Assembly (NCBI RefSeq): GCF_003933745.1 | Contig: NZ_RSEB01000002.1 | Location: 310,001 to 374,000 of the forward strand | Direction of reading: 5' to 3' | Source: Glycomyces terrestris | Lineage (GTDB): Bacteria > Actinomycetota > Actinomycetes > Mycobacteriales > Micromonosporaceae | DNA length: 64,000 bases | Shown here: positions 1-64,000 of the stretch, piece by piece | Layout: each line of letters opens with the position of its first letter | Position numbering within the stretch: the first letter of the stretch is position 1 | Notes under the pieces: generated by a model | Seen by the model: only the letters and a program-made list of their open reading frames with translations | The model's database searches: none | What the model was told of the DNA's origin: nothing | Translations under genes and position numbers: made by a program

Positions 1-390
1 CGCGGCCGGGGCTCGGTAGGGCGCGGGCGGCGGCGACGCGACCGCGTTGGCGGGCACGACCTGCTGCGACTGCGCCACTTGCGCCTGATTGGCGGGTGCC
101 ACCTGCCCCTGGTTGGCGGGAGCGACCTGCGCCTGGTTCGCGTGCGGCACGGGCGGTCCGACGGGCGTCGTCATGCTCGGCGGCGACAGGGCCGCCGTCC
201 CCGGCGGGGGCGCCGAGGGCGCGGACGGGCCCGGCGGCTGCGGCGCGAAGCCCGGCTGCGGCGGCACGGGCGGCGGGGTGGACATGCGCCGGCGGACCGC
301 GAGCGTGTCGCTCTCCTCGGTCTGCGGCTGCTGGTACTGGCCGGGCTGGTACCGCTGGGTGTGCTCGGGCGGCGGCTGCTGGTCGCTCAT
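1..390 (-). CDS. pknG: N-terminal part of a probable PknG-type Ser/Thr protein kinase (cut by window edge)
   Basis: The frame is open from an ATG at 390 to the window edge (130 codons). Only a low-complexity Pro/Gln-rich leader is visible, beginning MSDQQPPPEHTQRY, with three imperfect copies of an NQxQVAPA unit near residues 85-110. No kinase motif is in view. The name rests on context: the gene follows glnX- and glnH-like genes by 8 bases on the same strand, the order of glnX-glnH-pknG in mycobacteria, where PknG controls glutamate and TCA-cycle flux through GarA. GAGGGA lies 5 bases before the ATG. PknG proteins carry a variable disordered N-terminus, which is compatible. Another proline-rich protein is possible. 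Confidence 0.6.
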   Translation of the reverse strand, partial: MSDQQPPPEHTQRYQPGQYQQPQTEESDTLAVRRRMSTPPPVPPQPGFAPQPPGPSAPSAPPPGTAALSPPSMTTPVGPPVPHANQAQVAPANQGQVAPANQAQVAQSQQVVPANAVASPPPAPYRAPAA

Positions 391-398
391 GCGTTCCC

Positions 399-1358
399 TC
401 AATCCCGGTACTTCGTGGTCAGCGCGGCGGCCTCGGCCGCGAGCGGGCCCGCGAGCCACTCGTCGTACGACGCCTGCCAGCGGCCGTCGGCGATCATGGC
501 CGCCAGGGCGCCGTTCACGAACCGCGCGAGGTCGGTGTTGCCCTTCTGGAACGCGATCCCGTACGACTCGACCGAGAACGCCTCGCCCACGACCTGGAGC
601 GTCGGGTCCTGCACGGCCATGCCCGCGAGGATCGTGTCGTCGATCGCGACCGCGTCGACGGTGCCCTGCTGGAGCAGCACCAGGCAGTCGTTGAAGTCGG
701 GCACGGTGACCGGCTGGACCTCGGCGTTCACGGCCGCGATGTTCCCGACCGAGGTCGAGCTCGCGCCGGTGCACACCTGCTGGTCGCCGGTCATCTCGGC
801 GAGGCCGGCGATCCCGGACTCCTTGGTGACCAGGAGCCGCTGGCCCGCGTGGTAGTACTCGGTGGAGAACTCGACCTTCTCCCAGCGCTCGCACGTGATC
901 GACATGGTGCGCACGACCATGTCGACGCGGTCCTCGGCGAGGGCCGTCTCGCGCTCGCCGGAGGTCATCGGCACCCAGCGGACCTTCGTGGCGTCGCCCA
1001 TGACGGCCTTGACCATCTCGGTGGCGATGTCGATGTCGAAGCCGGCGAGGGTGTTCGTCTCGGGGTCGCGGTAGCCCATGAGGTTCGTGGACTGGCTGAT
1101 CCCGATGCTGATCTGCTCGGGGTTGTCGAGCGTGGCCCGCGCCTGCTCGGCCGTGACGGACCCGGGGTTGTACGAGGCGAGCGGGTCGCAGCTGGTGTCG
1201 GGCGCGGCGGGGCTGGCGTCGGGGTCGAAGTCGATGCCCTCCGGCAGCGGCGTCGGCACGTCGACCTCCGGCGGCTCCATGTTCGCGGGGCTGGTGCACG
1301 CGGCCAGGATCAGGCACGCGGCGGCCGCGGCGACCGCCGTCTTCGCGAATCGAATCAT
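399..1358 (-). CDS. glnH: GlnH-like amino-acid-binding lipoprotein
   Basis: A 319-residue solute-binding protein of the family-3 (glutamate/glutamine/aspartate) type. It has a short basic N-terminus, a hydrophobic stretch and the lipobox LAAC near residue 21, so it should be lipid-anchored outside the membrane. After a Pro/Asp-rich linker the binding domain runs from about residue 75 (LGIS-like ISIGISQSTNLMGYRD) to the end, including GFDIDIATEMVKAVMG. The start overlaps the glnX stop as ATGA. In mycobacteria GlnH binds Asp/Glu and signals through GlnX to PknG rather than feeding a transporter. No ABC permease gene adjoins it here, which fits a sensing role. Confidence 0.85.
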   Translation of the reverse strand: MIRFAKTAVAAAAACLILAACTSPANMEPPEVDVPTPLPEGIDFDPDASPAAPDTSCDPLASYNPGSVTAEQARATLDNPEQISIGISQSTNLMGYRDPETNTLAGFDIDIATEMVKAVMGDATKVRWVPMTSGERETALAEDRVDMVVRTMSITCERWEKVEFSTEYYHAGQRLLVTKESGIAGLAEMTGDQQVCTGASSTSVGNIAAVNAEVQPVTVPDFNDCLVLLQQGTVDAVAIDDTILAGMAVQDPTLQVVGEAFSVESYGIAFQKGNTDLARFVNGALAAMIADGRWQASYDEWLAGPLAAEAAALTTKYRD

Positions 1359-2725
1359 GCGTAGTACTCCGCAACTCGCATCTGGATGCCGACGGCGGCG
1401 CTGATGAGCGCCGCCAGGGAGAGCGCCGCGAGGCCGGCGGCGGCGCCCGAGAGGGACCGCTGGGCGTCGACGGTGGCCTCGACGAACCGGTCGGCGCTGG
1501 TCTCGGTGGCGGCCGTCAGGGCCTCGTTGAGCGCGTTGAAGGACGTCTGGAGGCTGCCCTCGTCCTCGCCGACCGCGAGGGCCACGGCGTCGGTGTAGCT
1601 GCCCTCCTGGGCGAGCTTGACGACCTCGCCGTGCCCGTTGCCCCACGCGGTGGCCGCCTCGCGGGCGGCGTCGATGGAGCCGGCGAGCTCGGCGTCGCCG
1701 CTGAACTGCCGGTCGAGCTGGTCGAGCAGGCCGCCCTCGGCGGCGAGCTCGGCCATGTGCTCGGCGTAGCGGTCGGCGGCCTGCTGGTCCTCGCCGCGGG
1801 CGATGAGCAGGAGCGACTCCTCGGCGCGCGCCTGCTGGGCCGCGATCTCGGCCTCGGCGAGCAGTTCGAGGGGCCGCGAGCCGTCGTCGTGGGAGCGGCC
1901 GGTGTGGCTCGCGGAGGCGAGCGAGGCCATCGCGAGCCAGCCCGCGAAGACCACGAGCAGGACGGTGGCGCCGACGAGCCCCAGGTTGAACGTGCGGTTC
2001 GTCTTGCGCGAGAGCCACAGCTGGGCCCACACGAGGGTGCCGAGCGCGGCCAGGACGAGCACGGCGGCCGCGTACGGGAAGGCCGCGGCGCCGTCGCGGG
2101 ACTCGGTCAGCTGCGCGAGCGCGTTCTCCTGGAGCGTGTGCGCCGACGGCAGCATCTGCTCGCGCATGAGCGTGGACGCCTGCTCCTGGTACGTCGCGCC
2201 GACCGGCTCGCCGAGCCGGTTGAACGTGCGGGCGGTCTCGACCAGGCCCGTGTACACCGGCAGGCGCGCGTTCAGCTCGGCCACGAGCTCGACGTCGGCG
2301 CCGGTCTTGACCTCGCCGGCGGCGGTCGCGAGCGCCACGGTGGCGTCGCGCAGCGCGGTCCGGTAGGCGTCGTTCATCGCCTCGGACGGCGTGCCGGTCG
2401 TCAGGTACGAGGAGGCCGCGGTCGCGTCGGCCTGCGAGAGCGCCTGGTACAGCTGGAGCGCGGCCACCGAAAGGCGACCGGACTGGCTGGTGGTCTCCTC
2501 GATCACCGCGGACTTCGCCAGGATCGAGGTCATGCCGGTGATCCCGGCGCCGAGGATGAGCGCGGCCAGGATCGCGAGCACGCCCCGCAGCTGGCCGGGC
2601 GTCTGGCGCAGCGCGGCCGCGACCCGGTCGATCCGCCGCCCGGGAGCCGCGCCGGGGGCGGGCTGCACGGCGCGGCCGCCCGCGGGCGGCGCCTGGGTCG
2701 GCGCTGGAGGGGACTGGACGGCCAA
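1355..2725 (-). CDS. glnX: GlnX-like membrane signalling protein
   Basis: 456 residues with a Pro/Ala-rich cytoplasmic start and about four membrane segments: near 48-68, two in the middle (about 215-235 and 245-265) and one at the C-terminus (about 425-445). Between them are two alanine-rich helical ectodomains, the arrangement of mycobacterial GlnX, which connects the binding protein GlnH to the kinase PknG. The start is a TTG at 2725, chosen because GAGGTG lies 8 bases upstream. The following gene overlaps by 4 bases, so the three genes are probably one transcript. The identification combines topology and gene order; sequence identity could not be measured. Confidence 0.75.
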   Translation of the reverse strand: MAVQSPPAPTQAPPAGGRAVQPAPGAAPGRRIDRVAAALRQTPGQLRGVLAILAALILGAGITGMTSILAKSAVIEETTSQSGRLSVAALQLYQALSQADATAASSYLTTGTPSEAMNDAYRTALRDATVALATAAGEVKTGADVELVAELNARLPVYTGLVETARTFNRLGEPVGATYQEQASTLMREQMLPSAHTLQENALAQLTESRDGAAAFPYAAAVLVLAALGTLVWAQLWLSRKTNRTFNLGLVGATVLLVVFAGWLAMASLASASHTGRSHDDGSRPLELLAEAEIAAQQARAEESLLLIARGEDQQAADRYAEHMAELAAEGGLLDQLDRQFSGDAELAGSIDAAREAATAWGNGHGEVVKLAQEGSYTDAVALAVGEDEGSLQTSFNALNEALTAATETSADRFVEATVDAQRSLSGAAAGLAALSLAALISAAVGIQMRVAEYYA

Positions 2726-2878
2726 AACTGCTGCACCTCAACTCGAATTACTCGCGGATCTCCGCCCGCGCGCACGTCACCGTGGCTGGAGTGTCGGGGG
2801 ACTCCCACATGGTATCGGCCCGCGGCAACGGACGCGGGCTGCCGCCCTGGCCGAGTACCGACCGGTACGGTGGGGACC

Positions 2879-3355
2879 GTGCAGCATGCGGAGACGACGC
2901 CCCCCGGGACCCATCGACCCTCCGATGAGGACGACGAGCGGTGGATGGCGCGCGCGTGCGACCTCGCCCGCCGCTGCCCGCCCTCCGAGACCGCGTTCAG
3001 CGTCGGGGCCGTGATCGTCGCGCACGGCGAGGTCGTGGGCGAGGGCTGGTCCCGCGCCGAGGGCCCCCACGACCACGCCGAGGAGGTCGCCCTCCGCCAG
3101 GCCGGCGCGGCCGCGAGGGGCGCGGTCGCCTACTCGTCGATGGAGCCGTGCGCGCGCCGCGCCTCCCGGCCCAGGCCGTGCGCGCGCCTGCTGTCGGAGG
3201 CCGGGGTCGCGCGCGTCGCGTACGCCCTGCGCGAGCCCGCGAACTTCGTCGACGCGCCCGGCGGCGACGCGTACCTGCGCGAGACCGGCGTGCTCGTGAC
3301 CGAGATGCCCGAATTCGCGGCGGCGGCCGAAGCGCCCAACGCGCACCTCCTATAA
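2879..3355 (+). CDS. Cytidine/deoxycytidylate deaminase-family protein
   Basis: 158 residues with the zinc deaminase fold. HAEE (near residue 68) supplies the zinc-binding His and catalytic Glu. The second zinc motif, normally PCxxC, reads EPCARRASRPRPC, so the second Cys is displaced: either the spacing is unusual or ligand geometry differs. The family includes RibD N-terminal domains and dCMP deaminases; this stand-alone copy could act on a pyrimidine. The GTG start at 2879 is preferred because GGTGGGG precedes it. The stop lies 9 bases before the rhodanese start. Confidence 0.7.
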   Translation: MQHAETTPPGTHRPSDEDDERWMARACDLARRCPPSETAFSVGAVIVAHGEVVGEGWSRAEGPHDHAEEVALRQAGAAARGAVAYSSMEPCARRASRPRPCARLLSEAGVARVAYALREPANFVDAPGGDAYLRETGVLVTEMPEFAAAAEAPNAHLL

Positions 3356-3356
3356 C
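3351..3356 (+). promoter_or_regulatory. -10 box of a probable leaderless transcript (rhodanese)
   Basis: TATAAC lies 8 bases before the ATG at 3365 and no ribosome-binding site is present, so transcription would start at or next to the start codon. The box overlaps the stop codon of the deaminase gene. Confidence 0.45.
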
Positions 3357-3364
3357 CTGACCCC

Positions 3365-4159
3365 ATGAGGCCATTGATCGATGCCGACCAGGCCGCGGCC
3401 TGGTCGGAGGCGGTCCGCATCGACGTCCGGTGGACGCTCGGCGGGCCCTCGAAGGAAGCCGAGTACGCCGCCGGGCATCTCCCCGGGGCCGTCTGGCTCG
3501 ACTTCGACCGGGACGTCTGCGGCCCGGTCGGCGCCGTGGGCGGCCGCCACCCGCTGCCCGATCCCGAAGCGCTCCAAGCGGTCCTGCGCGCCGCCGGACT
3601 GAACGACGGCGACGCGGTCCTCGTCTACGACGACGGCGACCTCATGTCCGCCGCCCGCACCTGGTGGACGCTCCGCTGGGCCGGCGTCGAGGACGTGCGC
3701 GTCCTCACCGGCGGGATCACGGCGTGGACGGGCGCCGGGCTCCCGCTGGAGACCCAGGCGCCGCAGCGGCCGGAGGGGGACCTGACCGTGCGGCCCGGGA
3801 GCCTGCCGGTCCTCGACGCCGACGGCGCCGCCGCCTGGGCCGCCGAGCACGACCTGGTCGACGTGCGCTCGCCCGAGCGCTACCGCGGCGAGTTCGAGCC
3901 GGTCGACCCCGTCGCCGGGCACATCCCCGGCGCCGTCAACCGCTTCCTCGCCGAGGACGACCTGACCGACCTCGACCGCGTGCGCGCCCGCTACGAGCCG
4001 CTGGAGGCGCCCGCGTTCTACTGCGGCTCGGGCGTCGGCGCGGCCCGCAGCGCCCTCGCGCTCACCGCCGCCGGCCGGCCCACGCCGCCGGTCTACATCG
4101 GGTCATGGAGCGATTGGGGCTCCCTCGGCCGCGAGGTCGCCCGCGGGGAGGAGTCGTGA
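3365..4159 (+). CDS. Thiosulfate/3-mercaptopyruvate sulfurtransferase (two rhodanese domains)
   Basis: 264 residues, the usual length for two-domain sulfurtransferases. The N-terminal domain has HLPGAVWLDFDRD and an inactive loop. The C-terminal domain carries the active-site loop FYCGSGVGA, with the persulfide-forming Cys at about residue 220, after the family signature GHIPGAVN. The CGSGV loop resembles 3-mercaptopyruvate sulfurtransferases more than the CRKGV loop of thiosulfate enzymes, so mercaptopyruvate is the likelier donor (inference). It overlaps the next gene at GTGA and probably forms an operon with it. Confidence 0.85.
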   Translation: MRPLIDADQAAAWSEAVRIDVRWTLGGPSKEAEYAAGHLPGAVWLDFDRDVCGPVGAVGGRHPLPDPEALQAVLRAAGLNDGDAVLVYDDGDLMSAARTWWTLRWAGVEDVRVLTGGITAWTGAGLPLETQAPQRPEGDLTVRPGSLPVLDADGAAAWAAEHDLVDVRSPERYRGEFEPVDPVAGHIPGAVNRFLAEDDLTDLDRVRARYEPLEAPAFYCGSGVGAARSALALTAAGRPTPPVYIGSWSDWGSLGREVARGEES

Positions 4160-4770
4160 AGCGCCTGCTCGTCGCCGTCCCGGCGGCCCTGCTCCTGGCG
4201 CTCGGCGCGTGCAGCGACGAGAACGCCCCGGCCGGCGGCGAGCCCGCCGACACCGCCGCCAACGAGGAGGCCGCCACCCAGGAGGGCTCCGCGCCGGTCG
4301 AGCTCGACCTCGCCGACGCCGCGGGCGCCTGCCCGTACATCGACTCCGCGCTCCTGAACTCGACCACCGGCGAGGACTTCCGCTTCGCCTCGGGCGGGCC
4401 CGGCGCGGCCGAGGGCGAGGACGCGCCCGCGCAGCTGACGTGCGCCGTCCAGACCGGCGAGGCCGCCTACCCGGACCTGACGCTGTTCATCATCGGCACC
4501 GAGGCCACGGTCGAGGTGTACGAGGAGGAGCTCGCCGACGGCGCCGAGTCCCTCGACGACCTCGGCGAGGCCGCCTACTGGATCGTCCACACCGAGGACA
4601 CCGGCGCCGGCCCGGCCCTGGAGATGGGCTGGTACGACGGCGGCACCATCTTCGAGATGCGGTACACGACCCCCGGCGGGACCGACCCGGCCGCGGTCGA
4701 GGGCCTCGTCGCCGGGTTCACCCAGATCGCCGCCGGCATCCAGGCCGCCCACGCCGAAGCCGCCGGCTGA
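4156..4770 (+). CDS. Putative secreted lipoprotein
   Basis: 204 residues starting at GTG 4156, with the strong site GGGGAGGAG upstream. A signal sequence ends in the lipobox LGAC near residue 18, followed by an acidic Ala/Glu/Thr-rich linker and a domain with two cysteines (GACPYID and LTCAVQ) that could form a disulfide. It resembles the small actinobacterial lipoproteins of the DUF3558 group in layout, but I do not assign a family firmly. Translational coupling to the rhodanese gene suggests shared expression; no function is claimed. Confidence 0.7.
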   Translation: MKRLLVAVPAALLLALGACSDENAPAGGEPADTAANEEAATQEGSAPVELDLADAAGACPYIDSALLNSTTGEDFRFASGGPGAAEGEDAPAQLTCAVQTGEAAYPDLTLFIIGTEATVEVYEEELADGAESLDDLGEAAYWIVHTEDTGAGPALEMGWYDGGTIFEMRYTTPGGTDPAAVEGLVAGFTQIAAGIQAAHAEAAG

Positions 4771-4775
4771 GACGC

Positions 4776-4807
4776 GCGGCGGCCGCCGGTCCTCCGGCGG
4801 CCGCCGC
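4776..4807 (+). terminator. Hairpin terminator after the lipoprotein gene
   Basis: A perfect 14-bp stem with the loop TCCT begins 6 bases after the stop codon. There is no T-tract, which is common in high-GC actinobacteria. Confidence 0.75.
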
Positions 4808-4822
4808 TTCCGTTCCGCACGC

Positions 4823-4859
4823 GAGCGCCCTCCCCGCCGGGGGTGCGGGGAGGGCGCTC
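4823..4859. terminator. Second hairpin of a tandem terminator
   Basis: A perfect 14-bp stem with a 9-base loop lies 15 bases after the previous hairpin, between the convergent lipoprotein and ideR genes. It could stop transcription in either direction. Confidence 0.6.
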
Positions 4860-4922
4860 AGGTGCGGAGTGCAGTTCGGGGGGTTTCGGCCGGGCCGACG
4901 CCCTTGCGGGCCGCCGCGCGGT

Positions 4923-4936
4923 TGAAACCGTTTCCA
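4923..4936. promoter_or_regulatory. Orphan LacI-family operator
   Basis: TGAAACCGTTTCCA matches the LacI/GalR consensus TGNAANCGNTTNCA at every fixed position. It lies between the 3-prime ends of two convergent genes, with no credible gene start downstream on either strand, so its target is unclear. Confidence 0.5.
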
Positions 4937-5043
4937 ACGCTTTGGTCAGCCTACTCCCCGGTAGTCCGGTGGTCAAGACTCCGGAGGGTGACGCCAGTGG
5001 ACGGATGTCGCGACGAAAGGGCTTGCGCCCCAAGCGATTCGGA

Positions 5044-5730
5044 CTAAACGACCGGAACGGCGAAGATCTTCGCGGCGGCGTCGACCGACAGCCGCAGCGA
5101 GCGCGACGCGGACGTCACCGCGATCTCGCCGTCCTGGCGGTCGATGACGACCTCGGCGCCCGGGTCGACCCCCGCCTCGTGCAGCGAGGTCAGCAGGTCG
5201 GGATGGGTCTGCGCCGACTCGCACAGGCGCGTGACGCGCACCTTCGCGCCGGGGGAGACCACGCTCATGGGGCGCTCGTCGCTCTCGTGCACGGCCGGGA
5301 CGGCCGCCGCGTCGAGCTCGGTCAGGCCGGGGATCGTGTTGCCGTACGGGGACCGGGTGGGGTGCTGGAGCAGCTCGTACACGCGCTTCTCGACGGTGTC
5401 GCTCATCACGTGCTCCCACTTGCACGCCTCGTCGTGCGCCTCCGTGTACGACATCCCGATGACGTCGACCAGGAGCCGCTCGGCGAGGCGGTGCTTGCGC
5501 ATCACCGCGACCGCCTGGCGGCGGCCCTCCTCTGTCAGCTCCAGGTGGCGGTCGCTCTTGACGTTCAGCAGCCCGTGGCGCTGCATCCGGCCCACGGTCT
5601 GGGAGACCGTCGGGCCGCTCTGCTCGAGCCGCTCGGCGATCCGGGCGCGCAGCGCCGGGACGCCCTCCTCCTCGAGCTCGAGGATCGTGCGCAGGTACAT
5701 CTCGGTGGTGTCGACGAGGTCCGTGGTCAC
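5044..5730 (-). CDS. ideR: Iron-dependent regulator IdeR (DtxR family)
   Basis: 228 residues. The start VDTTEMYLRTI, the helix-turn-helix LRARIAERLEQSGPTVSQ and the stretch HRLAERLLVDVIG are near-identical in character to mycobacterial IdeR. Metal ligands are visible: Met at residue 11 and the Cys, Glu and His of EACKWEHVM, plus the His of RKHRL. A C-terminal SH3-like domain follows (about 150-228). With Fe(II) bound it should repress siderophore genes and activate iron storage. GTG 5730 is the start, with AAGGA upstream. sigB lies just upstream on the same strand, as in mycobacteria. Confidence 0.95.
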   Translation of the reverse strand: MTTDLVDTTEMYLRTILELEEEGVPALRARIAERLEQSGPTVSQTVGRMQRHGLLNVKSDRHLELTEEGRRQAVAVMRKHRLAERLLVDVIGMSYTEAHDEACKWEHVMSDTVEKRVYELLQHPTRSPYGNTIPGLTELDAAAVPAVHESDERPMSVVSPGAKVRVTRLCESAQTHPDLLTSLHEAGVDPGAEVVIDRQDGEIAVTSASRSLRLSVDAAAKIFAVPVV

Positions 5731-5825
5731 AGCTTCGTTCCTTCACTTTGTCCGCCCGCAGGGCACCGAGCGGGGTGGGTCAAGTAGCCGCCAGACCCCC
5801 TGTCTGCACCAATGGTATACGGCGA

Positions 5826-6794
5826 TCAGGCCACATAGTCGGCGAGCCGACCCGCGTAGTCGGGCTGGCGGAGGCGGTGCAGCGCGTTCTTCTCGATCTG
5901 GCGGACGCGCTCGCGCGAGAGCCCGAAATCGGCCGAGACCTCCTCGAGCGTGCGCTGGCGCCCGTCGTCGATACCGAAACGCAGGCGCAGGACGGTTTGT
6001 TCCCGCTCCGGCAGCGAGGCCAGCACGTTCGCGATGTGGCGGCGCAGCAGCGCGTACGAGACCGCGTCGTCGTTCGCGCGCTCGCGCGGCAGGTGCGCGA
6101 CCAGGTCGCCCAGCGCCGTCGAGTCGTCCTCGCCGACCGTCTGGTCCAGGCTCACCGGCTCGCGGTCGTAGGACATGAGCTCCAGGACCTTGCCCGGGGT
6201 CGTGTCGAGCTCGCGGGCGATCTCCTCGTAGCGGGGCTCGCGGCCCAGCTCGGCCATGAGGTCCTGGCGCACCCGGTTCATCCGCTTGATCTGGTCCACG
6301 GTGTGGGCCGGGACGCGGATCGTGCGGGACTGGTCGGTGACGGCCCGGTTGATGGCCTGGCGGATCCACCACGTGGCGTACGTGGAGAACTTGTAGCCCT
6401 TCTGGTAGTCGAACTTCTCGACCGCGCGGATCAGGCCCAGGTTGCCCTCCTGGATCAGGTCGAGCAGGCTCATCCCCGCGCCGGAGTAGCGCTTCGCGAC
6501 CGAGACGACCAGGCGCAGGTTCGACTCGAGCATCCGCTGCTTGGCCGCGCGGCCGTCCGCGGCGACCCGGGCGAGGTCGCTGCGCAGGTCGGGGTCGGTG
6601 GTCTCGGAGATCCGGCACTCGGCCATCAGGCCGGCCTCGATGGCCTTCGCGCACTCGACCTCCTCGGAGGCGGTGAGCAGCCGGTGCTTGCCGATGCCGT
6701 TCAGATAGGCGCGCACGGGGTCGCCGGAGTACTCGGTCGCGCGCTGCGCCGGTCGCTGGGCCGGACGCTGACGGATGCTGTCGACAGGTGCCAT
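5826..6794 (-). CDS. sigB: Principal-like RNA polymerase sigma factor SigB
   Basis: 322 residues with regions 1.2-4.2 and no large N-terminal extension. Region 2 reads [35 protein letters not shown]; region 4.2 has the helix-turn-helix [20 protein letters not shown]. It is a group 2 sigma factor, recognising promoters like those of SigA, often in stress or stationary phase. Start ATG 6794 is preferred because AAAGG lies about 8 bases upstream; an ATG at 6815 has its purine tract too close. The pairing with ideR supports the name sigB. Frame-compatible longer starts exist. Confidence 0.92.
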
Positions 6795-6944
6795 CGGATT
6801 CGCCTTTCGCTGCATTCCCTCCCGTGCGGGTGGGGAACCCGCACCAGGCCCGGCGGGCACCGGGCTTGGGAGTACCAGCTTGCAGCGGTTTTCGCGTTTC
6901 CAGATCCCCCGGCGCGAAGGGTGGCACGAACCCGGGAGACAGGA

Positions 6945-7574
6945 TCAGAATTTCGGCTTCGGGGCCTCCCAGCGATACCTGATGGCCACCAGTCGTACAA
7001 CGAAGATCACCGCGATGGCGATCAGCATCAGCGTCCAGTGCCCGATCTGCGACTCCCACCGCGCGCCCACCGAGACGATCACCGCCCCGACGGCCGCCGC
7101 CATCGCGTAGAAGTCCTCGCGGAGCACCGCCGGGATCTCCTGGACCAGGACGTCCCGCAGGATGCCCCCGCCGATACCGGAGAGTACTCCGACGATGCAA
7201 GCCGCGTAGACCGCGAACCCGTGGTCGAGCCCCTTCACCGTCCCGACCACGGTGAACAGCGCCAGCCCGGCCGCGTCGAGCACGAGCATCGTCGGGCGCA
7301 TGCGCGAGAGCGCGGGGTGGAACCGGAACACCACCAGCGAGGCGAGCACCGCCACCAGCGGGTACCGCCAGTCGGTGAGCGCCAAGGGCTTCGCGTCGAT
7401 GAGGATGTCGCGCAGGGCGCCGCCGCCGAGGGCGCACAGCGCCCCGATCACGACGACGCCGAACAGGTCCAGCCGCTTGCCGACCGCCGCGCTCGCGCCC
7501 GAGGCGGCGAACACGGCGATGCCGAGCAGCTCGGCCACCAGACTCAGGGAGCCCGGGTCGATGTCAGTCTCCAC
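6945..7574 (-). CDS. TRIC-family (UPF0126) membrane cation channel
   Basis: 209 residues with seven predicted membrane helices. Two internal repeats each carry the TRIC signature: GGGALRDIL near residue 52 and GGGILRDVL near residue 138. Prokaryotic TRIC channels are trimeric monovalent cation channels in the inner membrane, linked to potassium balance. The GTG start at 7574 has no ribosome-binding site but has TATAAC six bases upstream, so it is probably leaderless. It lies between sigB and DUF3039. Confidence 0.9.
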   Translation of the reverse strand: METDIDPGSLSLVAELLGIAVFAASGASAAVGKRLDLFGVVVIGALCALGGGALRDILIDAKPLALTDWRYPLVAVLASLVVFRFHPALSRMRPTMLVLDAAGLALFTVVGTVKGLDHGFAVYAACIVGVLSGIGGGILRDVLVQEIPAVLREDFYAMAAAVGAVIVSVGARWESQIGHWTLMLIAIAVIFVVRLVAIRYRWEAPKPKF

Positions 7575-7580
7575 CTGTGC

Positions 7581-7586
7581 GTTATA
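7581..7586 (-). promoter_or_regulatory. -10 box, leaderless TRIC transcript
   Basis: On the minus strand TATAAC is followed by exactly six bases and then the GTG start at 7574. The same spacing recurs at several other genes in the window. Confidence 0.5.
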
Positions 7587-7643
7587 GCAGGCAGATCCCG
7601 GTCACACCGCCGCTCTGGACGAAGGTGAGAGCCGCGCGGCGCG

Positions 7644-7919
7644 CTAGCCCTGCATCTTCTCGTAGATCTCCTTGCACTGCGGGCAGATCGGGAAGCGGTC
7701 GGGGTCGCGCGAGGGGACCCACATCTTCCCGCACAGGGCCTTCACCGGGATGCCGTCGACCATGGCGGCCATGAGCTTGTCCTTCGGCACGTAGTGCGAG
7801 AAGCGCTCCTCGTCGCCGTCCTCGTACGTGTAGTTCGGCTGGGTCTGCGTCTGCTCTTCCAGCAGGGTGGAGCCGCCGCCGTCCAGACCGCCGGTCCCGG
7901 TCTCGGGAAGTCCGCTCAC
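7644..7919 (-). CDS. DUF3039 family protein
   Basis: 91 residues, typical for this actinobacterial family. The conserved core reads RFSHYVPKDKLMAAMVDG, then CGKMWVPSRDPDRFPICPQC, so three cysteines (CGK and CPQC) probably bind zinc. The N-terminal 30 residues are Gly/Gln-rich and unstructured. The function is unknown. GTG 7919 is supported by GAGGAG nine bases upstream. It lies directly downstream of the DUF3099 gene. Confidence 0.85.
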   Translation of the reverse strand: MSGLPETGTGGLDGGGSTLLEEQTQTQPNYTYEDGDEERFSHYVPKDKLMAAMVDGIPVKALCGKMWVPSRDPDRFPICPQCKEIYEKMQG

Positions 7920-7953
7920 GTTGATCCACTCCTCGTCGCGCGGGCAAGATCAG

Positions 7954-8301
7954 TCAATCTTGCCACGCACGGGGCGCTAACTCCGAATCGATCATGGGCC
8001 GGTCGGGCGCCGGCAGCGTCTCGGCGCGGCGCTGGCGGTGGAAGAACGTGCCGGGGCGCTTGACCACCCGGTCGTTCGCCAGGAGCACGGCCAGCCACGG
8101 CAGGACCGCCATGCCCGCGACGCCGAAGATCAGCCACAGCCACAGCATCGGCGCGTCGGCCATCACGAGGATGCCGCACACGATGACCAGGACGCCGCGC
8201 ACGGACATCATCAGGACGTAGCGGACGGTCCGGTAGCGGCGCTCCTCTTCCAAGGAGATCGCCGCATCGGTGATGACCGCTGTCTTCTCACGCCGACCCA
8301 C
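7954..8301 (-). CDS. DUF3099 family membrane protein
   Basis: 115 residues with two membrane helices (about 27-47 and 52-74) flanked by basic, cytoplasmic-type ends. The motif [17 protein letters not shown] is the DUF3099 core. The function is unknown. The GTG start at 8301 has no useful ribosome-binding site, but TACGCT sits six bases upstream, indicating a leaderless mRNA. It is divergent from dtd, with only 41 bases between start codons. Confidence 0.85.
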
Positions 8302-8307
8302 CCTTCG

Positions 8308-8313
8308 AGCGTA
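8308..8313 (-). promoter_or_regulatory. -10 box, leaderless DUF3099 transcript
   Basis: TACGCT on the minus strand is followed by six bases and the GTG start. It lies within the short divergent region shared with dtd. Confidence 0.45.
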
Positions 8314-8342
8314 CGCCTGCGCGGTGGGGGAGGATCGGGGGC

Positions 8343-8765
8343 ATGAGAGCAGTCGTGCAGACCGTCGCCGAGGCCGACGTCACCGTCGACGGGACCAGCG
8401 TCGGCGCGATCGGCGCGGGCCTCCTCGTCCTCGTCGGCGTCACCCACACGGATGGAGCCGCGGAGGCGCGCTGGATCGCCGAGAAGATCTGGAGCCTCCG
8501 CATCATGGAGGGGGAGCGCTCGGCGTCCGATCTGGACGCCCCGATCCTGCTGGTCAGCCAGTTCACGCTCTACGCGGACACGCGCAAGGGCCGGCGGCCC
8601 TCCTGGAACGCCGCGGCCCCCGGCCCGGTGGCCGAGCCGCTGGTCGAGGCCGTCGCCGCCCACCTGCGGTCCCTCGGCGCGCACGTCGAGACCGGCGAGT
8701 TCGGGGCCATGATGCGCGTCTCCAGCGTCAACGTGGGCCCCAACACCATCCTGCTCGAGCGGTGA
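8343..8765 (+). CDS. dtd: D-aminoacyl-tRNA deacylase
   Basis: 140 residues, slightly short for Dtd. It has the two active-site motifs, [16 protein letters not shown] (residues 76-91) and the C-terminal [11 protein letters not shown], which corresponds to the Gly-cisPro loop that recognises D-amino acids. It removes D-amino acids from mischarged tRNA, a cytosolic proofreading step. GGAGG lies upstream of ATG 8343. There is a 127-base gap to the helicase gene. Confidence 0.95.
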
Positions 8766-8892
8766 CGCCCGCGGCGGCGCGCCGCGGGGGCGGCCTCCGT
8801 GACGTGGCCGATTCAGGACCGGCAAGCGGGCGCCGGGACGGTTCGCGCCGCCTAGAATCATCCGGGTCCGTCGTCCACCGGAAGGAGCCCGC

Positions 8893-10605
8893 ATGATCCC
8901 GGCCGCCCCGCCCGAATCGCTTCCGTCGCTTCGGGTCTGGCAGCGCAAAGCGATGGTGGCGTACCACCGGGGTCAATCGCGGGACTTCCTCGCCGTCGCC
9001 ACCCCGGGCGCCGGCAAGACCACGTTCGCGCTGCGCATCGCCTACGACCTGCTCGCCGACGGCACCGTCGACACGGTCACCGTGGTGTGCCCGACCGAGC
9101 ACCTGAAGGTCCAGTGGTCCGGAGCCGCCGCCCGCTTCGGCATCCAGCTCGACCCGGCCTTCCGCAACGCCGACGTCCACAGTGCCGCCGACTACCACGG
9201 CGTGGTCCTCACCTACGCGCAGATCGGCGCCGACCCGCAGGTGCACCGCCGCCGCACGCTCGCCCGCCGCACCCTCGTCATCCTCGACGAGATCCACCAC
9301 GCCGGCGACGCCCGCTCCTGGGGCGACGGCGTCAAGACCGCCTTCGAGGAGGCCGAGCGGCGACTCGCGCTCACCGGGACCCCGTTCCGCAGCGACGACA
9401 ACCCGATCCCGTTCGTCGAGTACGAGGAGTACGACGACGGCGTCAAGCGCTCGAAGGCCGACGCGGTCTACGGCTACCGTGACGCGCTCGCCGACGGCGT
9501 CGTGCGCCCGGTCATGTTCATGGCCTACTCGGGCCAGGCGAAGTGGCGCTCCAGCGCCGGCGACGAGCTCGCCGTGCGCCTGGGCGAGCCGCTCACCAAG
9601 GACCTCACGAGCCAGGCGTGGCGGACCGCGCTCGACCCCGCGGGGGAGTGGATCAGCCAGGTCATCCGGGCCGCGGACCGGCGCCTGTCGTCGCTGCGCG
9701 CCGCCGGCATCCCGGACGCGGGCGGGCTCATCATCGCGTCGGACCAGAACACGGCCCGCGCGTACGCGGGCATCCTCAAGCGCGTCACCGGCAAGAGCGC
9801 CACGATCGTCCTCTCCGACGACGCCGGCTCCTCCGAGAAGATCGCGAAGTTCGCGGCCTCGGACGACGAGTGGCTGGTGGCCGTCCGCATGGTCTCCGAA
9901 GGCGTCGACATCCCGCGCCTCGCCGTCGGCGTGTACGCCACGAACGCGCACACCCCGCTGTACTTCGCGCAGGCCATCGGCCGCTTCGTGCGGTCGCGGC
10001 GACCGGGGGAGACCGCCTCGGTATTCCTGCCGAGCGTCGTGCCGCTGCTCAGCCTGGCCGAGAACCTGGAGCAGGACCGCGACCACGTCATCAAGCCCAA
10101 GTCCGAGGACCAGGACCCCGAGCTGCTCCTGGAGCAGGCGCAGCGGGTCCTGAACGAGGGCACCGAACTCGGCGGCGAGCGCGAGACCCTGGAGTCGAGC
10201 GCGGAACTCGACGCGGTGATCTTCGACGGCGGCTCCTTCGGCCTGCCGGTGCAGGCCGGGAGCCACGAGGAGCAGGAGTACCTGGGCCTGCCGGGGCTCC
10301 TCACGCCCGAGCAGATCCACCTGCTGCTGCGCAAGCGCCAGCGCGAGCAGATGTCGAAGCAGAAGAGCGGCGCCCGCACCGAGGTCGCCGAGCGCCAGGC
10401 CGCCGAGCCGCCGATGACGAACGCGCAGCGCCGGCTCAAGCTCCGCAAGCAGTTGAACGCGCTCGTGGGGGCCCGCTCATTCGCCACGAACGAGCCGCAC
10501 GGCAAGATCCACGCGACCCTGCGCTCCAAGTGCGGCGGCCCGCCGAGCGCGCAGGCGACCATCGAGCAGCTGGAGGAGCGGATCGCCGAGATCCGCTCCT
10601 GGTGA
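8893..10605 (+). CDS. DEAD/DEAH-box (SF2) helicase
   Basis: 570 residues. Motif I is ATPGAGKTT (36-44), motif II DEIHH near residue 133, motif III LTGTPFR, and motif VI QAIGRFVR, with VSEGVDIPRL before it, so both RecA-like domains are complete. The C-terminal 150 residues are charged and lack a recognised domain. It is related to the UvsW/RAD25-type helicases of actinobacteria; substrate unknown. GGAAGGAG precedes ATG 8893 and TAGAAT at 8853-8858 is a plausible -10. An unusual 16-bp repeat array follows in the 3-prime region. Confidence 0.88.
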   Translation: MIPAAPPESLPSLRVWQRKAMVAYHRGQSRDFLAVATPGAGKTTFALRIAYDLLADGTVDTVTVVCPTEHLKVQWSGAAARFGIQLDPAFRNADVHSAADYHGVVLTYAQIGADPQVHRRRTLARRTLVILDEIHHAGDARSWGDGVKTAFEEAERRLALTGTPFRSDDNPIPFVEYEEYDDGVKRSKADAVYGYRDALADGVVRPVMFMAYSGQAKWRSSAGDELAVRLGEPLTKDLTSQAWRTALDPAGEWISQVIRAADRRLSSLRAAGIPDAGGLIIASDQNTARAYAGILKRVTGKSATIVLSDDAGSSEKIAKFAASDDEWLVAVRMVSEGVDIPRLAVGVYATNAHTPLYFAQAIGRFVRSRRPGETASVFLPSVVPLLSLAENLEQDRDHVIKPKSEDQDPELLLEQAQRVLNEGTELGGERETLESSAELDAVIFDGGSFGLPVQAGSHEEQEYLGLPGLLTPEQIHLLLRKRQREQMSKQKSGARTEVAERQAAEPPMTNAQRRLKLRKQLNALVGARSFATNEPHGKIHATLRSKCGGPPSAQATIEQLEERIAEIRSW

Positions 10606-10661
10606 GCCCGCGGCCGGGGCCCGCGGGGCCGGGCCGATCAGGACGTCAGCGCTTGCTCCGG

Positions 10662-10886
10662 CGACAGCACTTTCCTCAGTGCTAGTGCTTCCAATTTCGA
10701 CAGTGCCTTGCTACGACCGTGCCTCGAAACGACAGCGCCTCGGCACGACAGGGCCCTGATACGACAGCGCCTCTGGACAACAGGGGCCCCGATAAGACCA
10801 TGCCTCGATTCGACCGTGCCGCACCACTGCGGCGACAGTGCCGCCGCACGACGGTTCCGGGGCGCGACGTGCCCCGGAGACGACGC
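10662..10886. repeat. 16-bp tandem repeat array, about 11-12 units
   Basis: Units begin at 10698, 10714, 10730, 10746, 10762, 10778, 10795, 10811, 10833, 10849 and 10865, with a partial one at 10881 and a diverged one at 10662. The consensus is CGACAGNGCCTCGNNA; the first ten bases are best kept. Most steps are exactly 16 bases; one unit is 17 and one 22. Because 16 is not a multiple of three the frame changes each unit, so this is not coding. It sits between the helicase stop and the terminator. All units are in the same orientation. Confidence 0.85.
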
Positions 10887-10916
10887 AGGGCCCGAGCGGA
10901 TCTCCGCTCGGGCCCT
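10887..10916. terminator. Bidirectional terminator between helicase and DUF7455 genes
   Basis: A perfect 13-bp stem with the loop ATCT, flanked by TTGAAGTCTT on the plus side. It separates two convergent transcripts and directly follows the repeat array. Confidence 0.8.
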
Positions 10917-10935
10917 TGAAGTCTTGATATGCGGG

Positions 10936-11175
10936 CTAGTTCTCCGAGGCCATGAGGTCGGTGCCGCGCCACTCGAACTCGGGGTCGGCGGTGAAATCGA
11001 TGGCGATCGGCACGAGCTTCTCGGCGAACTGGTTCGCGTGGTGGCCGCAGAAGACGAGGTCGCCGCCTTCGGCCAGGGTCACGCGAAGCTTTGCCGCGGC
11101 GCTACACCGATCGCAGCGCTCGCCCGCGATCGGACGTTCCTCCGTCTGGGGCGGGGGCGTCAGGGTGGATGTCAT
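10936..11175 (-). CDS. Small zinc-ribbon-like protein (DUF7455 type)
   Basis: 79 residues. CDRC (residues 22-25) and FCGHH form a likely zinc site. The rest is acidic near the C-terminus (DFTADPEFEW). The family is found throughout actinobacteria, often next to sigA as here; its role is unknown. GGAGG lies upstream of ATG 11175 at good spacing. It is separated from sigA by about 330 bases and so probably has its own promoter. Confidence 0.8.
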   Translation of the reverse strand: MTSTLTPPPQTEERPIAGERCDRCSAAAKLRVTLAEGGDLVFCGHHANQFAEKLVPIAIDFTADPEFEWRGTDLMASEN

Positions 11176-11505
11176 ACCAGGTCCTCCGCTGCGTTCGGTC
11201 GCTGTGCTTTCAACACAACGTGGATGTTCTGTCGGCCTGTTGACCGGCTCGTTCCGTTCAACGCCTGCACTGTACTACCCCTTCCCGACATCGACCGACT
11301 GAGACTCGGCTCACTCGCCCTTGACTGTCGGGTAGTTGTTCCACACCGTAGCCCAAGGAACGGCGATCGACAACCCGGCGGGTCTTACGTGTACCCACCC
11401 GTTCGGGTGATACACACCAGGTCCGGGCCGCGCGGGCGGCGCGAGTTCGAATGCCGTGTAAGCCCACAGCGAATTTTCGGCCGCGCCGCGGCGCCTCCGG
11501 GCCCG
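11176..11505. other. Intergenic region between sigA and the DUF7455 gene
   Basis: About 330 bases without a credible gene. An imperfect inverted repeat near 11391-11414 (GTGTA-ccc-ACCCG-TT-CGGGT-ga-TACAC) could end the sigA transcript. The half nearer 11175 is less GC-rich and should hold the DUF7455 promoter, but I could not define a convincing pair of -35 and -10 boxes. Confidence 0.4.
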
Positions 11506-13098
<1,593 letters not shown>

Positions 13099-13300
13099 GA
13101 GCAACCTTCCGAGGCAATGGCGGGCACGGCGCAGCCGGGCTCCATAGCGGGTGAGCGTTGGATATTGGGTCGGCAGCCCAGGTCGGCACAACGACCGGGC
13201 AGGCGTGAATTGTAGCGCCGAAATTCGCCTGCGGCCCGTCCGTGATGCCGTTTCGAGCTGTGTTTCCGCATTTTCAGTGAGAGTCGGGGGTGACGGCGGT

Positions 13301-13813
13301 CTATTCTACCGCGCAGGTGCCCTCGGGCGCCTCGATGCCGCCGCTCTGCGCGAAGGACTGCCGTGCGTCCGACGCCGACCTGACCTCGCGGAAGTCGCTC
13401 CCGAGGGTGATCGTGATCGGCTGCGCCCACTCCAGGTCGAACCCGTCGCGGCCCTGGTAGAAGTACGCGTACGTGTGCAGTCCGGCCGCGTACTGCTCGG
13501 GACCGTACTGCACCAGCGCCGTCCCGTCGTACGGCTCCGCCGCGTCACCGGTCTCGACGACGATGAACCCGCGGTCCTCCAGCTGCGCGGCCGCCTGGTC
13601 GGCGAGGCCGGACTGGTCGGTGCCGTTCAGGACGATCACCTCGATCTCGGAGGGGTCCGGAATCGGGGCGGTCTTGATCTCGACGGCCCCCGGATCGCAG
13701 TCGCTGTTCGCCGACAGCTGCGAGTCGTTCTTGATCGCCCACAGGGTCACCAAGCCTGCGACCAGCGCCAAGGCGCACAGCACCACCAACGCGCGGATAC
13801 GAGCGATACGCAC
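13301..13813 (-). CDS. cei: Cei-like protein with LytR C-terminal domain
   Basis: 170 residues. One N-terminal membrane helix (about 6-26) anchors an extracellular domain. The core [28 protein letters not shown] is the LytR_C fold seen at the end of some cell-wall ligases. It corresponds by position and architecture to mycobacterial Rv2700 (Cei), which affects cell-envelope integrity. GTG 13813 is supported by GGGGAGG. The M. tuberculosis genes ppgK and suhB that separate sigA from cei are absent here. Confidence 0.82.
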
Positions 13814-14161
13814 GGCTTGCCTCCCCGAATGTTCGAACCCCAGCAGTTCATCTTCTGGCCCTTAGACGACCCGACGTCCCGCAAACGTTGCCATGGGAAG
13901 GCTATCGTGCGCGGGTCGTCTTCGTGGGCGAGAGGCGGTACACTCGCAGCCCTCGTCACGAAAGTGTTTCTCGCCACAATGGGGATGAAAAAGCGGGGGG
14001 CATCGTGTATAGGAATGGACTGCACGCGGTAAGGTACGCCGCCTGCACGGAGGAACCGAACCCGCCGTCCGAGCCGAGCCGCCGTGTCACCCGAGCACGC
14101 CGGCGGTACCCCGAGCTCGGTGCCGGCACCGTGAATGCAAACCAATGGGAGTGGAAAAACG
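13814..14161. other. Divergent intergenic region, cei / DUF4193
   Basis: About 350 bases, less GC-rich than the genes around it. It should contain promoters for both. TATAGG near 14009 and TAAGGT near 14031 are candidate -10 elements for the plus-strand gene, but neither has a clear -35. No small open frame with a good start was seen. Confidence 0.35.
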
Positions 14162-14458
14162 ATGGCAACCGACTACGACGCCCCCCGCCGGGACAAGGAA
14201 GAGACCCCTGGCCCCGACGGCATCGAGGCGCTGGCCAAGGGTCGCACCGACCAATCGGGGTCGGTGGACGTCGACGAGGCCGAGGTCGCCGAGAACTTCG
14301 AGCTGCCCGGCGCCGACCTCGGTGACGAGGAGCTGTCCGTCAAGGTCCTGCCGATGCAGGCCGACGAGTTCCGCTGCTCCTCCTGCTTCCTGGTCCACCA
14401 CCGGAGCCAGTTCGCCAAGGAGAAGAACGGGCAGCCGATCTGCAAGGACTGTGCGTAG
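14162..14458 (+). CDS. DUF4193 family protein
   Basis: 98 residues; corresponds to mycobacterial Rv2699c. An acidic N-terminal half (SVDVDEAEVAENFELPG) is followed by a four-cysteine zinc ribbon: CSSC near residue 77 and CKDC at the extreme end. Strongly conserved across actinobacteria; function unknown, though RNA-polymerase-associated roles have been considered for such small acidic zinc proteins (inference). ATG 14162 follows GGGAGTGG at suitable distance. Confidence 0.9.
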   Translation: MATDYDAPRRDKEETPGPDGIEALAKGRTDQSGSVDVDEAEVAENFELPGADLGDEELSVKVLPMQADEFRCSSCFLVHHRSQFAKEKNGQPICKDCA

Positions 14459-14484
14459 GCCGGTCCTGACCCCTCGAAAAGCGC

Positions 14485-14514
14485 ACGGCTCGTGGGAATG
14501 CTCCCGCGAGCCGT
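14485..14514 (+). terminator. Terminator after DUF4193 gene
   Basis: A 13-bp stem with one G-T pair and the loop ATGC, 26 bases after the stop. Confidence 0.75.
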
Positions 14515-14609
14515 CTCGCTTCTCCGGAGGAGTCGGCGAGGCGCTTTGACGGCTCCGTGCAAGACCTGACGGCCGCGTCTCGCTTGTCCCCGAAGGGAAT
14601 TCGCGCGTC

Positions 14610-15086
14610 CTAGCGCTCGCTCGGCACCGCCGCCGCGAGCGCCTCGCGCAGCCGCTCCGGGCGGCGCGAGGACACGATCCAATACGGGGTCGGGTCCTCC
14701 GGGTCGTCCAGGACGATCCGCACGCCCCGGTTGATCCAGGGCCGCTGGACGACGAACGCGAGCGGGTGCTGCGCCACCCCGAGCGCGTCGGAGTACGCGA
14801 CCGGCTCGAGCACCTCGACCGAGGCGACGGCCGACAGCGGCAGCCGCGCGTCGTCGACGTGCAGCCACACCCCGTCGGGCTCCTCGACCACGCGGACCGG
14901 GAGCCGGCCCAGCCACCAGGCGCCGACCAGCGGCGCCACCAGCACCACCGCGCTCGCCGCGACGCGCCACCAGCGCATGTCGCCCAGGTTCGACAGGGCC
15001 GCGGCGATGACCGCCAGGGCCGCCACGGCCAGCCAGCCCGCCGCGGGCAGGCTCATGCGCTCGGCGTACCGTTCCCCACTCCTCAT
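14610..15086 (-). CDS. DUF3093 family membrane protein
   Basis: 158 residues with two adjacent membrane helices (about 15-33 and 40-58) and a C-terminal beta-rich domain containing LPLSAVASVEVLEP and WINRGVRIVLDDPEDPTPYWIVSSR. It matches mycobacterial Rv2698 in position and layout. Start ATG 15086 is chosen because TATGGT lies seven bases upstream, fitting a leaderless transcript; ATG 15098, four codons earlier, is the alternative. It is divergent from dut. Function unknown. Confidence 0.82.
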   Translation of the reverse strand: MRSGERYAERMSLPAAGWLAVAALAVIAAALSNLGDMRWWRVAASAVVLVAPLVGAWWLGRLPVRVVEEPDGVWLHVDDARLPLSAVASVEVLEPVAYSDALGVAQHPLAFVVQRPWINRGVRIVLDDPEDPTPYWIVSSRRPERLREALAAAVPSER

Positions 15087-15093
15087 ATCTGAG

Positions 15094-15099
15094 ACCATA
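15094..15099 (-). promoter_or_regulatory. -10 box, probable leaderless DUF3093 transcript
   Basis: TATGGT on the minus strand precedes ATG 15086 by seven bases. It overlaps the alternative start at 15098, so the two interpretations exclude each other. Confidence 0.35.
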
Positions 15100-15152
15100 T
15101 CCCCGCATCACGCCGCGCCGACGCGCGTGCCGCCGCGAGTGAGAGGAACCCG

Positions 15153-15629
15153 ATGACCGCGGAAGTCCCGGTCGCCATCAGGCGGCTCGACCCCGACCTG
15201 CCCGTCCCCGCCTACGCCCACGAGGGCGACGCGGGCGCCGACCTGTACGCCGCCGAAGGCGTCGAGCTCGCCCCGGGCCGGCGCGCGCTCGTCGGCACCG
15301 GCGTGGCCGTCGCGATTCCGGACGGGCACGTGGGGTACACCAACCCCAGGTCGGGCCTCGCCCACCGCCTCGGCGTGACCATCGTCAACGCCCCCGGCAC
15401 CATCGACTCCGGCTACCGCGGTGAGATCAAGATCAACCTCGTCAACCTCGATCCTGAGCGGACCGCCGTCATCGAACGCGGCGACCGTATCGCACAATTG
15501 GTAGTCCAACCGGTTGTGCGAGCCCGTTTCACCGAGGTCGACGACTTCGCGCCCACACAGCGCGGCGCGGACGGCCACGGGTCCACCGGCGGGCACCGCC
15601 GACTTGCAGAGGAGAGCGAACGTGTTTAA
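15153..15629 (+). CDS. dut: dUTP diphosphatase
   Basis: 158 residues, trimeric dUTPase family. All five motifs are present: [35 protein letters not shown] (catalytic Asp), [13 protein letters not shown] and the C-terminal [10 protein letters not shown]. The His in motif five replaces the usual Phe, as in mycobacteria. It hydrolyses dUTP to dUMP, preventing uracil in DNA and feeding dTMP synthesis. AGAGG lies upstream of ATG 15153. The end overlaps the DUF3710 gene by eight bases. Confidence 0.96.
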
Positions 15630-16365
15630 ACGGCGACGGGGAGCGAAGAAGCAGCGCCCCGCTGAGGGCGCGGTCCTCGACTCGCTGGCCGAGAGCGGCG
15701 AGACCATCGAGCGCGAGGCCACCGAGGGCCCCTACGACGTCGCCGACGCCCCCGACGACGACGTGCGGCGCATCGACCTGGGAGCGATCCGACTCCCGGT
15801 CCCCAAGGGCGTGGGCTTCCAGGCCCAGACCGACGCCAAGGGCAACATCAGCCAGGTCCTGCTCACCACCGGGACCTCCGCGCTCCAGCTGCTCGTGCGC
15901 GCCGCCCCCCGCTCCGAGGGCATCTGGCCCGAGATCCGCGAGGAGCTCGCCGCCACCGTCACCGGCCAAGGCGGCCAGGTCGAGGAGGTCGAGGGCCGCT
16001 GGGGCACCGAGCTCATCGCCAAGGTCACCACCAAGAAGGGCGACAACTCGGTGCGCTTCTGCGGCGTCGACGGCCCCCGCTGGTTCGTGCAGGCCACCTT
16101 CCAGGGCCAGCGCGCCCTCGACGAGGCCGCCGCCCCCGAACTCGACGAGGCCCTCCAGAACCTCGTCATCGACCGCGGCTCCATCGCCATGCCGGTCCGC
16201 GAGCCGCTGCCGCTCAAGCTCCCGCCGAAGATGGCCGAGGAGGCCGCCGCCCGCATCGCGCAGCGCAAGGCCGAAGGCGGCGACGGCAACCGCGCCATCA
16301 TCGCCGCCGGCGACACCCCGCGGCCGCAGGTGCGCCGCAAGCCCTCGCCGCGCCCGAAGCGGTAG
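15622..16365 (+). CDS. DUF3710 family protein
   Basis: 247 residues; corresponds to Rv2696c. A basic N-terminus ([11 protein letters not shown]) precedes the conserved domain with [19 protein letters not shown] and [18 protein letters not shown]. The C-terminus is basic and Pro-rich. Function unknown; always near dut in actinobacteria. GTG 15622 overlaps dut and has GAGGAG seven bases upstream, indicating coupled translation. The following OB-fold gene starts directly after its stop codon. Confidence 0.88.
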
Positions 16366-16740
16366 ATGGCCGCCGCCCAGGGGCGCACCGGGGTGCGCGA
16401 GTGGTTCAAGCGCCTGGCCGCCCCGCCGCAGGAGCTGTTCGCCGCCGAGGTGCGCCGGGAGACCGCCGCCGGGGCCGTGCCGCTGGCCGGCCTCGAGGCC
16501 CGGCAGCTCGCGGTCGTCGCCGGCCGCCTCCGGTCCGTCGTGCACCGCACCGACGGGCGCTCCCCGTCGGTGGAGGCGGAACTGTACGACGGCACCGGTC
16601 AGGTCGCATTGGTCTGGATGGGCCGACGGCGTATCGTGGGCTTGGAGGCCGGGACCAGGCTCGTCGCGCGCGGGCGGGTCGCCCAGCTGGGCGACGGACG
16701 CCTCGCCATCTACAACCCGACCTACGAGCTGCGCCCCTGA
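16366..16740 (+). CDS. OB-fold nucleic-acid-binding protein
   Basis: 124 residues. The region from about 48 to 122 (AVVAGRLRSVVHRTDGRSP, VEAELYDGTGQVALVWMGRRRI, RLVARGRVAQLGDGRLAIYNP) has the OB-fold pattern seen in RecG wedge and tRNA anticodon domains. It matches Rv2694c by position. The ATG immediately follows the DUF3710 stop, so translation is probably coupled. DNA or RNA binding is inferred from the fold only. Confidence 0.82.
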   Translation: MAAAQGRTGVREWFKRLAAPPQELFAAEVRRETAAGAVPLAGLEARQLAVVAGRLRSVVHRTDGRSPSVEAELYDGTGQVALVWMGRRRIVGLEAGTRLVARGRVAQLGDGRLAIYNPTYELRP

Positions 16741-16775
16741 GCGCGGACCGGCCACATCGAACTGGAAGGCCCGCA

Positions 16776-17474
16776 TTGAGCACCGAGACGCCGAGCCGCA
16801 AGCCGGACGCCCGCGAGGACGACGAGCTCCCGCCGTTCACCGAGCAGCTGTCGCAGCAGCTCGGCGGTGTCAAGGGGGTCGTCGAGGCCGCCGTCCCGAT
16901 CACCCTGTTCGTGGTCCTCAACCCGCTCCTGCCCGACCGGATGGGCCCGCTCAGCGGCCTCCAGTGGGCGATCGTGATCTCCGCGGCGAGCGCGCTGGGC
17001 ATCGCGGCGTGGCGCGCGATGCGCAAGGAGTCGATCCGGCACGCCCTCAACGGCCTGTTCGGGATCGCCCTCGGCGCGTTCCTCGCGTGGCGGTCCACGG
17101 ACGCGCGCGACTTCTACCTGCCGGGGATCATCCAGGGCTCGGTCTACGGGGTCCTGCTCATCGTCTCGGCGCTGGTGCGCCACCCGGTGATCGGCTGGAT
17201 CTACGCCGTGGTCGCGCAGGGCGGCAAGAAGGAGTGGCGGCAGAACAAGCCGCTGGTGGACATCCTCAGCCGGATCACGATCCTGTGGGGCGCGGTGTTC
17301 CTCGCCAAGAACGCGGTCCGCATCTGGCTGTACTGGATCGACGCGGACAACGCGCTGGGCCTGATGACCCTCTTCGGCGGCTGGCCCGTCACGATCGCGC
17401 TGACGGCCTTCACGATCTGGGCGGTGCGCCGCCACATGAGGTCGGTCGAGTCCGCCTCGCCGAGCGAGGCGTAG
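16776..17474 (+). CDS. DUF3159 family membrane protein
   Basis: 232 residues with about six membrane helices after an acidic N-terminus. The motifs HPVIGWIYAVVAQ and LLFSRITILWGAVFLAKNAVR-like text (SRITILWGAVFLAKNAVR) mark DUF3159; it corresponds to Rv2693c. The function is unknown. The TTG start at 16776 is supported by GGAAGG seven bases upstream. It ends the dut operon at a strong hairpin. Confidence 0.88.
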   Translation: MSTETPSRKPDAREDDELPPFTEQLSQQLGGVKGVVEAAVPITLFVVLNPLLPDRMGPLSGLQWAIVISAASALGIAAWRAMRKESIRHALNGLFGIALGAFLAWRSTDARDFYLPGIIQGSVYGVLLIVSALVRHPVIGWIYAVVAQGGKKEWRQNKPLVDILSRITILWGAVFLAKNAVRIWLYWIDADNALGLMTLFGGWPVTIALTAFTIWAVRRHMRSVESASPSEA

Positions 17475-17486
17475 GACGCGAAGGAG

Positions 17487-17514
17487 ACGGCCCGGGGCGC
17501 CCGCCCCGGGCCGT
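17487..17514. terminator. Terminator between convergent DUF3159 and LPMO genes
   Basis: A perfect 12-bp stem with the loop GCCC. It lies 12 bases after one stop and 13 before the other, so it can serve both transcripts. Confidence 0.8.
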
Positions 17515-17527
17515 TCCGCTTGCGGCC

Positions 17528-18658
17528 CTAACTCGGGAAGCACTCGAACTCCGGGGCGGTGCTGAGCGGTCCTGAGACGTTGAACCCGAATTCGGCGGTG
17601 CCGTCCACGGCCACGGCGGCGTTCCAGGCGGCGGGGCCCGCCATCTCCATGCCGCCCATCGTGGAGTGCTCGGCGCTCCAGATGCTGCTGATCGCCACCC
17701 CGCTGGTCGGCCACGTCCAGTGGAGCATCCAGGTGTGGATGGCCTGCGATCCGGTGTTCGCGATCGTCACGTTGACCGTGGCGCCCGAGCCCCAGGAGTT
17801 CACGGTGGCGGTCGCGTCGCACGCGTACCCCGCGGGGTTCCCGGTGGTCGGCCCCGAGGTCGGGGTCGTGGCCGGGTCGCTTGGGGCGGGGCTGCTCGTG
17901 GTCGGCGGCGGCTCGGTGGGCTGGCCGGAGCCGAACCACACGTCGGAGCACGAGTAGAACGACTGGTCGAAGTGGCTGGCCTGCCAGATCATGAAGACCA
18001 CGTGGTGGCCGGAGCGGCCGGGCGCGGAGACCGGGATGTCGACCAGGGTGCCGCCGCCGGAGGCCGGCGGCCGGCCGACGCCCGGATTGATGTCGCCGGT
18101 GTCGGCGACCAGCTCCAGGTCGGCCCAGTCGAGCGCGTCCGTCCGGGCGTCGTAGCCCTGCTTGGTGACGTAGATGCGGTAGTAGTCGGCGCCGTGGTTC
18201 GCCTGGTCCCAGTTGGTGAACGTGAAGCTGCTGTTCACCTGGGTGGTCTTCCACGCGCCGGGGTCGTCGAGGGGCGCGTACCGGGTGCCGCCCGTCAGGC
18301 CGCCCGAGCAGAGGTAGTTGTCGGGCAGGGCCGCCTGGTGGTCGCCGCCGACCTGCTCGCGGTAGAGGCCGTTCCAGTTCCACATCGCGTTGGGGTCGTG
18401 CTGCCAGGCGGCCCAGCACATCGGGTCCTCCTTGGCCATGTCCGGGTTCTGGAAGTCCGAGCCCCAGCGCTCCCAGCAGCCGTAGTGCCGCGAGGCGGGG
18501 CCGATGGCGGTGCCGTGGCCGGACGCCGGCTGGATGAACAGGACGGCGGCGGTGCCGGCCGCGACGAGCGCGGCGACGGCGACGATCGCGGTGCGCAGGC
18601 GCCGCCGGCTCGCTTTGAGCCGGTCGGGCCGCGCCCCTCTGGTGAGGAGATTGAGCAT
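17528..18658 (-). CDS. AA10 lytic polysaccharide monooxygenase with CBM2 (copy 1)
   Basis: 376 residues. A signal peptide with a basic start ends at ASG, leaving His48 as the mature N-terminus, required for the copper histidine brace. The second copper His is in NWDQANHGADYYRIY. The catalytic domain ends with FYSCSDVWFG; a Pro/Thr/Ser linker leads to a CBM2 cellulose-binding module (about 275-376) with WMLHWTW and two end cysteines. The CBM2 and the close likeness to Streptomyces cellulose-active AA10 enzymes imply oxidative cleavage of cellulose outside the cell. ATG 18658 has GGGAG upstream, within a CebR-like site. Confidence 0.92.
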   Translation of the reverse strand: MLNLLTRGARPDRLKASRRRLRTAIVAVAALVAAGTAAVLFIQPASGHGTAIGPASRHYGCWERWGSDFQNPDMAKEDPMCWAAWQHDPNAMWNWNGLYREQVGGDHQAALPDNYLCSGGLTGGTRYAPLDDPGAWKTTQVNSSFTFTNWDQANHGADYYRIYVTKQGYDARTDALDWADLELVADTGDINPGVGRPPASGGGTLVDIPVSAPGRSGHHVVFMIWQASHFDQSFYSCSDVWFGSGQPTEPPPTTSSPAPSDPATTPTSGPTTGNPAGYACDATATVNSWGSGATVNVTIANTGSQAIHTWMLHWTWPTSGVAISSIWSAEHSTMGGMEMAGPAAWNAAVAVDGTAEFGFNVSGPLSTAPEFECFPS

Positions 18659-18671
18659 GATAGCGCTCCCA
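18658..18671 (-). promoter_or_regulatory. CebR-like operator at LPMO copy 1
   Basis: Reads TGGGAGCGCTATCA on the minus strand, 12 of 14 matches to the Streptomyces CebR site TGGGAGCGCTCCCA. It covers the ribosome-binding site and start codon, downstream of the promoter, where bound repressor would block elongation or initiation. Confidence 0.55.
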
Positions 18672-18696
18672 AGATATAGGAACATTGAGAAACTTC

Positions 18697-18726
18697 AATG
18701 TAACCGGCTTGAGCTGCGCATGTAAA
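18697..18726 (-). promoter_or_regulatory. Promoter of LPMO copy 1
   Basis: TTTACA, 18 bases, TACATT. Both hexamers and the spacing are identical to the promoter of copy 2. An inverted repeat ACATTGA-N6-TCAATGT begins within the -10. Confidence 0.65.
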
Positions 18727-18777
18727 CCCCGGCGGGACTGTTTTCATCGTCCGACCCGTCGAAAGTCCCAGCAGGCG

Positions 18778-18816
18778 CGACGGCGGCCCCGGTCGCGAGG
18801 TCCGGGGCCGCCGTCG
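18778..18816 (-). terminator. Terminator after LPMO copy 2
   Basis: A perfect 15-bp stem with a 9-base loop, between the copy 2 stop codon and the copy 1 promoter, so the two genes are separate transcription units. Confidence 0.8.
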
Positions 18817-18831
18817 TCGGGGATATTCGGT

Positions 18832-19890
18832 CTATGAAGGCAGGCAGTCGATCTCGGGCATCGTGCTCAACGATCCGTTCACGTTGAACCCGAAGGAGAC
18901 CGAGCCTCCCGCCGCTATGGTCTTGTTCCAGCCCACGGGCGCGGCCATCTGCATGCCGCCCATCGTGGAGTGCTCGGCGTTCCAGATGCTGCCCACCGTG
19001 GCCGTCGAGCCGGTCGCCCAGGCCCAGTGGAGCATCCAGGAGTTGACGGTCCTGGTCCCGGTGTTCGCCACCGTCACGGTGACCGTGGCGCCCGAGCCCC
19101 AGCTGTTGACCGACGCGGTGGCCGAGCAGCTCAGGTCGGCCGGCGGGTCGGTCGGGTCGGTGGGGGGATCGGTCGGGTCCGTGGGCGGGTCCGTGGGGTC
19201 GGTCGGCGGGTCGGTGGGGCCGCCCCCGCCGAACCACACGTCCGAGCAGGAGTAGAAGGCCTGGTCGATGTGGCTGGCCTGCCACACCACGTAGACCACG
19301 TGCCGGCCGGTGCGGCCCGGCGCGCTCACGGGGATGTCGACGGCCTCGCCGGGCTCGTAGACCCCGGTGGAGACGACCCGCTCGAGGTCGGCCCAGTCGA
19401 GCGAGTCGGTGGTGGCGTCGTAGCCCTGCTTGGACACGTAGACCCAGTAGTAGTCGCCGCCGTGGACGGCCGTGTCCTCGTAGTGGAGCGTGAAGTTGTT
19501 GTTCAGCGGCGTGGTGTGCCAGGCGCCCGCCGCGTCGAGCGAGTTGTACCGGCCGCCCTCGGCGCGCCCGCCGGAGCACAGCTGGTTGTCGGGGATGCGG
19601 GTCTCGTGCTGGCCGGCCATGCCCTCGCGCAGGAGGCCGTTCCAGTTCCACATCGTGTTCGGGTTGGCCTGCCACGCCTGCGCGCACATGGGGTCGGTGT
19701 CGGCCATGTCGGGGTTGAGGTGGTCGTCGCCCCACCGCTCCCAGCAGCTGTACTGCCGGGACGGGGGACTGGTCGCCGTGCCGTGGCCGGCGGCGGGCTG
19801 GAGGAAGAAGAACGCCGACGCGCCCGCGGCCGCGAGGGCGGCGACGAGGACGATGAGCTGTCTGGCGCGATGTCGAGTGGCGCGAATCAT
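18832..19890 (-). CDS. AA10 lytic polysaccharide monooxygenase with CBM2 (copy 2)
   Basis: 352 residues. The signal peptide ends at AAG, leaving His36 as the first copper ligand; the second is in TAVHGGDYYWVY. The order of domains is the same as in copy 1, but the linker is a TDPPTDP repeat (about 235-262). The CBM2 shares NSWGSGATV and AEHSTMGGM with copy 1. Copies are clearly paralogous but well diverged outside motifs. AA10 enzymes often work as pairs with different oxidation sites (C1 and C1/C4). Start ATG 19890 has GGGAG upstream. Confidence 0.92.
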   Translation of the reverse strand: MIRATRHRARQLIVLVAALAAAGASAFFFLQPAAGHGTATSPPSRQYSCWERWGDDHLNPDMADTDPMCAQAWQANPNTMWNWNGLLREGMAGQHETRIPDNQLCSGGRAEGGRYNSLDAAGAWHTTPLNNNFTLHYEDTAVHGGDYYWVYVSKQGYDATTDSLDWADLERVVSTGVYEPGEAVDIPVSAPGRTGRHVVYVVWQASHIDQAFYSCSDVWFGGGGPTDPPTDPTDPPTDPTDPPTDPTDPPADLSCSATASVNSWGSGATVTVTVANTGTRTVNSWMLHWAWATGSTATVGSIWNAEHSTMGGMQMAAPVGWNKTIAAGGSVSFGFNVNGSLSTMPEIDCLPS

Positions 19891-19903
19891 GGTAGCGCTC
19901 CCA
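19890..19903 (-). promoter_or_regulatory. CebR-like operator at LPMO copy 2
   Basis: Reads TGGGAGCGCTACCA, 13 of 14 matches to the Streptomyces CebR consensus, again spanning the ribosome-binding site and start codon. Confidence 0.6.
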
Positions 19904-19933
19904 ATCGGAAGGGGAAAGGAATCGATGTTTATC

Positions 19934-19963
19934 AATGTAACTTCCCCGGGGGCGGCCTGTAAA
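19934..19963 (-). promoter_or_regulatory. Promoter of LPMO copy 2
   Basis: TTTACA, 18 bases, TACATT: the same hexamers and spacing as copy 1, at nearly the same distance from the start codon. The spacer sequences differ, which argues for selection on the boxes. Confidence 0.65.
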
Positions 19964-19982
19964 GTCCGAAAGCGACCTTTTG

Positions 19983-20648
19983 TCAGCGGGTCTTGCCCAG
20001 CATCACCGAGCGCGTCGCGTCCTCGGCGTCCTCATGGCACACGAACACCAGCTCGTCGCCCGCCTCCACCGTGTCGTCCGGCGTCGGCGCGATGACCCGC
20101 CGGCCCCGGATGATCGCCACCAGCGCCACGTCGTGCGGCAGCGGCACCTCCGCGACCCGCCGGCCCACGTGCGGGGCCTCCAGCGGCAGCGTGATCTCGA
20201 CCAGGTTCGCCTGCGACTGCCGGAACGTCAAGAGCCGCACCAGGTCTCCGACGCTGACGGCCTCCTCCACGAGCGCGGCCAGCAGCCGCGGCTTCGACAC
20301 CGAGACGTCGACGCCCCACTCCTCGTTGAACAGCCACTCGTTCTCGGCCCGGTTCACGCGCGCGACCACGCGCGGCACCGCGAACTCCGTCTTCGAGAGC
20401 AGGCTCACCACCAGGTTCACCTTGTCGTCCCCGGTGGCCGCCACGGCCACGTCGCACGTCTCCAGGTGCGCCTGCCGCAGGTTCTCCAGCTCGCACGCGT
20501 CCGCCAGCAGCCACTCGGCCTCCGGCACCCGCTCGGGCCGCATCGAGTCCGGGTCCCGCTCGATCAGGAGCACCTGGTGGCCGTTCCCGACCAGCTCCGA
20601 CGCGATCGACCGGCCCACGTTCCCGGCCCCGGCGATGGCCACCCGCAT
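19983..20648 (-). CDS. TrkA-type potassium uptake regulator (second of pair, CeoC-like)
   Basis: 221 residues. The N-terminal RCK domain binds nucleotide through GAGNVGRSIA (7-16) and an acidic residue at the end of strand two (IERDPD). A TrkA_C domain follows from about residue 135. Such proteins gate Trk/Ktr potassium channels in response to NAD(H) or nucleotides. No membrane channel gene adjoins. The start overlaps the previous gene as TGATG. Position matches mycobacterial ceoC. Confidence 0.9.
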   Translation of the reverse strand: MRVAIAGAGNVGRSIASELVGNGHQVLLIERDPDSMRPERVPEAEWLLADACELENLRQAHLETCDVAVAATGDDKVNLVVSLLSKTEFAVPRVVARVNRAENEWLFNEEWGVDVSVSKPRLLAALVEEAVSVGDLVRLLTFRQSQANLVEITLPLEAPHVGRRVAEVPLPHDVALVAIIRGRRVIAPTPDDTVEAGDELVFVCHEDAEDATRSVMLGKTR

Positions 20649-21319
20649 CAGGCACCCCCCTGCGGGGCCGCGCCCGCGATCCGCTGGATTCCCGCCTCGT
20701 CACCGTCGCCGACCAGCATGAACACCTGGTCGCCGTCCTGGAGCACGGTCGACGCCGTCGGCAGCGTCGCCCGCCCGAACCGGTTGATGTACGCCACCCG
20801 GTGGCCCGTGGCCTCCTCCAGCGCCGACAGCGCCGTCCCGTACCACGCCTCCGCGCACAGGACCTCGATCATCGACAGGGTCGCCGTCGGGTCCCGCCAC
20901 AGCGGCTCCTGGCCCTCCGGGACCAGGTGGCGCAGCAGCCGGTCGGCCGTCCACCGCACCGTCGCCACCGTCGGGATGCCCAGCCGCTCGTACACCGTGG
21001 CCCGCTGCGGGTCGTAGATCCGCGCGATCACCTTCGGCACGCCGTAGTTCTCGCGCGCCACCCGCGCCGCGATGATGTTCGAGTTGTCGCCCGAGGACAC
21101 CGACACGAACGCGTCCGCCCGCCCGATCCCGGCCTTCGCCAGCACCTCCCGGTCGAACCCGACGCCGCGCACCGTCGTCTCGTCGAAGTCGGGGCCCAAG
21201 CGGCGGAACGCCTTCGGGTTCTGGTCGATGATCCCGACCGTGTGCCCGCGCTCCACGAGGCTCCGCGCCAGGGACGAGCCGACGCGCCCGCACCCCATGA
21301 TCACCACGTGCACCGGCAC
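20648..21319 (-). CDS. TrkA-type potassium uptake regulator (first of pair, CeoB-like)
   Basis: 223 residues with the nucleotide loop GCGRVGSSLARSL (9-21), the acidic IIDQNP, and a C-terminal TrkA_C domain with AYINRFGRATLP. It is the upstream partner of the two-gene trkA set; the pair probably forms hetero- or homo-octameric rings with a channel encoded elsewhere. GTG 21319 has GAGGGG upstream, and TATGGT at 21346-21351 may be its -10. Confidence 0.9.
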   Translation of the reverse strand: MPVHVVIMGCGRVGSSLARSLVERGHTVGIIDQNPKAFRRLGPDFDETTVRGVGFDREVLAKAGIGRADAFVSVSSGDNSNIIAARVARENYGVPKVIARIYDPQRATVYERLGIPTVATVRWTADRLLRHLVPEGQEPLWRDPTATLSMIEVLCAEAWYGTALSALEEATGHRVAYINRFGRATLPTASTVLQDGDQVFMLVGDGDEAGIQRIAGAAPQGGA

Positions 21320-21482
21320 ACCACCCCTCGATCGGACGTGCTGTGACCATACCGCGCCGCGCCCCCGCTCCGCTCAGGACGCTTCCACTCCGGTGAACAA
21401 CGGAAAAACCCGGCCAAGGGGTGCGCAAAACCGCGCCCCAAAAGCGTCTAGACAGAGAACCGCACCGCACAAAGGAGTATTC

Positions 21483-22511
21483 ATGGCCCTTCGCCCGTCA
21501 CTGTCCCGCCGCGCCCTCATCGGCGGCGTCGCCGCCGGAGCCGTGGCCGCCGCCGCGACCGCCTCGCCCGCGTTCGCCGGCCGCGACCGCCGCCCGAAGA
21601 AGCTCGTGCCCGGCGACCTCGTCGTCGTCCCGGCCCCCGGCGGCCCCAGCAACGCCACCGCCGTCGGCCGCGGCGTCGCGCTCCTGGAGAGCTGGGGCCT
21701 GCGCGTCGAGCTCACCGAGCACGCGCTCGACGCCTTCGGGTACCTCTCGGCCCCCGACGCCGACCGGCTCGCCGACCTCAACTACGCGCTCGCGCACCCG
21801 GAGGCCAAGGCGCTCATGACCGTCCGCGGCGGCTACGGCACCACCCGCATCATCGACGACGCGGACGTCGAGGCCCTCGAGGACCACCCGAAGCTCGTCA
21901 TCGGCTACTCCGACATCACCGCCCTGCACTCGGCCGTCGCCGAGCAGACCCGCATCCCGACCCTGCACTCGCCGATGATGGCCTGGTCCTCGAACAACAC
22001 CGCCGAGACCGCCGAGTCGCTGCGCAAGGCGATGATGACGACCGACCCGGTCGTGCTCACCCGCGACCCGAACACCTCCACCGCGCCCGTCGAGGTCCCC
22101 GGCACCGCCACCGGGAAGCTCCTCGGCGGCAACCTCTCGCTCCTCGCCGCCGAGCCCGACGACGGGAACTGGCCCGACTACGAGGGCGCGATCCTCCTCA
22201 TCGAAGAGGTCGAGGAGGCCCGCTACCGGGTCGACAACATGCTCACCCGCATCCTGCGCGCCGGGCACTTCAGCGACCTCGCCGGCATCGCCGTCGGCCA
22301 GTTCGTCCCGCACCCGCTCGACACCCACAAGCCCGGCGAGTGGACGATGAACGAGGTCCTCATGGACCGCCTCGGGAGCCTCGGCGTCCCCGTCCTCGGC
22401 GGCCTCAAGGTCGGCCACGACAAGGACCCGCGCGTGGTCCCGCTCGGCACCGAGGCCGTCCTCGACACGACCGCGGGCACCCTCACCGTCCAGTCCGCCG
22501 TCAAGGAGTAG
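21483..22511 (+). CDS. S66 family LD-carboxypeptidase-like protein, Tat-exported
   Basis: 342 residues. The N-terminus has a twin-arginine signal (LSRRALIGG, then an Ala-rich core ending SPAFA). The S66 nucleophile elbow is GYSDITALH, preceded by RGGYGTTRIID, and the later EEVEEARYRVDNMLTRILRAG and GLKVGHDKD contain the expected Glu and His of the triad. Family members cut L,D-bonds in murein tetrapeptides or related substrates such as microcin C; here export suggests a cell-wall role. AAGGAG precedes ATG 21483. It is inserted between trkA and the permease relative to mycobacteria. Confidence 0.88.
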   Translation: MALRPSLSRRALIGGVAAGAVAAAATASPAFAGRDRRPKKLVPGDLVVVPAPGGPSNATAVGRGVALLESWGLRVELTEHALDAFGYLSAPDADRLADLNYALAHPEAKALMTVRGGYGTTRIIDDADVEALEDHPKLVIGYSDITALHSAVAEQTRIPTLHSPMMAWSSNNTAETAESLRKAMMTTDPVVLTRDPNTSTAPVEVPGTATGKLLGGNLSLLAAEPDDGNWPDYEGAILLIEEVEEARYRVDNMLTRILRAGHFSDLAGIAVGQFVPHPLDTHKPGEWTMNEVLMDRLGSLGVPVLGGLKVGHDKDPRVVPLGTEAVLDTTAGTLTVQSAVKE

Positions 22512-22517
22512 CGCCCC

Positions 22518-22550
22518 GGCGGGGCCGCGGTGGAAACTCGCGGCCCCGCC
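22518..22550 (+). terminator. Terminator after the carboxypeptidase gene
   Basis: A perfect 12-bp stem with a 9-base loop, six bases after the stop. Confidence 0.75.
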
Positions 22551-22566
22551 GCTCGCCGCAGGACGC

Positions 22567-22572
22567 TACGCT
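22567..22572 (+). promoter_or_regulatory. -10 box, leaderless permease transcript
   Basis: TACGCT, six bases, GTG; no ribosome-binding site. Identical hexamer and spacing to the DUF3099 gene. Confidence 0.5.
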
Positions 22573-22578
22573 ACGGCC

Positions 22579-24534
22579 GTGACAAGGTCGTGGGCCGTCC
22601 TCAAGCGGCTGCTGGTGGGCGAGCCGTTCGCCTCCGGGCGCGGGTCCTCGCTCGTGCTCTCGAAGCGGTACGCGATCCCGCTGCTCGCGGTCAATCCGAT
22701 CTCGTCGATCGCATACGCGCCCGAGCAGGTCTTCCTCGTCCTCGGCGCGGCCGGCGCCGCCGGACTCGCGTTCTCGCCGTGGACCGGGCTCGCCGTCGCG
22801 GCCGTCATGGTCGCCGTGATCGCCTCCTACCGGTACACCGTCCAGGCCTACCCGGGCGGCGGCGGGGACTACCGGGTCGTCACCGCGAACTTCGGGCCCG
22901 GCGCCGGCCGCCTCGCCGCCGCCGCGCTCGTCCTCGACTACATCCTCACCGTCGCCGTCTCGGTCGCCGCCGCCGTCGCGGCCCTCGGCGCGCTCCTGCC
23001 CGGCCTCCACCCGTGGCGCGAGTGGATCGCGGCCGCCGCGATCGCCGTCCTCGCCGCGTTCAACCTCCGCGGCCTGCGCGTCTCCGGCCGCGTCGCCGCC
23101 GGCGTCACCATCGCGTTCGTCGCCGGCACCACCGCGATCGTCCTCACCGGACTGGTCCGCCTCGCCGCCGGCGACGACCTCGCCGCCCCGTCCCCCGCCC
23201 CCGCCGCCGACGCGCGCGAGTGGACCTCAGCGGCCCTGTTCCTGCTGTGCGCCAGGGCCTTCGCGGCCGGATCGGTCGCCGTCACCGGCGTCGAGACGTT
23301 CACGACCCGGGTGCGGTTCTTCCGGCCCCCGCGCGGCCGCAACGCCGCCGCCGCGATCACCACCGTCGGCGCCGCCACCGTCGCCCTGTTCACCGGGACC
23401 GTCGTCCTCGCGTTCCTCACCGGCGCCCGCACTTCCGCCGCCGGCGTCCTCCAGTACCCGCTCATCGCGCAGCTCGCCGACACCGTCTTCGGCGGCTCGC
23501 CCGCCGCGCGCTGGCCGGTCATGCTCGCCACCGCCGGGGTCCTGCTGCTCGCCGCGAACACCGCGTTCGTGGGGTTCCCGCAGCTGGCGTCGGTGTTCGC
23601 CGAGGACTCGCTGCTGCCGCGCCAGCTCCACAAGCGCGGCGACCGGCTCGTGTACTCCAACGGCATCCTCATCCTCGCCGTCGCGGCCGCGATCCTCGTC
23701 GTCCTCTCCGGCGGCGGCGCGTACGAGCTCATCGGCCTGTACGTGGTGGGCGTGTTCCTGTCGATGGTCCTGTCGCACGCGGCGATGGCCCGGCACTGGC
23801 GGCGCGTCCTCGACGTCGAGCGCGACCCGGGCCGCCGCTCCCGGGCCCGCCGGGCCCGCGCCACCGCGGCGGCGGCCGTCCTGGCGTGCGCGGTCGTGCT
23901 CGTCATCGTCGCGTTCACCGCGGTCGGGCGCGGCGGCTGGATCGCCGTGCTCATCATCGGCGGCTGCTACCTGCTCATGCGCTCGATCGCGAAGCACTAC
24001 GAGGCGGTGCGCGACGAGATCGAGCTGCCGCGCGGGAAGCCGCAGCTGCCGTCGCGCAGCCACGCGATCGTGCTCGCCTCCAGCGTGAACCTGCCGCTCA
24101 TGCGGATGCTCTCGTACGCGAAGGCCACCCGGCCCGACACGATCACGGCGCTGACGGTGAACGTCGACGCGGCCGCGTCGCGGCGCCTGGTCGCCGAGTG
24201 GGACCGGCGCCGCATCGGCGTGCCGCTCACCGTCCTCGACTCGCCGTACCGCGAGATCACCGGCCCGATCGCCGAGTACGTCAAGGCCCGCCGCCGCGAC
24301 GCCCCGCGCGACGTCGTCACCGTCTACCTCCCCGAATACGTCGTCGGCCTCGGCCCCCAGAAGGGCCGCCTCGCGCGCGGCTACTACAACTGGTCGACGA
24401 GCCTGCTGCACAACCAGACCACGAAGGCCCTGCGCCGCCAGCTCAAGTACGAGCCGGGCGTCATGGTCTGCACCGTCCCGTGGATCCTCGGCGAAAGCAC
24501 CGAACCACCCCCGCTGCGCCGCATCGCGAAGTGA
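22579..24534 (+). CDS. APC-superfamily amino-acid permease
   Basis: 651 residues. About twelve membrane helices fill residues 30-475, with the early NPISSIAYAPEQ typical of this clade, followed by a soluble C-terminal domain (about 500-651) containing HAIVLASSVNLPLMRML and YLPEYVVGLG. It equals mycobacterial Rv2690c in size and position. The substrate is unknown; the soluble domain resembles a universal-stress-like fold (inference). The GTG start at 22579 appears leaderless. Confidence 0.88.
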   Translation: MTRSWAVLKRLLVGEPFASGRGSSLVLSKRYAIPLLAVNPISSIAYAPEQVFLVLGAAGAAGLAFSPWTGLAVAAVMVAVIASYRYTVQAYPGGGGDYRVVTANFGPGAGRLAAAALVLDYILTVAVSVAAAVAALGALLPGLHPWREWIAAAAIAVLAAFNLRGLRVSGRVAAGVTIAFVAGTTAIVLTGLVRLAAGDDLAAPSPAPAADAREWTSAALFLLCARAFAAGSVAVTGVETFTTRVRFFRPPRGRNAAAAITTVGAATVALFTGTVVLAFLTGARTSAAGVLQYPLIAQLADTVFGGSPAARWPVMLATAGVLLLAANTAFVGFPQLASVFAEDSLLPRQLHKRGDRLVYSNGILILAVAAAILVVLSGGGAYELIGLYVVGVFLSMVLSHAAMARHWRRVLDVERDPGRRSRARRARATAAAAVLACAVVLVIVAFTAVGRGGWIAVLIIGGCYLLMRSIAKHYEAVRDEIELPRGKPQLPSRSHAIVLASSVNLPLMRMLSYAKATRPDTITALTVNVDAAASRRLVAEWDRRRIGVPLTVLDSPYREITGPIAEYVKARRRDAPRDVVTVYLPEYVVGLGPQKGRLARGYYNWSTSLLHNQTTKALRRQLKYEPGVMVCTVPWILGESTEPPPLRRIAK

Positions 24535-24570
24535 CCCGGACACCCGGACACGGTTGCGGGGTGGAGACTC

Positions 24571-24616
24571 CTCGACGGCGGAGCATGCGAGTCGCGGCGG
24601 TCGTCCGGCGGTTGCG
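24571..24616. repeat. 46-bp intergenic direct repeat, copy 1
   Basis: Matches copy 2 (24656-24701) at 40 of 46 positions; the most conserved part is GAGTCGCGGCGG followed by TCCGGCGGTTGCG. Confidence 0.7.
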
Positions 24617-24655
24617 ACCGAGAATGCGACCGCGGGCAGACGAGGGCGAGGTCGC

Positions 24656-24701
24656 CTCGGCGGCGAAGCACGTGAGTCGCGGCGGCCCTCCGGCGGTTGC
24701 G
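24656..24701. repeat. 46-bp intergenic direct repeat, copy 2
   Basis: Lies 85 bases after copy 1 in the same orientation. After it, a CCGAGAAT segment seen after copy 1 recurs following an insertion of about 24 bases. Confidence 0.7.
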
Positions 24702-24942
24702 CGGCCTCGCAAAGCCGCGCTGCGGCCGAGAATCGGCCGCACACGCGGCCCGGGCGGCCGCGCTGCGGCCCGAGGATCGCGAGGGCTGCTCACTGTCGGC
24801 CCCCCGCGCTACGGTCTGGCCAGGGGCCCCGCGCGCCGATGTCACAGCCACCAGGTAACCTGCGCCGCCGCGCCCGCCGCCCCGTATCCTGGCGTGCGGC
24901 CCGCTGCGCCCAGCGCGCCGGAGAGCCGGGGAGAGGGAATCG

Positions 24943-26121
24943 ATGATCGTCACTGTCGGAGACGTCGCGGCCGGAGGCCACTGCGTGGCCCGAGTCGACG
25001 GCGAGGTGTACTTCGTGCGCCACGCCCTGCCCGGCGAGCGCGTCCGCATCGAGATCACCGACCGCAAGAAGCGCTTCGCGTTCGCCGACGCCGTCGAGGT
25101 GATCGAGGCCTCGCCCGACCGCGTCGAGCCGCCGTGCCCGTGGGCCGGCCCCGGCAAGTGCGGCGGCTGCGACTTCCAGCACGCCACCCCCGAGGCCCAG
25201 CGCCGCCTCAAGTCGAAGGTCCTGTTCGACCAGCTCACCCGCATCGGCGGCATCGACCCCGCGCTCCTCGACGGCGTCGAGGTCGAGGCCCTGCCGTGGC
25301 CCGAGGGCAACCTCGGCTGGCGCACCCGCATGCAGTACGCCGTCGACGAGTCCGGCCGGCCCGGCCTGCGCGAGCACAAGTCGCACGACCTCGTGCACAT
25401 CGACTGGTGCCGCATCGCCACCGAGCGCATCCGCGAGGCCGACGTCCTCGGCCGCAGCTGGGACGGCATGGGCGCGGTCGGCGTCGTCGACGCCGACGAC
25501 GAGGAGCTCGCCGTCTACACCCAGCTGCGCCGCACCGCCCGCCCGCACCACAAGAGCGGCCCCAAGCTCGTCCACCAGACCGTGGCCGACACCCGCTTCG
25601 AGATCGGCTTCGACGCCTTCTGGCAGGTCCACCCGGCCGCCGCCCCCACCTTCCTCGCCACCGCCCTCGAGTTCCTCGCGCCGCGCGAAGGCGAGTCGGC
25701 CTGGGACCTCTACGCCGGCGCCGGGCTCTTCGCCTCCGGCCTCGCCGGCGCCGTCGGCGAGACCGGCCGCGTCGTCGCCGTCGAGAACGCCCCCGCCTCC
25801 CGCACCGCCGCGAACCTCGCCGCGTTCAAGAACGCCGGCGCCATCGAAGGCGACGTCGCCGACGTCGCCCCCGACCTCGGCTCGGTCGACCTCGTCGTCC
25901 TCGACCCGCCCCGCAGCGGCGCCGGACCCGAGGTCGTCGTCGCCCTCGGCGAGGCCCGGCCCCGCGCGATCTGCTACATCGCCTGCGACGCAGGCGCTCT
26001 GGCGCGCGACGCGAGCGACCTCGCCATCGAAGGCTACGGGCTCACCCGCATCCGCGCCTTCGACGCCTTCCCGATGACCCAGCACTTCGAGACCGTCGCC
26101 CTGTTCGAACCGGTCGACTGA
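24943..26121 (+). CDS. TRAM-domain RNA (uracil-C5) methyltransferase, RlmD/TrmA family
   Basis: 392 residues. A TRAM domain (1-60) is followed by four cysteines for an iron-sulfur cluster (one in CPW, two in KCGGC, one later in WCRIA). The SAM fold has DLYAGAGLFA, and the catalytic region DPPRSGAG then YIACDAGALARD, whose Cys is the nucleophile for C5 methylation; the usual SCNP is ACDA. It modifies a uridine in 23S rRNA or tRNA; matches Rv2689c by position. GGGGAGAGG precedes the ATG. Confidence 0.9.
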   Translation: MIVTVGDVAAGGHCVARVDGEVYFVRHALPGERVRIEITDRKKRFAFADAVEVIEASPDRVEPPCPWAGPGKCGGCDFQHATPEAQRRLKSKVLFDQLTRIGGIDPALLDGVEVEALPWPEGNLGWRTRMQYAVDESGRPGLREHKSHDLVHIDWCRIATERIREADVLGRSWDGMGAVGVVDADDEELAVYTQLRRTARPHHKSGPKLVHQTVADTRFEIGFDAFWQVHPAAAPTFLATALEFLAPREGESAWDLYAGAGLFASGLAGAVGETGRVVAVENAPASRTAANLAAFKNAGAIEGDVADVAPDLGSVDLVVLDPPRSGAGPEVVVALGEARPRAICYIACDAGALARDASDLAIEGYGLTRIRAFDAFPMTQHFETVALFEPVD

Positions 26122-26185
26122 CGTCCCCGTCGGACCGCTGCGGTAGCCTGTCGCCTCAGCAGACCGCACTCCTCGGAGCCGATCG

Positions 26186-27034
26186 ATGACCAACTCTCCC
26201 TACGCCGCCGGGTCCGCGCCGGACCCGAACCGGCCGCCGCAGTCGTTCCAGTACCGGCCGCAGGACCCCGGTGCCGTCCCGTATGGACAGCCGTCGGGCC
26301 CGGTCCTCCCGCCGCCGCCCACCTGGGGCCAGCGCTGGGGCCTCCTGCCCAAGGACGAACGCCCCCGGCAGGTCACGGTGATCCTCCAGACCCTCTGGAT
26401 CCACCTGGCCGCCGTGCTCACCGCGACTCTCCTCGGGCTCACCGGGAGCCTCGCGCTCACTCTCGTCCTCGGCGTGCTCGCCGCGGCCGTGAACCTGGTC
26501 CTCATCTGGGCCGTGGCCCGGGAGCAGCTGGGCCGCTTCGGGTCCGACGACCCGAAGCTCCCGGTCCACATCGGACTCGGGGTGTTGGCGCTCCTCGCGC
26601 TCGTGCGCGTCTTCAACGTCTTCACGGTGGTGCCCGCGATCGTCCAGATCGCCGCCGCACTCCTGGTCTTCGTGCTCATGCTCACCAAGCCCGTGCGCGC
26701 CTGGCTCGCCGAGCGCCCCGGCAACCGGCCCAAGGGGTCCCAGGAGCCGCCCGCCCCCGGCGCCCCGCTCGCGCCGCAGGCGCCCCCGCCGCAGTGGCGC
26801 GACCCGGCCGCGCCGGGCCTCCTGCCCGGGGCCCAGCCGGTTCCGGGCGTGCAGCCCGGCGTGCAGCCCGGGGCCTCGGCGGTTCCGGGCCTCCTGCCCG
26901 GCGTCCAGCCCGGGGCCCAGCCGGTTCCGGGCGTGCAACCCGGCGGCCCGCACGGGTACCGGCCCCCGGCCCCGCCCAGCCCGCCCCCGAGCGGACCGGC
27001 GGCCCATCCGGGCTGGCCGCAGCCGCCGCGCTAG
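26186..27034 (+). CDS. Proline-rich membrane protein
   Basis: 282 residues. A Pro/Gln/Tyr-rich cytoplasmic N-terminus (1-60) precedes three to four membrane helices (about 70-170). The C-terminus is a Pro/Gly/Gln-rich tail in which a 14-residue unit of the VPGxxPGVQPGAxx type is repeated, reflected in a 42-bp DNA repeat at about 26820-26945. I do not recognise a characterised family; proline-rich tails of this sort in actinobacteria often meet signalling or envelope partners (inference). GGAG precedes ATG 26186. Confidence 0.75.
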   Translation: MTNSPYAAGSAPDPNRPPQSFQYRPQDPGAVPYGQPSGPVLPPPPTWGQRWGLLPKDERPRQVTVILQTLWIHLAAVLTATLLGLTGSLALTLVLGVLAAAVNLVLIWAVAREQLGRFGSDDPKLPVHIGLGVLALLALVRVFNVFTVVPAIVQIAAALLVFVLMLTKPVRAWLAERPGNRPKGSQEPPAPGAPLAPQAPPPQWRDPAAPGLLPGAQPVPGVQPGVQPGASAVPGLLPGVQPGAQPVPGVQPGGPHGYRPPAPPSPPPSGPAAHPGWPQPPR

Positions 27035-27056
27035 TGCTCCCCGGAGCCGGCCGGGC

Positions 27057-28214
27057 TCAGTCGCACGAGCAGCCGCAGTCGCAGCCGTTGCAGCACCCGT
27101 CGCCGTCCCGGTCGCCGCAGCACTGGCAGCACTCGCAGCAATCGCAGCAGCTGCGGCAGCAGCCCTCGCGCGACCGGCCCGACCACGGACCCTGGTAGTG
27201 CTCGGCGCAGCACAGCTGGCAGGTGCACGCGAGCACCGCGAAGCTGCACAGCCCGGCCCAGAAGCCGCGCCGCCGCGCGTGGTAGTGGTCGTCGTGCCGG
27301 TGGTCGCGGCGGCGCTCCCGTCGCCGCTCGCGGCGCTCGTCCGGGTGCCGGTACGACGCGCACGAGGTGCCGAACCGCTTCGAGACCGCATGGCGCGCAT
27401 AGCGGTCCAGCAGCAGGCCGGTCATCGTGCGGTCGATCAGCGCCGCCGACTCGAGCGCGGCCCGCAGGTCACTGAGCGCCCCGTGCACCAGCGGCCGGGC
27501 GCCCTCCACACCGATTCCGGTGGCGGCCAGCGGGTTCCAGGCGCCGCGCGCGGCGTCCTCGTCGAAGTCCTCGGCGGCGTCGAGCAGGTGCGCCAGGCGC
27601 CCGAACGCCGCGCCCGCGGTCCGGAACGCGCCGGCGTTCTCCGGCCGGCCGCCGAGGACCGCGGCGTGCGCGAACAGTTCGGCCGTGGCCGCCTCGGTCG
27701 GGGCCGTGACGGCGGTGATCGGGGTGCCCGCGCCGCAGGCCGCCTCGGCCTCGCGCTGGCCGGCGACGGCGGCGACGAGCGGGTCGACGTCGAGGCCGAT
27801 CGACTCGCCGATCGCGACCGCCTTGGTGCGCAACCGGTTCGCCGTCATCCCGGCGAGGCCGCGGGCGCCGGGGCGGGCGGCGATGCCGTCGCCGTCCTCG
27901 ACGTGGTCGCGCAGCTTCGCGGACGCCAGGAGCAGTGAGGCGGTCGCGGCCAGCCGCGGCCCGCCGCCGGTGGCGACGGTCTGGCGCCGCATCCCGCGCA
28001 GCGCGCACGGCCCGGCGTCGCGCGAGTCGGACTCGCCGCCGAGCTGGGCCTCCACGAGGACCGAGAGCGCGAGCGCGTCGTAGTTGGTGGTGAGCCGGGC
28101 GAGCTGGCCCGCGTCGTCGCGCAGTTCCAGGCACAGGCCGCAGAAATGGCCCATCCAGCGGGGCTTGAGGTCGTCGGGGGTGCGGGACGGGCAGGGGGCG
28201 AGCATGCCGAACAA
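27057..28214 (-). CDS. DUF5685 family protein with cysteine-packed C-terminus
   Basis: 385 residues. The N-terminal signature MFGMLAPCP, WMGHFCGLCLELRDDAGQLARL and TTNYDALALSVLVEAQ defines DUF5685. A helical middle is followed by an Arg/His/Asp-rich stretch (about 305-330) and a tail with 21 cysteines in about 70 residues, many as CC pairs. Metal binding or a scaffold for redox chemistry is plausible. The TTG start at 28214 is preferred because AGGAG lies six bases upstream; a GTG at 28229 would include that site in the coding sequence. Confidence 0.82.
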   Translation of the reverse strand: MFGMLAPCPSRTPDDLKPRWMGHFCGLCLELRDDAGQLARLTTNYDALALSVLVEAQLGGESDSRDAGPCALRGMRRQTVATGGGPRLAATASLLLASAKLRDHVEDGDGIAARPGARGLAGMTANRLRTKAVAIGESIGLDVDPLVAAVAGQREAEAACGAGTPITAVTAPTEAATAELFAHAAVLGGRPENAGAFRTAGAAFGRLAHLLDAAEDFDEDAARGAWNPLAATGIGVEGARPLVHGALSDLRAALESAALIDRTMTGLLLDRYARHAVSKRFGTSCASYRHPDERRERRRERRRDHRHDDHYHARRRGFWAGLCSFAVLACTCQLCCAEHYQGPWSGRSREGCCRSCCDCCECCQCCGDRDGDGCCNGCDCGCSCD

Positions 28215-28229
28215 CGGGTCTCCTAGCAC

Positions 28230-28559
28230 GTCGGCAGCGCGACCGGCGAGCCGGCGGCTGGAGGGGGATCCTGCCCGGCGATGCTACCGGCCGCCCGCAA
28301 CGCGCGGGGGACACGATTCAGGTGCGCCCGAGCACGACCGGGCGCGCTGCGCCCGACCGCGCCGGCAGCACGACAGGCTCGTTCCAAGTTCGGTGCGGGA
28401 CCGGGGATCGGCCGGTCCCGCACCGGGACCGCCCCCTGTGGGGGAGGCGGCCAGGCCGCGTACGGCCTTCGCGCGCGGGCGCCGCGGCGTGGAGGCGGCT
28501 TGGTCCTCGTCCTGCCGCGGGGCCCCCAATGCCCCGAGCGCCGGGCGCCGCGCGCGGGT
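28230..28559. other. Intergenic region upstream of DUF5685
   Basis: About 330 GC-rich bases. They hold the terminator of the betaine transporter operon (28391-28425) and presumably the DUF5685 promoter. No gene or RNA was recognised. Confidence 0.45.
28391..28425 (-). terminator. Terminator of the betaine transporter operon
   Basis: A perfect 14-bp stem with a 7-base loop, about 135 bases after the proX stop. Confidence 0.7.
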
Positions 28560-29465
28560 CTAGGCGACGAGATCCGCGAACTCGTTGTCCTGGAGCCAGG
28601 CCGCGACGCCGGCCTCGACGTCGCCCTCGTGCTCGGAGAACACGGTGTTCTCCAGGCTCGCCAGCTGCTCGTCGCTCATCGCGAAGGTCCCCAGCGCCGC
28701 GGCGACGTCCGCGAAGTCCTCGCCGAAGCCGCGGCGTGCCAGGACGTTGATCGTCTCGGCCTCCCCGAGCGTGGCCTCCGGGTCCTCCAGGTTCTTCAGG
28801 TCGTACTTCGCGTACGCCCAGTGCGGCTGCCACAGCGTCACCACGATCGGCTCCTCGGCCGCGATCGCGCTGTCGAGCTCGGTGAGCATCGCCGTGGTCG
28901 AGGAGGTCTCCAGTGTCAGGTCGCTGATGCCGTACGTCGGGATCGTGCTGTGCTGCACGGCCTCCGTCAGGCCCGCGCTGGCCTCGATGCCGACGATGCG
29001 GCCGCCGAACAGGTCGGCGTGCGCGTTCAGGTCCGCCAGCGAATCGACGTCCACATAGGTCGGCACGGCGACGGTGAGCGCGGCGTTCTCGTTCCAGGCG
29101 CCCAGCTGCTCCAGCTGATCACCATAAGTGTCCATGTAGGTCTGGTGGGTGATCGGCAGCCAGCCGTCGAGGAAGACGTCCACGTCGCCCGAGGACAGGC
29201 CCTCGAACAGCGGCCCGACCTCGGCGAACTCCTGCGCGGTGACGGTGTACCCGGAGGCCTGGAGGGCCTGGCGCCACAGCTCGGTCGCGACGACCGCCTC
29301 GTCCCAGTTGATGTAGCCGATGACGATCTCGCCCTCGCCTTCGGGCAGGCCGAAGTCGCCGCTCGCGGCCGCGGGGCCGCCGGGCTCCTGCTCGACCGCG
29401 CACGCGGCCAGGGCCATCGCGCCGCCGCCGGCGACGGCGCCCTTCATGATCGAACGTCGCTGCAT
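28560..29465 (-). CDS. proX: Glycine betaine/proline-type substrate-binding lipoprotein
   Basis: 301 residues of the OpuAC family. The signal peptide ends in the lipobox LAAC at about residue 22. The domain begins EIVIGYINWDEAVVATELW, the family start for betaine/choline binders, and has conserved Trp residues (INWDE, FLDGWLP, VVTLWQPHWAYAK) of the aromatic cage that holds quaternary ammonium groups. It delivers substrate to the permease and ATPase encoded upstream. AGGAG is close to ATG 29465. Betaine, proline betaine or choline cannot be separated by eye. Confidence 0.9.
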   Translation of the reverse strand: MQRRSIMKGAVAGGGAMALAACAVEQEPGGPAAASGDFGLPEGEGEIVIGYINWDEAVVATELWRQALQASGYTVTAQEFAEVGPLFEGLSSGDVDVFLDGWLPITHQTYMDTYGDQLEQLGAWNENAALTVAVPTYVDVDSLADLNAHADLFGGRIVGIEASAGLTEAVQHSTIPTYGISDLTLETSSTTAMLTELDSAIAAEEPIVVTLWQPHWAYAKYDLKNLEDPEATLGEAETINVLARRGFGEDFADVAAALGTFAMSDEQLASLENTVFSEHEGDVEAGVAAWLQDNEFADLVA

Positions 29466-29523
29466 GTCTCCTGCTTTCCGGCGCGCGGGGCCGCGCGCCT
29501 GTCTCTCTGGGGGCGTTCGGGTT

Positions 29524-30423
29524 TCAGCGGGCGAGCCGGGCGGCCCGGGCGACCGGGGTGCGGTCGGACAGGCCCTGCGTGACGCGGTCGAGGAGGATCG
29601 CGAGGAGCACCACGGCGAGGCCGGCGTTGAACCCGGCCGCGATGTCGAGTCGGCCGAGCGACCCGGAGATGACCGCGCCGAGCCCGCCGCCGCCCACCAG
29701 GCCCGCGATGACCACCATGGACAGTGCGAGCATGATGACCTGGTTGAGCCCGGCCATGATCGTCGGCAGCGCGAGCGGGAGCTTGATGCGCACCAGGATT
29801 CGCGCGGGCGAGGCGCCGAACGCCTGCCCGGCCTCGACGACCTCGCCGTCGACCTGGCGCAGGCCGAGTTCGGTGAGGCGCACGCCCGGCGGCATCGCGA
29901 AGATGATCGTGGCGATGATCCCCGGCACCACGCCGACGCTGAAGAGCATCACCACCGGGATGAGGTACACGAACGCCGGCAGCGTCTGCATGAAGTCAAG
30001 GACCGGCCGCGCCACGGCCGAGAACGCCCGGCTCTCGGCGGCGGCGATGCCGAGCGGGATCGCGAGGGCGATCGCGATCGCGGCCGCGACGAGGACCATC
30101 GCCAGGGTCTGCATCGTCTCCTCCCAGTACGGGGTCCACGCGACGACGAACATGCCCAGGCCGATGCCGACGCCGAGCTTCCAGCCCTTCGCGGCCCACG
30201 CCGCGGCGGCGAACAGCAGCACCATGACTCCCGAAGGGAGCCACAGCAGTCCGTCGGCGAGGTGCGTGTAGAGGAATTCCAGGCCCGCGTCGACGGCGTC
30301 GAACCCGGCGGACCACGCCTCGCGGGCCCAGCGGATGAAGGTCTCCATCCAGTCGCCGAACGGCATGTCCGGCAGGGGCTTCCAGACGTAGGTCCAGAAC
30401 CAGTTCCTGAGGTACTCGATCAT
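29524..30423 (-). CDS. proW: Glycine betaine/proline-type ABC permease
   Basis: 299 residues. An amphipathic N-terminus is followed by about seven membrane helices. The coupling loop EAGQAFGASPARILVRIKLPLALPTIMAGLNQ is the ABC permease EAA motif. The start at ATG 30423 overlaps the ATPase stop as ATGA, so the two are translationally coupled. It forms the membrane channel of the importer, with single-gene permease suggesting a homodimer. Confidence 0.92.
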   Translation of the reverse strand: MIEYLRNWFWTYVWKPLPDMPFGDWMETFIRWAREAWSAGFDAVDAGLEFLYTHLADGLLWLPSGVMVLLFAAAAWAAKGWKLGVGIGLGMFVVAWTPYWEETMQTLAMVLVAAAIAIALAIPLGIAAAESRAFSAVARPVLDFMQTLPAFVYLIPVVMLFSVGVVPGIIATIIFAMPPGVRLTELGLRQVDGEVVEAGQAFGASPARILVRIKLPLALPTIMAGLNQVIMLALSMVVIAGLVGGGGLGAVISGSLGRLDIAAGFNAGLAVVLLAILLDRVTQGLSDRTPVARAARLAR

Positions 30424-31469
30424 GCGGGCTGCGGCTCCTGTTCGGCGTCGCCGCTCTCGCGCTCGGGCGCCAGCGACTTGATGATGGACCGGGGCGTGAC
30501 CACGCCGAGCGGGTCGGCGTTGTCGTCGACGACCAGCAGGGGCGCCTTGGAGCTGAGGACCGGCTCGTACAGCTCGTTGACCGGCACGTCGCACTCCACG
30601 GTGGGGAACGCGCTGGTGTCGCGGCTCCCGCACGGCTCCATGACGGCCTCGGCGGTGAGGACCCGGGTGCGGTCGACGTCGGCGGTGAACTCGGCGACGT
30701 ACTCGTCGGCCGGGTGCATGAGGATCTCCTCGGCGGTGCCGAGCTGCTTGACGCGGCCGTCGCAGATGGCGATCCGGTCGCCGATCCGCATGGCCTCGTT
30801 GAGGTCGTGCGTGATGAACACGATCGTCTTGCCGAGCGTCGCCTGGAGTTCGAGGAGCTGGTCCTGCATCTCCTGGCGGATGAGCGGGTCGAGGGCGCTG
30901 AACGCCTCGTCCATGAGCAGGATCTCGGTGTCGGCCGCGAGCGCCCGGGCCAGGCCCACCCGCTGCCTCATGCCGCCCGACAGCTGCGCCGGCAGCTTGT
31001 CCTCGTGGCCGGCCAGGCCCACGAGCTGCACGGCCTCCCTCGCGCGCTCCAGCCGCTCGGTCTTGTTCAGCCCCTTGATCTCCAGGCCGAACGCGACGTT
31101 CTCGACGACGCTGCGGTGGGGGAGGAGCGCGAAGTGCTGGAAGACCATGCTGATCTTCTCGCGCCGCAGGCGGCGGATCTCGCGCTTCGAGAGGGACCCG
31201 AGCTCGACGCCGTCGATGCGGATCGTCCCGGCGGTGGGCCTGATGAGCCCGTTGAGCATCCGGATCAGGGTCGACTTGCCCGAGCCCGAGAGGCCCATGA
31301 CCACGAAGATCTCACCGGCCTCGATGGCCCAGTCGTGGTCGATGACCGCGGCGGTCACGTTGCGGGCGTTGAGCTCGTCGCGGGGGACGCCGGCCTTGAG
31401 CTGGGCGACGGCGCCCTTGGCGCCTTTGCCGAAGACCTTGTACAGGGACTCCACTTCGATCGCTGGCAT
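30420..31469 (-). CDS. proV: Glycine betaine/proline-type ABC transporter ATPase
   Basis: 349 residues. Walker A GLSGSGKST (about 59-67), Q-loop VFQHFALLPH, signature LSGGMRQR, Walker B ILLMDEAFSALD and His-loop ITHD are all intact. After residue 265 there is a CBS-type region (TAEAVMEPC, then PLLVVDDNADPLGVVTPRSI), which in OpuA senses ionic strength. AAGGA precedes ATG 31469. Its coding start is overlapped by the run-on frame of the decayed deaminase gene. Confidence 0.93.
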   Translation of the reverse strand: MPAIEVESLYKVFGKGAKGAVAQLKAGVPRDELNARNVTAAVIDHDWAIEAGEIFVVMGLSGSGKSTLIRMLNGLIRPTAGTIRIDGVELGSLSKREIRRLRREKISMVFQHFALLPHRSVVENVAFGLEIKGLNKTERLERAREAVQLVGLAGHEDKLPAQLSGGMRQRVGLARALAADTEILLMDEAFSALDPLIRQEMQDQLLELQATLGKTIVFITHDLNEAMRIGDRIAICDGRVKQLGTAEEILMHPADEYVAEFTADVDRTRVLTAEAVMEPCGSRDTSAFPTVECDVPVNELYEPVLSSKAPLLVVDDNADPLGVVTPRSIIKSLAPERESGDAEQEPQPA

Positions 31470-32680
31470 TGCTTCCTTTCGGGCCCGTGCCGCGCGGGCG
31501 CTCGCGGCGGGGGAGGGCGCGGAGCGGGCGGCAGGGCGTGTTTCCGGGGGCGGGGGTCGGGAACGCAGGAAACACTAGTTGACAACCGTGGTTTTTCAAC
31601 CCGAGCAGTGCGTGAGAAGATCGACACGCGACGTCGTCGTGCGACGTTTCCGCAGGCAGCGGCCGTGAAAATGGTTCGCCGATTGTCATCGGTTGGATTG
31701 TCTACAAACATACATTCGACACAATTGAGACCGTGGGGAGACCATTTCGAGACCGAATCGTGACCGGACGCCCCCGGCGCTAACGGCAGCCGCGCGGCCT
31801 TCGCCCGCTCCGACAGCCCCGCCAGGTCCGTGTCGGTCAGCCCCAGCGCCCGCGCCTTCTCGTACTCCCCGGCGATGTTCGTGCCCATCCGCATCGGCGA
31901 GTCCGTCCCCAGCACCACCGCGATCCCCGCCTCCAGGAACCGCGGCAGCGGGTGCTCCTCCAGGCTCGGCACCATCCCCAGCACCACCGCCGACGTCAGG
32001 CACACCTCCACGGTCACGCCCCGCTCCGCCAGGAGCCGCATGATCCCCGGGTCGCTCGCCGCCCCCACGGCGTGCCCGATCCGGCCGATCTGCTCGATCT
32101 CCGCCAGCGACGCCAGGTTCGAGGCGTTGAACGCCCCCGCCGGGACCGTCACCCCCAGCCCCGCCGCGCCCGCCGCCTCGGCCACGATCCGCCCCCGCGA
32201 CCAGTCCGCCTCCGCCGCGTACGGCACGTAGATGATCTCCACGCCCGCCAGGCCCGCCGCCGCCGCGTCCGCGAACGCGTCGCACAGCTCCCGCAGCATC
32301 GGGTCCCACAGGTTCATGCTCAGGACCGCGCCCGCGTCGAACTCCGGGTAGTCCTCGACCACCCGCGCCCGCGCCGCCTCGAACCGCTCCATGAACTGCG
32401 GGTACACCACCGACTCCTGCGGCAGCCGCAGCTCCGTGTAGACCGCGCCCCCGCGCGCGGCCGCCGCGAGCGCGTCCACCAGGATGCCCTCGTAGACCTC
32501 CGGGTCCACCGCGTCCAGGTCGAACCGCGGCACCGCCGACATCCGCTGGAGCCGCGCCAGCCCCGGCGCCACCGCCTTGACGCTGTCCCTCCGGTCGCCC
32601 CAGTCCACCGGCGAGGAGCTCAACACCTGATCGAGGCGCGCGGGCCATTCCGTGTTCTGGTGCAGGTCGATGAGGTCCAT
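31355..32680 (-). CDS. Adenosine-deaminase-like protein with lost catalytic residues; frame runs into the proV gene
   Basis: An open frame of 441 codons. Residues 1-297 follow the adenosine deaminase fold, ending with RIGHAVGAASDP, HPLPRFLEAGIAVVLGTDSP and EYEKARALG. Zinc and catalytic sites are damaged: HxH is H7-Q-N9, HAGE (180-183) is PAGA, and TDDP (259-262) is TDSP. Homology stops near 31789, but the frame continues without a stop through the proV promoter and 115 bases into proV. It is either a pseudoenzyme with a replaced 3-prime end or a pseudogene. ATG 32680 lacks a good ribosome-binding site. Confidence 0.6.
   Translation of the reverse strand: MDLIDLHQNTEWPARLDQVLSSSPVDWGDRRDSVKAVAPGLARLQRMSAVPRFDLDAVDPEVYEGILVDALAAAARGGAVYTELRLPQESVVYPQFMERFEAARARVVEDYPEFDAGAVLSMNLWDPMLRELCDAFADAAAAGLAGVEIIYVPYAAEADWSRGRIVAEAAGAAGLGVTVPAGAFNASNLASLAEIEQIGRIGHAVGAASDPGIMRLLAERGVTVEVCLTSAVVLGMVPSLEEHPLPRFLEAGIAVVLGTDSPMRMGTNIAGEYEKARALGLTDTDLAGLSERAKAARLPLAPGASGHDSVSKWSPHGLNCVECMFVDNPTDDNRRTIFTAAACGNVARRRRVSIFSRTARVEKPRLSTSVSCVPDPRPRKHALPPAPRPPPPRAPARHGPERKQCQRSKWSPCTRSSAKAPRAPSPSSRPASPATSSTPAT
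31572..31599 (-). promoter_or_regulatory. Candidate promoter of the betaine transporter operon
   Basis: TTGAAA, 16 bases, TAGTGT, in a locally AT-richer segment about 105 bases before the proV start. Overlapping short inverted repeats (GGTT-GAAA-AACC and AACC-AC-GGTT) lie in the spacer. Confidence 0.5.
31727..31754. repeat. Three GAGACC direct repeats at exact 11-bp steps
   Basis: GAGACC occurs at 31727, 31738 and 31749, placing the copies on one face of the helix, about 130 bases upstream of the proposed promoter. This looks like a row of activator or repressor sites. Confidence 0.5.
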
Positions 32681-32885
32681 GTTGGGATGATCACATTTCG
32701 ATCACGGAGGAGCCGGACTTTCGGACGGCGTGTCCCTTTCGGGGACTGACTGCTTTCCGACAGACCCGGCCTGCGGTCCCCCCATCGGATGAAATTCCGT
32801 CCGACTGCCTGATCACGCTGGACCGCAGCCCATGAGACACGTCCCAGGCGCACTCGCGGAGGTTTCGTCCACCCGGGGTCACGGA

Positions 32886-32891
32886 TACACT
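32886..32891 (+). promoter_or_regulatory. -10 box, probable leaderless dxs transcript
   Basis: TACACT lies eight bases before ATG 32900 and no ribosome-binding site is visible. Confidence 0.4.
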
Positions 32892-32899
32892 TCCGCCTT

Positions 32900-34825
32900 A
32901 TGAACCCGCACGACGAACCCGAGATCGGCCCGCTCCTGTCGGGCATCGGCAGACTGGCCGATTTCAAGTCGCTGGACGAGGCCGACCTGCCCGCGCTCGC
33001 CGAGGAGCTCCGCGGATTCCTCGTCGACGCCGTCGCCAGGACGGGCGGCCACATCGGCCCCAACCTCGGGGTCGTCGAGCTCACCATGGCGATCCACCGG
33101 GTCTTCGACTCCCCGCACGACCAGATCGTCTTCGACACCGGCCACCAGTCGTACGTCCACAAGGCCCTCACCGGCCGCGCCGGGCAGTTCACCGGCCTGC
33201 GCAGCCGCGGCGGCCTCACCGGCTACCCCAGCCAGGCCGAGTCCCCCCACGACCTCGTCGAGAACTCGCACGCCTCCACGGCCCTCTCCTACGCCGACGG
33301 CCTCGCCAAGGCCCACGCGCTCTCCGGCTCCGACCGGCACGTCGTGGCCCTCGTCGGCGACGGCGCCCTCACCGGCGGCATGTGCTGGGAGGCCCTGAAC
33401 AACATCGCCGCCCGCGACGACCTCAAACTCGTGATCGTCGTCAACGACAACGGCCGCTCCTACGCGCCCACCGTCGGCGGCCTCGCCAAGCGCCTCTCGG
33501 CCCTGCGCCTCAACCCCGGCTACGAGCCGGCCCTGCGCCGGATCCAGGAGCTCGTCGAGCGCATCCCCGTCTTCGGCCGCGCCGCCTACGCCGGGCTCCA
33601 CGCCGCCAAGACCGGCCTCAAGGACGCCCTCGCCCCCCAGGGCATGTTCTCCGACCTCGGCATCAAGTACGTCGGCCCCGTCGACGGCCACGACCTCGCC
33701 GAGCTCACCCTCGCCCTCGAGCGCGCCAAGGGCTTCGGCGGCCCCGTCATCGTCCACGCCCTCACCGAGAAGGGCCACGGCTGGGCCCCCGCCCGCGCCG
33801 ACGAGGCCGAGCAGATGCACGCCCCCTCCGCCGCCTTCGACCCGATCACCGGCGAGCCCGTCGCCGCCTCCAAGCGCCGCTGGACCGGCGTCTTCGCCGA
33901 CGAACTCGTCGCCCAGGCCAACCTGCGGCCCGAGGTCGTCGCGATCACCGCCGCCATGCCCGGCCCGACCGGCGTCGACAAGCTCATGAAGCGCCACCCC
34001 GAGCGCGTCTTCGACGTCGGCATCGCCGAGCAGCACGCCGTCACCTCCGCCGCCGGCCTCGCCATGAACGGCATGCACCCGGTCGTCGCCGTCTACTCCA
34101 CCTTCATGAACCGCGCGTTCGACCAGACCGTCCTCGACGTCGCCATGCACAAGCTGCCCGTCACGTTCGTCCTCGACCGCGCCGGCATCACCGGCCCCGA
34201 CGGGCCCAGCCACTACGGCATCTGGGACACCTCGATCTTCCGCGTCGTCCCCGGCCTGCGCATCGCCGCCCCGCGCGACGCCGCGAGCCTCCGCGAGGAG
34301 TTCGCCGAGGCCCTCGCCGTCGACGACGCCCCCACGATGCTCCGCTTCCCCACCGGCGCCGTCCCCGAGGCCGACATCCCCGCCGTCGACGTCCACGAAG
34401 GACTCGACGTGCTCGTCAAGCACGAGGACGACGAACTCCTCGTCGTCGCCTGCGGCTCGCTCGCCGGCACCGCCGTGCGGGCCGCCGAACTCCTCGCCGC
34501 CCAAGGCATCCGGGCCACCGTCGTCGACCCGCGCTGGATCTCCCCGGTCCCCGACGCGCTCGTCAAGCTCGCCGGCCAGTACCCGCTCGTCGCCACCGTC
34601 GAGGACGGCATCCGCACCGGCGGCTTCGGCGACGCGCTGGCCCAGGCCCTGCGCGACTCCGGCGACGAGGTCCCGCTCGTGGACTTCGCCGTCGAGCGCG
34701 GCTGGCACCCGCACGGCACCCGCGCCCAGCTCCTCGCCGACCTCGGCCTCACCCCCGAGGCGATCGCCGAGCGGCTCACCGCCGAGGTCCACCGCCGCGG
34801 CGAAGCCGAAGCGCACCACCACTAG
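32900..34825 (+). CDS. dxs: 1-deoxy-D-xylulose-5-phosphate synthase
   Basis: 641 residues. The thiamine diphosphate domain has [25 protein letters not shown] and the cofactor motif [16 protein letters not shown]. The pyrimidine domain has [18 protein letters not shown] with the catalytic Glu, and the C-terminal transketolase domain is complete. It makes DXP from pyruvate and glyceraldehyde 3-phosphate, the first step of the MEP isoprenoid pathway. A His-rich tail ends the protein (EAEAHHH). Position agrees with mycobacterial dxs1. Confidence 0.97.
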
Positions 34826-34834
34826 ACGCGAAGC

Positions 34835-34865
34835 GGCGCGGCGGACCTCGTGGGTCCGCCGCGCC
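34835..34865. terminator. Terminator between dxs and the convergent membrane gene
   Basis: A perfect 13-bp stem with the loop TCGTG, nine bases after the dxs stop. Confidence 0.8.
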
Positions 34866-34908
34866 CGGTGCTGCCTTAAGGACGCCGCGGGGCGCCCCGG
34901 GGGTTGCA

Positions 34909-37563
34909 TCACCGCATCGCCTTCAGTCCGTCCCTGATCCGGGCGAGGTCCCTGCGGCGCTTCTCGAACGTGGCGCCCGCGCCGATGAGGACCGCGCCGC
35001 CGATCGCCGGCGGGATCCACACCGGGATGTAGTCCCACACCAGCGACAGCTCGTTGACCGTGAGCACGGCGAGCGCGATCGACCCGAGCACCAGCGGCGC
35101 CTGCCAGCGGCGGCCGAGGCCCGCGATGATGACGACGATCGCGGCCGCGCCGACGCCGACGCGCCGGGCCGGCTCGCCGTCGCCGAGCGCGCCGAGCAGG
35201 CTCGGCCCCAGCCCGATGAGGATCGGCAGCGCCAGCGTTGACCACGAACCGGTCTGCGGGCGCTTCTCCAGGCGCCACAGTCCGAGCAGGAACAGGACCG
35301 CGGCGGGCGGCGCGGTGAAGAACTCGAGCGTCTCCACCTCCTGCGCGGCCAGCAGCAGCCACCAGCCGACGGTGCCGGTGCACAGGGCCGCGATGACATA
35401 GCCCCACTTGCGGACCGGCACCATCATCGCCGTCCCGGCGAGCGCCAGCGTGTACACCCCGAACTGGGCCGGCAGGAGCAGACGCAGGTCCGAGCCGTCC
35501 CAGGCCGCCGCGATCCACGAGATCAGGCCGCCGGCGACGGCGATCCCGGCGATGACGTGCGCGAGGACCGAGCCCAGGACCCGGTCGGGGCGGCTGCGGC
35601 GCGGCGCGCCCGCGGCGACCAGGAGCATCGCGGCGGCGGCCACCGTGAGCCAGAAGGGGATCCATCCCTCGCCGGGGGCGAGCGTCTCGGACTCGGAGGC
35701 GGCGAGCGCCGCGAGCGGCGTCCACACCGCGAGGGCGACCCAGCCGCAGCACCGGCCCGCGAGCGTGCGGGAGGCGAGCGCGGTGACGAGGCCGATGACC
35801 GCGCACACCGCGAATCCGAGGAACGGCACCGCGTCCCAGCGGTGATGGTCGGTGTGCCACAGCAGGCTCGAGGACGAGATCACCGCGAACGTGGCGGCGA
35901 GCGCCGCCCCCTGCACGCGGTACCGGACCGGCAGCAGGACCGCGGCGAACCCGAGCGCCACCAGGACGACCGGGATCTCCCACGTGAAGACCCCGTCGAG
36001 CCCGCCCGCGGCCCAGCGGAGCGGGAGCCTGCCGAGCGTGATGAGCGAGGCGGCGAGCGCGGTGCCGCCGGCGACGAGATAGGAGGCGATGCGCAGCGGC
36101 TCGCCGAGCGGGTCGCCGAGGCGCGGCGCGAGGAGCCGCGCGGCGAGGAACGCGACGAAGTAGGCGCTCAGGTCCGGCGCGCCGAACGTGACGGTGGCGA
36201 AGGCCGCGAGCGCGGCGAGCCCGGCGCCCTGGGCGAGCGCGAAGCCCCACTTGTGGTCGCGGGACCCGATGGTGGCGAACGGGACCACGGCGGCGGCGAG
36301 GAGCGCGAGCGACGGCACGGCCAGCTCGCCGGAGCCGGAGCGGGCCGCGAGCGTCCACGCGCACAGCACGAGCGAGCCGGCCGCGGAGGCGGCGACGAGC
36401 ATCGAGGTGGTGGAGACGCGCAGGCGCTTGGCGAAGCCGACGCCGACGAGGTTCGCGGCCGCGAGGAGCGCGACGGCGGCGGCGACGGGCGGGACGACCG
36501 GGTCGTCGAGGCCGAACGCGGCCCGCAGCCCGGCCGAGCACGCGGCGACGACGGCCGCGCAGGTGAGGAACCGGGAGGCCCACAGGTCCGAGCGCGTGTA
36601 CCGGCCCGGGTAGGCGGCGGTGAGCCAGGCGGCGATGCCGAGCGCGAGCGCGATGGCGAGCAGGAGGACCACGGCGAGGGCGAGCTCGCTCGCGGCCGCG
36701 TAGGACGCGCCGATCGCGGCGAGCGGGAGCATCGCCCAGGAGGCGGCGCTGAGCCTGGAGGCGCCGCGGTAGGCGGCGAGCACGGCGAGGACGCCGGCGG
36801 TCCAGGCGCCGACCGAGTCGGGGCCGAACTCGGTCCCCGGCGGCCGGTACAGGTAGTAGCCCGCGAGGGTCGTGCACCACAGCGCGAGCGCGCCGAGCGC
36901 GGCGAACGTCTCGGCGGTGGCCCACAGCTTGAACCGCTTGAACGGGAAGGGGATCGCGAGCAGCAGGAGCGTGGCGACGCTGAGGACCGCGGCGCGGCCG
37001 CCGTTGCCCATGTTGCGCCAGGCCACGGCCGTGAAGATGATGAGCGCGGCGGCCACGAGCAGGCCGCCGAGGCTGAGCAGGACGGTCTGGACGGTCTTGG
37101 ACCCGACCTCGCCGCGGGGCCCGACGGGCGGCGGCTGGGGCGGGAGGTAGGCGGGCGCGACGCTCGGCGCGCCGCTCGGCGGCGTGTCGGGCGCGGCCTG
37201 CGGCGGGGCGCCGGGGGCCTGGGGCGCGGGCGTCGGCGCGGGCGGCACGGGGGTCCCGGCGGCGGGCGTCACCGGGGCCTGCGGGGCGGTGGCCGCGGCG
37301 GCCGGAGCCGTCTGGGTCTCAGCGGCGCGGGCGTGCCGCTCGGCGTCGGCGAGGTGGCGGGCGGCCACCTGGCGCAGGCCGTCGAGGACCTCGGCGCGCT
37401 CGGACTCGACGGCGGCGCGGCTCTTGAGGGTCGCGGGCATCGACGCCAGGACCGCGTCGAGCTCGCCGAGGCGCGCCAGGAGCGGCTCGGGCCCGCGCCC
37501 GCAGGCGGGGCACCCGCCGGCGGTCGAGGGGCGCCCGCAGCGCGGGCAGTTGTACGTCGTCAT
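34909..37563 (-). CDS. Very large membrane protein with N-terminal zinc ribbon
   Basis: 884 residues. The start YNCPRCGRPSTAGGCPACG is a four-Cys zinc ribbon. A coiled-coil-like helix (about 25-85) and a long Ala/Pro linker (about 90-150) precede some two dozen membrane helices to the end. Large actinobacterial membrane proteins labelled SCO7613 C-terminal domain share this plan; function is unknown. It could be a sensor or envelope transporter, but there is no evidence for either. Start ATG 37563 or GTG 37569; neither has a good ribosome-binding site. Confidence 0.75.
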   Translation of the reverse strand: MTTYNCPRCGRPSTAGGCPACGRGPEPLLARLGELDAVLASMPATLKSRAAVESERAEVLDGLRQVAARHLADAERHARAAETQTAPAAAATAPQAPVTPAAGTPVPPAPTPAPQAPGAPPQAAPDTPPSGAPSVAPAYLPPQPPPVGPRGEVGSKTVQTVLLSLGGLLVAAALIIFTAVAWRNMGNGGRAAVLSVATLLLLAIPFPFKRFKLWATAETFAALGALALWCTTLAGYYLYRPPGTEFGPDSVGAWTAGVLAVLAAYRGASRLSAASWAMLPLAAIGASYAAASELALAVVLLLAIALALGIAAWLTAAYPGRYTRSDLWASRFLTCAAVVAACSAGLRAAFGLDDPVVPPVAAAVALLAAANLVGVGFAKRLRVSTTSMLVAASAAGSLVLCAWTLAARSGSGELAVPSLALLAAAVVPFATIGSRDHKWGFALAQGAGLAALAAFATVTFGAPDLSAYFVAFLAARLLAPRLGDPLGEPLRIASYLVAGGTALAASLITLGRLPLRWAAGGLDGVFTWEIPVVLVALGFAAVLLPVRYRVQGAALAATFAVISSSSLLWHTDHHRWDAVPFLGFAVCAVIGLVTALASRTLAGRCCGWVALAVWTPLAALAASESETLAPGEGWIPFWLTVAAAAMLLVAAGAPRRSRPDRVLGSVLAHVIAGIAVAGGLISWIAAAWDGSDLRLLLPAQFGVYTLALAGTAMMVPVRKWGYVIAALCTGTVGWWLLLAAQEVETLEFFTAPPAAVLFLLGLWRLEKRPQTGSWSTLALPILIGLGPSLLGALGDGEPARRVGVGAAAIVVIIAGLGRRWQAPLVLGSIALAVLTVNELSLVWDYIPVWIPPAIGGAVLIGAGATFEKRRRDLARIRDGLKAMR

Positions 37564-37706
37564 GTGCACAGTGTGCTGGTCCTGTCAACTCGGGGATCGG
37601 GCGAATCGGACTCCGATTGTGCACGCCCCACAACCCCCGGCCGCGCCGCGCCCGGATTCGGGCGCGGATTCGGGAGGTTTCCTCCAAACGGACCGGACCG
37701 GGAAAT

Positions 37707-37747
37707 GGAACGGGCCCCGCGGCGGTGACGACCGCGGGACCCGTTCC
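37707..37747 (-). terminator. Terminator after the lysozyme-like gene
   Basis: A 16-position stem with a single C-A mismatch and a 9-base loop, 22 bases after the stop. Confidence 0.75.
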
Positions 37748-37768
37748 GTCGGGAGGAGGATGAGTCGG

Positions 37769-38575
37769 TTACGACGCGCTCTCGTAGGCGTCGATGATGT
37801 CCCAGGCAAGGCCCTCCCACTGGGCGTAGTAGTCGGGGTAGGCCGAGACCTGGACGGCCTGGGCCGCCTCGGCGATCGACATGCCCTCCCAGCCGTCGAC
37901 GTCCTCGAGCGTCCCGTAGAACTTGCTCGCGGAGGTGGCCGGGTCCATGAGCTCCTCGACGGTGCCCCAGCCCATGGAGGTGCGCTGCTGGAACAGGCCC
38001 ACGGAGTCGTGGTCGGAGTAGGTGACCTCGGAGTCGGTGTACTCGAAGCTCTCCGGCACGGCCTCGGAGGCGGCGTTGTAGAGCTTCGCCTCCTGCATGG
38101 CGGTGGCGAGGGCGACGGCCCAGCCGTTCTCGTCGAAGCCCATCTCCCGGCCGGTCTCGATGATCGTGACGGCGTTGGCCTCCTGCTCGTCGTCGAGGTC
38201 GGAGACGTCGATGTCGACGGGCCCGGCGGGCTCCTCGGTCGTCTCCTCGACCACGGGCTCGGGGGCGGCCTCGGTGGTGGCCTCCTCGGTCGCGGGGGCC
38301 TCGGTGGCGGCCTCGGTGGTCGCCTCCTCGGTGGTCTCGGCGGCGGGGGCCTCCTCGACCGCGGCGGTCTCCTCGACCGGCTCGTCGGTGTTCGAGATGG
38401 CCCACGCGGCGGTGGCGCCCGAACCGGTGAAGATCGCGGCGGCGAGGCCGACGGTGGCGACGCGGCGGAAGCGGTGGTGCTCGCCGGTCTCGTCGTGGAA
38501 CAGCCGCTGGGAGACCGCGGCGGCGGCGCTCCGGACCGGACCGGTCACGCCTTCGATGATCTTGCGAAAATGCAC
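37769..38575 (-). CDS. Secreted lysozyme/transglycosylase-like protein
   Basis: 268 residues. After a basic N-terminus of about 40 residues comes a signal-like helix ending near TAAWA. A Glu/Thr/Ala-rich low-complexity linker (about 64-118) leads to a C-terminal domain: NAVTIIETGREMG, ATAMQEAKLYN (likely catalytic Glu), SVGLFQQRTSMGWGTVEEL and YYAQW. This pattern is the lysozyme-like domain of actinobacterial wall hydrolases and some phage endolysins. It probably cuts or remodels murein. GTG 38575 appears leaderless: TACGGT lies six bases upstream with TTGACC 16 bases before that. Confidence 0.78.
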   Translation of the reverse strand: MHFRKIIEGVTGPVRSAAAAVSQRLFHDETGEHHRFRRVATVGLAAAIFTGSGATAAWAISNTDEPVEETAAVEEAPAAETTEEATTEAATEAPATEEATTEAAPEPVVEETTEEPAGPVDIDVSDLDDEQEANAVTIIETGREMGFDENGWAVALATAMQEAKLYNAASEAVPESFEYTDSEVTYSDHDSVGLFQQRTSMGWGTVEELMDPATSASKFYGTLEDVDGWEGMSIAEAAQAVQVSAYPDYYAQWEGLAWDIIDAYESAS

Positions 38576-38581
38576 CGGGCA

Positions 38582-38609
38582 ACCGTAGGGGCGAAAATCC
38601 CCAGGTCAA
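38582..38609 (-). promoter_or_regulatory. Promoter of the lysozyme-like gene (leaderless)
   Basis: TTGACC, 16 bases, TACGGT, six bases, GTG start. This is the best -35/-10 pair among the leaderless candidates in the window. Confidence 0.65.
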
Positions 38610-38753
38610 AGCCTGCGTCTTCACAGGATTCCAAGGTGGCAAGGGGTTTCCCTACCGGTCGGTAGCCTCCACGGCAAATGCCCGGTAGCGGCCCTATCGC
38701 CCGCCTCGCCCGACCGCGTCCCTCCTGTCGTCCGGCCCGGTCGGGACACGGGA

Positions 38754-38791
38754 CGAGCCCGGACTCGACCGTTCGGTTGAGTCCGGGCTCG
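38754..38791 (-). terminator. Terminator after fadB
   Basis: A 17-bp stem with one G-T pair and the loop GTTC, 34 bases after the fadB stop. Confidence 0.85.
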
Positions 38792-38824
38792 CCGCAACGA
38801 TAATGTGACCGCGCACACGAGGTG

Positions 38825-40903
38825 CTAGCCCGCGAACGGCTTTCCGGTCACGGCGGTCGAAATCCCCTCGCGGTCCAGGTACGGCGTGAGGCCGCCGAGC
38901 CAGAACGGGAAGCCCGCGCCGAGGATCATCGCGAGGTCGATCTGCTTCGCCGAGGGCACGACGCCCTCGTCGAGCATGAGGCCGATCTCCTCGGTCAGGC
39001 CGCGCAGCACGCGCTGCTTGACCTCCTCGGCCGTCTGCGGCGAGTCGCCGAGCGCGATCTGCGCCTTCGCCTGCTCGGTGAGCCGGCCCCTGCCCTTGTG
39101 CTCGGGGTCGAACACCGGGAAGTCGGCCTCGGCCATCCGCCGCAGGTTCTCCGAGGCGGGGAAGCGCGGGCCGAGGTCCTCGTTCAGGTGCTGGCACAGG
39201 TGCCAGGCGACCTGGAGGCCCACGAGCTCGAGCAGCGCGAACGGGCGCATCGGCAGGCCCAGCTCGTCGAGCGCCACGTCGGCGGTCTCGACGGGCGTGC
39301 CCGCGTCCACCGCGCCGGTGACCTCGGCGAGCATGCGGCCCAGGAGCCGGTTGACGATGAACGCCGGCCGGTCGGCCGAGCCCACGGCGGTCTTCTTCAG
39401 CTTCTTCGCCACCGCGTACGCGGTCGCCAGGGTCTCCTTGTCGGTCGACTCGGTCGCGATGACCTCGACGAGCGGCATGACGGCCACCGGGTTGAAGAAG
39501 TGCATGCCCACGAGCCGCTCGGGGTGCTTCAGGCCCGAGGCCATCGCGGTGATCGAGAGGCCCGAGGTGTTGGTGACCAGCAGCGCCTCGTCGGAGACGA
39601 TCGCCTCGACCTCGGCGAACACGGCCTGCTTGACGCTCAGCTCCTCGAAGACCGCCTCGATGACCAGGTCGCAGTCGGCGTACACCGACTTGTCGGAGCT
39701 GGCCGAGACGAGCGCGCGGAGCTTGGCGGCCTTGAGCTTCGACGTGCGGCCCTTGGCCTCGAGCTTGTCGATCTCGGCGCGGACGTACGCGAGGCCCTTC
39801 TGGGCCCGCTCCTCGTCGAGGTCGGTCATGACCACGGGCACCTCGAGGCGGCGCGCGAACATGAGCGCGATCTGGCCGGCCATGAGCCCGGCGCCGACGA
39901 CGCCGACCTTGCCGATCTCCTTGGCCAGGCCCGGGCTCGGGGCGCCCTCGGGGCGCTTGCCGAGCGAGCGGACCAGGTTGAACGCGTAGATGCTCGCCTG
40001 GAACTGCGGCCCGGACTCGAGGTCGGCCAAGGCCTCGTCCTCGGCCAGGGAGCCCTCCTCGAACGAGGCGTCCCGCGCGAGTTCGATCAGGTCGAGGGCG
40101 CGCACGGCCGCGGCCGAGGCGTTGTGGACCTTCTCGTCGACGAGCTTGCGGGCGCCGGCGATGACGGCCGGCCACGCGTCCCGGTCGATCTCGGGGCGCT
40201 CGACGGTGATCTCGCCGGTGGCGACCTTGACGGCCCAGTCGAGGGACTCCTCCAGGAAGTCGGCGCCCTCGAACTCGGCGTCGGCGATGCCCAGCGGCAC
40301 CAGGTCGGCGCCCTTGAGCATCTTGTTCTGGTTCAGCGGGTTGCCGACGATGACCTGCGCGGCCTTCTCGACCCCGATGAGGTTCGGCAGGATCTGCGAG
40401 CCGCCCCAGCCGGGGATCAGCCCGATGGAGACCTCGGGCAGGCCCAGGCCGACCGCGGTCTTGGAGACGGTGCGGTAGTGGCAGTGCAGGGCCAGCTCGA
40501 AGCCGCCGCCGAGGGCGGTGCCGTTGACGAACGCGAACGTCGGGACCGCGGAGTCCTTGAGCCGCTTGTACAGCGCGTGCCCGGCCTGCGCCAGGGCCAG
40601 GCCCTGCTCGCGGGTCTCCAGGCTCGGCATGAGCTTGATGTCGGCGCCGGCCAGGAAGATGAACGGCTTCCCGGTGACGGCGATGAGCTTGACGTCGTCC
40701 TCGGCCTCGACGCGGTCGATCGCGCGCCACAGGCTCTTGAGGCCCCCGGGGCCGAACGAGGACGGCTTGGTGTGGTCGTAGCCGTTGTCGAGCGTGATGA
40801 TCGCGGCCTTCCCGCCGAGCCCGCGGGGCTCGAGGAAGCGCACGAGGGACTCGGTGACGACTTCTTCCTCGAAGTCGGGGAGGTCGAGCGGCGTCGCGGA
40901 CAT
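38825..40903 (-). CDS. fadB: Fatty-acid oxidation multifunctional subunit (enoyl-CoA hydratase / 3-hydroxyacyl-CoA dehydrogenase)
   Basis: 692 residues. The crotonase domain (about 1-200) has FLAGADIKLM and FVNGTALGGGFELAL plus PEVSIGLIPGWGGSQ, giving the oxyanion hole and both acidic residues. The dehydrogenase domain (about 330-690) has the NAD loop VGAGLMAGQIA and the catalytic GMHFFNPV. It carries out hydration and NAD-linked oxidation of acyl-CoA. The start at 40903 shares a base with the thiolase stop (TAATG), and AAGGGGG lies upstream. Together with fadA it forms a trifunctional-type complex. Confidence 0.94.
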   Translation of the reverse strand: MSATPLDLPDFEEEVVTESLVRFLEPRGLGGKAAIITLDNGYDHTKPSSFGPGGLKSLWRAIDRVEAEDDVKLIAVTGKPFIFLAGADIKLMPSLETREQGLALAQAGHALYKRLKDSAVPTFAFVNGTALGGGFELALHCHYRTVSKTAVGLGLPEVSIGLIPGWGGSQILPNLIGVEKAAQVIVGNPLNQNKMLKGADLVPLGIADAEFEGADFLEESLDWAVKVATGEITVERPEIDRDAWPAVIAGARKLVDEKVHNASAAAVRALDLIELARDASFEEGSLAEDEALADLESGPQFQASIYAFNLVRSLGKRPEGAPSPGLAKEIGKVGVVGAGLMAGQIALMFARRLEVPVVMTDLDEERAQKGLAYVRAEIDKLEAKGRTSKLKAAKLRALVSASSDKSVYADCDLVIEAVFEELSVKQAVFAEVEAIVSDEALLVTNTSGLSITAMASGLKHPERLVGMHFFNPVAVMPLVEVIATESTDKETLATAYAVAKKLKKTAVGSADRPAFIVNRLLGRMLAEVTGAVDAGTPVETADVALDELGLPMRPFALLELVGLQVAWHLCQHLNEDLGPRFPASENLRRMAEADFPVFDPEHKGRGRLTEQAKAQIALGDSPQTAEEVKQRVLRGLTEEIGLMLDEGVVPSAKQIDLAMILGAGFPFWLGGLTPYLDREGISTAVTGKPFAG

Positions 40904-42093
40904 TAGTTGGCCCCCTTGAAGTTCGGGTTCTCCCAGATGACCGTGCCGCCCTGGCCGAGGCCGACGCACATGGTCGTGACGCCGTAGCGCACCTCGGGGT
41001 GCACGGCGAACTCGCGGGCGAGCTGCGTCATCAGGCGCACGCCCGAGGAGGCCAGCGGGTGGCCCATGGCGATCGCGCCGCCCCACGGGTTCACCCGCGG
41101 GTCGTCGTCGGCGATCTTGAAGTGGTCGAGGAACGCCAGCACCTGGACGGCGAAGGCCTCGTTGATCTCGAACAGGCCGATGTCGTCGATGGTGAGCCCG
41201 GCGCGCGCGAGCGCCTTCTCGGTCGCGGGGATCGGCCCGACGCCCATGGTCTCGGGGTCGACGCCCGCGAACGCGAAGCCGACCATCTTCATGGCGACCG
41301 GCAGACCCAGCTCGGCGGCGGTCTCGGCGTCGGCCAGGAGGCACGCGGTGGCGCCGTCGGTGAGCGGCGCGGAGGTGCCGGCGGTGACGCGGCCGTGCGG
41401 CCGGAACGGGGTGCGCAGGTTCGCGAGCCCCTCCAGGGTCGTCTCGGGGCGCGGCAGCTCGTCGGCGGTGGCGACGGTCCAGCCGTCGTCGGCCGAGCGG
41501 GCGGCCATCGTGGTGATGTCGCCGGAGAGCCGCTCGACCGCGGCGGCGTAGCGCTGCTGCGTGCCGACCGCGTACGCGTCGGCGCGCTCCTTCGTGATCG
41601 ACGGGTAGAGGTCGTGCAGGTTCTCGGCGGTGAAGCCCATCTGGAGCGCGTCCGGGTCGACCAGGCGCTCGGCGATGATGCGCGGGTTGGGGTCGACGCC
41701 CTCGCCCATCGGGTGGTTCGACATCGACTCGACGCCGCCGGCGATCGCGATGTCGTACTGGCGGGCGGCGATCGCGGACGACACGCTCGTCACCGCGGTC
41801 ATCGCGCCGGCGCACATGCGGTCGATCGAGTAGCCGGGGACGGAGCGCGGCAGGCCCGCCAGGAGCGCGGCGGTGCGGCCGAGCGTCAGGCCCTGGTCGC
41901 CGATCTGCGTGGTGGCCGCGAGCGCCACCTCGTCGACCCGCTCAGGCGGCAGCCCCGGGTTGCGGCGCAGCAGCGTCCTGATGCAGCGGATGATCAAGTC
42001 GTCGGCGCGGGTCTCCTCGAAGAGTTTCCCCGCCTTGCCGAACGGGGTCCGTACCCCGTCGACGAAGACGACATCGCGGATGGTGTCGTTCAC
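40903..42093 (-). CDS. fadA: Acetyl-CoA acyltransferase (thiolase)
   Basis: 396 residues, normal for thiolases. The nucleophile Cys is in RMCAGAMTAV; NEAFAVQ and GAIAMGHPLASSG supply the Asn and His, and MCVGLGQGG the second Cys. GHPLASSG and CVGLGQG differ slightly from the usual GHPxGASG and CxGGGxG. It cleaves 3-ketoacyl-CoA to acetyl-CoA and a shortened acyl-CoA. GTG 42093 is chosen because AAAGGAGGGG precedes it; a longer frame to 42189 starts inside the promoter. Confidence 0.94.
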   Translation of the reverse strand: MNDTIRDVVFVDGVRTPFGKAGKLFEETRADDLIIRCIRTLLRRNPGLPPERVDEVALAATTQIGDQGLTLGRTAALLAGLPRSVPGYSIDRMCAGAMTAVTSVSSAIAARQYDIAIAGGVESMSNHPMGEGVDPNPRIIAERLVDPDALQMGFTAENLHDLYPSITKERADAYAVGTQQRYAAAVERLSGDITTMAARSADDGWTVATADELPRPETTLEGLANLRTPFRPHGRVTAGTSAPLTDGATACLLADAETAAELGLPVAMKMVGFAFAGVDPETMGVGPIPATEKALARAGLTIDDIGLFEINEAFAVQVLAFLDHFKIADDDPRVNPWGGAIAMGHPLASSGVRLMTQLAREFAVHPEVRYGVTTMCVGLGQGGTVIWENPNFKGAN

Positions 42094-42160
42094 GCCAGCC
42101 CCTCCTTTGGGTATGCAGCGTCCTTCAGCATGCAGTCGAAAGTGTGCATCGTCACCCAGA

Positions 42161-42189
42161 ATGTTACCCGCAAGTAAGTTCGTTGTCAC
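42161..42189 (-). promoter_or_regulatory. Promoter of fadA-fadB
   Basis: GTGACA, 17 bases, TAACAT, giving a leader of about 60 bases before GTG 42093. Confidence 0.6.
42164..42177. promoter_or_regulatory. Palindromic operator in the fadA-fadB promoter
   Basis: TTACCCGCAAGTAA has TTAC/GTAA arms and a purine-pyrimidine symmetric centre, and overlaps the -10 and spacer. TetR-type fatty-acid regulators bind sites of this shape; the regulator is not in the window. Confidence 0.45.
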
Positions 42190-42251
42190 GGGCCCCCGGG
42201 GCGTGTCGCGCGACCGCCGTCCGGGAAACGTTTGCGCAGCTCACGATACGG

Positions 42252-42280
42252 CGAAGGCCCCGCCTCGGCGGGGCCCTTCG
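42252..42280 (-). terminator. Terminator after the RNase D gene
   Basis: A 12-bp stem with one bulged base, ten bases after the stop codon at 42291. Confidence 0.65.
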
Positions 42281-42290
42281 GCAAAACGGC

Positions 42291-43505
42291 TCAGTCCTTG
42301 AGCGCCTCGGTCAGCCCCGCGGCGAGGAGCTCGACCTGCCACTCGCGGGCGCCGCCCTCGGCCAGGAGGGTGCGCACGTGCCGCTCGGTGACGCGCTTCG
42401 GCGGCTCCCATGCCAGGCCCCGCACCAGCGCGGGGGAGATGAGGTTCTCCGCCGGCAGGCGGTGCTTCCCGGCCACCTCCGTGACGACCTCGCGCGCGGC
42501 GGCGAGGCGCTCGGCCGCGACCGGGTCGCGGTCGGCCCAGCGGTGCGTCGCGGGCGGGCCGTCCTGCGGCGGCGTCGTCGACGGCAGCTGGTCGGCCGGG
42601 ACGGTGCGGGCCTCGGCCAGCGCCGCCAGCCACAGCCGCGCGTTCGAGCGCCCACCGCGGCGCCGGAAGCCCGGCAGGCTCATCAGCTCGGCGAAGTCGG
42701 TCGGGTCGGCGGTGGCGGCCTCGACGATCGCGGCGTCCGGGAGGACCTTCCCGGGGGCGCGGTCGAGCTTGCGCGCCAAGGCGTCCCGGGCCTCCCACAC
42801 GGCGCGGACGCGGCCCAGGGCCTTGGCCCCGCGGACCTTGTGGATGCCGCTGGTGCGCCGCCACGGCTCCTTGCGCGGCTTCGGCGGGCCCGCGGTGCGC
42901 ACGTGCTCGAACTCGGCCTCGGCCCAGGCGGCCTTGCCCTGCTTGGCGAGCTCGGCGGCGAGCTTGCCGCGCAGCTCGATGAGGAGCTCGACGTCGAGGG
43001 CGGCGTACACGAGCCAGTCGTGGGGGAGCGGGCGCGAGGACCAGTCGGCCGCCGAGTGCTGCTTCTCGAGCCGGTACCCCAGGAGCTGCTCCGTGATCGC
43101 CGCCAGGCCGACCTTCTCGAAGTCGCACAGGCGCGCGGCCAGCTCGGTGTCGAACAGCCGCGCGGGGTGCAGGTCGAGCTCCTCCAGGCACGGCAGGTCC
43201 TGGCTCGCCGCGTGCAGGATCCACTCCGGCCCGGCGAGGGCCCGGCGCAGCGGCCCGAGGTCCTCGATCGGGATGGGGTCGACCAGGATCGTGCCCGCGC
43301 CGGCCCGGCGCAGCTGGATCAGGTAGGCCCGGCCCGAGTAGCGGAAGCCTGAGGCGCGCTCGGTGTCCACCGCGATCGGCCCCGACCCGGCCTCGAGGCG
43401 CTCGGCGGCCTCGGCGAGCTCGGCGGAGGTCTGGATCAGCGGGGGCATGCCTTCGCGCGGCTCGGTGAGGAGTGCGGCTTCTGGTTCGGGCTGGGGATCG
43501 GTCAC
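42291..43505 (-). CDS. rnd: Ribonuclease D-like 3-prime exonuclease with HRDC domain
   Basis: 404 residues. The DEDDy motifs are VDTERASG (exo I), ASQDLPCL (exo II) and YAALDVELLIEL (exo III with Tyr). An HRDC domain follows (about 210-290), then a C-terminal helical region. The Asp of exo III and Tyr are present, so it should be active in trimming tRNA or other RNA. It matches Rv2681. The GTG start at 43505 has TACGGT six bases upstream and no ribosome-binding site. Confidence 0.92.
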   Translation of the reverse strand: MTDPQPEPEAALLTEPREGMPPLIQTSAELAEAAERLEAGSGPIAVDTERASGFRYSGRAYLIQLRRAGAGTILVDPIPIEDLGPLRRALAGPEWILHAASQDLPCLEELDLHPARLFDTELAARLCDFEKVGLAAITEQLLGYRLEKQHSAADWSSRPLPHDWLVYAALDVELLIELRGKLAAELAKQGKAAWAEAEFEHVRTAGPPKPRKEPWRRTSGIHKVRGAKALGRVRAVWEARDALARKLDRAPGKVLPDAAIVEAATADPTDFAELMSLPGFRRRGGRSNARLWLAALAEARTVPADQLPSTTPPQDGPPATHRWADRDPVAAERLAAAREVVTEVAGKHRLPAENLISPALVRGLAWEPPKRVTERHVRTLLAEGGAREWQVELLAAGLTEALKD

Positions 43506-43511
43506 CCGTTC

Positions 43512-43517
43512 ACCGTA
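43512..43517 (-). promoter_or_regulatory. -10 box, leaderless RNase D transcript
   Basis: TACGGT, six bases, GTG. This is the same hexamer and spacing as the lysozyme-like gene at 38575; no clear -35 was found. Confidence 0.45.
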
Positions 43518-43714
43518 CGGGCAGGTAACCTGCGCGCGCTACTGCCCCGCCGAGCCGGAGACCGATTTCCACCCGATAGTGGCCTAATCACCCCTTTGCG
43601 CCGCAACCTTCCGCGGCCCCCCGTTCGACCTCCCTCACAGCGCCCCTTCGGGTGCGGGCCACATCGCACTCGCCGCTGCGGGCGGACCGCCCCGGGCCGT
43701 GCGAGGATGGCTCC

Positions 43715-44755
43715 GTGGTCAACGCCGTTCCGTCCCCGTCAGCGTCCCCGTTCCTCGCGGCCTGCCGCGGCGAGGAGCCCGGCCGCACCCCCGTCTGGTT
43801 CATGCGACAGGCCGGGCGGTCCCTGCCCGAGTACAAGGAGGCCCGCGCCGGCACCTCCATGCTCGAGGCCTGCCGCACCCCCGAGCTCGTCTGCGAGATC
43901 ACGATGCAGCCGGTGCGCCGCTACGGCGTCGACGCCGCCATCTTCTTCTCCGACATCGTGGTCCCCCTCGCCGCCATCGGCGTCGACATCGAGATCGTCC
44001 CCGGCGTCGGCCCCGTCGTCGCCGAGCCCTTCCGCACCGAGGCCGACGTCAAGCGCCTGCGCAACCTCGACCCGTGCGACGTCCCCTACATCACCGAGGC
44101 GATCGGCCTGCTCGGCAAGGAGCTCGGCGGCACCCCGCTCATCGGCTTCGCCGGCGCCCCCTTCACCCTCGCCTCCTACCTCATCGAGGGCGGGCCCTCC
44201 CGCGACCACGCCCAGACCAAGGCGCTCATGCGCTCCCAGCCGCGGGTGTGGCACGCCATCGCCTCCCGCCTCGCCGCCATCTGCGGCGAGTTCCTGCGCG
44301 TCCAGGTCGAGGCCGGCGCCCAGGCCGTGCAGCTCTTCGACTCCTGGGCCGGGGCGCTCTCCGAGGCCGACTACCGCGCCTTCGCCCTCCCGCACTCCAC
44401 CGCCGCTCTCGCGGGCGTGGCCCAGTCGGTGCCGCGCATCCACTTCGGCGTCGGCACCGGCCACCTCCTCGAGGCCATGAGCGAGACCGGCGCCGAGATC
44501 TCCGGCGTCGACTTCCGCATCCCCCTCGACGAGGCCGCGCGGCGCCTGCCCGGCAAGGTCCTCCAAGGCAACCTCGACCCGGCCCTCATCCTCGCCGACG
44601 AGGCCCCGCTCCTGGCCGAGACCGACGCCGTCCTCGCCGCCGGCCGCGCCGCCAAGGGCCACATCTTCAACCTCGGGCACGGCGTCCTCCCCGGCTCCGA
44701 CCCCGGCAAGCTCAAGCTCGTCGTGGACCGCGTGCACGAAACCACCGCCCGATGA
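43715..44755 (+). CDS. hemE: Uroporphyrinogen decarboxylase
   Basis: 346 residues. The signatures [16 protein letters not shown] (near residue 25) and [17 protein letters not shown] are present with the substrate-binding Arg residues and the Asp of FFSDIVVPL. It converts uroporphyrinogen III to coproporphyrinogen III. GTG 43715 is preferred because GAGG lies eight bases upstream; the open frame extends 21 codons further. It overlaps hemY at ATGA, the first of a hemE-hemY-hemQ operon. Confidence 0.96.
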
Positions 44756-46158
44756 GCCCCATGACGCCCGCCCGCGTCACCGGGACCCCCGGGCGCACCC
44801 GGGTCCTCGTCGCCGGCGGCGGCATCACCGGCATCGCCGCCGCGCACCGCCTGCGCGAACTCCTCGGCCCCGACGCCGAGATCATCGTGGCCGAGCAGTC
44901 GATGCGCCTGGGCGGCAAAATCCGCACCGTCGACTTCGCCGGCCGCCCGGTCGAGGCCGGCGCCGAGTCGCTCCTCGCGGCCCGCCCCGAGGCGATCGAC
45001 CTCGCCCGCGCCGTCGGCCTCGGCGACGCGCTCGTCCACCCCTCGGGCCTCAAGCCCGCCCTCAGCCTCGGCGGCGAACTCGTCGACTTCCCCGCCGGGC
45101 ACATGATGGGCATCCCCGGCGACCCGGCCGACGTCGCCGCGATCGCGAACGCCAAGGAGCGCCCCGACACCGGCCTGCCGATCCTCGGCCCCGGCCAGGA
45201 CCTGTCGGTCGGCGAACTCGTGCGCGCCCGCCTCGGCGACGACGTCCTCGACCGGCTCGTGGCCCCCATGCTCGCGGGCGTCTACGCCGGCGACGTCGAC
45301 CGCCTCTCCGTGCGCGCCGTCATGCCGCAGCTCGCCGCCGCGCTCGAACACCACGCGCGCCTGACCGAAGCGGTCCAGGAGATCAAGCGACCCGCCACCG
45401 GCAAGCCGGTCTTCGCCACCGTGGACGGCGGCCTCGAACGGCTCGTCACCGCGACCTCCGCCGCCGCCCGCGCCGAGATCCGCCTCGGCATGACCGTGCG
45501 CGAGCTCCGCCAGACCGCCGCCGGCTGGGAAGTCGTCACCGGGCCCGTCCCCGACCCCGTCAAGGTCACCGCCGACGCCGTCCTCCTCGCCGTCCCCGCC
45601 AAACCCGCGGCCGACCTCCTCCGCGCCGTCGCCCCCGAGGCCGCCGCCGCGCTCTCCGGCGTCGCCTACGCCTCGGTCGCCCTGGCCGCGTTCGCCTTCG
45701 ACCGGATCGAGCTGCCGGAGCGCTCGGGCTTCCTCACCCCCGCCTCCGAAGGCAAGACCGTCAAGGCCGCCACCTTCGCCTCCAAGAAGTGGCCGCACCT
45801 GGGCCGCCGCCGCCAGATCGTGCGCGTCTCCATGGGCCGCCTCGGCGAGGAGGCCCTCCTCCAGCACGACGACGCCACCCTCGCCAAGACCGCCCTGCGC
45901 GAACTCGGCGAGCACCTCGGGCAGCGCCTGCCCGAACCGGTCGAGCAGCGCATCGACCGCTGGGGCGGCGCACTGCCCCAGTACGCTCCGGGGCACAATG
46001 CCCGCGTGGCCGCCGCCCGCGAGGCGCTGGCCCGCCACCGCGGCATCGCCGTCGCCGGCGCCGCCGTGGACGGGGTCGGCATCGCCGCGTGCATCGCCTC
46101 CGGCCGGGCCGCCGCCGACCAGATCGCGGCCTCGCTGCCGCCAGTGACCGAGAAGTAG
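44752..46158 (+). CDS. hemY: Coproporphyrinogen III oxidase (HemY/CgoX)
   Basis: 468 residues. The FAD-binding [18 protein letters not shown] lies near residue 18, with [13 protein letters not shown] after it, and the C-terminal FAD segment is [21 protein letters not shown]. In Gram-positive bacteria that carry hemQ this enzyme oxidises coproporphyrinogen III to coproporphyrin III rather than acting on protoporphyrinogen. ATG 44752 overlaps the hemE stop; an in-frame ATG three codons later is an alternative. Confidence 0.93.
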
Positions 46159-46170
46159 AAGGGCCGCACC

Positions 46171-46884
46171 GTGACCGAACGCCAGTCCAACAATCCCAAC
46201 GCCGCGCGGATCAAGGAGCTCAACGAGACGATCCGCTACACCCTGTGGTCGGTGTTCCGGGTCGAGGAGCCGATGCCGTCGATCCGGCAGGACCTCGCCA
46301 GCGACATGGAGGCGTTCTTCAAGAAGCACTGCGGCGACCAGGGCGTCACCGTGCGCGGCACCTACGACCTCACCGGGATGCGCGCCGACGCCGACCTCAT
46401 GGTCTGGTGGCACGCCGAGTCCTCCGACCGGCTCCAGAAGGCGTACGCGGACTTCCGCCGCTCCCCGCTCGGCCGCCACCTCGCGCCCGTGTGGTCGAAC
46501 ATGGCCCTGCACCGGCCCGCCGAGTTCAACCGCAGCCACCTGCCGGCCTTCCTCACCGAGGAGCCGCGCGGCTACGTGAGCGTCTACCCGTTCGTGCGCT
46601 CCTACGAGTGGTACCTGCTGCCCGAGGAGGAGCGGCGCGACCTGCTGCGCGAGCACGGCCAGATGGCCCGCGACTACCCGGACGTGCGCGCCAACACCGT
46701 CCCGGCGTTCTCCCTCGGCGACTACGAGTGGATCCTCGCCTTCGAGGCGGACGAGCTCCACCGGATCGTCGACCTCATGCGCGAGCTGCGCGCCTCCGGG
46801 GCCCGCCGCCACGTGCGCGAGGAGATCCCGTTCTTCACCGGCAGGCGCCGCTCGATCACCGACATCGTCAACGACCTGCCGTAG
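46171..46884 (+). CDS. hemQ: Coproheme decarboxylase HemQ (ChdC)
   Basis: 237 residues, chlorite-dismutase fold. The substrate-radical Tyr is in [10 protein letters not shown] (about 139) and the axial heme His in [11 protein letters not shown] (about 162). It decarboxylates coproheme to heme b, the last step of the coproporphyrin-dependent route. GTG 46171 follows AAGGG and lies 12 bases after hemY. Its presence with hemE and hemY shows the Gram-positive heme pathway; ferrochelatase is not in the window. Confidence 0.95.
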
Positions 46885-46892
46885 GGAGCGCC

Positions 46893-47084
46893 ATGGACAC
46901 CCCCGCCGGGGCCGGCCCCCTCGTCTTCGCCAACTTCGCGATCATGGTGGTCGTGGTCCTCGCGTTCGCCTACGCGATCCTCGCCGTCATGGCCGCGCTC
47001 GGCCTCACGAGCTTCTCCGTGTTCGAGCGCTTCCGCAAGAAGCGCGAGGAGCCCGAGGACGACGGCATCGATGGACTCTTCTAG
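46893..47084 (+). CDS. Small single-span membrane protein
   Basis: 63 residues. One long hydrophobic helix (about 11-36) is followed by the basic-then-acidic tail RFRKKREEPEDDGIDG. GGGAG lies upstream of ATG 46893, directly after hemQ. The end overlaps the peptidase-like gene by 14 bases. No family was recognised. Co-expression with hemQ and the next gene is likely. Confidence 0.65.
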   Translation: MDTPAGAGPLVFANFAIMVVVVLAFAYAILAVMAALGLTSFSVFERFRKKREEPEDDGIDGLF

Positions 47085-47496
47085 CTGGCTCTACCCGCTG
47101 CTGCTCGTGGCCGCCGCCGCCCTCATGGCCGAGAGCGTGCGGCAGCTGCGGCGCCGCTGGCTCCTCGTCACGGTCGAGGGCGACTCGATGGAGCCCGCGC
47201 TCAAGGACGGCGACGAGGTCCTCGCCAAGCGCACCCGGCGCATCGCGGCCGGCGACGTCGTCGTCGCCGCGGCGCCGGACCCGCGGCTCGGCTGGGCCGA
47301 GGCCCGGCGCGCGAAGGCCCCCTGGTGGGTCAAGCGCGTCGCCGCCGGCCCCGGCGAGCCCATGCCCGGCTCCGGCGACCCCGTCCCGCCCGGCCACTAC
47401 TTCCTGCTCAGCGACAACCCGGCCGGCTCGGACTCGCGCCGCCACGGGCCCTGCCCCGAGAAGATGATCTTCGGCACGATGGTGCGCGGTTTCTGA
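47071..47496 (+). CDS. Signal peptidase I-like (S26) membrane protein
   Basis: 141 residues, short for a signal peptidase. An N-terminal membrane helix precedes VEGDSMEPAL with the catalytic Ser (about residue 39). The Lys is probably in WWVKRVAAGPG, and the later box is LLSDNPAGSDSRRHG. These are the S26 boxes B, D and E, so it may be a small specialised peptidase rather than the housekeeping enzyme. Its substrate is unknown. ATG 47071 lies within the end of the previous gene. Confidence 0.82.
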   Translation: MDSSSWLYPLLLVAAAALMAESVRQLRRRWLLVTVEGDSMEPALKDGDEVLAKRTRRIAAGDVVVAAAPDPRLGWAEARRAKAPWWVKRVAAGPGEPMPGSGDPVPPGHYFLLSDNPAGSDSRRHGPCPEKMIFGTMVRGF

Positions 47497-47527
47497 CGGA
47501 TGAGGCGATCCTAAGTACCGGGCGGCG

Positions 47528-47546
47528 CGTCCCGGTATCCGGGACG
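47528..47546. promoter_or_regulatory. Inverted repeat upstream of ilvD
   Basis: CGTCCCGG-TAT-CCGGGACG is a perfect 8-bp palindrome with a 3-base centre, ending 3 bases before the proposed -10 of ilvD. It is placed where an operator would act. Confidence 0.4.
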
Positions 47547-47549
47547 TGG

Positions 47550-47555
47550 CAGACT
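47550..47555 (+). promoter_or_regulatory. -10 box, probable leaderless ilvD transcript
   Basis: CAGACT, six bases, ATG 47562; no ribosome-binding site. Confidence 0.35.
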
Positions 47556-47561
47556 TGAGCC

Positions 47562-49406
47562 ATGCCAGCGCTTCGTTCTCGCACATCCACCCACGGCCGC
47601 CAGATGGCGGGCGCTCGCGCGCTGTGGCGCGCCACCGGCATGACCGACTCCGACTTCGGCAAGCCGATCGTGGCCATCGCCAACTCCTACACGCAGTTCG
47701 TGCCCGGCCACGTCCACCTCAAGGACCTCGGCGAGATCGTCGCCGACTCGATCCGGGAGGCCGGCGGCGTCTCCAAGGAGTTCCACACGATCGCCGTCGA
47801 CGACGGCATCGCCATGGGCCACTCCGGGATGCTCTACTCGCTCCCCAGCCGCGAGATCATCGCCGACTCCGTCGAGTACATGGTGAACGCGCACTGCGCC
47901 GACGCCCTCGTGTGCATCTCCAACTGCGACAAGATCACCCCGGGCATGCTCATGGCCGCGCTGCGGCTGAACATCCCGGTCGTGTTCGTCTCCGGCGGCC
48001 CCATGGAGGCCGGCAAGACGGTCGACAGCGACGGGATCGTCACCCAGAAGCTCGACCTCATCGACCCGATGATCGCCGCCGCCAACGACGACGTCTCCGA
48101 CGCGCAGCTGCGCAAGATGGAGGAGGCCGCCTGCCCCACGTGCGGCTCCTGCTCGGGCATGTTCACCGCGAACTCCATGAACTGCCTGACCGAGGCCATG
48201 GGCCTCTCGCTGCCGGGCAACGGCTCCACGCTCGCCACCCACGCGGCCCGCCGCGACCTGTTCTCCGAGGCCGGGCGCGTCGTCATGGACCTCGCCAAGC
48301 GCTACTACGAGCAGGACGACGAGTCGGTCCTGCCGCGCAGCATCGCCTCCCGCGGCGCGTTCGAGAACGCGATGGCCCTCGACGTGGCGATGGGCGGCTC
48401 CACGAACACGATCCTGCACCTGCTCGCCGCCGCCCGCGAGGCCGAGCTCGACTTCTCCGTGGCCGACATCGACGCGATCTCGCGCCGCGTCCCCTGCCTC
48501 GCGAAGGTCGCCCCGAACTCCGCCAAGTACCACATGGAGGACGTCCACCGCGCCGGCGGCATCCCCGCGATCCTCGGCGAGCTGCACCGTGGCGGCCTCC
48601 TGAACGACGACGTCCACTCCATCCACGCCGGCTCGCTCGCCGAGTGGCTCGGCAAGTGGGACATCCGCGGCGGCGACGCCGCCCCCGAGGCGATCGAGCT
48701 GTTCCACGCCGCGCCCGGCAACGTCCGCACCACGCAGGCGTTCTCGACCGCGAACCGCTGGAAGACCCTCGACACCGACGCCGCCGACGGCTGCATCCGC
48801 TCCGTCGAGCACGCCTACACCAAGGACGGCGGCCTCGCGGTCCTGTTCGGCAACCTCGCCGAGGACGGCTGCGTCGTCAAGGTCGCCGGCGTCCCCGAGG
48901 AGAACTGGACCTTCACCGGCCCCGCGCACGTCTTCGAGTCCCAGGACGACGCCGTCCAGGGCATCCTCGACAAGTCCGTCGTCGAAGGCGAGGTCGTGGT
49001 CATCCGCTACGAGGGCCCCAAGGGCGGCCCCGGCATGCAGGAGATGCTGTACCCGACCTCGTTCCTCAAGGGCCGCGGCCTCGGCCGCAAGTGCGCGCTC
49101 ATCACCGACGGGCGCTTCTCCGGCGGCACCTCGGGCCTGTCGATCGGGCACGTCAGCCCCGAAGCGGCCGGCGGCGGCCTCATCGCCCTGGTCGAGTCCG
49201 GCGACCTCATCGAGATCGACATCCCGAACCGCCGGCTCGAGCTCAAGGTCGACCAGGCCGTCCTCGACGAGCGCCGCCTCGCGCAGGAGAAGCGCGAGCG
49301 GCCCTACACGCCCGTGGACCGCGACCGGGTCGTCTCCCGCGCGCTCCAGGCGTACGCCGCCATGGCCACCCCGGCCAGCGACGGCGCCGTCCGCAAGGTC
49401 GGCTAG
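47562..49406 (+). CDS. ilvD: Dihydroxy-acid dehydratase
   Basis: 614 residues, the length of the E. coli-type enzyme. Iron-sulfur ligands lie in [10 protein letters not shown] (Cys122) and [10 protein letters not shown] (191-200). The C-terminal motif [20 protein letters not shown] is intact. It dehydrates dihydroxy-isovalerate and dihydroxy-methylvalerate, the third shared step of valine, leucine and isoleucine synthesis. It is separated from ilvBNC by the GGDEF-EAL gene and has its own strong terminator. Confidence 0.97.
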
Positions 49407-49417
49407 CGACATCCGCC

Positions 49418-49451
49418 GCGGCGGGGCCCTCCGTTCGGAGGGCCCCGCCGC
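49418..49451 (+). terminator. Terminator after ilvD
   Basis: A perfect 15-bp stem with the loop GTTC, 11 bases after the stop. Confidence 0.85.
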
Positions 49452-49607
49452 TCGCGTGCCCCCGGCGGCGCGAGTCCGCCGCCCTCCCCGGCCCCGCCGA
49501 GTAGCCGATCCGTCACCGCGGCAGGGATTCACGGGAGGCCCGCTACGGATTCAACGAACCATGCGGCATCCTGTAATGCACGAGGCTTCCTACGATTGGG
49601 CCAGTGG

Positions 49608-52322
49608 ATGACCGCAACCCCCCGTCGCGTCCGGCAGCTCCTGTCCTGGACGGCGACCGCCGCAGTCTGGTGCTCCGTGCTGGCCGCGGCCATCGTGGTC
49701 GGACTCCAGAGCTCCTTCCAGCCGATCGCGCCCGGCACCGCCGCCGCGCTCGGCTCCTTCGGCGCCGCCTGCGCCGGCTCCCTCATGTGGCGCGCCGCCG
49801 GCCGCATCACCGCGGGCCGCCGCACCACCTACCAGCTCATGGCCGCCGGCATCCAGACCACGGCCGCCGCCTTCGCCGCCGCCTGCTGGCTCCCCGACCC
49901 CGCCGCCGACGCCGTCGCCGGCACCGGCTTCGCCGCCTCCGTCGTCCTCTGGGCCCTCGCCCTCCTGCGCCTGCCCGACAGCGGCTGGGAGCCCCAGGCC
50001 GTCCAGCGCCGCCTCGTCGACGGCGCCTTCGTCGGCCTCTGCGCCCTCTTCTTCGCCTGGACCCTCTTCGCCCGCCCCCTCTTCGCCGAGGTGCGCGGCC
50101 CCCTCGGCGAAGGCGACCTCGCCATCGTCATCCCCGGCATGATGGGCGTCGTCCTCCTCGGCGTCGGCTTCACCACCACCTTCCGCATCCAGCGCTGGCG
50201 CCGCCGCCACGCCTTCGCCTACCTCGCCGTCTTCGCCGTCCACTTCACCGGCCTCTCCACCTTCGTCTCCTGGCAGTGGGACCGCCCCGAGGGGCGCGTC
50301 CTGTGGTGGTCCGTCCTCTGGGTCGCCACCTGCGCGGCCCTCCTCGGCGTCACCTACCTCGCCCGCAGCCAGAAGCCCGCCCCCGTCGACAAGCCCAACT
50401 ACCCCGGCGTCCACTACACCGTCATGGCCGGCGCCGCCGCCCTCGCGGCCGCCGCCGTCCTCATCAACGGCGCCACCCGCGGCCCCCTGCCCCTCGACGC
50501 CACCCTCCTCGGCCTCGCCGCCGTCGCCGCCCTCGGCGCCCGCCTCACCCTCACCTACTTCGACGTCAGACGCGTCACCGGCGAGGCCGCCGCCCGGCAG
50601 CGCCGCCTCTCCGCCATCGTCGGCGTCGCCTCCGACACCGTCCTCGTCCTCGACCCCGACCTCACCGTCACCTGGCACCCCGAGGACTCCGCCTGGCGGC
50701 CCGCCACCGAGTCCGGCACCTGCGTCGGCGCCTCCTTCCTCGACCTCGTCCACGTCGACGACCGCCGCAACACCGAAGAGGACCTCCGCACCCTCCTCGA
50801 CGGCCTCAGCCACACCGGCCAGGTCTCCCTCAACATCCGCGTCCGCGACTCCGCCCGCCGCTGGCGGCACACCGAGACCGTCGTGACCGACCTCCGCGGC
50901 CGCCCCCAGGTCCGCGGCCTCGTCGCCCGCATGGAGGACGTCGGCGCCCGCCGCAGCCTCGAGACCGAACTCGCCCGCATGGCCTACAGCGACCCCCTCA
51001 CCGGCCTCGCCAACCGCCGCGCCCTCCTCCAGAGCCTCGAGGACGGCGTCGCCGCCGAGGAGCACCAGACCGCGCTCCTCCTGCTCGACCTCGACGGCTT
51101 CAAGAACGTCAACGACACCCGCGGCCACGACTTCGGCGACGAACTCCTCGTCGAGGTCTCCCGCCGCATCAAGGAACTCCTGCGCCCCACCGACGTCGGC
51201 GCCCGCCTCGGCGGCGACGAGTTCGCGATCCTCCTGCGCGCCAGCTGGTCCGAGGCAGTCGCCACCGCCAAGGCCCTCGTCGCCCGCCTCGGCGAGCCCT
51301 ACGAGTTCCACGACGAGTCCACCGTCTTCGTCACCGGCTCCGTCGGCATCGCCACCGCCGCCGAGGGACTCGGCGACCCCGAGCTCCTCCTCCGCAACGC
51401 CGACCTCGCCCTCCGCGCCGCCAAGCAGGCCGGCAAGAACCGCTACGCCACCTACGACGCCGAGTTCGACCGCCGCGTGCGCCGCAAGAACGAACTCAGC
51501 CAGGAGCTGCGCGGCGCCATCGGCCGCGACGAGCTCCGCCTCGTCTACCAGCCCGTCTTCGACGTCACCGACCGCACCATCGTCGGCGCCGAGGCCCTGC
51601 TGCGCTGGAACCACCCCCGCCTCGGCCAGGTCAGCCCCGGCGAGTTCATCCCCGCCGCCACCGAGTCCGGCCTCACCCAGGACCTCGCCGTCTGGACCGT
51701 CAACCGCGCCGCCGAGCAGCTCGCCGCCTGGCAGAACGGCGGCATCAAGGCCTGGATCTCCGTGAACGTCTCCGTCAAGGAGCTCCACACCCACCTGTTC
51801 GCGACCGAGGTCAACACCGCGCTCATCGCCGCCGGCGTCCCCGCCAAGCGCCTCGTGCTCGAAGTCACCGAGCACGACTTCTCCCACCAGATGAACACCC
51901 TCATCGCCCAGCTCGGCGCCCTCCGCGGCGCCGGCGTCCGGATCGCCTTGGACGACTTCGGGTCCGGCTACTCCTCGCTCGGCCAGCTGGAGCGCCTCCC
52001 CGTCGACATCATCAAGATCGACCGCGACCTCATCGCCAAGGACGACGGCGGCGTCGGCCCCCTCGCCGCCGTCACCGTCGCCCTCGGCCGCATCCTCGGC
52101 ATGGAGGTCATCGCCGAGGGCGTCGAGACCGACCTCCAGCTCAACGCCATGATCGCGGCCCAGGCCCCGCTCGTGCAGGGCTACCTCCTCGCCAAGCCGA
52201 TGGACCCCGACGACCTGACGCGCTGGCTCACCGAGGAGCCCAAGGCCCTCGCGTCCGAGGCGCACCCCGTCCCCCGGCCCCGCGACACGCCGAACGACGT
52301 CCCGGGATCTGAGAAAAGTTGA
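49608..52322 (+). CDS. Membrane-bound GGDEF-EAL (c-di-GMP) protein with PAS domain
   Basis: 904 residues. Some nine to ten membrane helices fill residues 15-320. A PAS-like domain follows (about 325-450), then a GGDEF domain with RLGGDEFAIL (about 532-541) and an EAL domain with EALLRW (about 661), DDFGSGYSSL and EGVET. Both active-site motifs look intact, so it could make or degrade cyclic di-GMP, which in actinomycetes controls development. ATG 49608 lacks a ribosome-binding site; TACGAT lies 11 bases upstream. Confidence 0.9.
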   Translation: MTATPRRVRQLLSWTATAAVWCSVLAAAIVVGLQSSFQPIAPGTAAALGSFGAACAGSLMWRAAGRITAGRRTTYQLMAAGIQTTAAAFAAACWLPDPAADAVAGTGFAASVVLWALALLRLPDSGWEPQAVQRRLVDGAFVGLCALFFAWTLFARPLFAEVRGPLGEGDLAIVIPGMMGVVLLGVGFTTTFRIQRWRRRHAFAYLAVFAVHFTGLSTFVSWQWDRPEGRVLWWSVLWVATCAALLGVTYLARSQKPAPVDKPNYPGVHYTVMAGAAALAAAAVLINGATRGPLPLDATLLGLAAVAALGARLTLTYFDVRRVTGEAAARQRRLSAIVGVASDTVLVLDPDLTVTWHPEDSAWRPATESGTCVGASFLDLVHVDDRRNTEEDLRTLLDGLSHTGQVSLNIRVRDSARRWRHTETVVTDLRGRPQVRGLVARMEDVGARRSLETELARMAYSDPLTGLANRRALLQSLEDGVAAEEHQTALLLLDLDGFKNVNDTRGHDFGDELLVEVSRRIKELLRPTDVGARLGGDEFAILLRASWSEAVATAKALVARLGEPYEFHDESTVFVTGSVGIATAAEGLGDPELLLRNADLALRAAKQAGKNRYATYDAEFDRRVRRKNELSQELRGAIGRDELRLVYQPVFDVTDRTIVGAEALLRWNHPRLGQVSPGEFIPAATESGLTQDLAVWTVNRAAEQLAAWQNGGIKAWISVNVSVKELHTHLFATEVNTALIAAGVPAKRLVLEVTEHDFSHQMNTLIAQLGALRGAGVRIALDDFGSGYSSLGQLERLPVDIIKIDRDLIAKDDGGVGPLAAVTVALGRILGMEVIAEGVETDLQLNAMIAAQAPLVQGYLLAKPMDPDDLTRWLTEEPKALASEAHPVPRPRDTPNDVPGSEKS

Positions 52323-52347
52323 CTCACGGGCCGGAATCGTGAATCAT
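52319..52347 (+). promoter_or_regulatory. Promoter of the ilvBNC operon
   Basis: TTGACT, 17 bases, AATCAT; the -35 overlaps the stop codon of the preceding gene. Transcription would start close to the leader peptide GTG at 52355. Confidence 0.6.
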
Positions 52348-52354
52348 GGGGGGC

Positions 52355-52429
52355 GTGCCGCAGCAGAACTACGACCAGAACGCGACCGAGGCCTTCGCCG
52401 CCCGGCCGCTCGTCGTAGTACTTATCTAG
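52355..52429 (+). CDS. ilvB leader peptide (branched-chain attenuator)
   Basis: A 24-residue open frame begins at GTG (an in-frame ATG at 52346 would add three residues, but lies in the -10). It begins MPQQNYDQ and ends in Leu-Val-Val-Val-Leu-Ile just before TAG, so six consecutive codons read the end products of the pathway. Its stop codon touches the first stem of the attenuator. Ribosome stalling at these codons under Val/Leu/Ile shortage should prevent formation of the terminator. Confidence 0.85.
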   Translation: MPQQNYDQNATEAFAARPLVVVLI

Positions 52430-52490
52430 CGCACCGTCGTTCTCCGACGGTGCGCTCGCCCCGTGCGTCTTAGCACGCGGGCGATTTTTT
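52429..52490 (+). promoter_or_regulatory. ilvB transcription attenuator (hairpin plus T-tract terminator)
   Basis: Hairpin 1 is a perfect 11-bp stem at 52429-52455 with the loop TTCTC. Hairpin 2 at 52457-52483 has a 10-bp stem with one bulge, followed by A and six T: the only classic intrinsic terminator in the window. The order of leader codons, pause hairpin and terminator is that of amino-acid attenuators. I could not resolve a strong alternative antiterminator by hand. Confidence 0.85.
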
Positions 52491-52549
52491 CTGCCCGGGG
52501 AACGACGCAGCATGTCGAACCAGCCACATCTCCCTATTGGACGAAGGAC

Positions 52550-54430
<1,881 letters not shown>

Positions 54431-54432
54431 CC

Positions 54433-54960
54433 ATGACCACGCATACGCTGTCGGTCCTCGTCGAGAACAAGCCCGGCGTCCTCGCCCGGGTGGCCGCCCT
54501 GTTCTCCAGGCGCGGCTTCAACATCGACTCCCTCGCCGTCGGCGAGACCGAGCACCCCGGCGTCAGCCGCATCACCATCGTGGTGGACGTCGAGGCGGGC
54601 TCGCTGGAGCAGGTCACCAAGCAGCTCAACAAGCTCATCCACGTCCTCAAGATCGTGGAACTGGAAGCGGGCTCCTCCGTGCAGCGCGAACTGCTGCTGG
54701 TGAAGGTCCGCGCCGACGCCGCCACCCGCGGCCAGGTGATCGCCGCCGCCGAGCTGTTCAAGGCCCGCTCGGTCGACGTCACACCCGACACGGTCACCTT
54801 CGAGGTCACCGGGAACCGCGACAAGATCGAGGCGTTCCTGGAAGTCCTGGAGCCGTTCGGGATCAAGGAGCTCGTCCAGTCGGGGACGGTCGCACTGGGG
54901 CGGGGGGCCAAGTCCATGGCCTCGCTGTCGCGCTACGTCTCACCGAATAGCCAGCAGTAA
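54433..54960 (+). CDS. ilvN: Acetolactate synthase small (regulatory) subunit
   Basis: 175 residues. The N-terminal ACT domain reads HTLSVLVENKPGVLARVAALFSRRGFNIDSL, with the valine-binding loop, and the ALS_ss_C domain follows (about 85-165). It raises catalytic activity and gives feedback inhibition by valine. ATG 54433 starts two bases after the ilvB stop, with GGGAGAG upstream. Confidence 0.96.
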   Translation: MTTHTLSVLVENKPGVLARVAALFSRRGFNIDSLAVGETEHPGVSRITIVVDVEAGSLEQVTKQLNKLIHVLKIVELEAGSSVQRELLLVKVRADAATRGQVIAAAELFKARSVDVTPDTVTFEVTGNRDKIEAFLEVLEPFGIKELVQSGTVALGRGAKSMASLSRYVSPNSQQ

Positions 54961-55992
<1,032 letters not shown>

Positions 55993-56051
55993 CCGCGGAC
56001 CGATCCATGTGATCGGCACCGAGACCGCCTTGGTTCTCAGCAACTCAGGCG

Positions 56052-56088
56052 GGTGGGCCGGGAGCCGCAATGCGGCTCCCGGCCCACC
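56052..56088 (+). terminator. Terminator after ilvC
   Basis: A perfect 17-bp stem with the loop AAT, 60 bases after the stop. Confidence 0.85.
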
Positions 56089-56145
56089 GGTCATTCGAGG
56101 TGCAGCGCGTTCGTGGCGGCGATTCTGGATCTGCCGCATCTGCGG

Positions 56146-56151
56146 TAGAAC
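56146..56151 (+). promoter_or_regulatory. -10 box upstream of the hicA remnant
   Basis: TAGAAC, six bases, ATG 56158; no ribosome-binding site. A leaderless arrangement like others in the window. Confidence 0.4.
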
Positions 56152-56157
56152 TGTGGA

Positions 56158-56332
56158 ATGGCACTGAGGTTCGATAGCCCTGCAGCCGAGCAGCTCGCGC
56201 GCGAACGAGATCTGGAACTGCCCGTGCGGGGCTCACACGACCGCGTTGCCACGGCATCGAGACATCAGTCCCGGCACCTGTGCCAGCATCATCAGGCATT
56301 TGGAATGCCTGGAGGAGGGGTGGCTGCGATGA
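56158..56332 (+). pseudogene. hicA: Frameshifted HicA-type toxin gene
   Basis: The ATG at 56158 opens a frame reading MALRFDSPAAEQLARE. From about 56205 the homologous text continues in the next frame: IWNCPCGAHTTALPRHRD, then ISPGTCASIIRHLECLEEGWLR and TGA at 56330-56332. IPRHR/ISPG-type motifs are those of HicA-like mRNA interferases, and the stop overlaps the hicB ATG as ATGA, the normal coupling of a hicAB pair. The second frame has no start codon of its own. A small deletion or one-base insertion near GCGCGCGAACGAGATC best explains it; the toxin would be lost. Confidence 0.6.
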
Positions 56333-56703
56333 AGGAATACACCGTCACTGCGACGAGAGTGCACGGCCTGTGGGAGCTCGACGTCCCCGGTGTTGGCGTC
56401 ACTCAGTCGACCACCGCCGGAGGGGCCGAGGAGATGGTCCGCGACTACCTCGATTGCCTGGGAGTCGCTGAGGCCGACACTGCGCCTATCGCCATCGTCT
56501 GGCACATCGCCCCTGAAATCGACGCCCGAATCATCGAGGCCAGAGAAGACGCTGCGAAGGCCGCCGAACTCCAGGCGCAGGCATCCCGCATCAATCGCGA
56601 GACCGTGGTGCTGCTCAAGGAGCGGGGGATGACCGGTCGTGATATCGCGGCAGTCCTCGGCATCTCGGAACAGCGCGTCTCGCAGCTTTCGAAGGCCGCC
56701 TGA
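56329..56703 (+). CDS. hicB: HicB-type antitoxin with C-terminal helix-turn-helix
   Basis: 124 residues. The N-terminal half (KEYTVTATRVHGLWELDVPGVGVTQS) has the partial RNase H-like fold of HicB antitoxins. The C-terminus TGRDIAAVLGISEQRVSQLSK is a helix-turn-helix, which would bind the operon promoter. ATG 56329 overlaps the frameshifted toxin; GTG 56320, closer to GGAGGAGG, is an alternative start. The codon use is less GC-extreme than the neighbours, in line with transfer. Confidence 0.75.
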   Translation: MKEYTVTATRVHGLWELDVPGVGVTQSTTAGGAEEMVRDYLDCLGVAEADTAPIAIVWHIAPEIDARIIEAREDAAKAAELQAQASRINRETVVLLKERGMTGRDIAAVLGISEQRVSQLSKAA

Positions 56704-56736
56704 CCGCTGATAGGCCTGTGGTTTGGCAAAACCGTA

Positions 56737-56795
56737 GACCTGCGAATCAGGGGCCGGAAGCCGCGGAGCGGCTTCCGGCCCCTGATTCGCAGGTC
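56737..56795. terminator. 28-bp perfect hairpin between hicB and the roadblock gene
   Basis: Two perfect 28-base arms with the loop GGA; the right arm runs into the stop codon of the roadblock gene. A bidirectional terminator for convergent genes, exceptionally long. Confidence 0.8.
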
Positions 56796-57210
56796 AGTGC
56801 TGCTGATACTGGGCGGCGTAGACCTGGCGGGCGGCCGGGGTGAGGGCCGGGCCGACCTGGTTGATGAGGTTGGCGAGCTCGTGGCCGACCTGGCCGATGT
56901 CGCAGTTGAGGCCGGCGAGGGCGAGGATGCTCGCGCCGCTCGACACCGACATGGAGAACATGAAGCCGCCGTTCATCTCCGTCAGGTTCGAGATCACGGG
57001 GTCGGCCTGGAGCGACCGGGCCGCCCCCGCGAGGAGGCTCGTCAGACCGGAGGCGATGGCGGACAAGCGCTCCGCCTCGTCCCTGGGCAGCGTGTTGTTC
57101 GAGGCGATGAGCAGCCCGTCCGCGGCCACGGCGATCACGTGCGTCACGTGCGGCACCCGGCCGACGAAGTCGTTGAGTAGGAAGTCCAGTTGCGCGCTAG
57201 TGGTGTTCAT
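56794..57210 (-). CDS. Roadblock/LC7 domain protein (CvnB type)
   Basis: 138 residues. The single domain reads LNDFVGRVPHVTHVIAVAADGLLIASN and later GGFMFSMSVSSGASILALA, the roadblock fold of regulators for small GTPases. In conservons this is the second gene after the sensor kinase. ATG 57210 is preferred with GGAGA eight bases upstream, 15 bases after the kinase stop. The usual third and fourth genes (DUF742 and a GTPase) do not follow. Confidence 0.9.
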   Translation of the reverse strand: MNTTSAQLDFLLNDFVGRVPHVTHVIAVAADGLLIASNNTLPRDEAERLSAIASGLTSLLAGAARSLQADPVISNLTEMNGGFMFSMSVSSGASILALAGLNCDIGQVGHELANLINQVGPALTPAARQVYAAQYQQH

Positions 57211-57224
57211 GATCGTTCTCCGGG

Positions 57225-59759
57225 TCATTTCTCATTCTGGGGTCCAGCGGTCCTGCTGCTCGAAAGGCCGCGGGCGTACGCGGAGTACGTCGCGCCGATG
57301 CTCCGGGGATTGCGTTCGATGACCATGCCGTCCTGTCCCGGGCTGGGGGCGACCGCGCCGGGGACCAGGTTGGTCATCGGGTCCCGCCGCGGCAGGCCGT
57401 TCGGCCCGAAGGTGGGTGCCTTCTTCGGCTGCGGCAGTTCGGCGCCGGCCCGCAGGGACGGGTCGGCGTGGACCACCGTCACGTCGAACTTGATCTCCGG
57501 GAGCTCGGAGAGCACGGCCGTCGTCGAGGTGGAGAGTACCGGGAGCGGGCGGGTGTCGTCTACTGCGGAGACTCGGTGGCTCGGGCCCGCCGGGAGCGCC
57601 TTCGGTTCGGGCGCAACGTGTCTGGCGGGCTGCCGCTGCTGCGGGACCGGGCCGGCGGGCTGGGTCAGCTCGGGCTTGTCGGCCCGCGCGAACAGCGGCG
57701 CGTTCTGGCGCGGGCGCTGGAGCGGGACGGTCCGGGCGCCGGCGGTGCCGCCGGGCAGCGTGGCCTGGCGCTGGGAGCGCGGCGGCGGCGTGAACGACAG
57801 GAGCGACCCGGGGACGGCGATCTCGGCGACGACGCCGCCGCCGATCGAGGGCCGCAGCTCGACCTCGATGCCGTGCCGCCCGGCGAGGAAGCCGACCACG
57901 GTGAGCCCCATGGCCTGCATGGCCTCCAGGTCCACCGGGGTGTCGCGGCGGAGGCGGTCGTTGAACCGCTCCATGCGGTCCGGCTCGATGCCGATGCCGT
58001 GGTCGCGCACCTGGATGATCACCTTGCCGGTGAGGACCCGGGCGGTGATCTCGGCGGCGGACTCGGAGTAGCGGGTCGCGTTGTCCATGAGCTCGGCGAG
58101 GAGCTGCACCACGTCGTCGACGTAGTCGGCCTTGACCCACGCGCCCTCGTCGGCGGCGGCCTCGATGCGCGTGTAGTACTCGATGCGGCTCTGCGCCGCG
58201 ATGAGCACGTCGTCCAGGGACGCGTCGGTGGTGCGGACCTTCGCGGCCGAGGAGCCGCCGAGGACCAGGAGCGAGTCGTTCGCGCGACCGATGAGCGAGG
58301 CGAGGTGGTCGAGACGGAACAGCCGCTGGAGGCGCTCGGGGTCCTGCTCGTTCTGCTCGGCCGCGTCGAGTTCGGCGGTGAGGCGGCCGGTGAGCGAGTG
58401 GCCGCGGCGGGCGAGCCGGACGAAGATCGCGCCGACGTGGTACCGCAGGAGGGCCTGCTGCGCGGAGACGCGGATGGCCTCGCGGTGGACGATGTTGAAC
58501 GCCTCGCCGACCTCGCTGAGCTCGTCGTCGCCGCGCACGGCCATCGGCGGGGTGGTGCGGGCGGCGTACTCGTACGGGCTCAGGCCGCCCAGGCCCTGCT
58601 GCTGGTCGACGCGCTTGACGGCCTGCGGGAGGTCGACCATGGCGATCTGCCGGGCCGAGCCCGACAGGTCGCGCAGACCCCGGGTGACCGAGCGGCCGAT
58701 GGTGAACGCGATGAGGAACGCGATGGCGAGGGCCACGACGGCGATGGCCGACTCGGTGAGCAGGCGCTGGACGGCGGCGGCGCTCACGGCCCGGGCCTCG
58801 TCGGACGCCTCGTCGAGGGAGGCGGCGATGAGGTCGGCGGTGTCGGAGTGCCGGGCGTCGTACGCGGCCATGAGCGCGTAGTGCTCGACCTCCTGCTCCT
58901 CGTCGGAGCGGGAGCCGGCGATGGTGCTCTCGAACGCGTTGGCCTGGCGGGCGTCGGAGGAGCCGATGCCGCCCACCTCGAACACGGCCGCGCCGGGGTC
59001 GGTCTGGGCCACGATGCGGCGGTACTCGTTCAGCGACTCCTCGCGGGCCGCGGTGAGCCGCATGAAGGTCCGGTGCTTGCCGGCGAGCGGCTTGCCGTCC
59101 TCGAGGGAGAGCACGAGGAGGCGGATCTGCTCGGAGTACTCGTCGATGGTCGACAGGAGGCTCGCGGTGCGCACGATCCGGGTGAGCTCGGCGGTCCCGG
59201 CGAGGTCGACGGTGTGGTCGAGGACGGCCGAGAGGCGCGCGATCATCGAGTTGTACACCGAGAGGTGGACCGCTTCCACGGTGCCGTCGAAGACGGCGCC
59301 GCGGGTGGTCTCGAGGCGGGCGAGGGGCGCGTCGACGCGGTCGAGCAGCGACTGCGACTCCTCGTCGAGGTCGAGGTCCGCGCGGGTCGCGGCGAGCGTC
59401 TCGAGGGCCTCGCCGGTGGCGGCCTCGTGGTTCTCGAAGGACGTGGCGATCGCCTCGGCGTCGGTGGAGCCGGTCTGCTCCTGGTAGACGATCCGGGCGG
59501 CGTCCTCGCGCTCGGCCTGGATCGCGGCGATGACGGCGTTGACGTCCCGGGCGAGTTCGACGGCGTCGGCGGTGGCGCCGATGTCGCGGGCCTCGTCGGC
59601 CGACTCGACGAGCCGGAGGGCGACCATGCCGGCGAGCGTGAGCGCCGGGACGAGCAGCATGATCGTCAGCTTGGTCCGGATCCTCATGCGGGACCAGGGG
59701 CCGCCTCGCGGGTGCCGCTTCGCTTGCGAGGGCGGGGACTCGGCTAGCTCATCGTTCAT
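57225..59759 (-). CDS. Nitrate/nitrite-sensing-domain histidine kinase (conservon CvnA type)
   Basis: 844 residues. Membrane helices at about 29-50 and 336-354 bracket an extracellular NIT domain. HAMP follows, then a dimerisation region with LFRLDHLAS, where His485 may be the phosphate acceptor, and an ATPase domain with ELMDNATRYSE (N560) and RDHGIGIEPD. A Pro/Gln-rich unstructured tail of about 150 residues ends the protein. Conservon kinases signal through roadblock and GTPase partners to development. AAGGA precedes ATG 59759. Confidence 0.9.
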   Translation of the reverse strand: MNDELAESPPSQAKRHPRGGPWSRMRIRTKLTIMLLVPALTLAGMVALRLVESADEARDIGATADAVELARDVNAVIAAIQAEREDAARIVYQEQTGSTDAEAIATSFENHEAATGEALETLAATRADLDLDEESQSLLDRVDAPLARLETTRGAVFDGTVEAVHLSVYNSMIARLSAVLDHTVDLAGTAELTRIVRTASLLSTIDEYSEQIRLLVLSLEDGKPLAGKHRTFMRLTAAREESLNEYRRIVAQTDPGAAVFEVGGIGSSDARQANAFESTIAGSRSDEEQEVEHYALMAAYDARHSDTADLIAASLDEASDEARAVSAAAVQRLLTESAIAVVALAIAFLIAFTIGRSVTRGLRDLSGSARQIAMVDLPQAVKRVDQQQGLGGLSPYEYAARTTPPMAVRGDDELSEVGEAFNIVHREAIRVSAQQALLRYHVGAIFVRLARRGHSLTGRLTAELDAAEQNEQDPERLQRLFRLDHLASLIGRANDSLLVLGGSSAAKVRTTDASLDDVLIAAQSRIEYYTRIEAAADEGAWVKADYVDDVVQLLAELMDNATRYSESAAEITARVLTGKVIIQVRDHGIGIEPDRMERFNDRLRRDTPVDLEAMQAMGLTVVGFLAGRHGIEVELRPSIGGGVVAEIAVPGSLLSFTPPPRSQRQATLPGGTAGARTVPLQRPRQNAPLFARADKPELTQPAGPVPQQRQPARHVAPEPKALPAGPSHRVSAVDDTRPLPVLSTSTTAVLSELPEIKFDVTVVHADPSLRAGAELPQPKKAPTFGPNGLPRRDPMTNLVPGAVAPSPGQDGMVIERNPRSIGATYSAYARGLSSSRTAGPQNEK

Positions 59760-59788
59760 CTCAGGGGTTCCTTCGGCGGGCGCCGGCG

Positions 59789-62182
<2,394 letters not shown>

Positions 62183-62183
<1 letters not shown>

Positions 62184-63061
62184 CAGACCTCCCTGACCTT
62201 GACGTGGCCGAAGAGGCCGCGGGGCCGCAGCACCAGGACCGCGAACAGCAGCGCGAACGCGACCATGCTCTTCCACGTGGAGTCGAACAGGTGGATCGTC
62301 AGGGCCTCGGCGATGCCGAGGACCACCCCGGCGGCCATGGCGCCCCACAGTGAACCGAGGCCGCCGAGGATGATCACCGCGAAACCGACCAGCTCGATCG
62401 AGGCGCCGAGGTCGCGCCCGGCCTGGCCGAGGTTGAGCGCCAGCAGGGCGCCGGCGACGGTGCCGAGCGCCGACGAGAGCGCGTACGTCCCGGCGGTCAC
62501 CCGGCCCACGTTGACGCCGAGGACCTTCGCGGCCGTCGGGTTCTCGGCCACGGCCCGCATCGACCGCCCCAGCGGGGTCGCCGAGACGAGCCAGGCGAGC
62601 CCGACCATGAGCACCAGGGCCAGGCCCAGGGTGACCAGCTGCGTCAGGGTCACGCGGACCCCGGCGACCTCGAAGAGCCGGTCGGGGAAGTAGTCCATCG
62701 CGAAGCTCTGCGGCTCGGTGCCGTAGCGCGCCTGGAGGAGCGCGATGACGATGCCGCCGAGGGCGACCGAGGAGATGAGTCCCGCGAAGTGCTCGTCGTC
62801 CCGCCCGCGGAGCGGACGGAACGCGATGCGCTCGACCAGGACCCCGGCGAGCGCCCCGAACAGGGCCACCACCGGCAGCAGGATCCACACCGGGATCGCG
62901 GTCCGCGCCGCGACCTCGATGCCCACGAACGCGCCGGCCGTGAACACCGCCGGGTGGGCGAGGTTCAGGTGCCTGAGCACGCCGAACACGAGCGTGAAGC
63001 CGATTGCGAAGAGGGCGTAGATCGAACCTGCGAACACGCCGTTCGCCAACTGTTGCAGCAT
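62183..63061 (-). CDS. livH: Branched-chain amino-acid ABC permease LivH
   Basis: 292 residues with about eight membrane helices. GSIYALFAIGFTLVFGVLRHLNLAHPAVF is the family N-terminal signature and GLGSLWGAMAAGVVLGIAE the EAA-like coupling loop. It pairs with the LivM half of the fusion. AGGA precedes ATG 63061. Substrates of this family include Leu, Ile, Val, but also urea and amides, so specificity is not settled. Confidence 0.94.
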
Positions 63062-63118
63062 GTCTGGATTCCTGTAGGGGGGTGGGGGACGGGCGTCCGC
63101 CGGGGTTCCGGCGGAGGG

Positions 63119-64000
63119 TTACAGCAGCGTGAAGGCGCCGTCGCGGACGATCTGGACGACGGGCTCCTGGTGGACCTCGCCCTCCTCGTCGATCGAGATC
63201 GGGCCGAGGATGGAGTCGTACTCGAGGATCTGGCCGAGGTTGTCCTTGATCGCCTCGCGGTTCGCGTCGCAGTCGGCGCGGATGGCCTGGTCGATCAGGT
63301 ACGCGGCGGTGTACGCCTGGGCTGCGAACTGGTCGGGCGCGCGGCCGTACTTCTCGGTGTAGGCGGCGATGAACTCGGCGTTGCCGGTGGTGTCGGCCGC
63401 CGCGCTCCAGGCGCCGCCGACGATGAGGCCCTCGGCCGCGTCCTCGAGGGCGCCGACCAGGACGGGGGAGTTGAAGGCGTTGCCGCCGACGATCGGGGCC
63501 TCGATGCCGAGGCTGCGGGCCTGCTTGACGAGCGGGACGGTCGCGCCGGGCAGGGCCGAAAGGATGACGGCGTCGGGCTCGGCCTCGAGGACGTTCGTGA
63601 GCTGCGCGGCGAAGTCGGTGTCGGCGGTCTCGAAGGTCTCCTCGGCGACGATCTCGATGCCCTCTTCGTTGAGCACGTCCTTGATCGTGTTGAACGCCGA
63701 GGTGGTGAACTCGTCGGCGCTGTCGTAGAGGACGGCGACCTTGGTCAGGCCCAGGGACTCCTTCGCGGCCGGGATGCTGGCGGCGAGGGCGACCTCCTCG
63801 GGCAGCGAGGCGCGGAAGATGTAGTCGCCGATCTCCGGGATGCCCTCGGCGGTCGTGGAGACGCCGAGCGCGGGCACGCCGGCGCTCTGCGCGTCGGTGT
63901 AGGTCGTGAACGCCATGTTCGACAGGGTCGGGCCGACGATGGCGCTGACCTTGTCGCGGTTGATGAGTTTCTCGAAGGCGGCGACGGAGTCCTCGACGGT
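63119..64000 (-). CDS. livK: Branched-chain amino-acid-type substrate-binding protein (5-prime end beyond window)
   Basis: 294 codons are visible and the frame stays open to the window edge. FEKLINRDKVSAIVGPTLSN and PALGVSTTAEGIPEIG, then LTKVAVLYDSADEFT and FAAQAYTAAYLID, are typical of periplasmic-binding proteins of the LivK type. The signal peptide is outside the window. It should capture the substrate for LivH-LivMG-LivF. The last gene upstream in the operon, 57 bases before livH. Confidence 0.9.
   Translation of the reverse strand, partial: TVEDSVAAFEKLINRDKVSAIVGPTLSNMAFTTYTDAQSAGVPALGVSTTAEGIPEIGDYIFRASLPEEVALAASIPAAKESLGLTKVAVLYDSADEFTTSAFNTIKDVLNEEGIEIVAEETFETADTDFAAQLTNVLEAEPDAVILSALPGATVPLVKQARSLGIEAPIVGGNAFNSPVLVGALEDAAEGLIVGGAWSAAADTTGNAEFIAAYTEKYGRAPDQFAAQAYTAAYLIDQAIRADCDANREAIKDNLGQILEYDSILGPISIDEEGEVHQEPVVQIVRDGAFTLL

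Follow-up and report, generated by a model that had tools for sequence, protein, structure and literature searches.

Bacterial intergenic minisatellites and VNTR, including the mycobacterial MIRU, are built of head-to-tail intergenic units, with a unit length of about 10-100 bp by the definition of a minisatellite, and their presence and unit number are lineage-specific. Each such locus is usually regarded as an accident of its own, unrelated to the others. CRISPR arrays contain near-identical repeats of about 23-47 bp with unique spacers. MacGregor (2015, PMC4679880) describes TAACTGA heptamer direct repeats, in which one short word of 7 bp recurs head to tail at numerous intergenic sites; in the main species most of these sites directly precede start codons, and some of the sets extend over a stop codon. 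In closely related organisms the intergenic regions may be shorter and lack the repeats, and a role as a bound site was proposed. The GTAG- and CGTC-tagged REP elements (Di Nocera 2013, PMC3733652) are palindromic and 20-40 bp long; most of them follow the 3' ends of coding regions, frequently where two genes converge.

The array studied here lies in a Glycomyces genome, in a window (the whole stretch of 64,000 nucleotides that was analysed) which is positions 310001-374000 of contig C8 of a 5.24-Mb assembly. It resembles the minisatellites, VNTR and MIRU in its head-to-tail intergenic units with lineage-specific presence and number. It differs from them in that the unit is only 16 bp, the core is common to unrelated loci and the spacer is variable; its unit number was compared between species. 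The TAACTGA repeats (PMC4679880) appear to be the nearest published analogue, being likewise spread over many intergenic sites and absent from the shorter spacers of some relatives, although a Glycomyces unit has 16 bp, six of them loose, and the arrays prefer 3'-3' junctions. Unlike REP (PMC3733652), the Glycomyces unit is repeated directly and contains no palindrome of its own. REP/BIME was rejected, since no inverted repeat was read inside the unit, the array alone folds with a z of only -1.75, and the unit length does not fit; a CRISPR array was rejected because the unit is 16 bp and the core degenerate. No description of these repeats was noticed in the part of the open-licence PubMed Central literature whose listings were seen.

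The array and its flanking genes

Sequence reading and unit positions revealed 12 head-to-tail units with the consensus CGACAGNGCCTCGNNA at 10698-10896, in the gap between a helicase gene on the plus strand and a convergent DUF7455 gene on the minus strand. The features of the locus are as follows.

8893-10605, plus strand: helicase gene (ResIII/DEAD/SWI2_SNF2-type), the upstream neighbour (ORF; Pfam PF04851, E 9e-15; PF00270, E 2.1e-9; PF18766, E 7.3e-7)
10662-10697, plus strand: degraded partial units, seen by reading only and not reported by TRF
10698-10880, plus strand: eleven recognisable units, mostly of 16 bp (TRF, unit positions, shuffle test)
10852-10882, plus strand: hairpin formed from two adjacent array units (hairpin search, -22.3 kcal/mol; present in the MFE fold too)
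10881-10896, plus strand: twelfth unit, in exact 16-bp register, which is the foot and rising arm of a terminator-like hairpin (positions)
10887-10916, no strand assigned: perfect GC-rich terminator-like hairpin without a T-run (hairpin search and scan)
10936-11175, minus strand: convergent DUF7455 gene, 79 aa (sequence reading; Pfam PF24254, E 3.3e-20)

The units start at 10698, 10714, 10730, 10746, 10762, 10778, 10795, 10811, 10833, 10849, 10865 and 10881, with steps of 16 bases save one of 17 and one of 22. TRF reported a period of 16 (also 32/33) inside 10698-10807, and the lag-16 self-match score was 21.6, against a maximum of 11.4 in 500 dinucleotide shuffles (best over lags 8-32). The array thus has the above-chance head-to-tail units of a minisatellite/VNTR. 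These results confirm the earlier note, made from the letters alone, in its claims of a tandem 16-bp array of 11-12 units and of an almost constant 16-base spacing. Its view that the array is non-coding is also supported, and a coding repeat was rejected here because 16 is not divisible by 3. The array had been said to stop before the terminator, which had to be corrected, because the last unit reaches into the hairpin at 10887-10916. As for the "strong terminator" itself, the stem is present and the T-run absent, so that the stem is what carries the name; a consensus terminator scan returned 0 terminator-like sites. Elsewhere in the window, at 26812-26956, there is a 42-bp tandem repeat (3.5 copies, TRF score 192). 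The reverse complement GCNCNGTCG seems to resemble a tRNA D-arm, presumably by coincidence.

The closest named relatives of the helicase are from Glycomyces species, with 88-96% protein identity. An Arthrobacter-like helicase also occurs in a record titled Vibrio cholerae strain 35D, which is probably a mislabelled or contaminated assembly. The whole interval between the genes folds better than its shuffles (z -3.58), mostly via hairpins; the array alone was equalled by 9 of 200 shuffles. A known RNA family was rejected: Rfam 15 gave nothing over the gathering score at 10500-11300, the best match being sbcD (20.3 vs 40 bits, E 0.14).

Conservation is uneven along the unit. Over the 12 window units, 2 of 48 cells deviate from the column majority in columns 1-4, 20 of 72 in columns 5-10 and 34 of 72 in columns 11-16, which bears out the earlier observation that the first ten bases are better kept than the last six. 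Fisher's test of columns 1-4 against 11-16 gave p 1.3e-7, treating as independent the cells of tandem copies, which are not. A like tendency was seen across 8 arrays, but those other than the window array were partly found by their core; the fair conservation test is therefore the window array alone, and even that array was picked by eye.

Orthologous intervals in related species

The orthologous interval was complete in 20 of the 21 relatives in the genus set and incomplete in one; 19 named and 2 remaining genomes were read. Only the sister species G. sambucus, one of the 20, has an array at this place. It consists of about seven 18-bp units of type CGACACAGGGCCTTGCAA and one of 17, and these units start at the stop codon and reach into the arm of the terminator. 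In the helicase gene tree (support values not considered) G. sambucus is placed as sister to the window species, with G. artemisiae, G. dulcitolivorans and G. albidus outside, and no such array was read by eye at the orthologous interval of these three. The interval is 333 bases long in the window, 187 in G. sambucus, 129 in G. artemisiae, 101 in G. dulcitolivorans and 291 in G. albidus. The unit number therefore differs between species, each represented by one genome: 12 here, about 7 plus 1 in G. sambucus, and 0 in the other 19 relatives. The first window unit can be aligned to one G. sambucus unit with one 2-base gap, a result which none of 2000 shuffles equalled, for a best-looking pair chosen by eye.

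The window array is not conserved, and the proposal of a conserved site tied to the helicase or dtd genes found no support in these relatives. The earlier note had named absence from close relatives together with random decay of the units as the sign of neutral slippage; the absence was observed, but decay was not random across columns. The G. albidus interval, without such units, apparently carries other local duplications of the gene end, judging from its sequence, so the spacer after the helicase may be a duplication hot spot.

All 18 relatives scanned have a hairpin beside the stop codon of the convergent gene. Of the 17 among them that have no array, 11 carry a second one close to the helicase stop and 6 lack it, as does the window. 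This helicase-proximal hairpin suggests that helicase transcripts may normally end upstream of the array interval. In 11 of these 17 relatives at least two terminator-like hairpins follow one another between the stop codons.

Arrays with a common core in the genus

The class core was defined as (A)CGACNGNGC(C/T) and searched in a set of 22 Glycomyces genomes. A two-unit pattern matched 120 times and its reversal 49 times, and 14 of these 49 control matches were in one genome, G016, all on one strand. Genome G016 may hold a 16-bp array of another word, and these matches suggest that words other than the core may form 16-bp arrays too. The three-unit pattern (CGACNGNGC, 16-bp spacing, at most 2 mismatches) was chosen after the two-unit result had been seen. 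It gave 70 matches in 12 of the 22 genomes, against 3 for the reversed pattern, and manual grouping reduced them to 29 places, some of which resemble chance matches. A control word of the same composition, GCACNGNGC, gave 7 matches vs 3 for its own reversal. The window's own genome has three such arrays (contigs C8, C10 and C12). Column 16, left open in the search pattern, was A at 17 of the 29 loci (p 2e-7 with A at 0.16), thus the common word is longer than the searched word. In the window array the core is better kept than the spacer, as the earlier note had it, and it also occurs at unrelated loci of the genus, by the three-unit pattern (70 vs 3) as well as by the looser two-unit one (120 vs 49).

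At the order level, a related pattern matched 25 of 298 genomes; outside Glycomyces, by a manual count of the table, 19 of 290 genomes matched it and 17 of 290 matched the reversed control. Only a single genus, from another family, stood out with 3 of 5 genomes matching, of which 1 also has control matches.

A core-independent survey of 2.46 Mb from six genomes found 43 complex intergenic arrays with periods of 11-24, against 5 in three shuffled copies together. Six had period 16, and the CGAC core was present in five of these, four of them in the window or in stretches chosen for an array. Lag autocorrelation over intergenic regions did not single out 16. A profile scan with spacing 12-20 detected 6 arrays vs 0-2 per control profile (9 controls), another setting 7 vs 0-4, and an earlier stricter setting 4 vs 0. 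The core was absent from the 14 most over-represented intergenic words listed per genome, and was accordingly rejected, among the top words listed, as a common dispersed single-copy intergenic word. In the intergenic regions sampled, every species had over-represented words of its own, for example ATGTCAC/CATGTCA in G013, AGGCGTG in G007, CGGTGTC in G018 and ATCGGTG in G008. Genome G016 contains, at C12:100001-500000, several long intergenic poly-G/poly-C tracts, some beside runs of N.

Flanking sequence was obtained for 22 of the 29 loci, and 20 were scored with genes called by our own script. Twelve arrays were convergent, 3 tandem sense, 3 tandem antisense and 2 divergent. The convergent share exceeds that of intergenic intervals in the 2.46-Mb sample (282 of 1545; p 4e-5), and arrays of other periods had no such bias (7 of 37 convergent). 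The class thus has a REP-like location, 3' of genes, in its 12 convergent and 3 tandem sense members, with the 3 antisense and 2 divergent arrays as misfits. Eight of the 12 convergent arrays are followed by a hairpin, 3 are preceded by one and 1 has none. Three arrays overlap the upstream gene by 7 bases, opening with its final GAC codon and the TGA stop. For one of these three genes the ortholog, by reading, also ends in Asp, so that the seed looks local. In five of five ortholog checks of other class arrays, read by eye (3 with both flanking genes, 2 with one), no array was found; together with the comparison at the window locus, this indicates birth and loss of arrays on a species time-scale.

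The core was also found at other periods. Three units of CGACNGNGC at period 15 gave 324 matches in 22 of 22 genomes, vs 23 in the reversed control, and at period 17 the three-unit core gave 28 vs 5. The period-15 matches are a mix of coding and non-coding places; among the few that were read are one in-frame TVEQS-type protein repeat and one repeat after a stop codon. Pentapeptide-repeat genes were rejected as their identity, since by eye none of the listed places with 0-1 mismatches (G006, G008, G016) overlaps PF13576, a model that could miss short repeats. In 400 kb of G. sambucus (G013:C6:1-400000), arrays of 13-16 bp are frequent in all kinds of intergenic region and have partly related units; those of periods 13 and 14 have related units as well. 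Units such as GAACCGTGCCTTC and AGACCGTGCCGCC were seen in G. sambucus, where such arrays also stand upstream of genes.

Origin of the arrays and rival explanations

With slightly more confidence than doubt, we regard the array as a young, fast-turnover minisatellite, formed by tandem duplication in a 3'-3' spacer and without a function at the level of the locus. The seed would be the segment at the terminator foot, which slippage during replication or unequal exchange, probably with help from the hairpin, would have duplicated in tandem. A similar origin, from the last codon and stop of a gene, would apply to arrays of the CGACTGAGC type. Such arrays would persist in a convergent spacer because it is free of promoters and codons, and at this locus the array would have no required job. 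The recurrent core would come from the look of gene-end seeds in the genus and, as a guess, perhaps also from a sequence preference of the duplication.

The last unit, being foot and arm of the terminator in exact register, was counted for a terminator-flank origin. Also counted for the minisatellite reading were the course of the G. sambucus units into the terminator, the sister position of that species in the helicase tree and the alignment of its unit with the first window unit, the five ortholog checks without an array, the preference for convergent junctions and the three arrays that open with a GAC-TGA gene end. Compared with more distant sequence, terminator feet in the genus are richer in GAACG, ACGAC and GACAG (ranks 30, 37 and 12 of 305 five-letter words), and the core is partly explained by this. 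The strongest enrichment at the feet is that of A-rich words, and CGACC and CGACT are not enriched. The full 10-mer profile was weakly enriched (32 of 668 feet vs 16-21 elsewhere), and 20 permuted profiles gave a mean of 21.75 and a maximum of 39. A generic terminator foot as the sole source of the core was therefore rejected, the five-letter words supporting it partly and the full profile weakly. Further points stand against the minisatellite reading: the conservation within the array is uneven, unlike uniform neutral decay; the common core and its better preservation do not suit a purely neutral story; and in three of the 12 convergent arrays the hairpin is on the opposite side, and in one it is missing.

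Since the feet explain the core only in part, a putative function as a bound site, suggested by the common core and its better preservation, is kept as a serious rival, though on balance an unlikely one. The core ACGACNGNGCY would be the site of a Glycomyces DNA-binding protein and the convergent arrays would give it a platform of several sites (roadblock, insulator or topological barrier), which can disappear from one junction and arise anew at another. It would account for the recurrence of the core at unrelated loci, for the A in the open column 16 at 17 of 29 loci, for the kept core columns in the window and for the enrichment at convergent junctions, which arrays of other periods (7 of 37) do not share. 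It is weakened by the lack of conservation at the orthologs compared, by the 16-bp spacing, which places neighbours on different faces, and by the absence of the core from the top intergenic words listed. One could also picture a system common to the whole genus: ACGACNGNGCY would be amplified again and again where genes converge, and a sequence-specific protein bound to it would separate converging polymerases or supercoiled domains, the arrays shifting between junctions on a species time-scale and the word staying constant. This seems decidedly improbable.

A role in termination is rather improbable, less so than such a system. The units would be copies of the terminator foot or tail and would make one or both of the convergent transcripts terminate more efficiently, perhaps in place of a lost helicase-proximal hairpin. 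The window does lack this hairpin, which 11 of the 17 array-less relatives have together with a DUF7455-proximal one, and it has an array with a two-unit hairpin; in G. sambucus the helicase-proximal hairpin is itself built from array units. However, the other 6 of the 17 lack the helicase-proximal hairpin and have no array in its place, and by itself the array is hardly superior to shuffles in its folding (z -1.75; 9 of 200 as good). The period-15 excess (324 vs 23, 22 of 22 genomes), with its in-frame TVEQS-type repeat and its example after a stop codon, and the related period-13 and -14 units of G. sambucus are what a sequence-specific mutational or mobile process would produce if it multiplied the core anywhere and its products survived in genes only at periods that are multiples of three. 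We consider this very doubtful, as the coding repeats may simply reflect amino acid repeats and period 17 gives only 28 vs 5. Most doubtful of all is that the helicase mRNA would carry the array as a 3'-UTR element (a protein or small-RNA sponge, or a stability element): the array does lie 3' of the helicase on the same strand and the whole interval folds well (z -3.58), but mostly through hairpins, the sbcD match in Rfam is sub-threshold, and the array is not conserved.

Unrelated Glycomyces loci thus have the same core and a preference for convergent junctions, yet the compared loci do not keep their arrays. This raises two separable questions, namely whether a mutational process prefers the core word, or whether a bound site is repeatedly re-created. 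If neutral, as the minisatellite reading has it, the array would show how spacers grow beside terminators; if bound, it would be a new kind of junction element.
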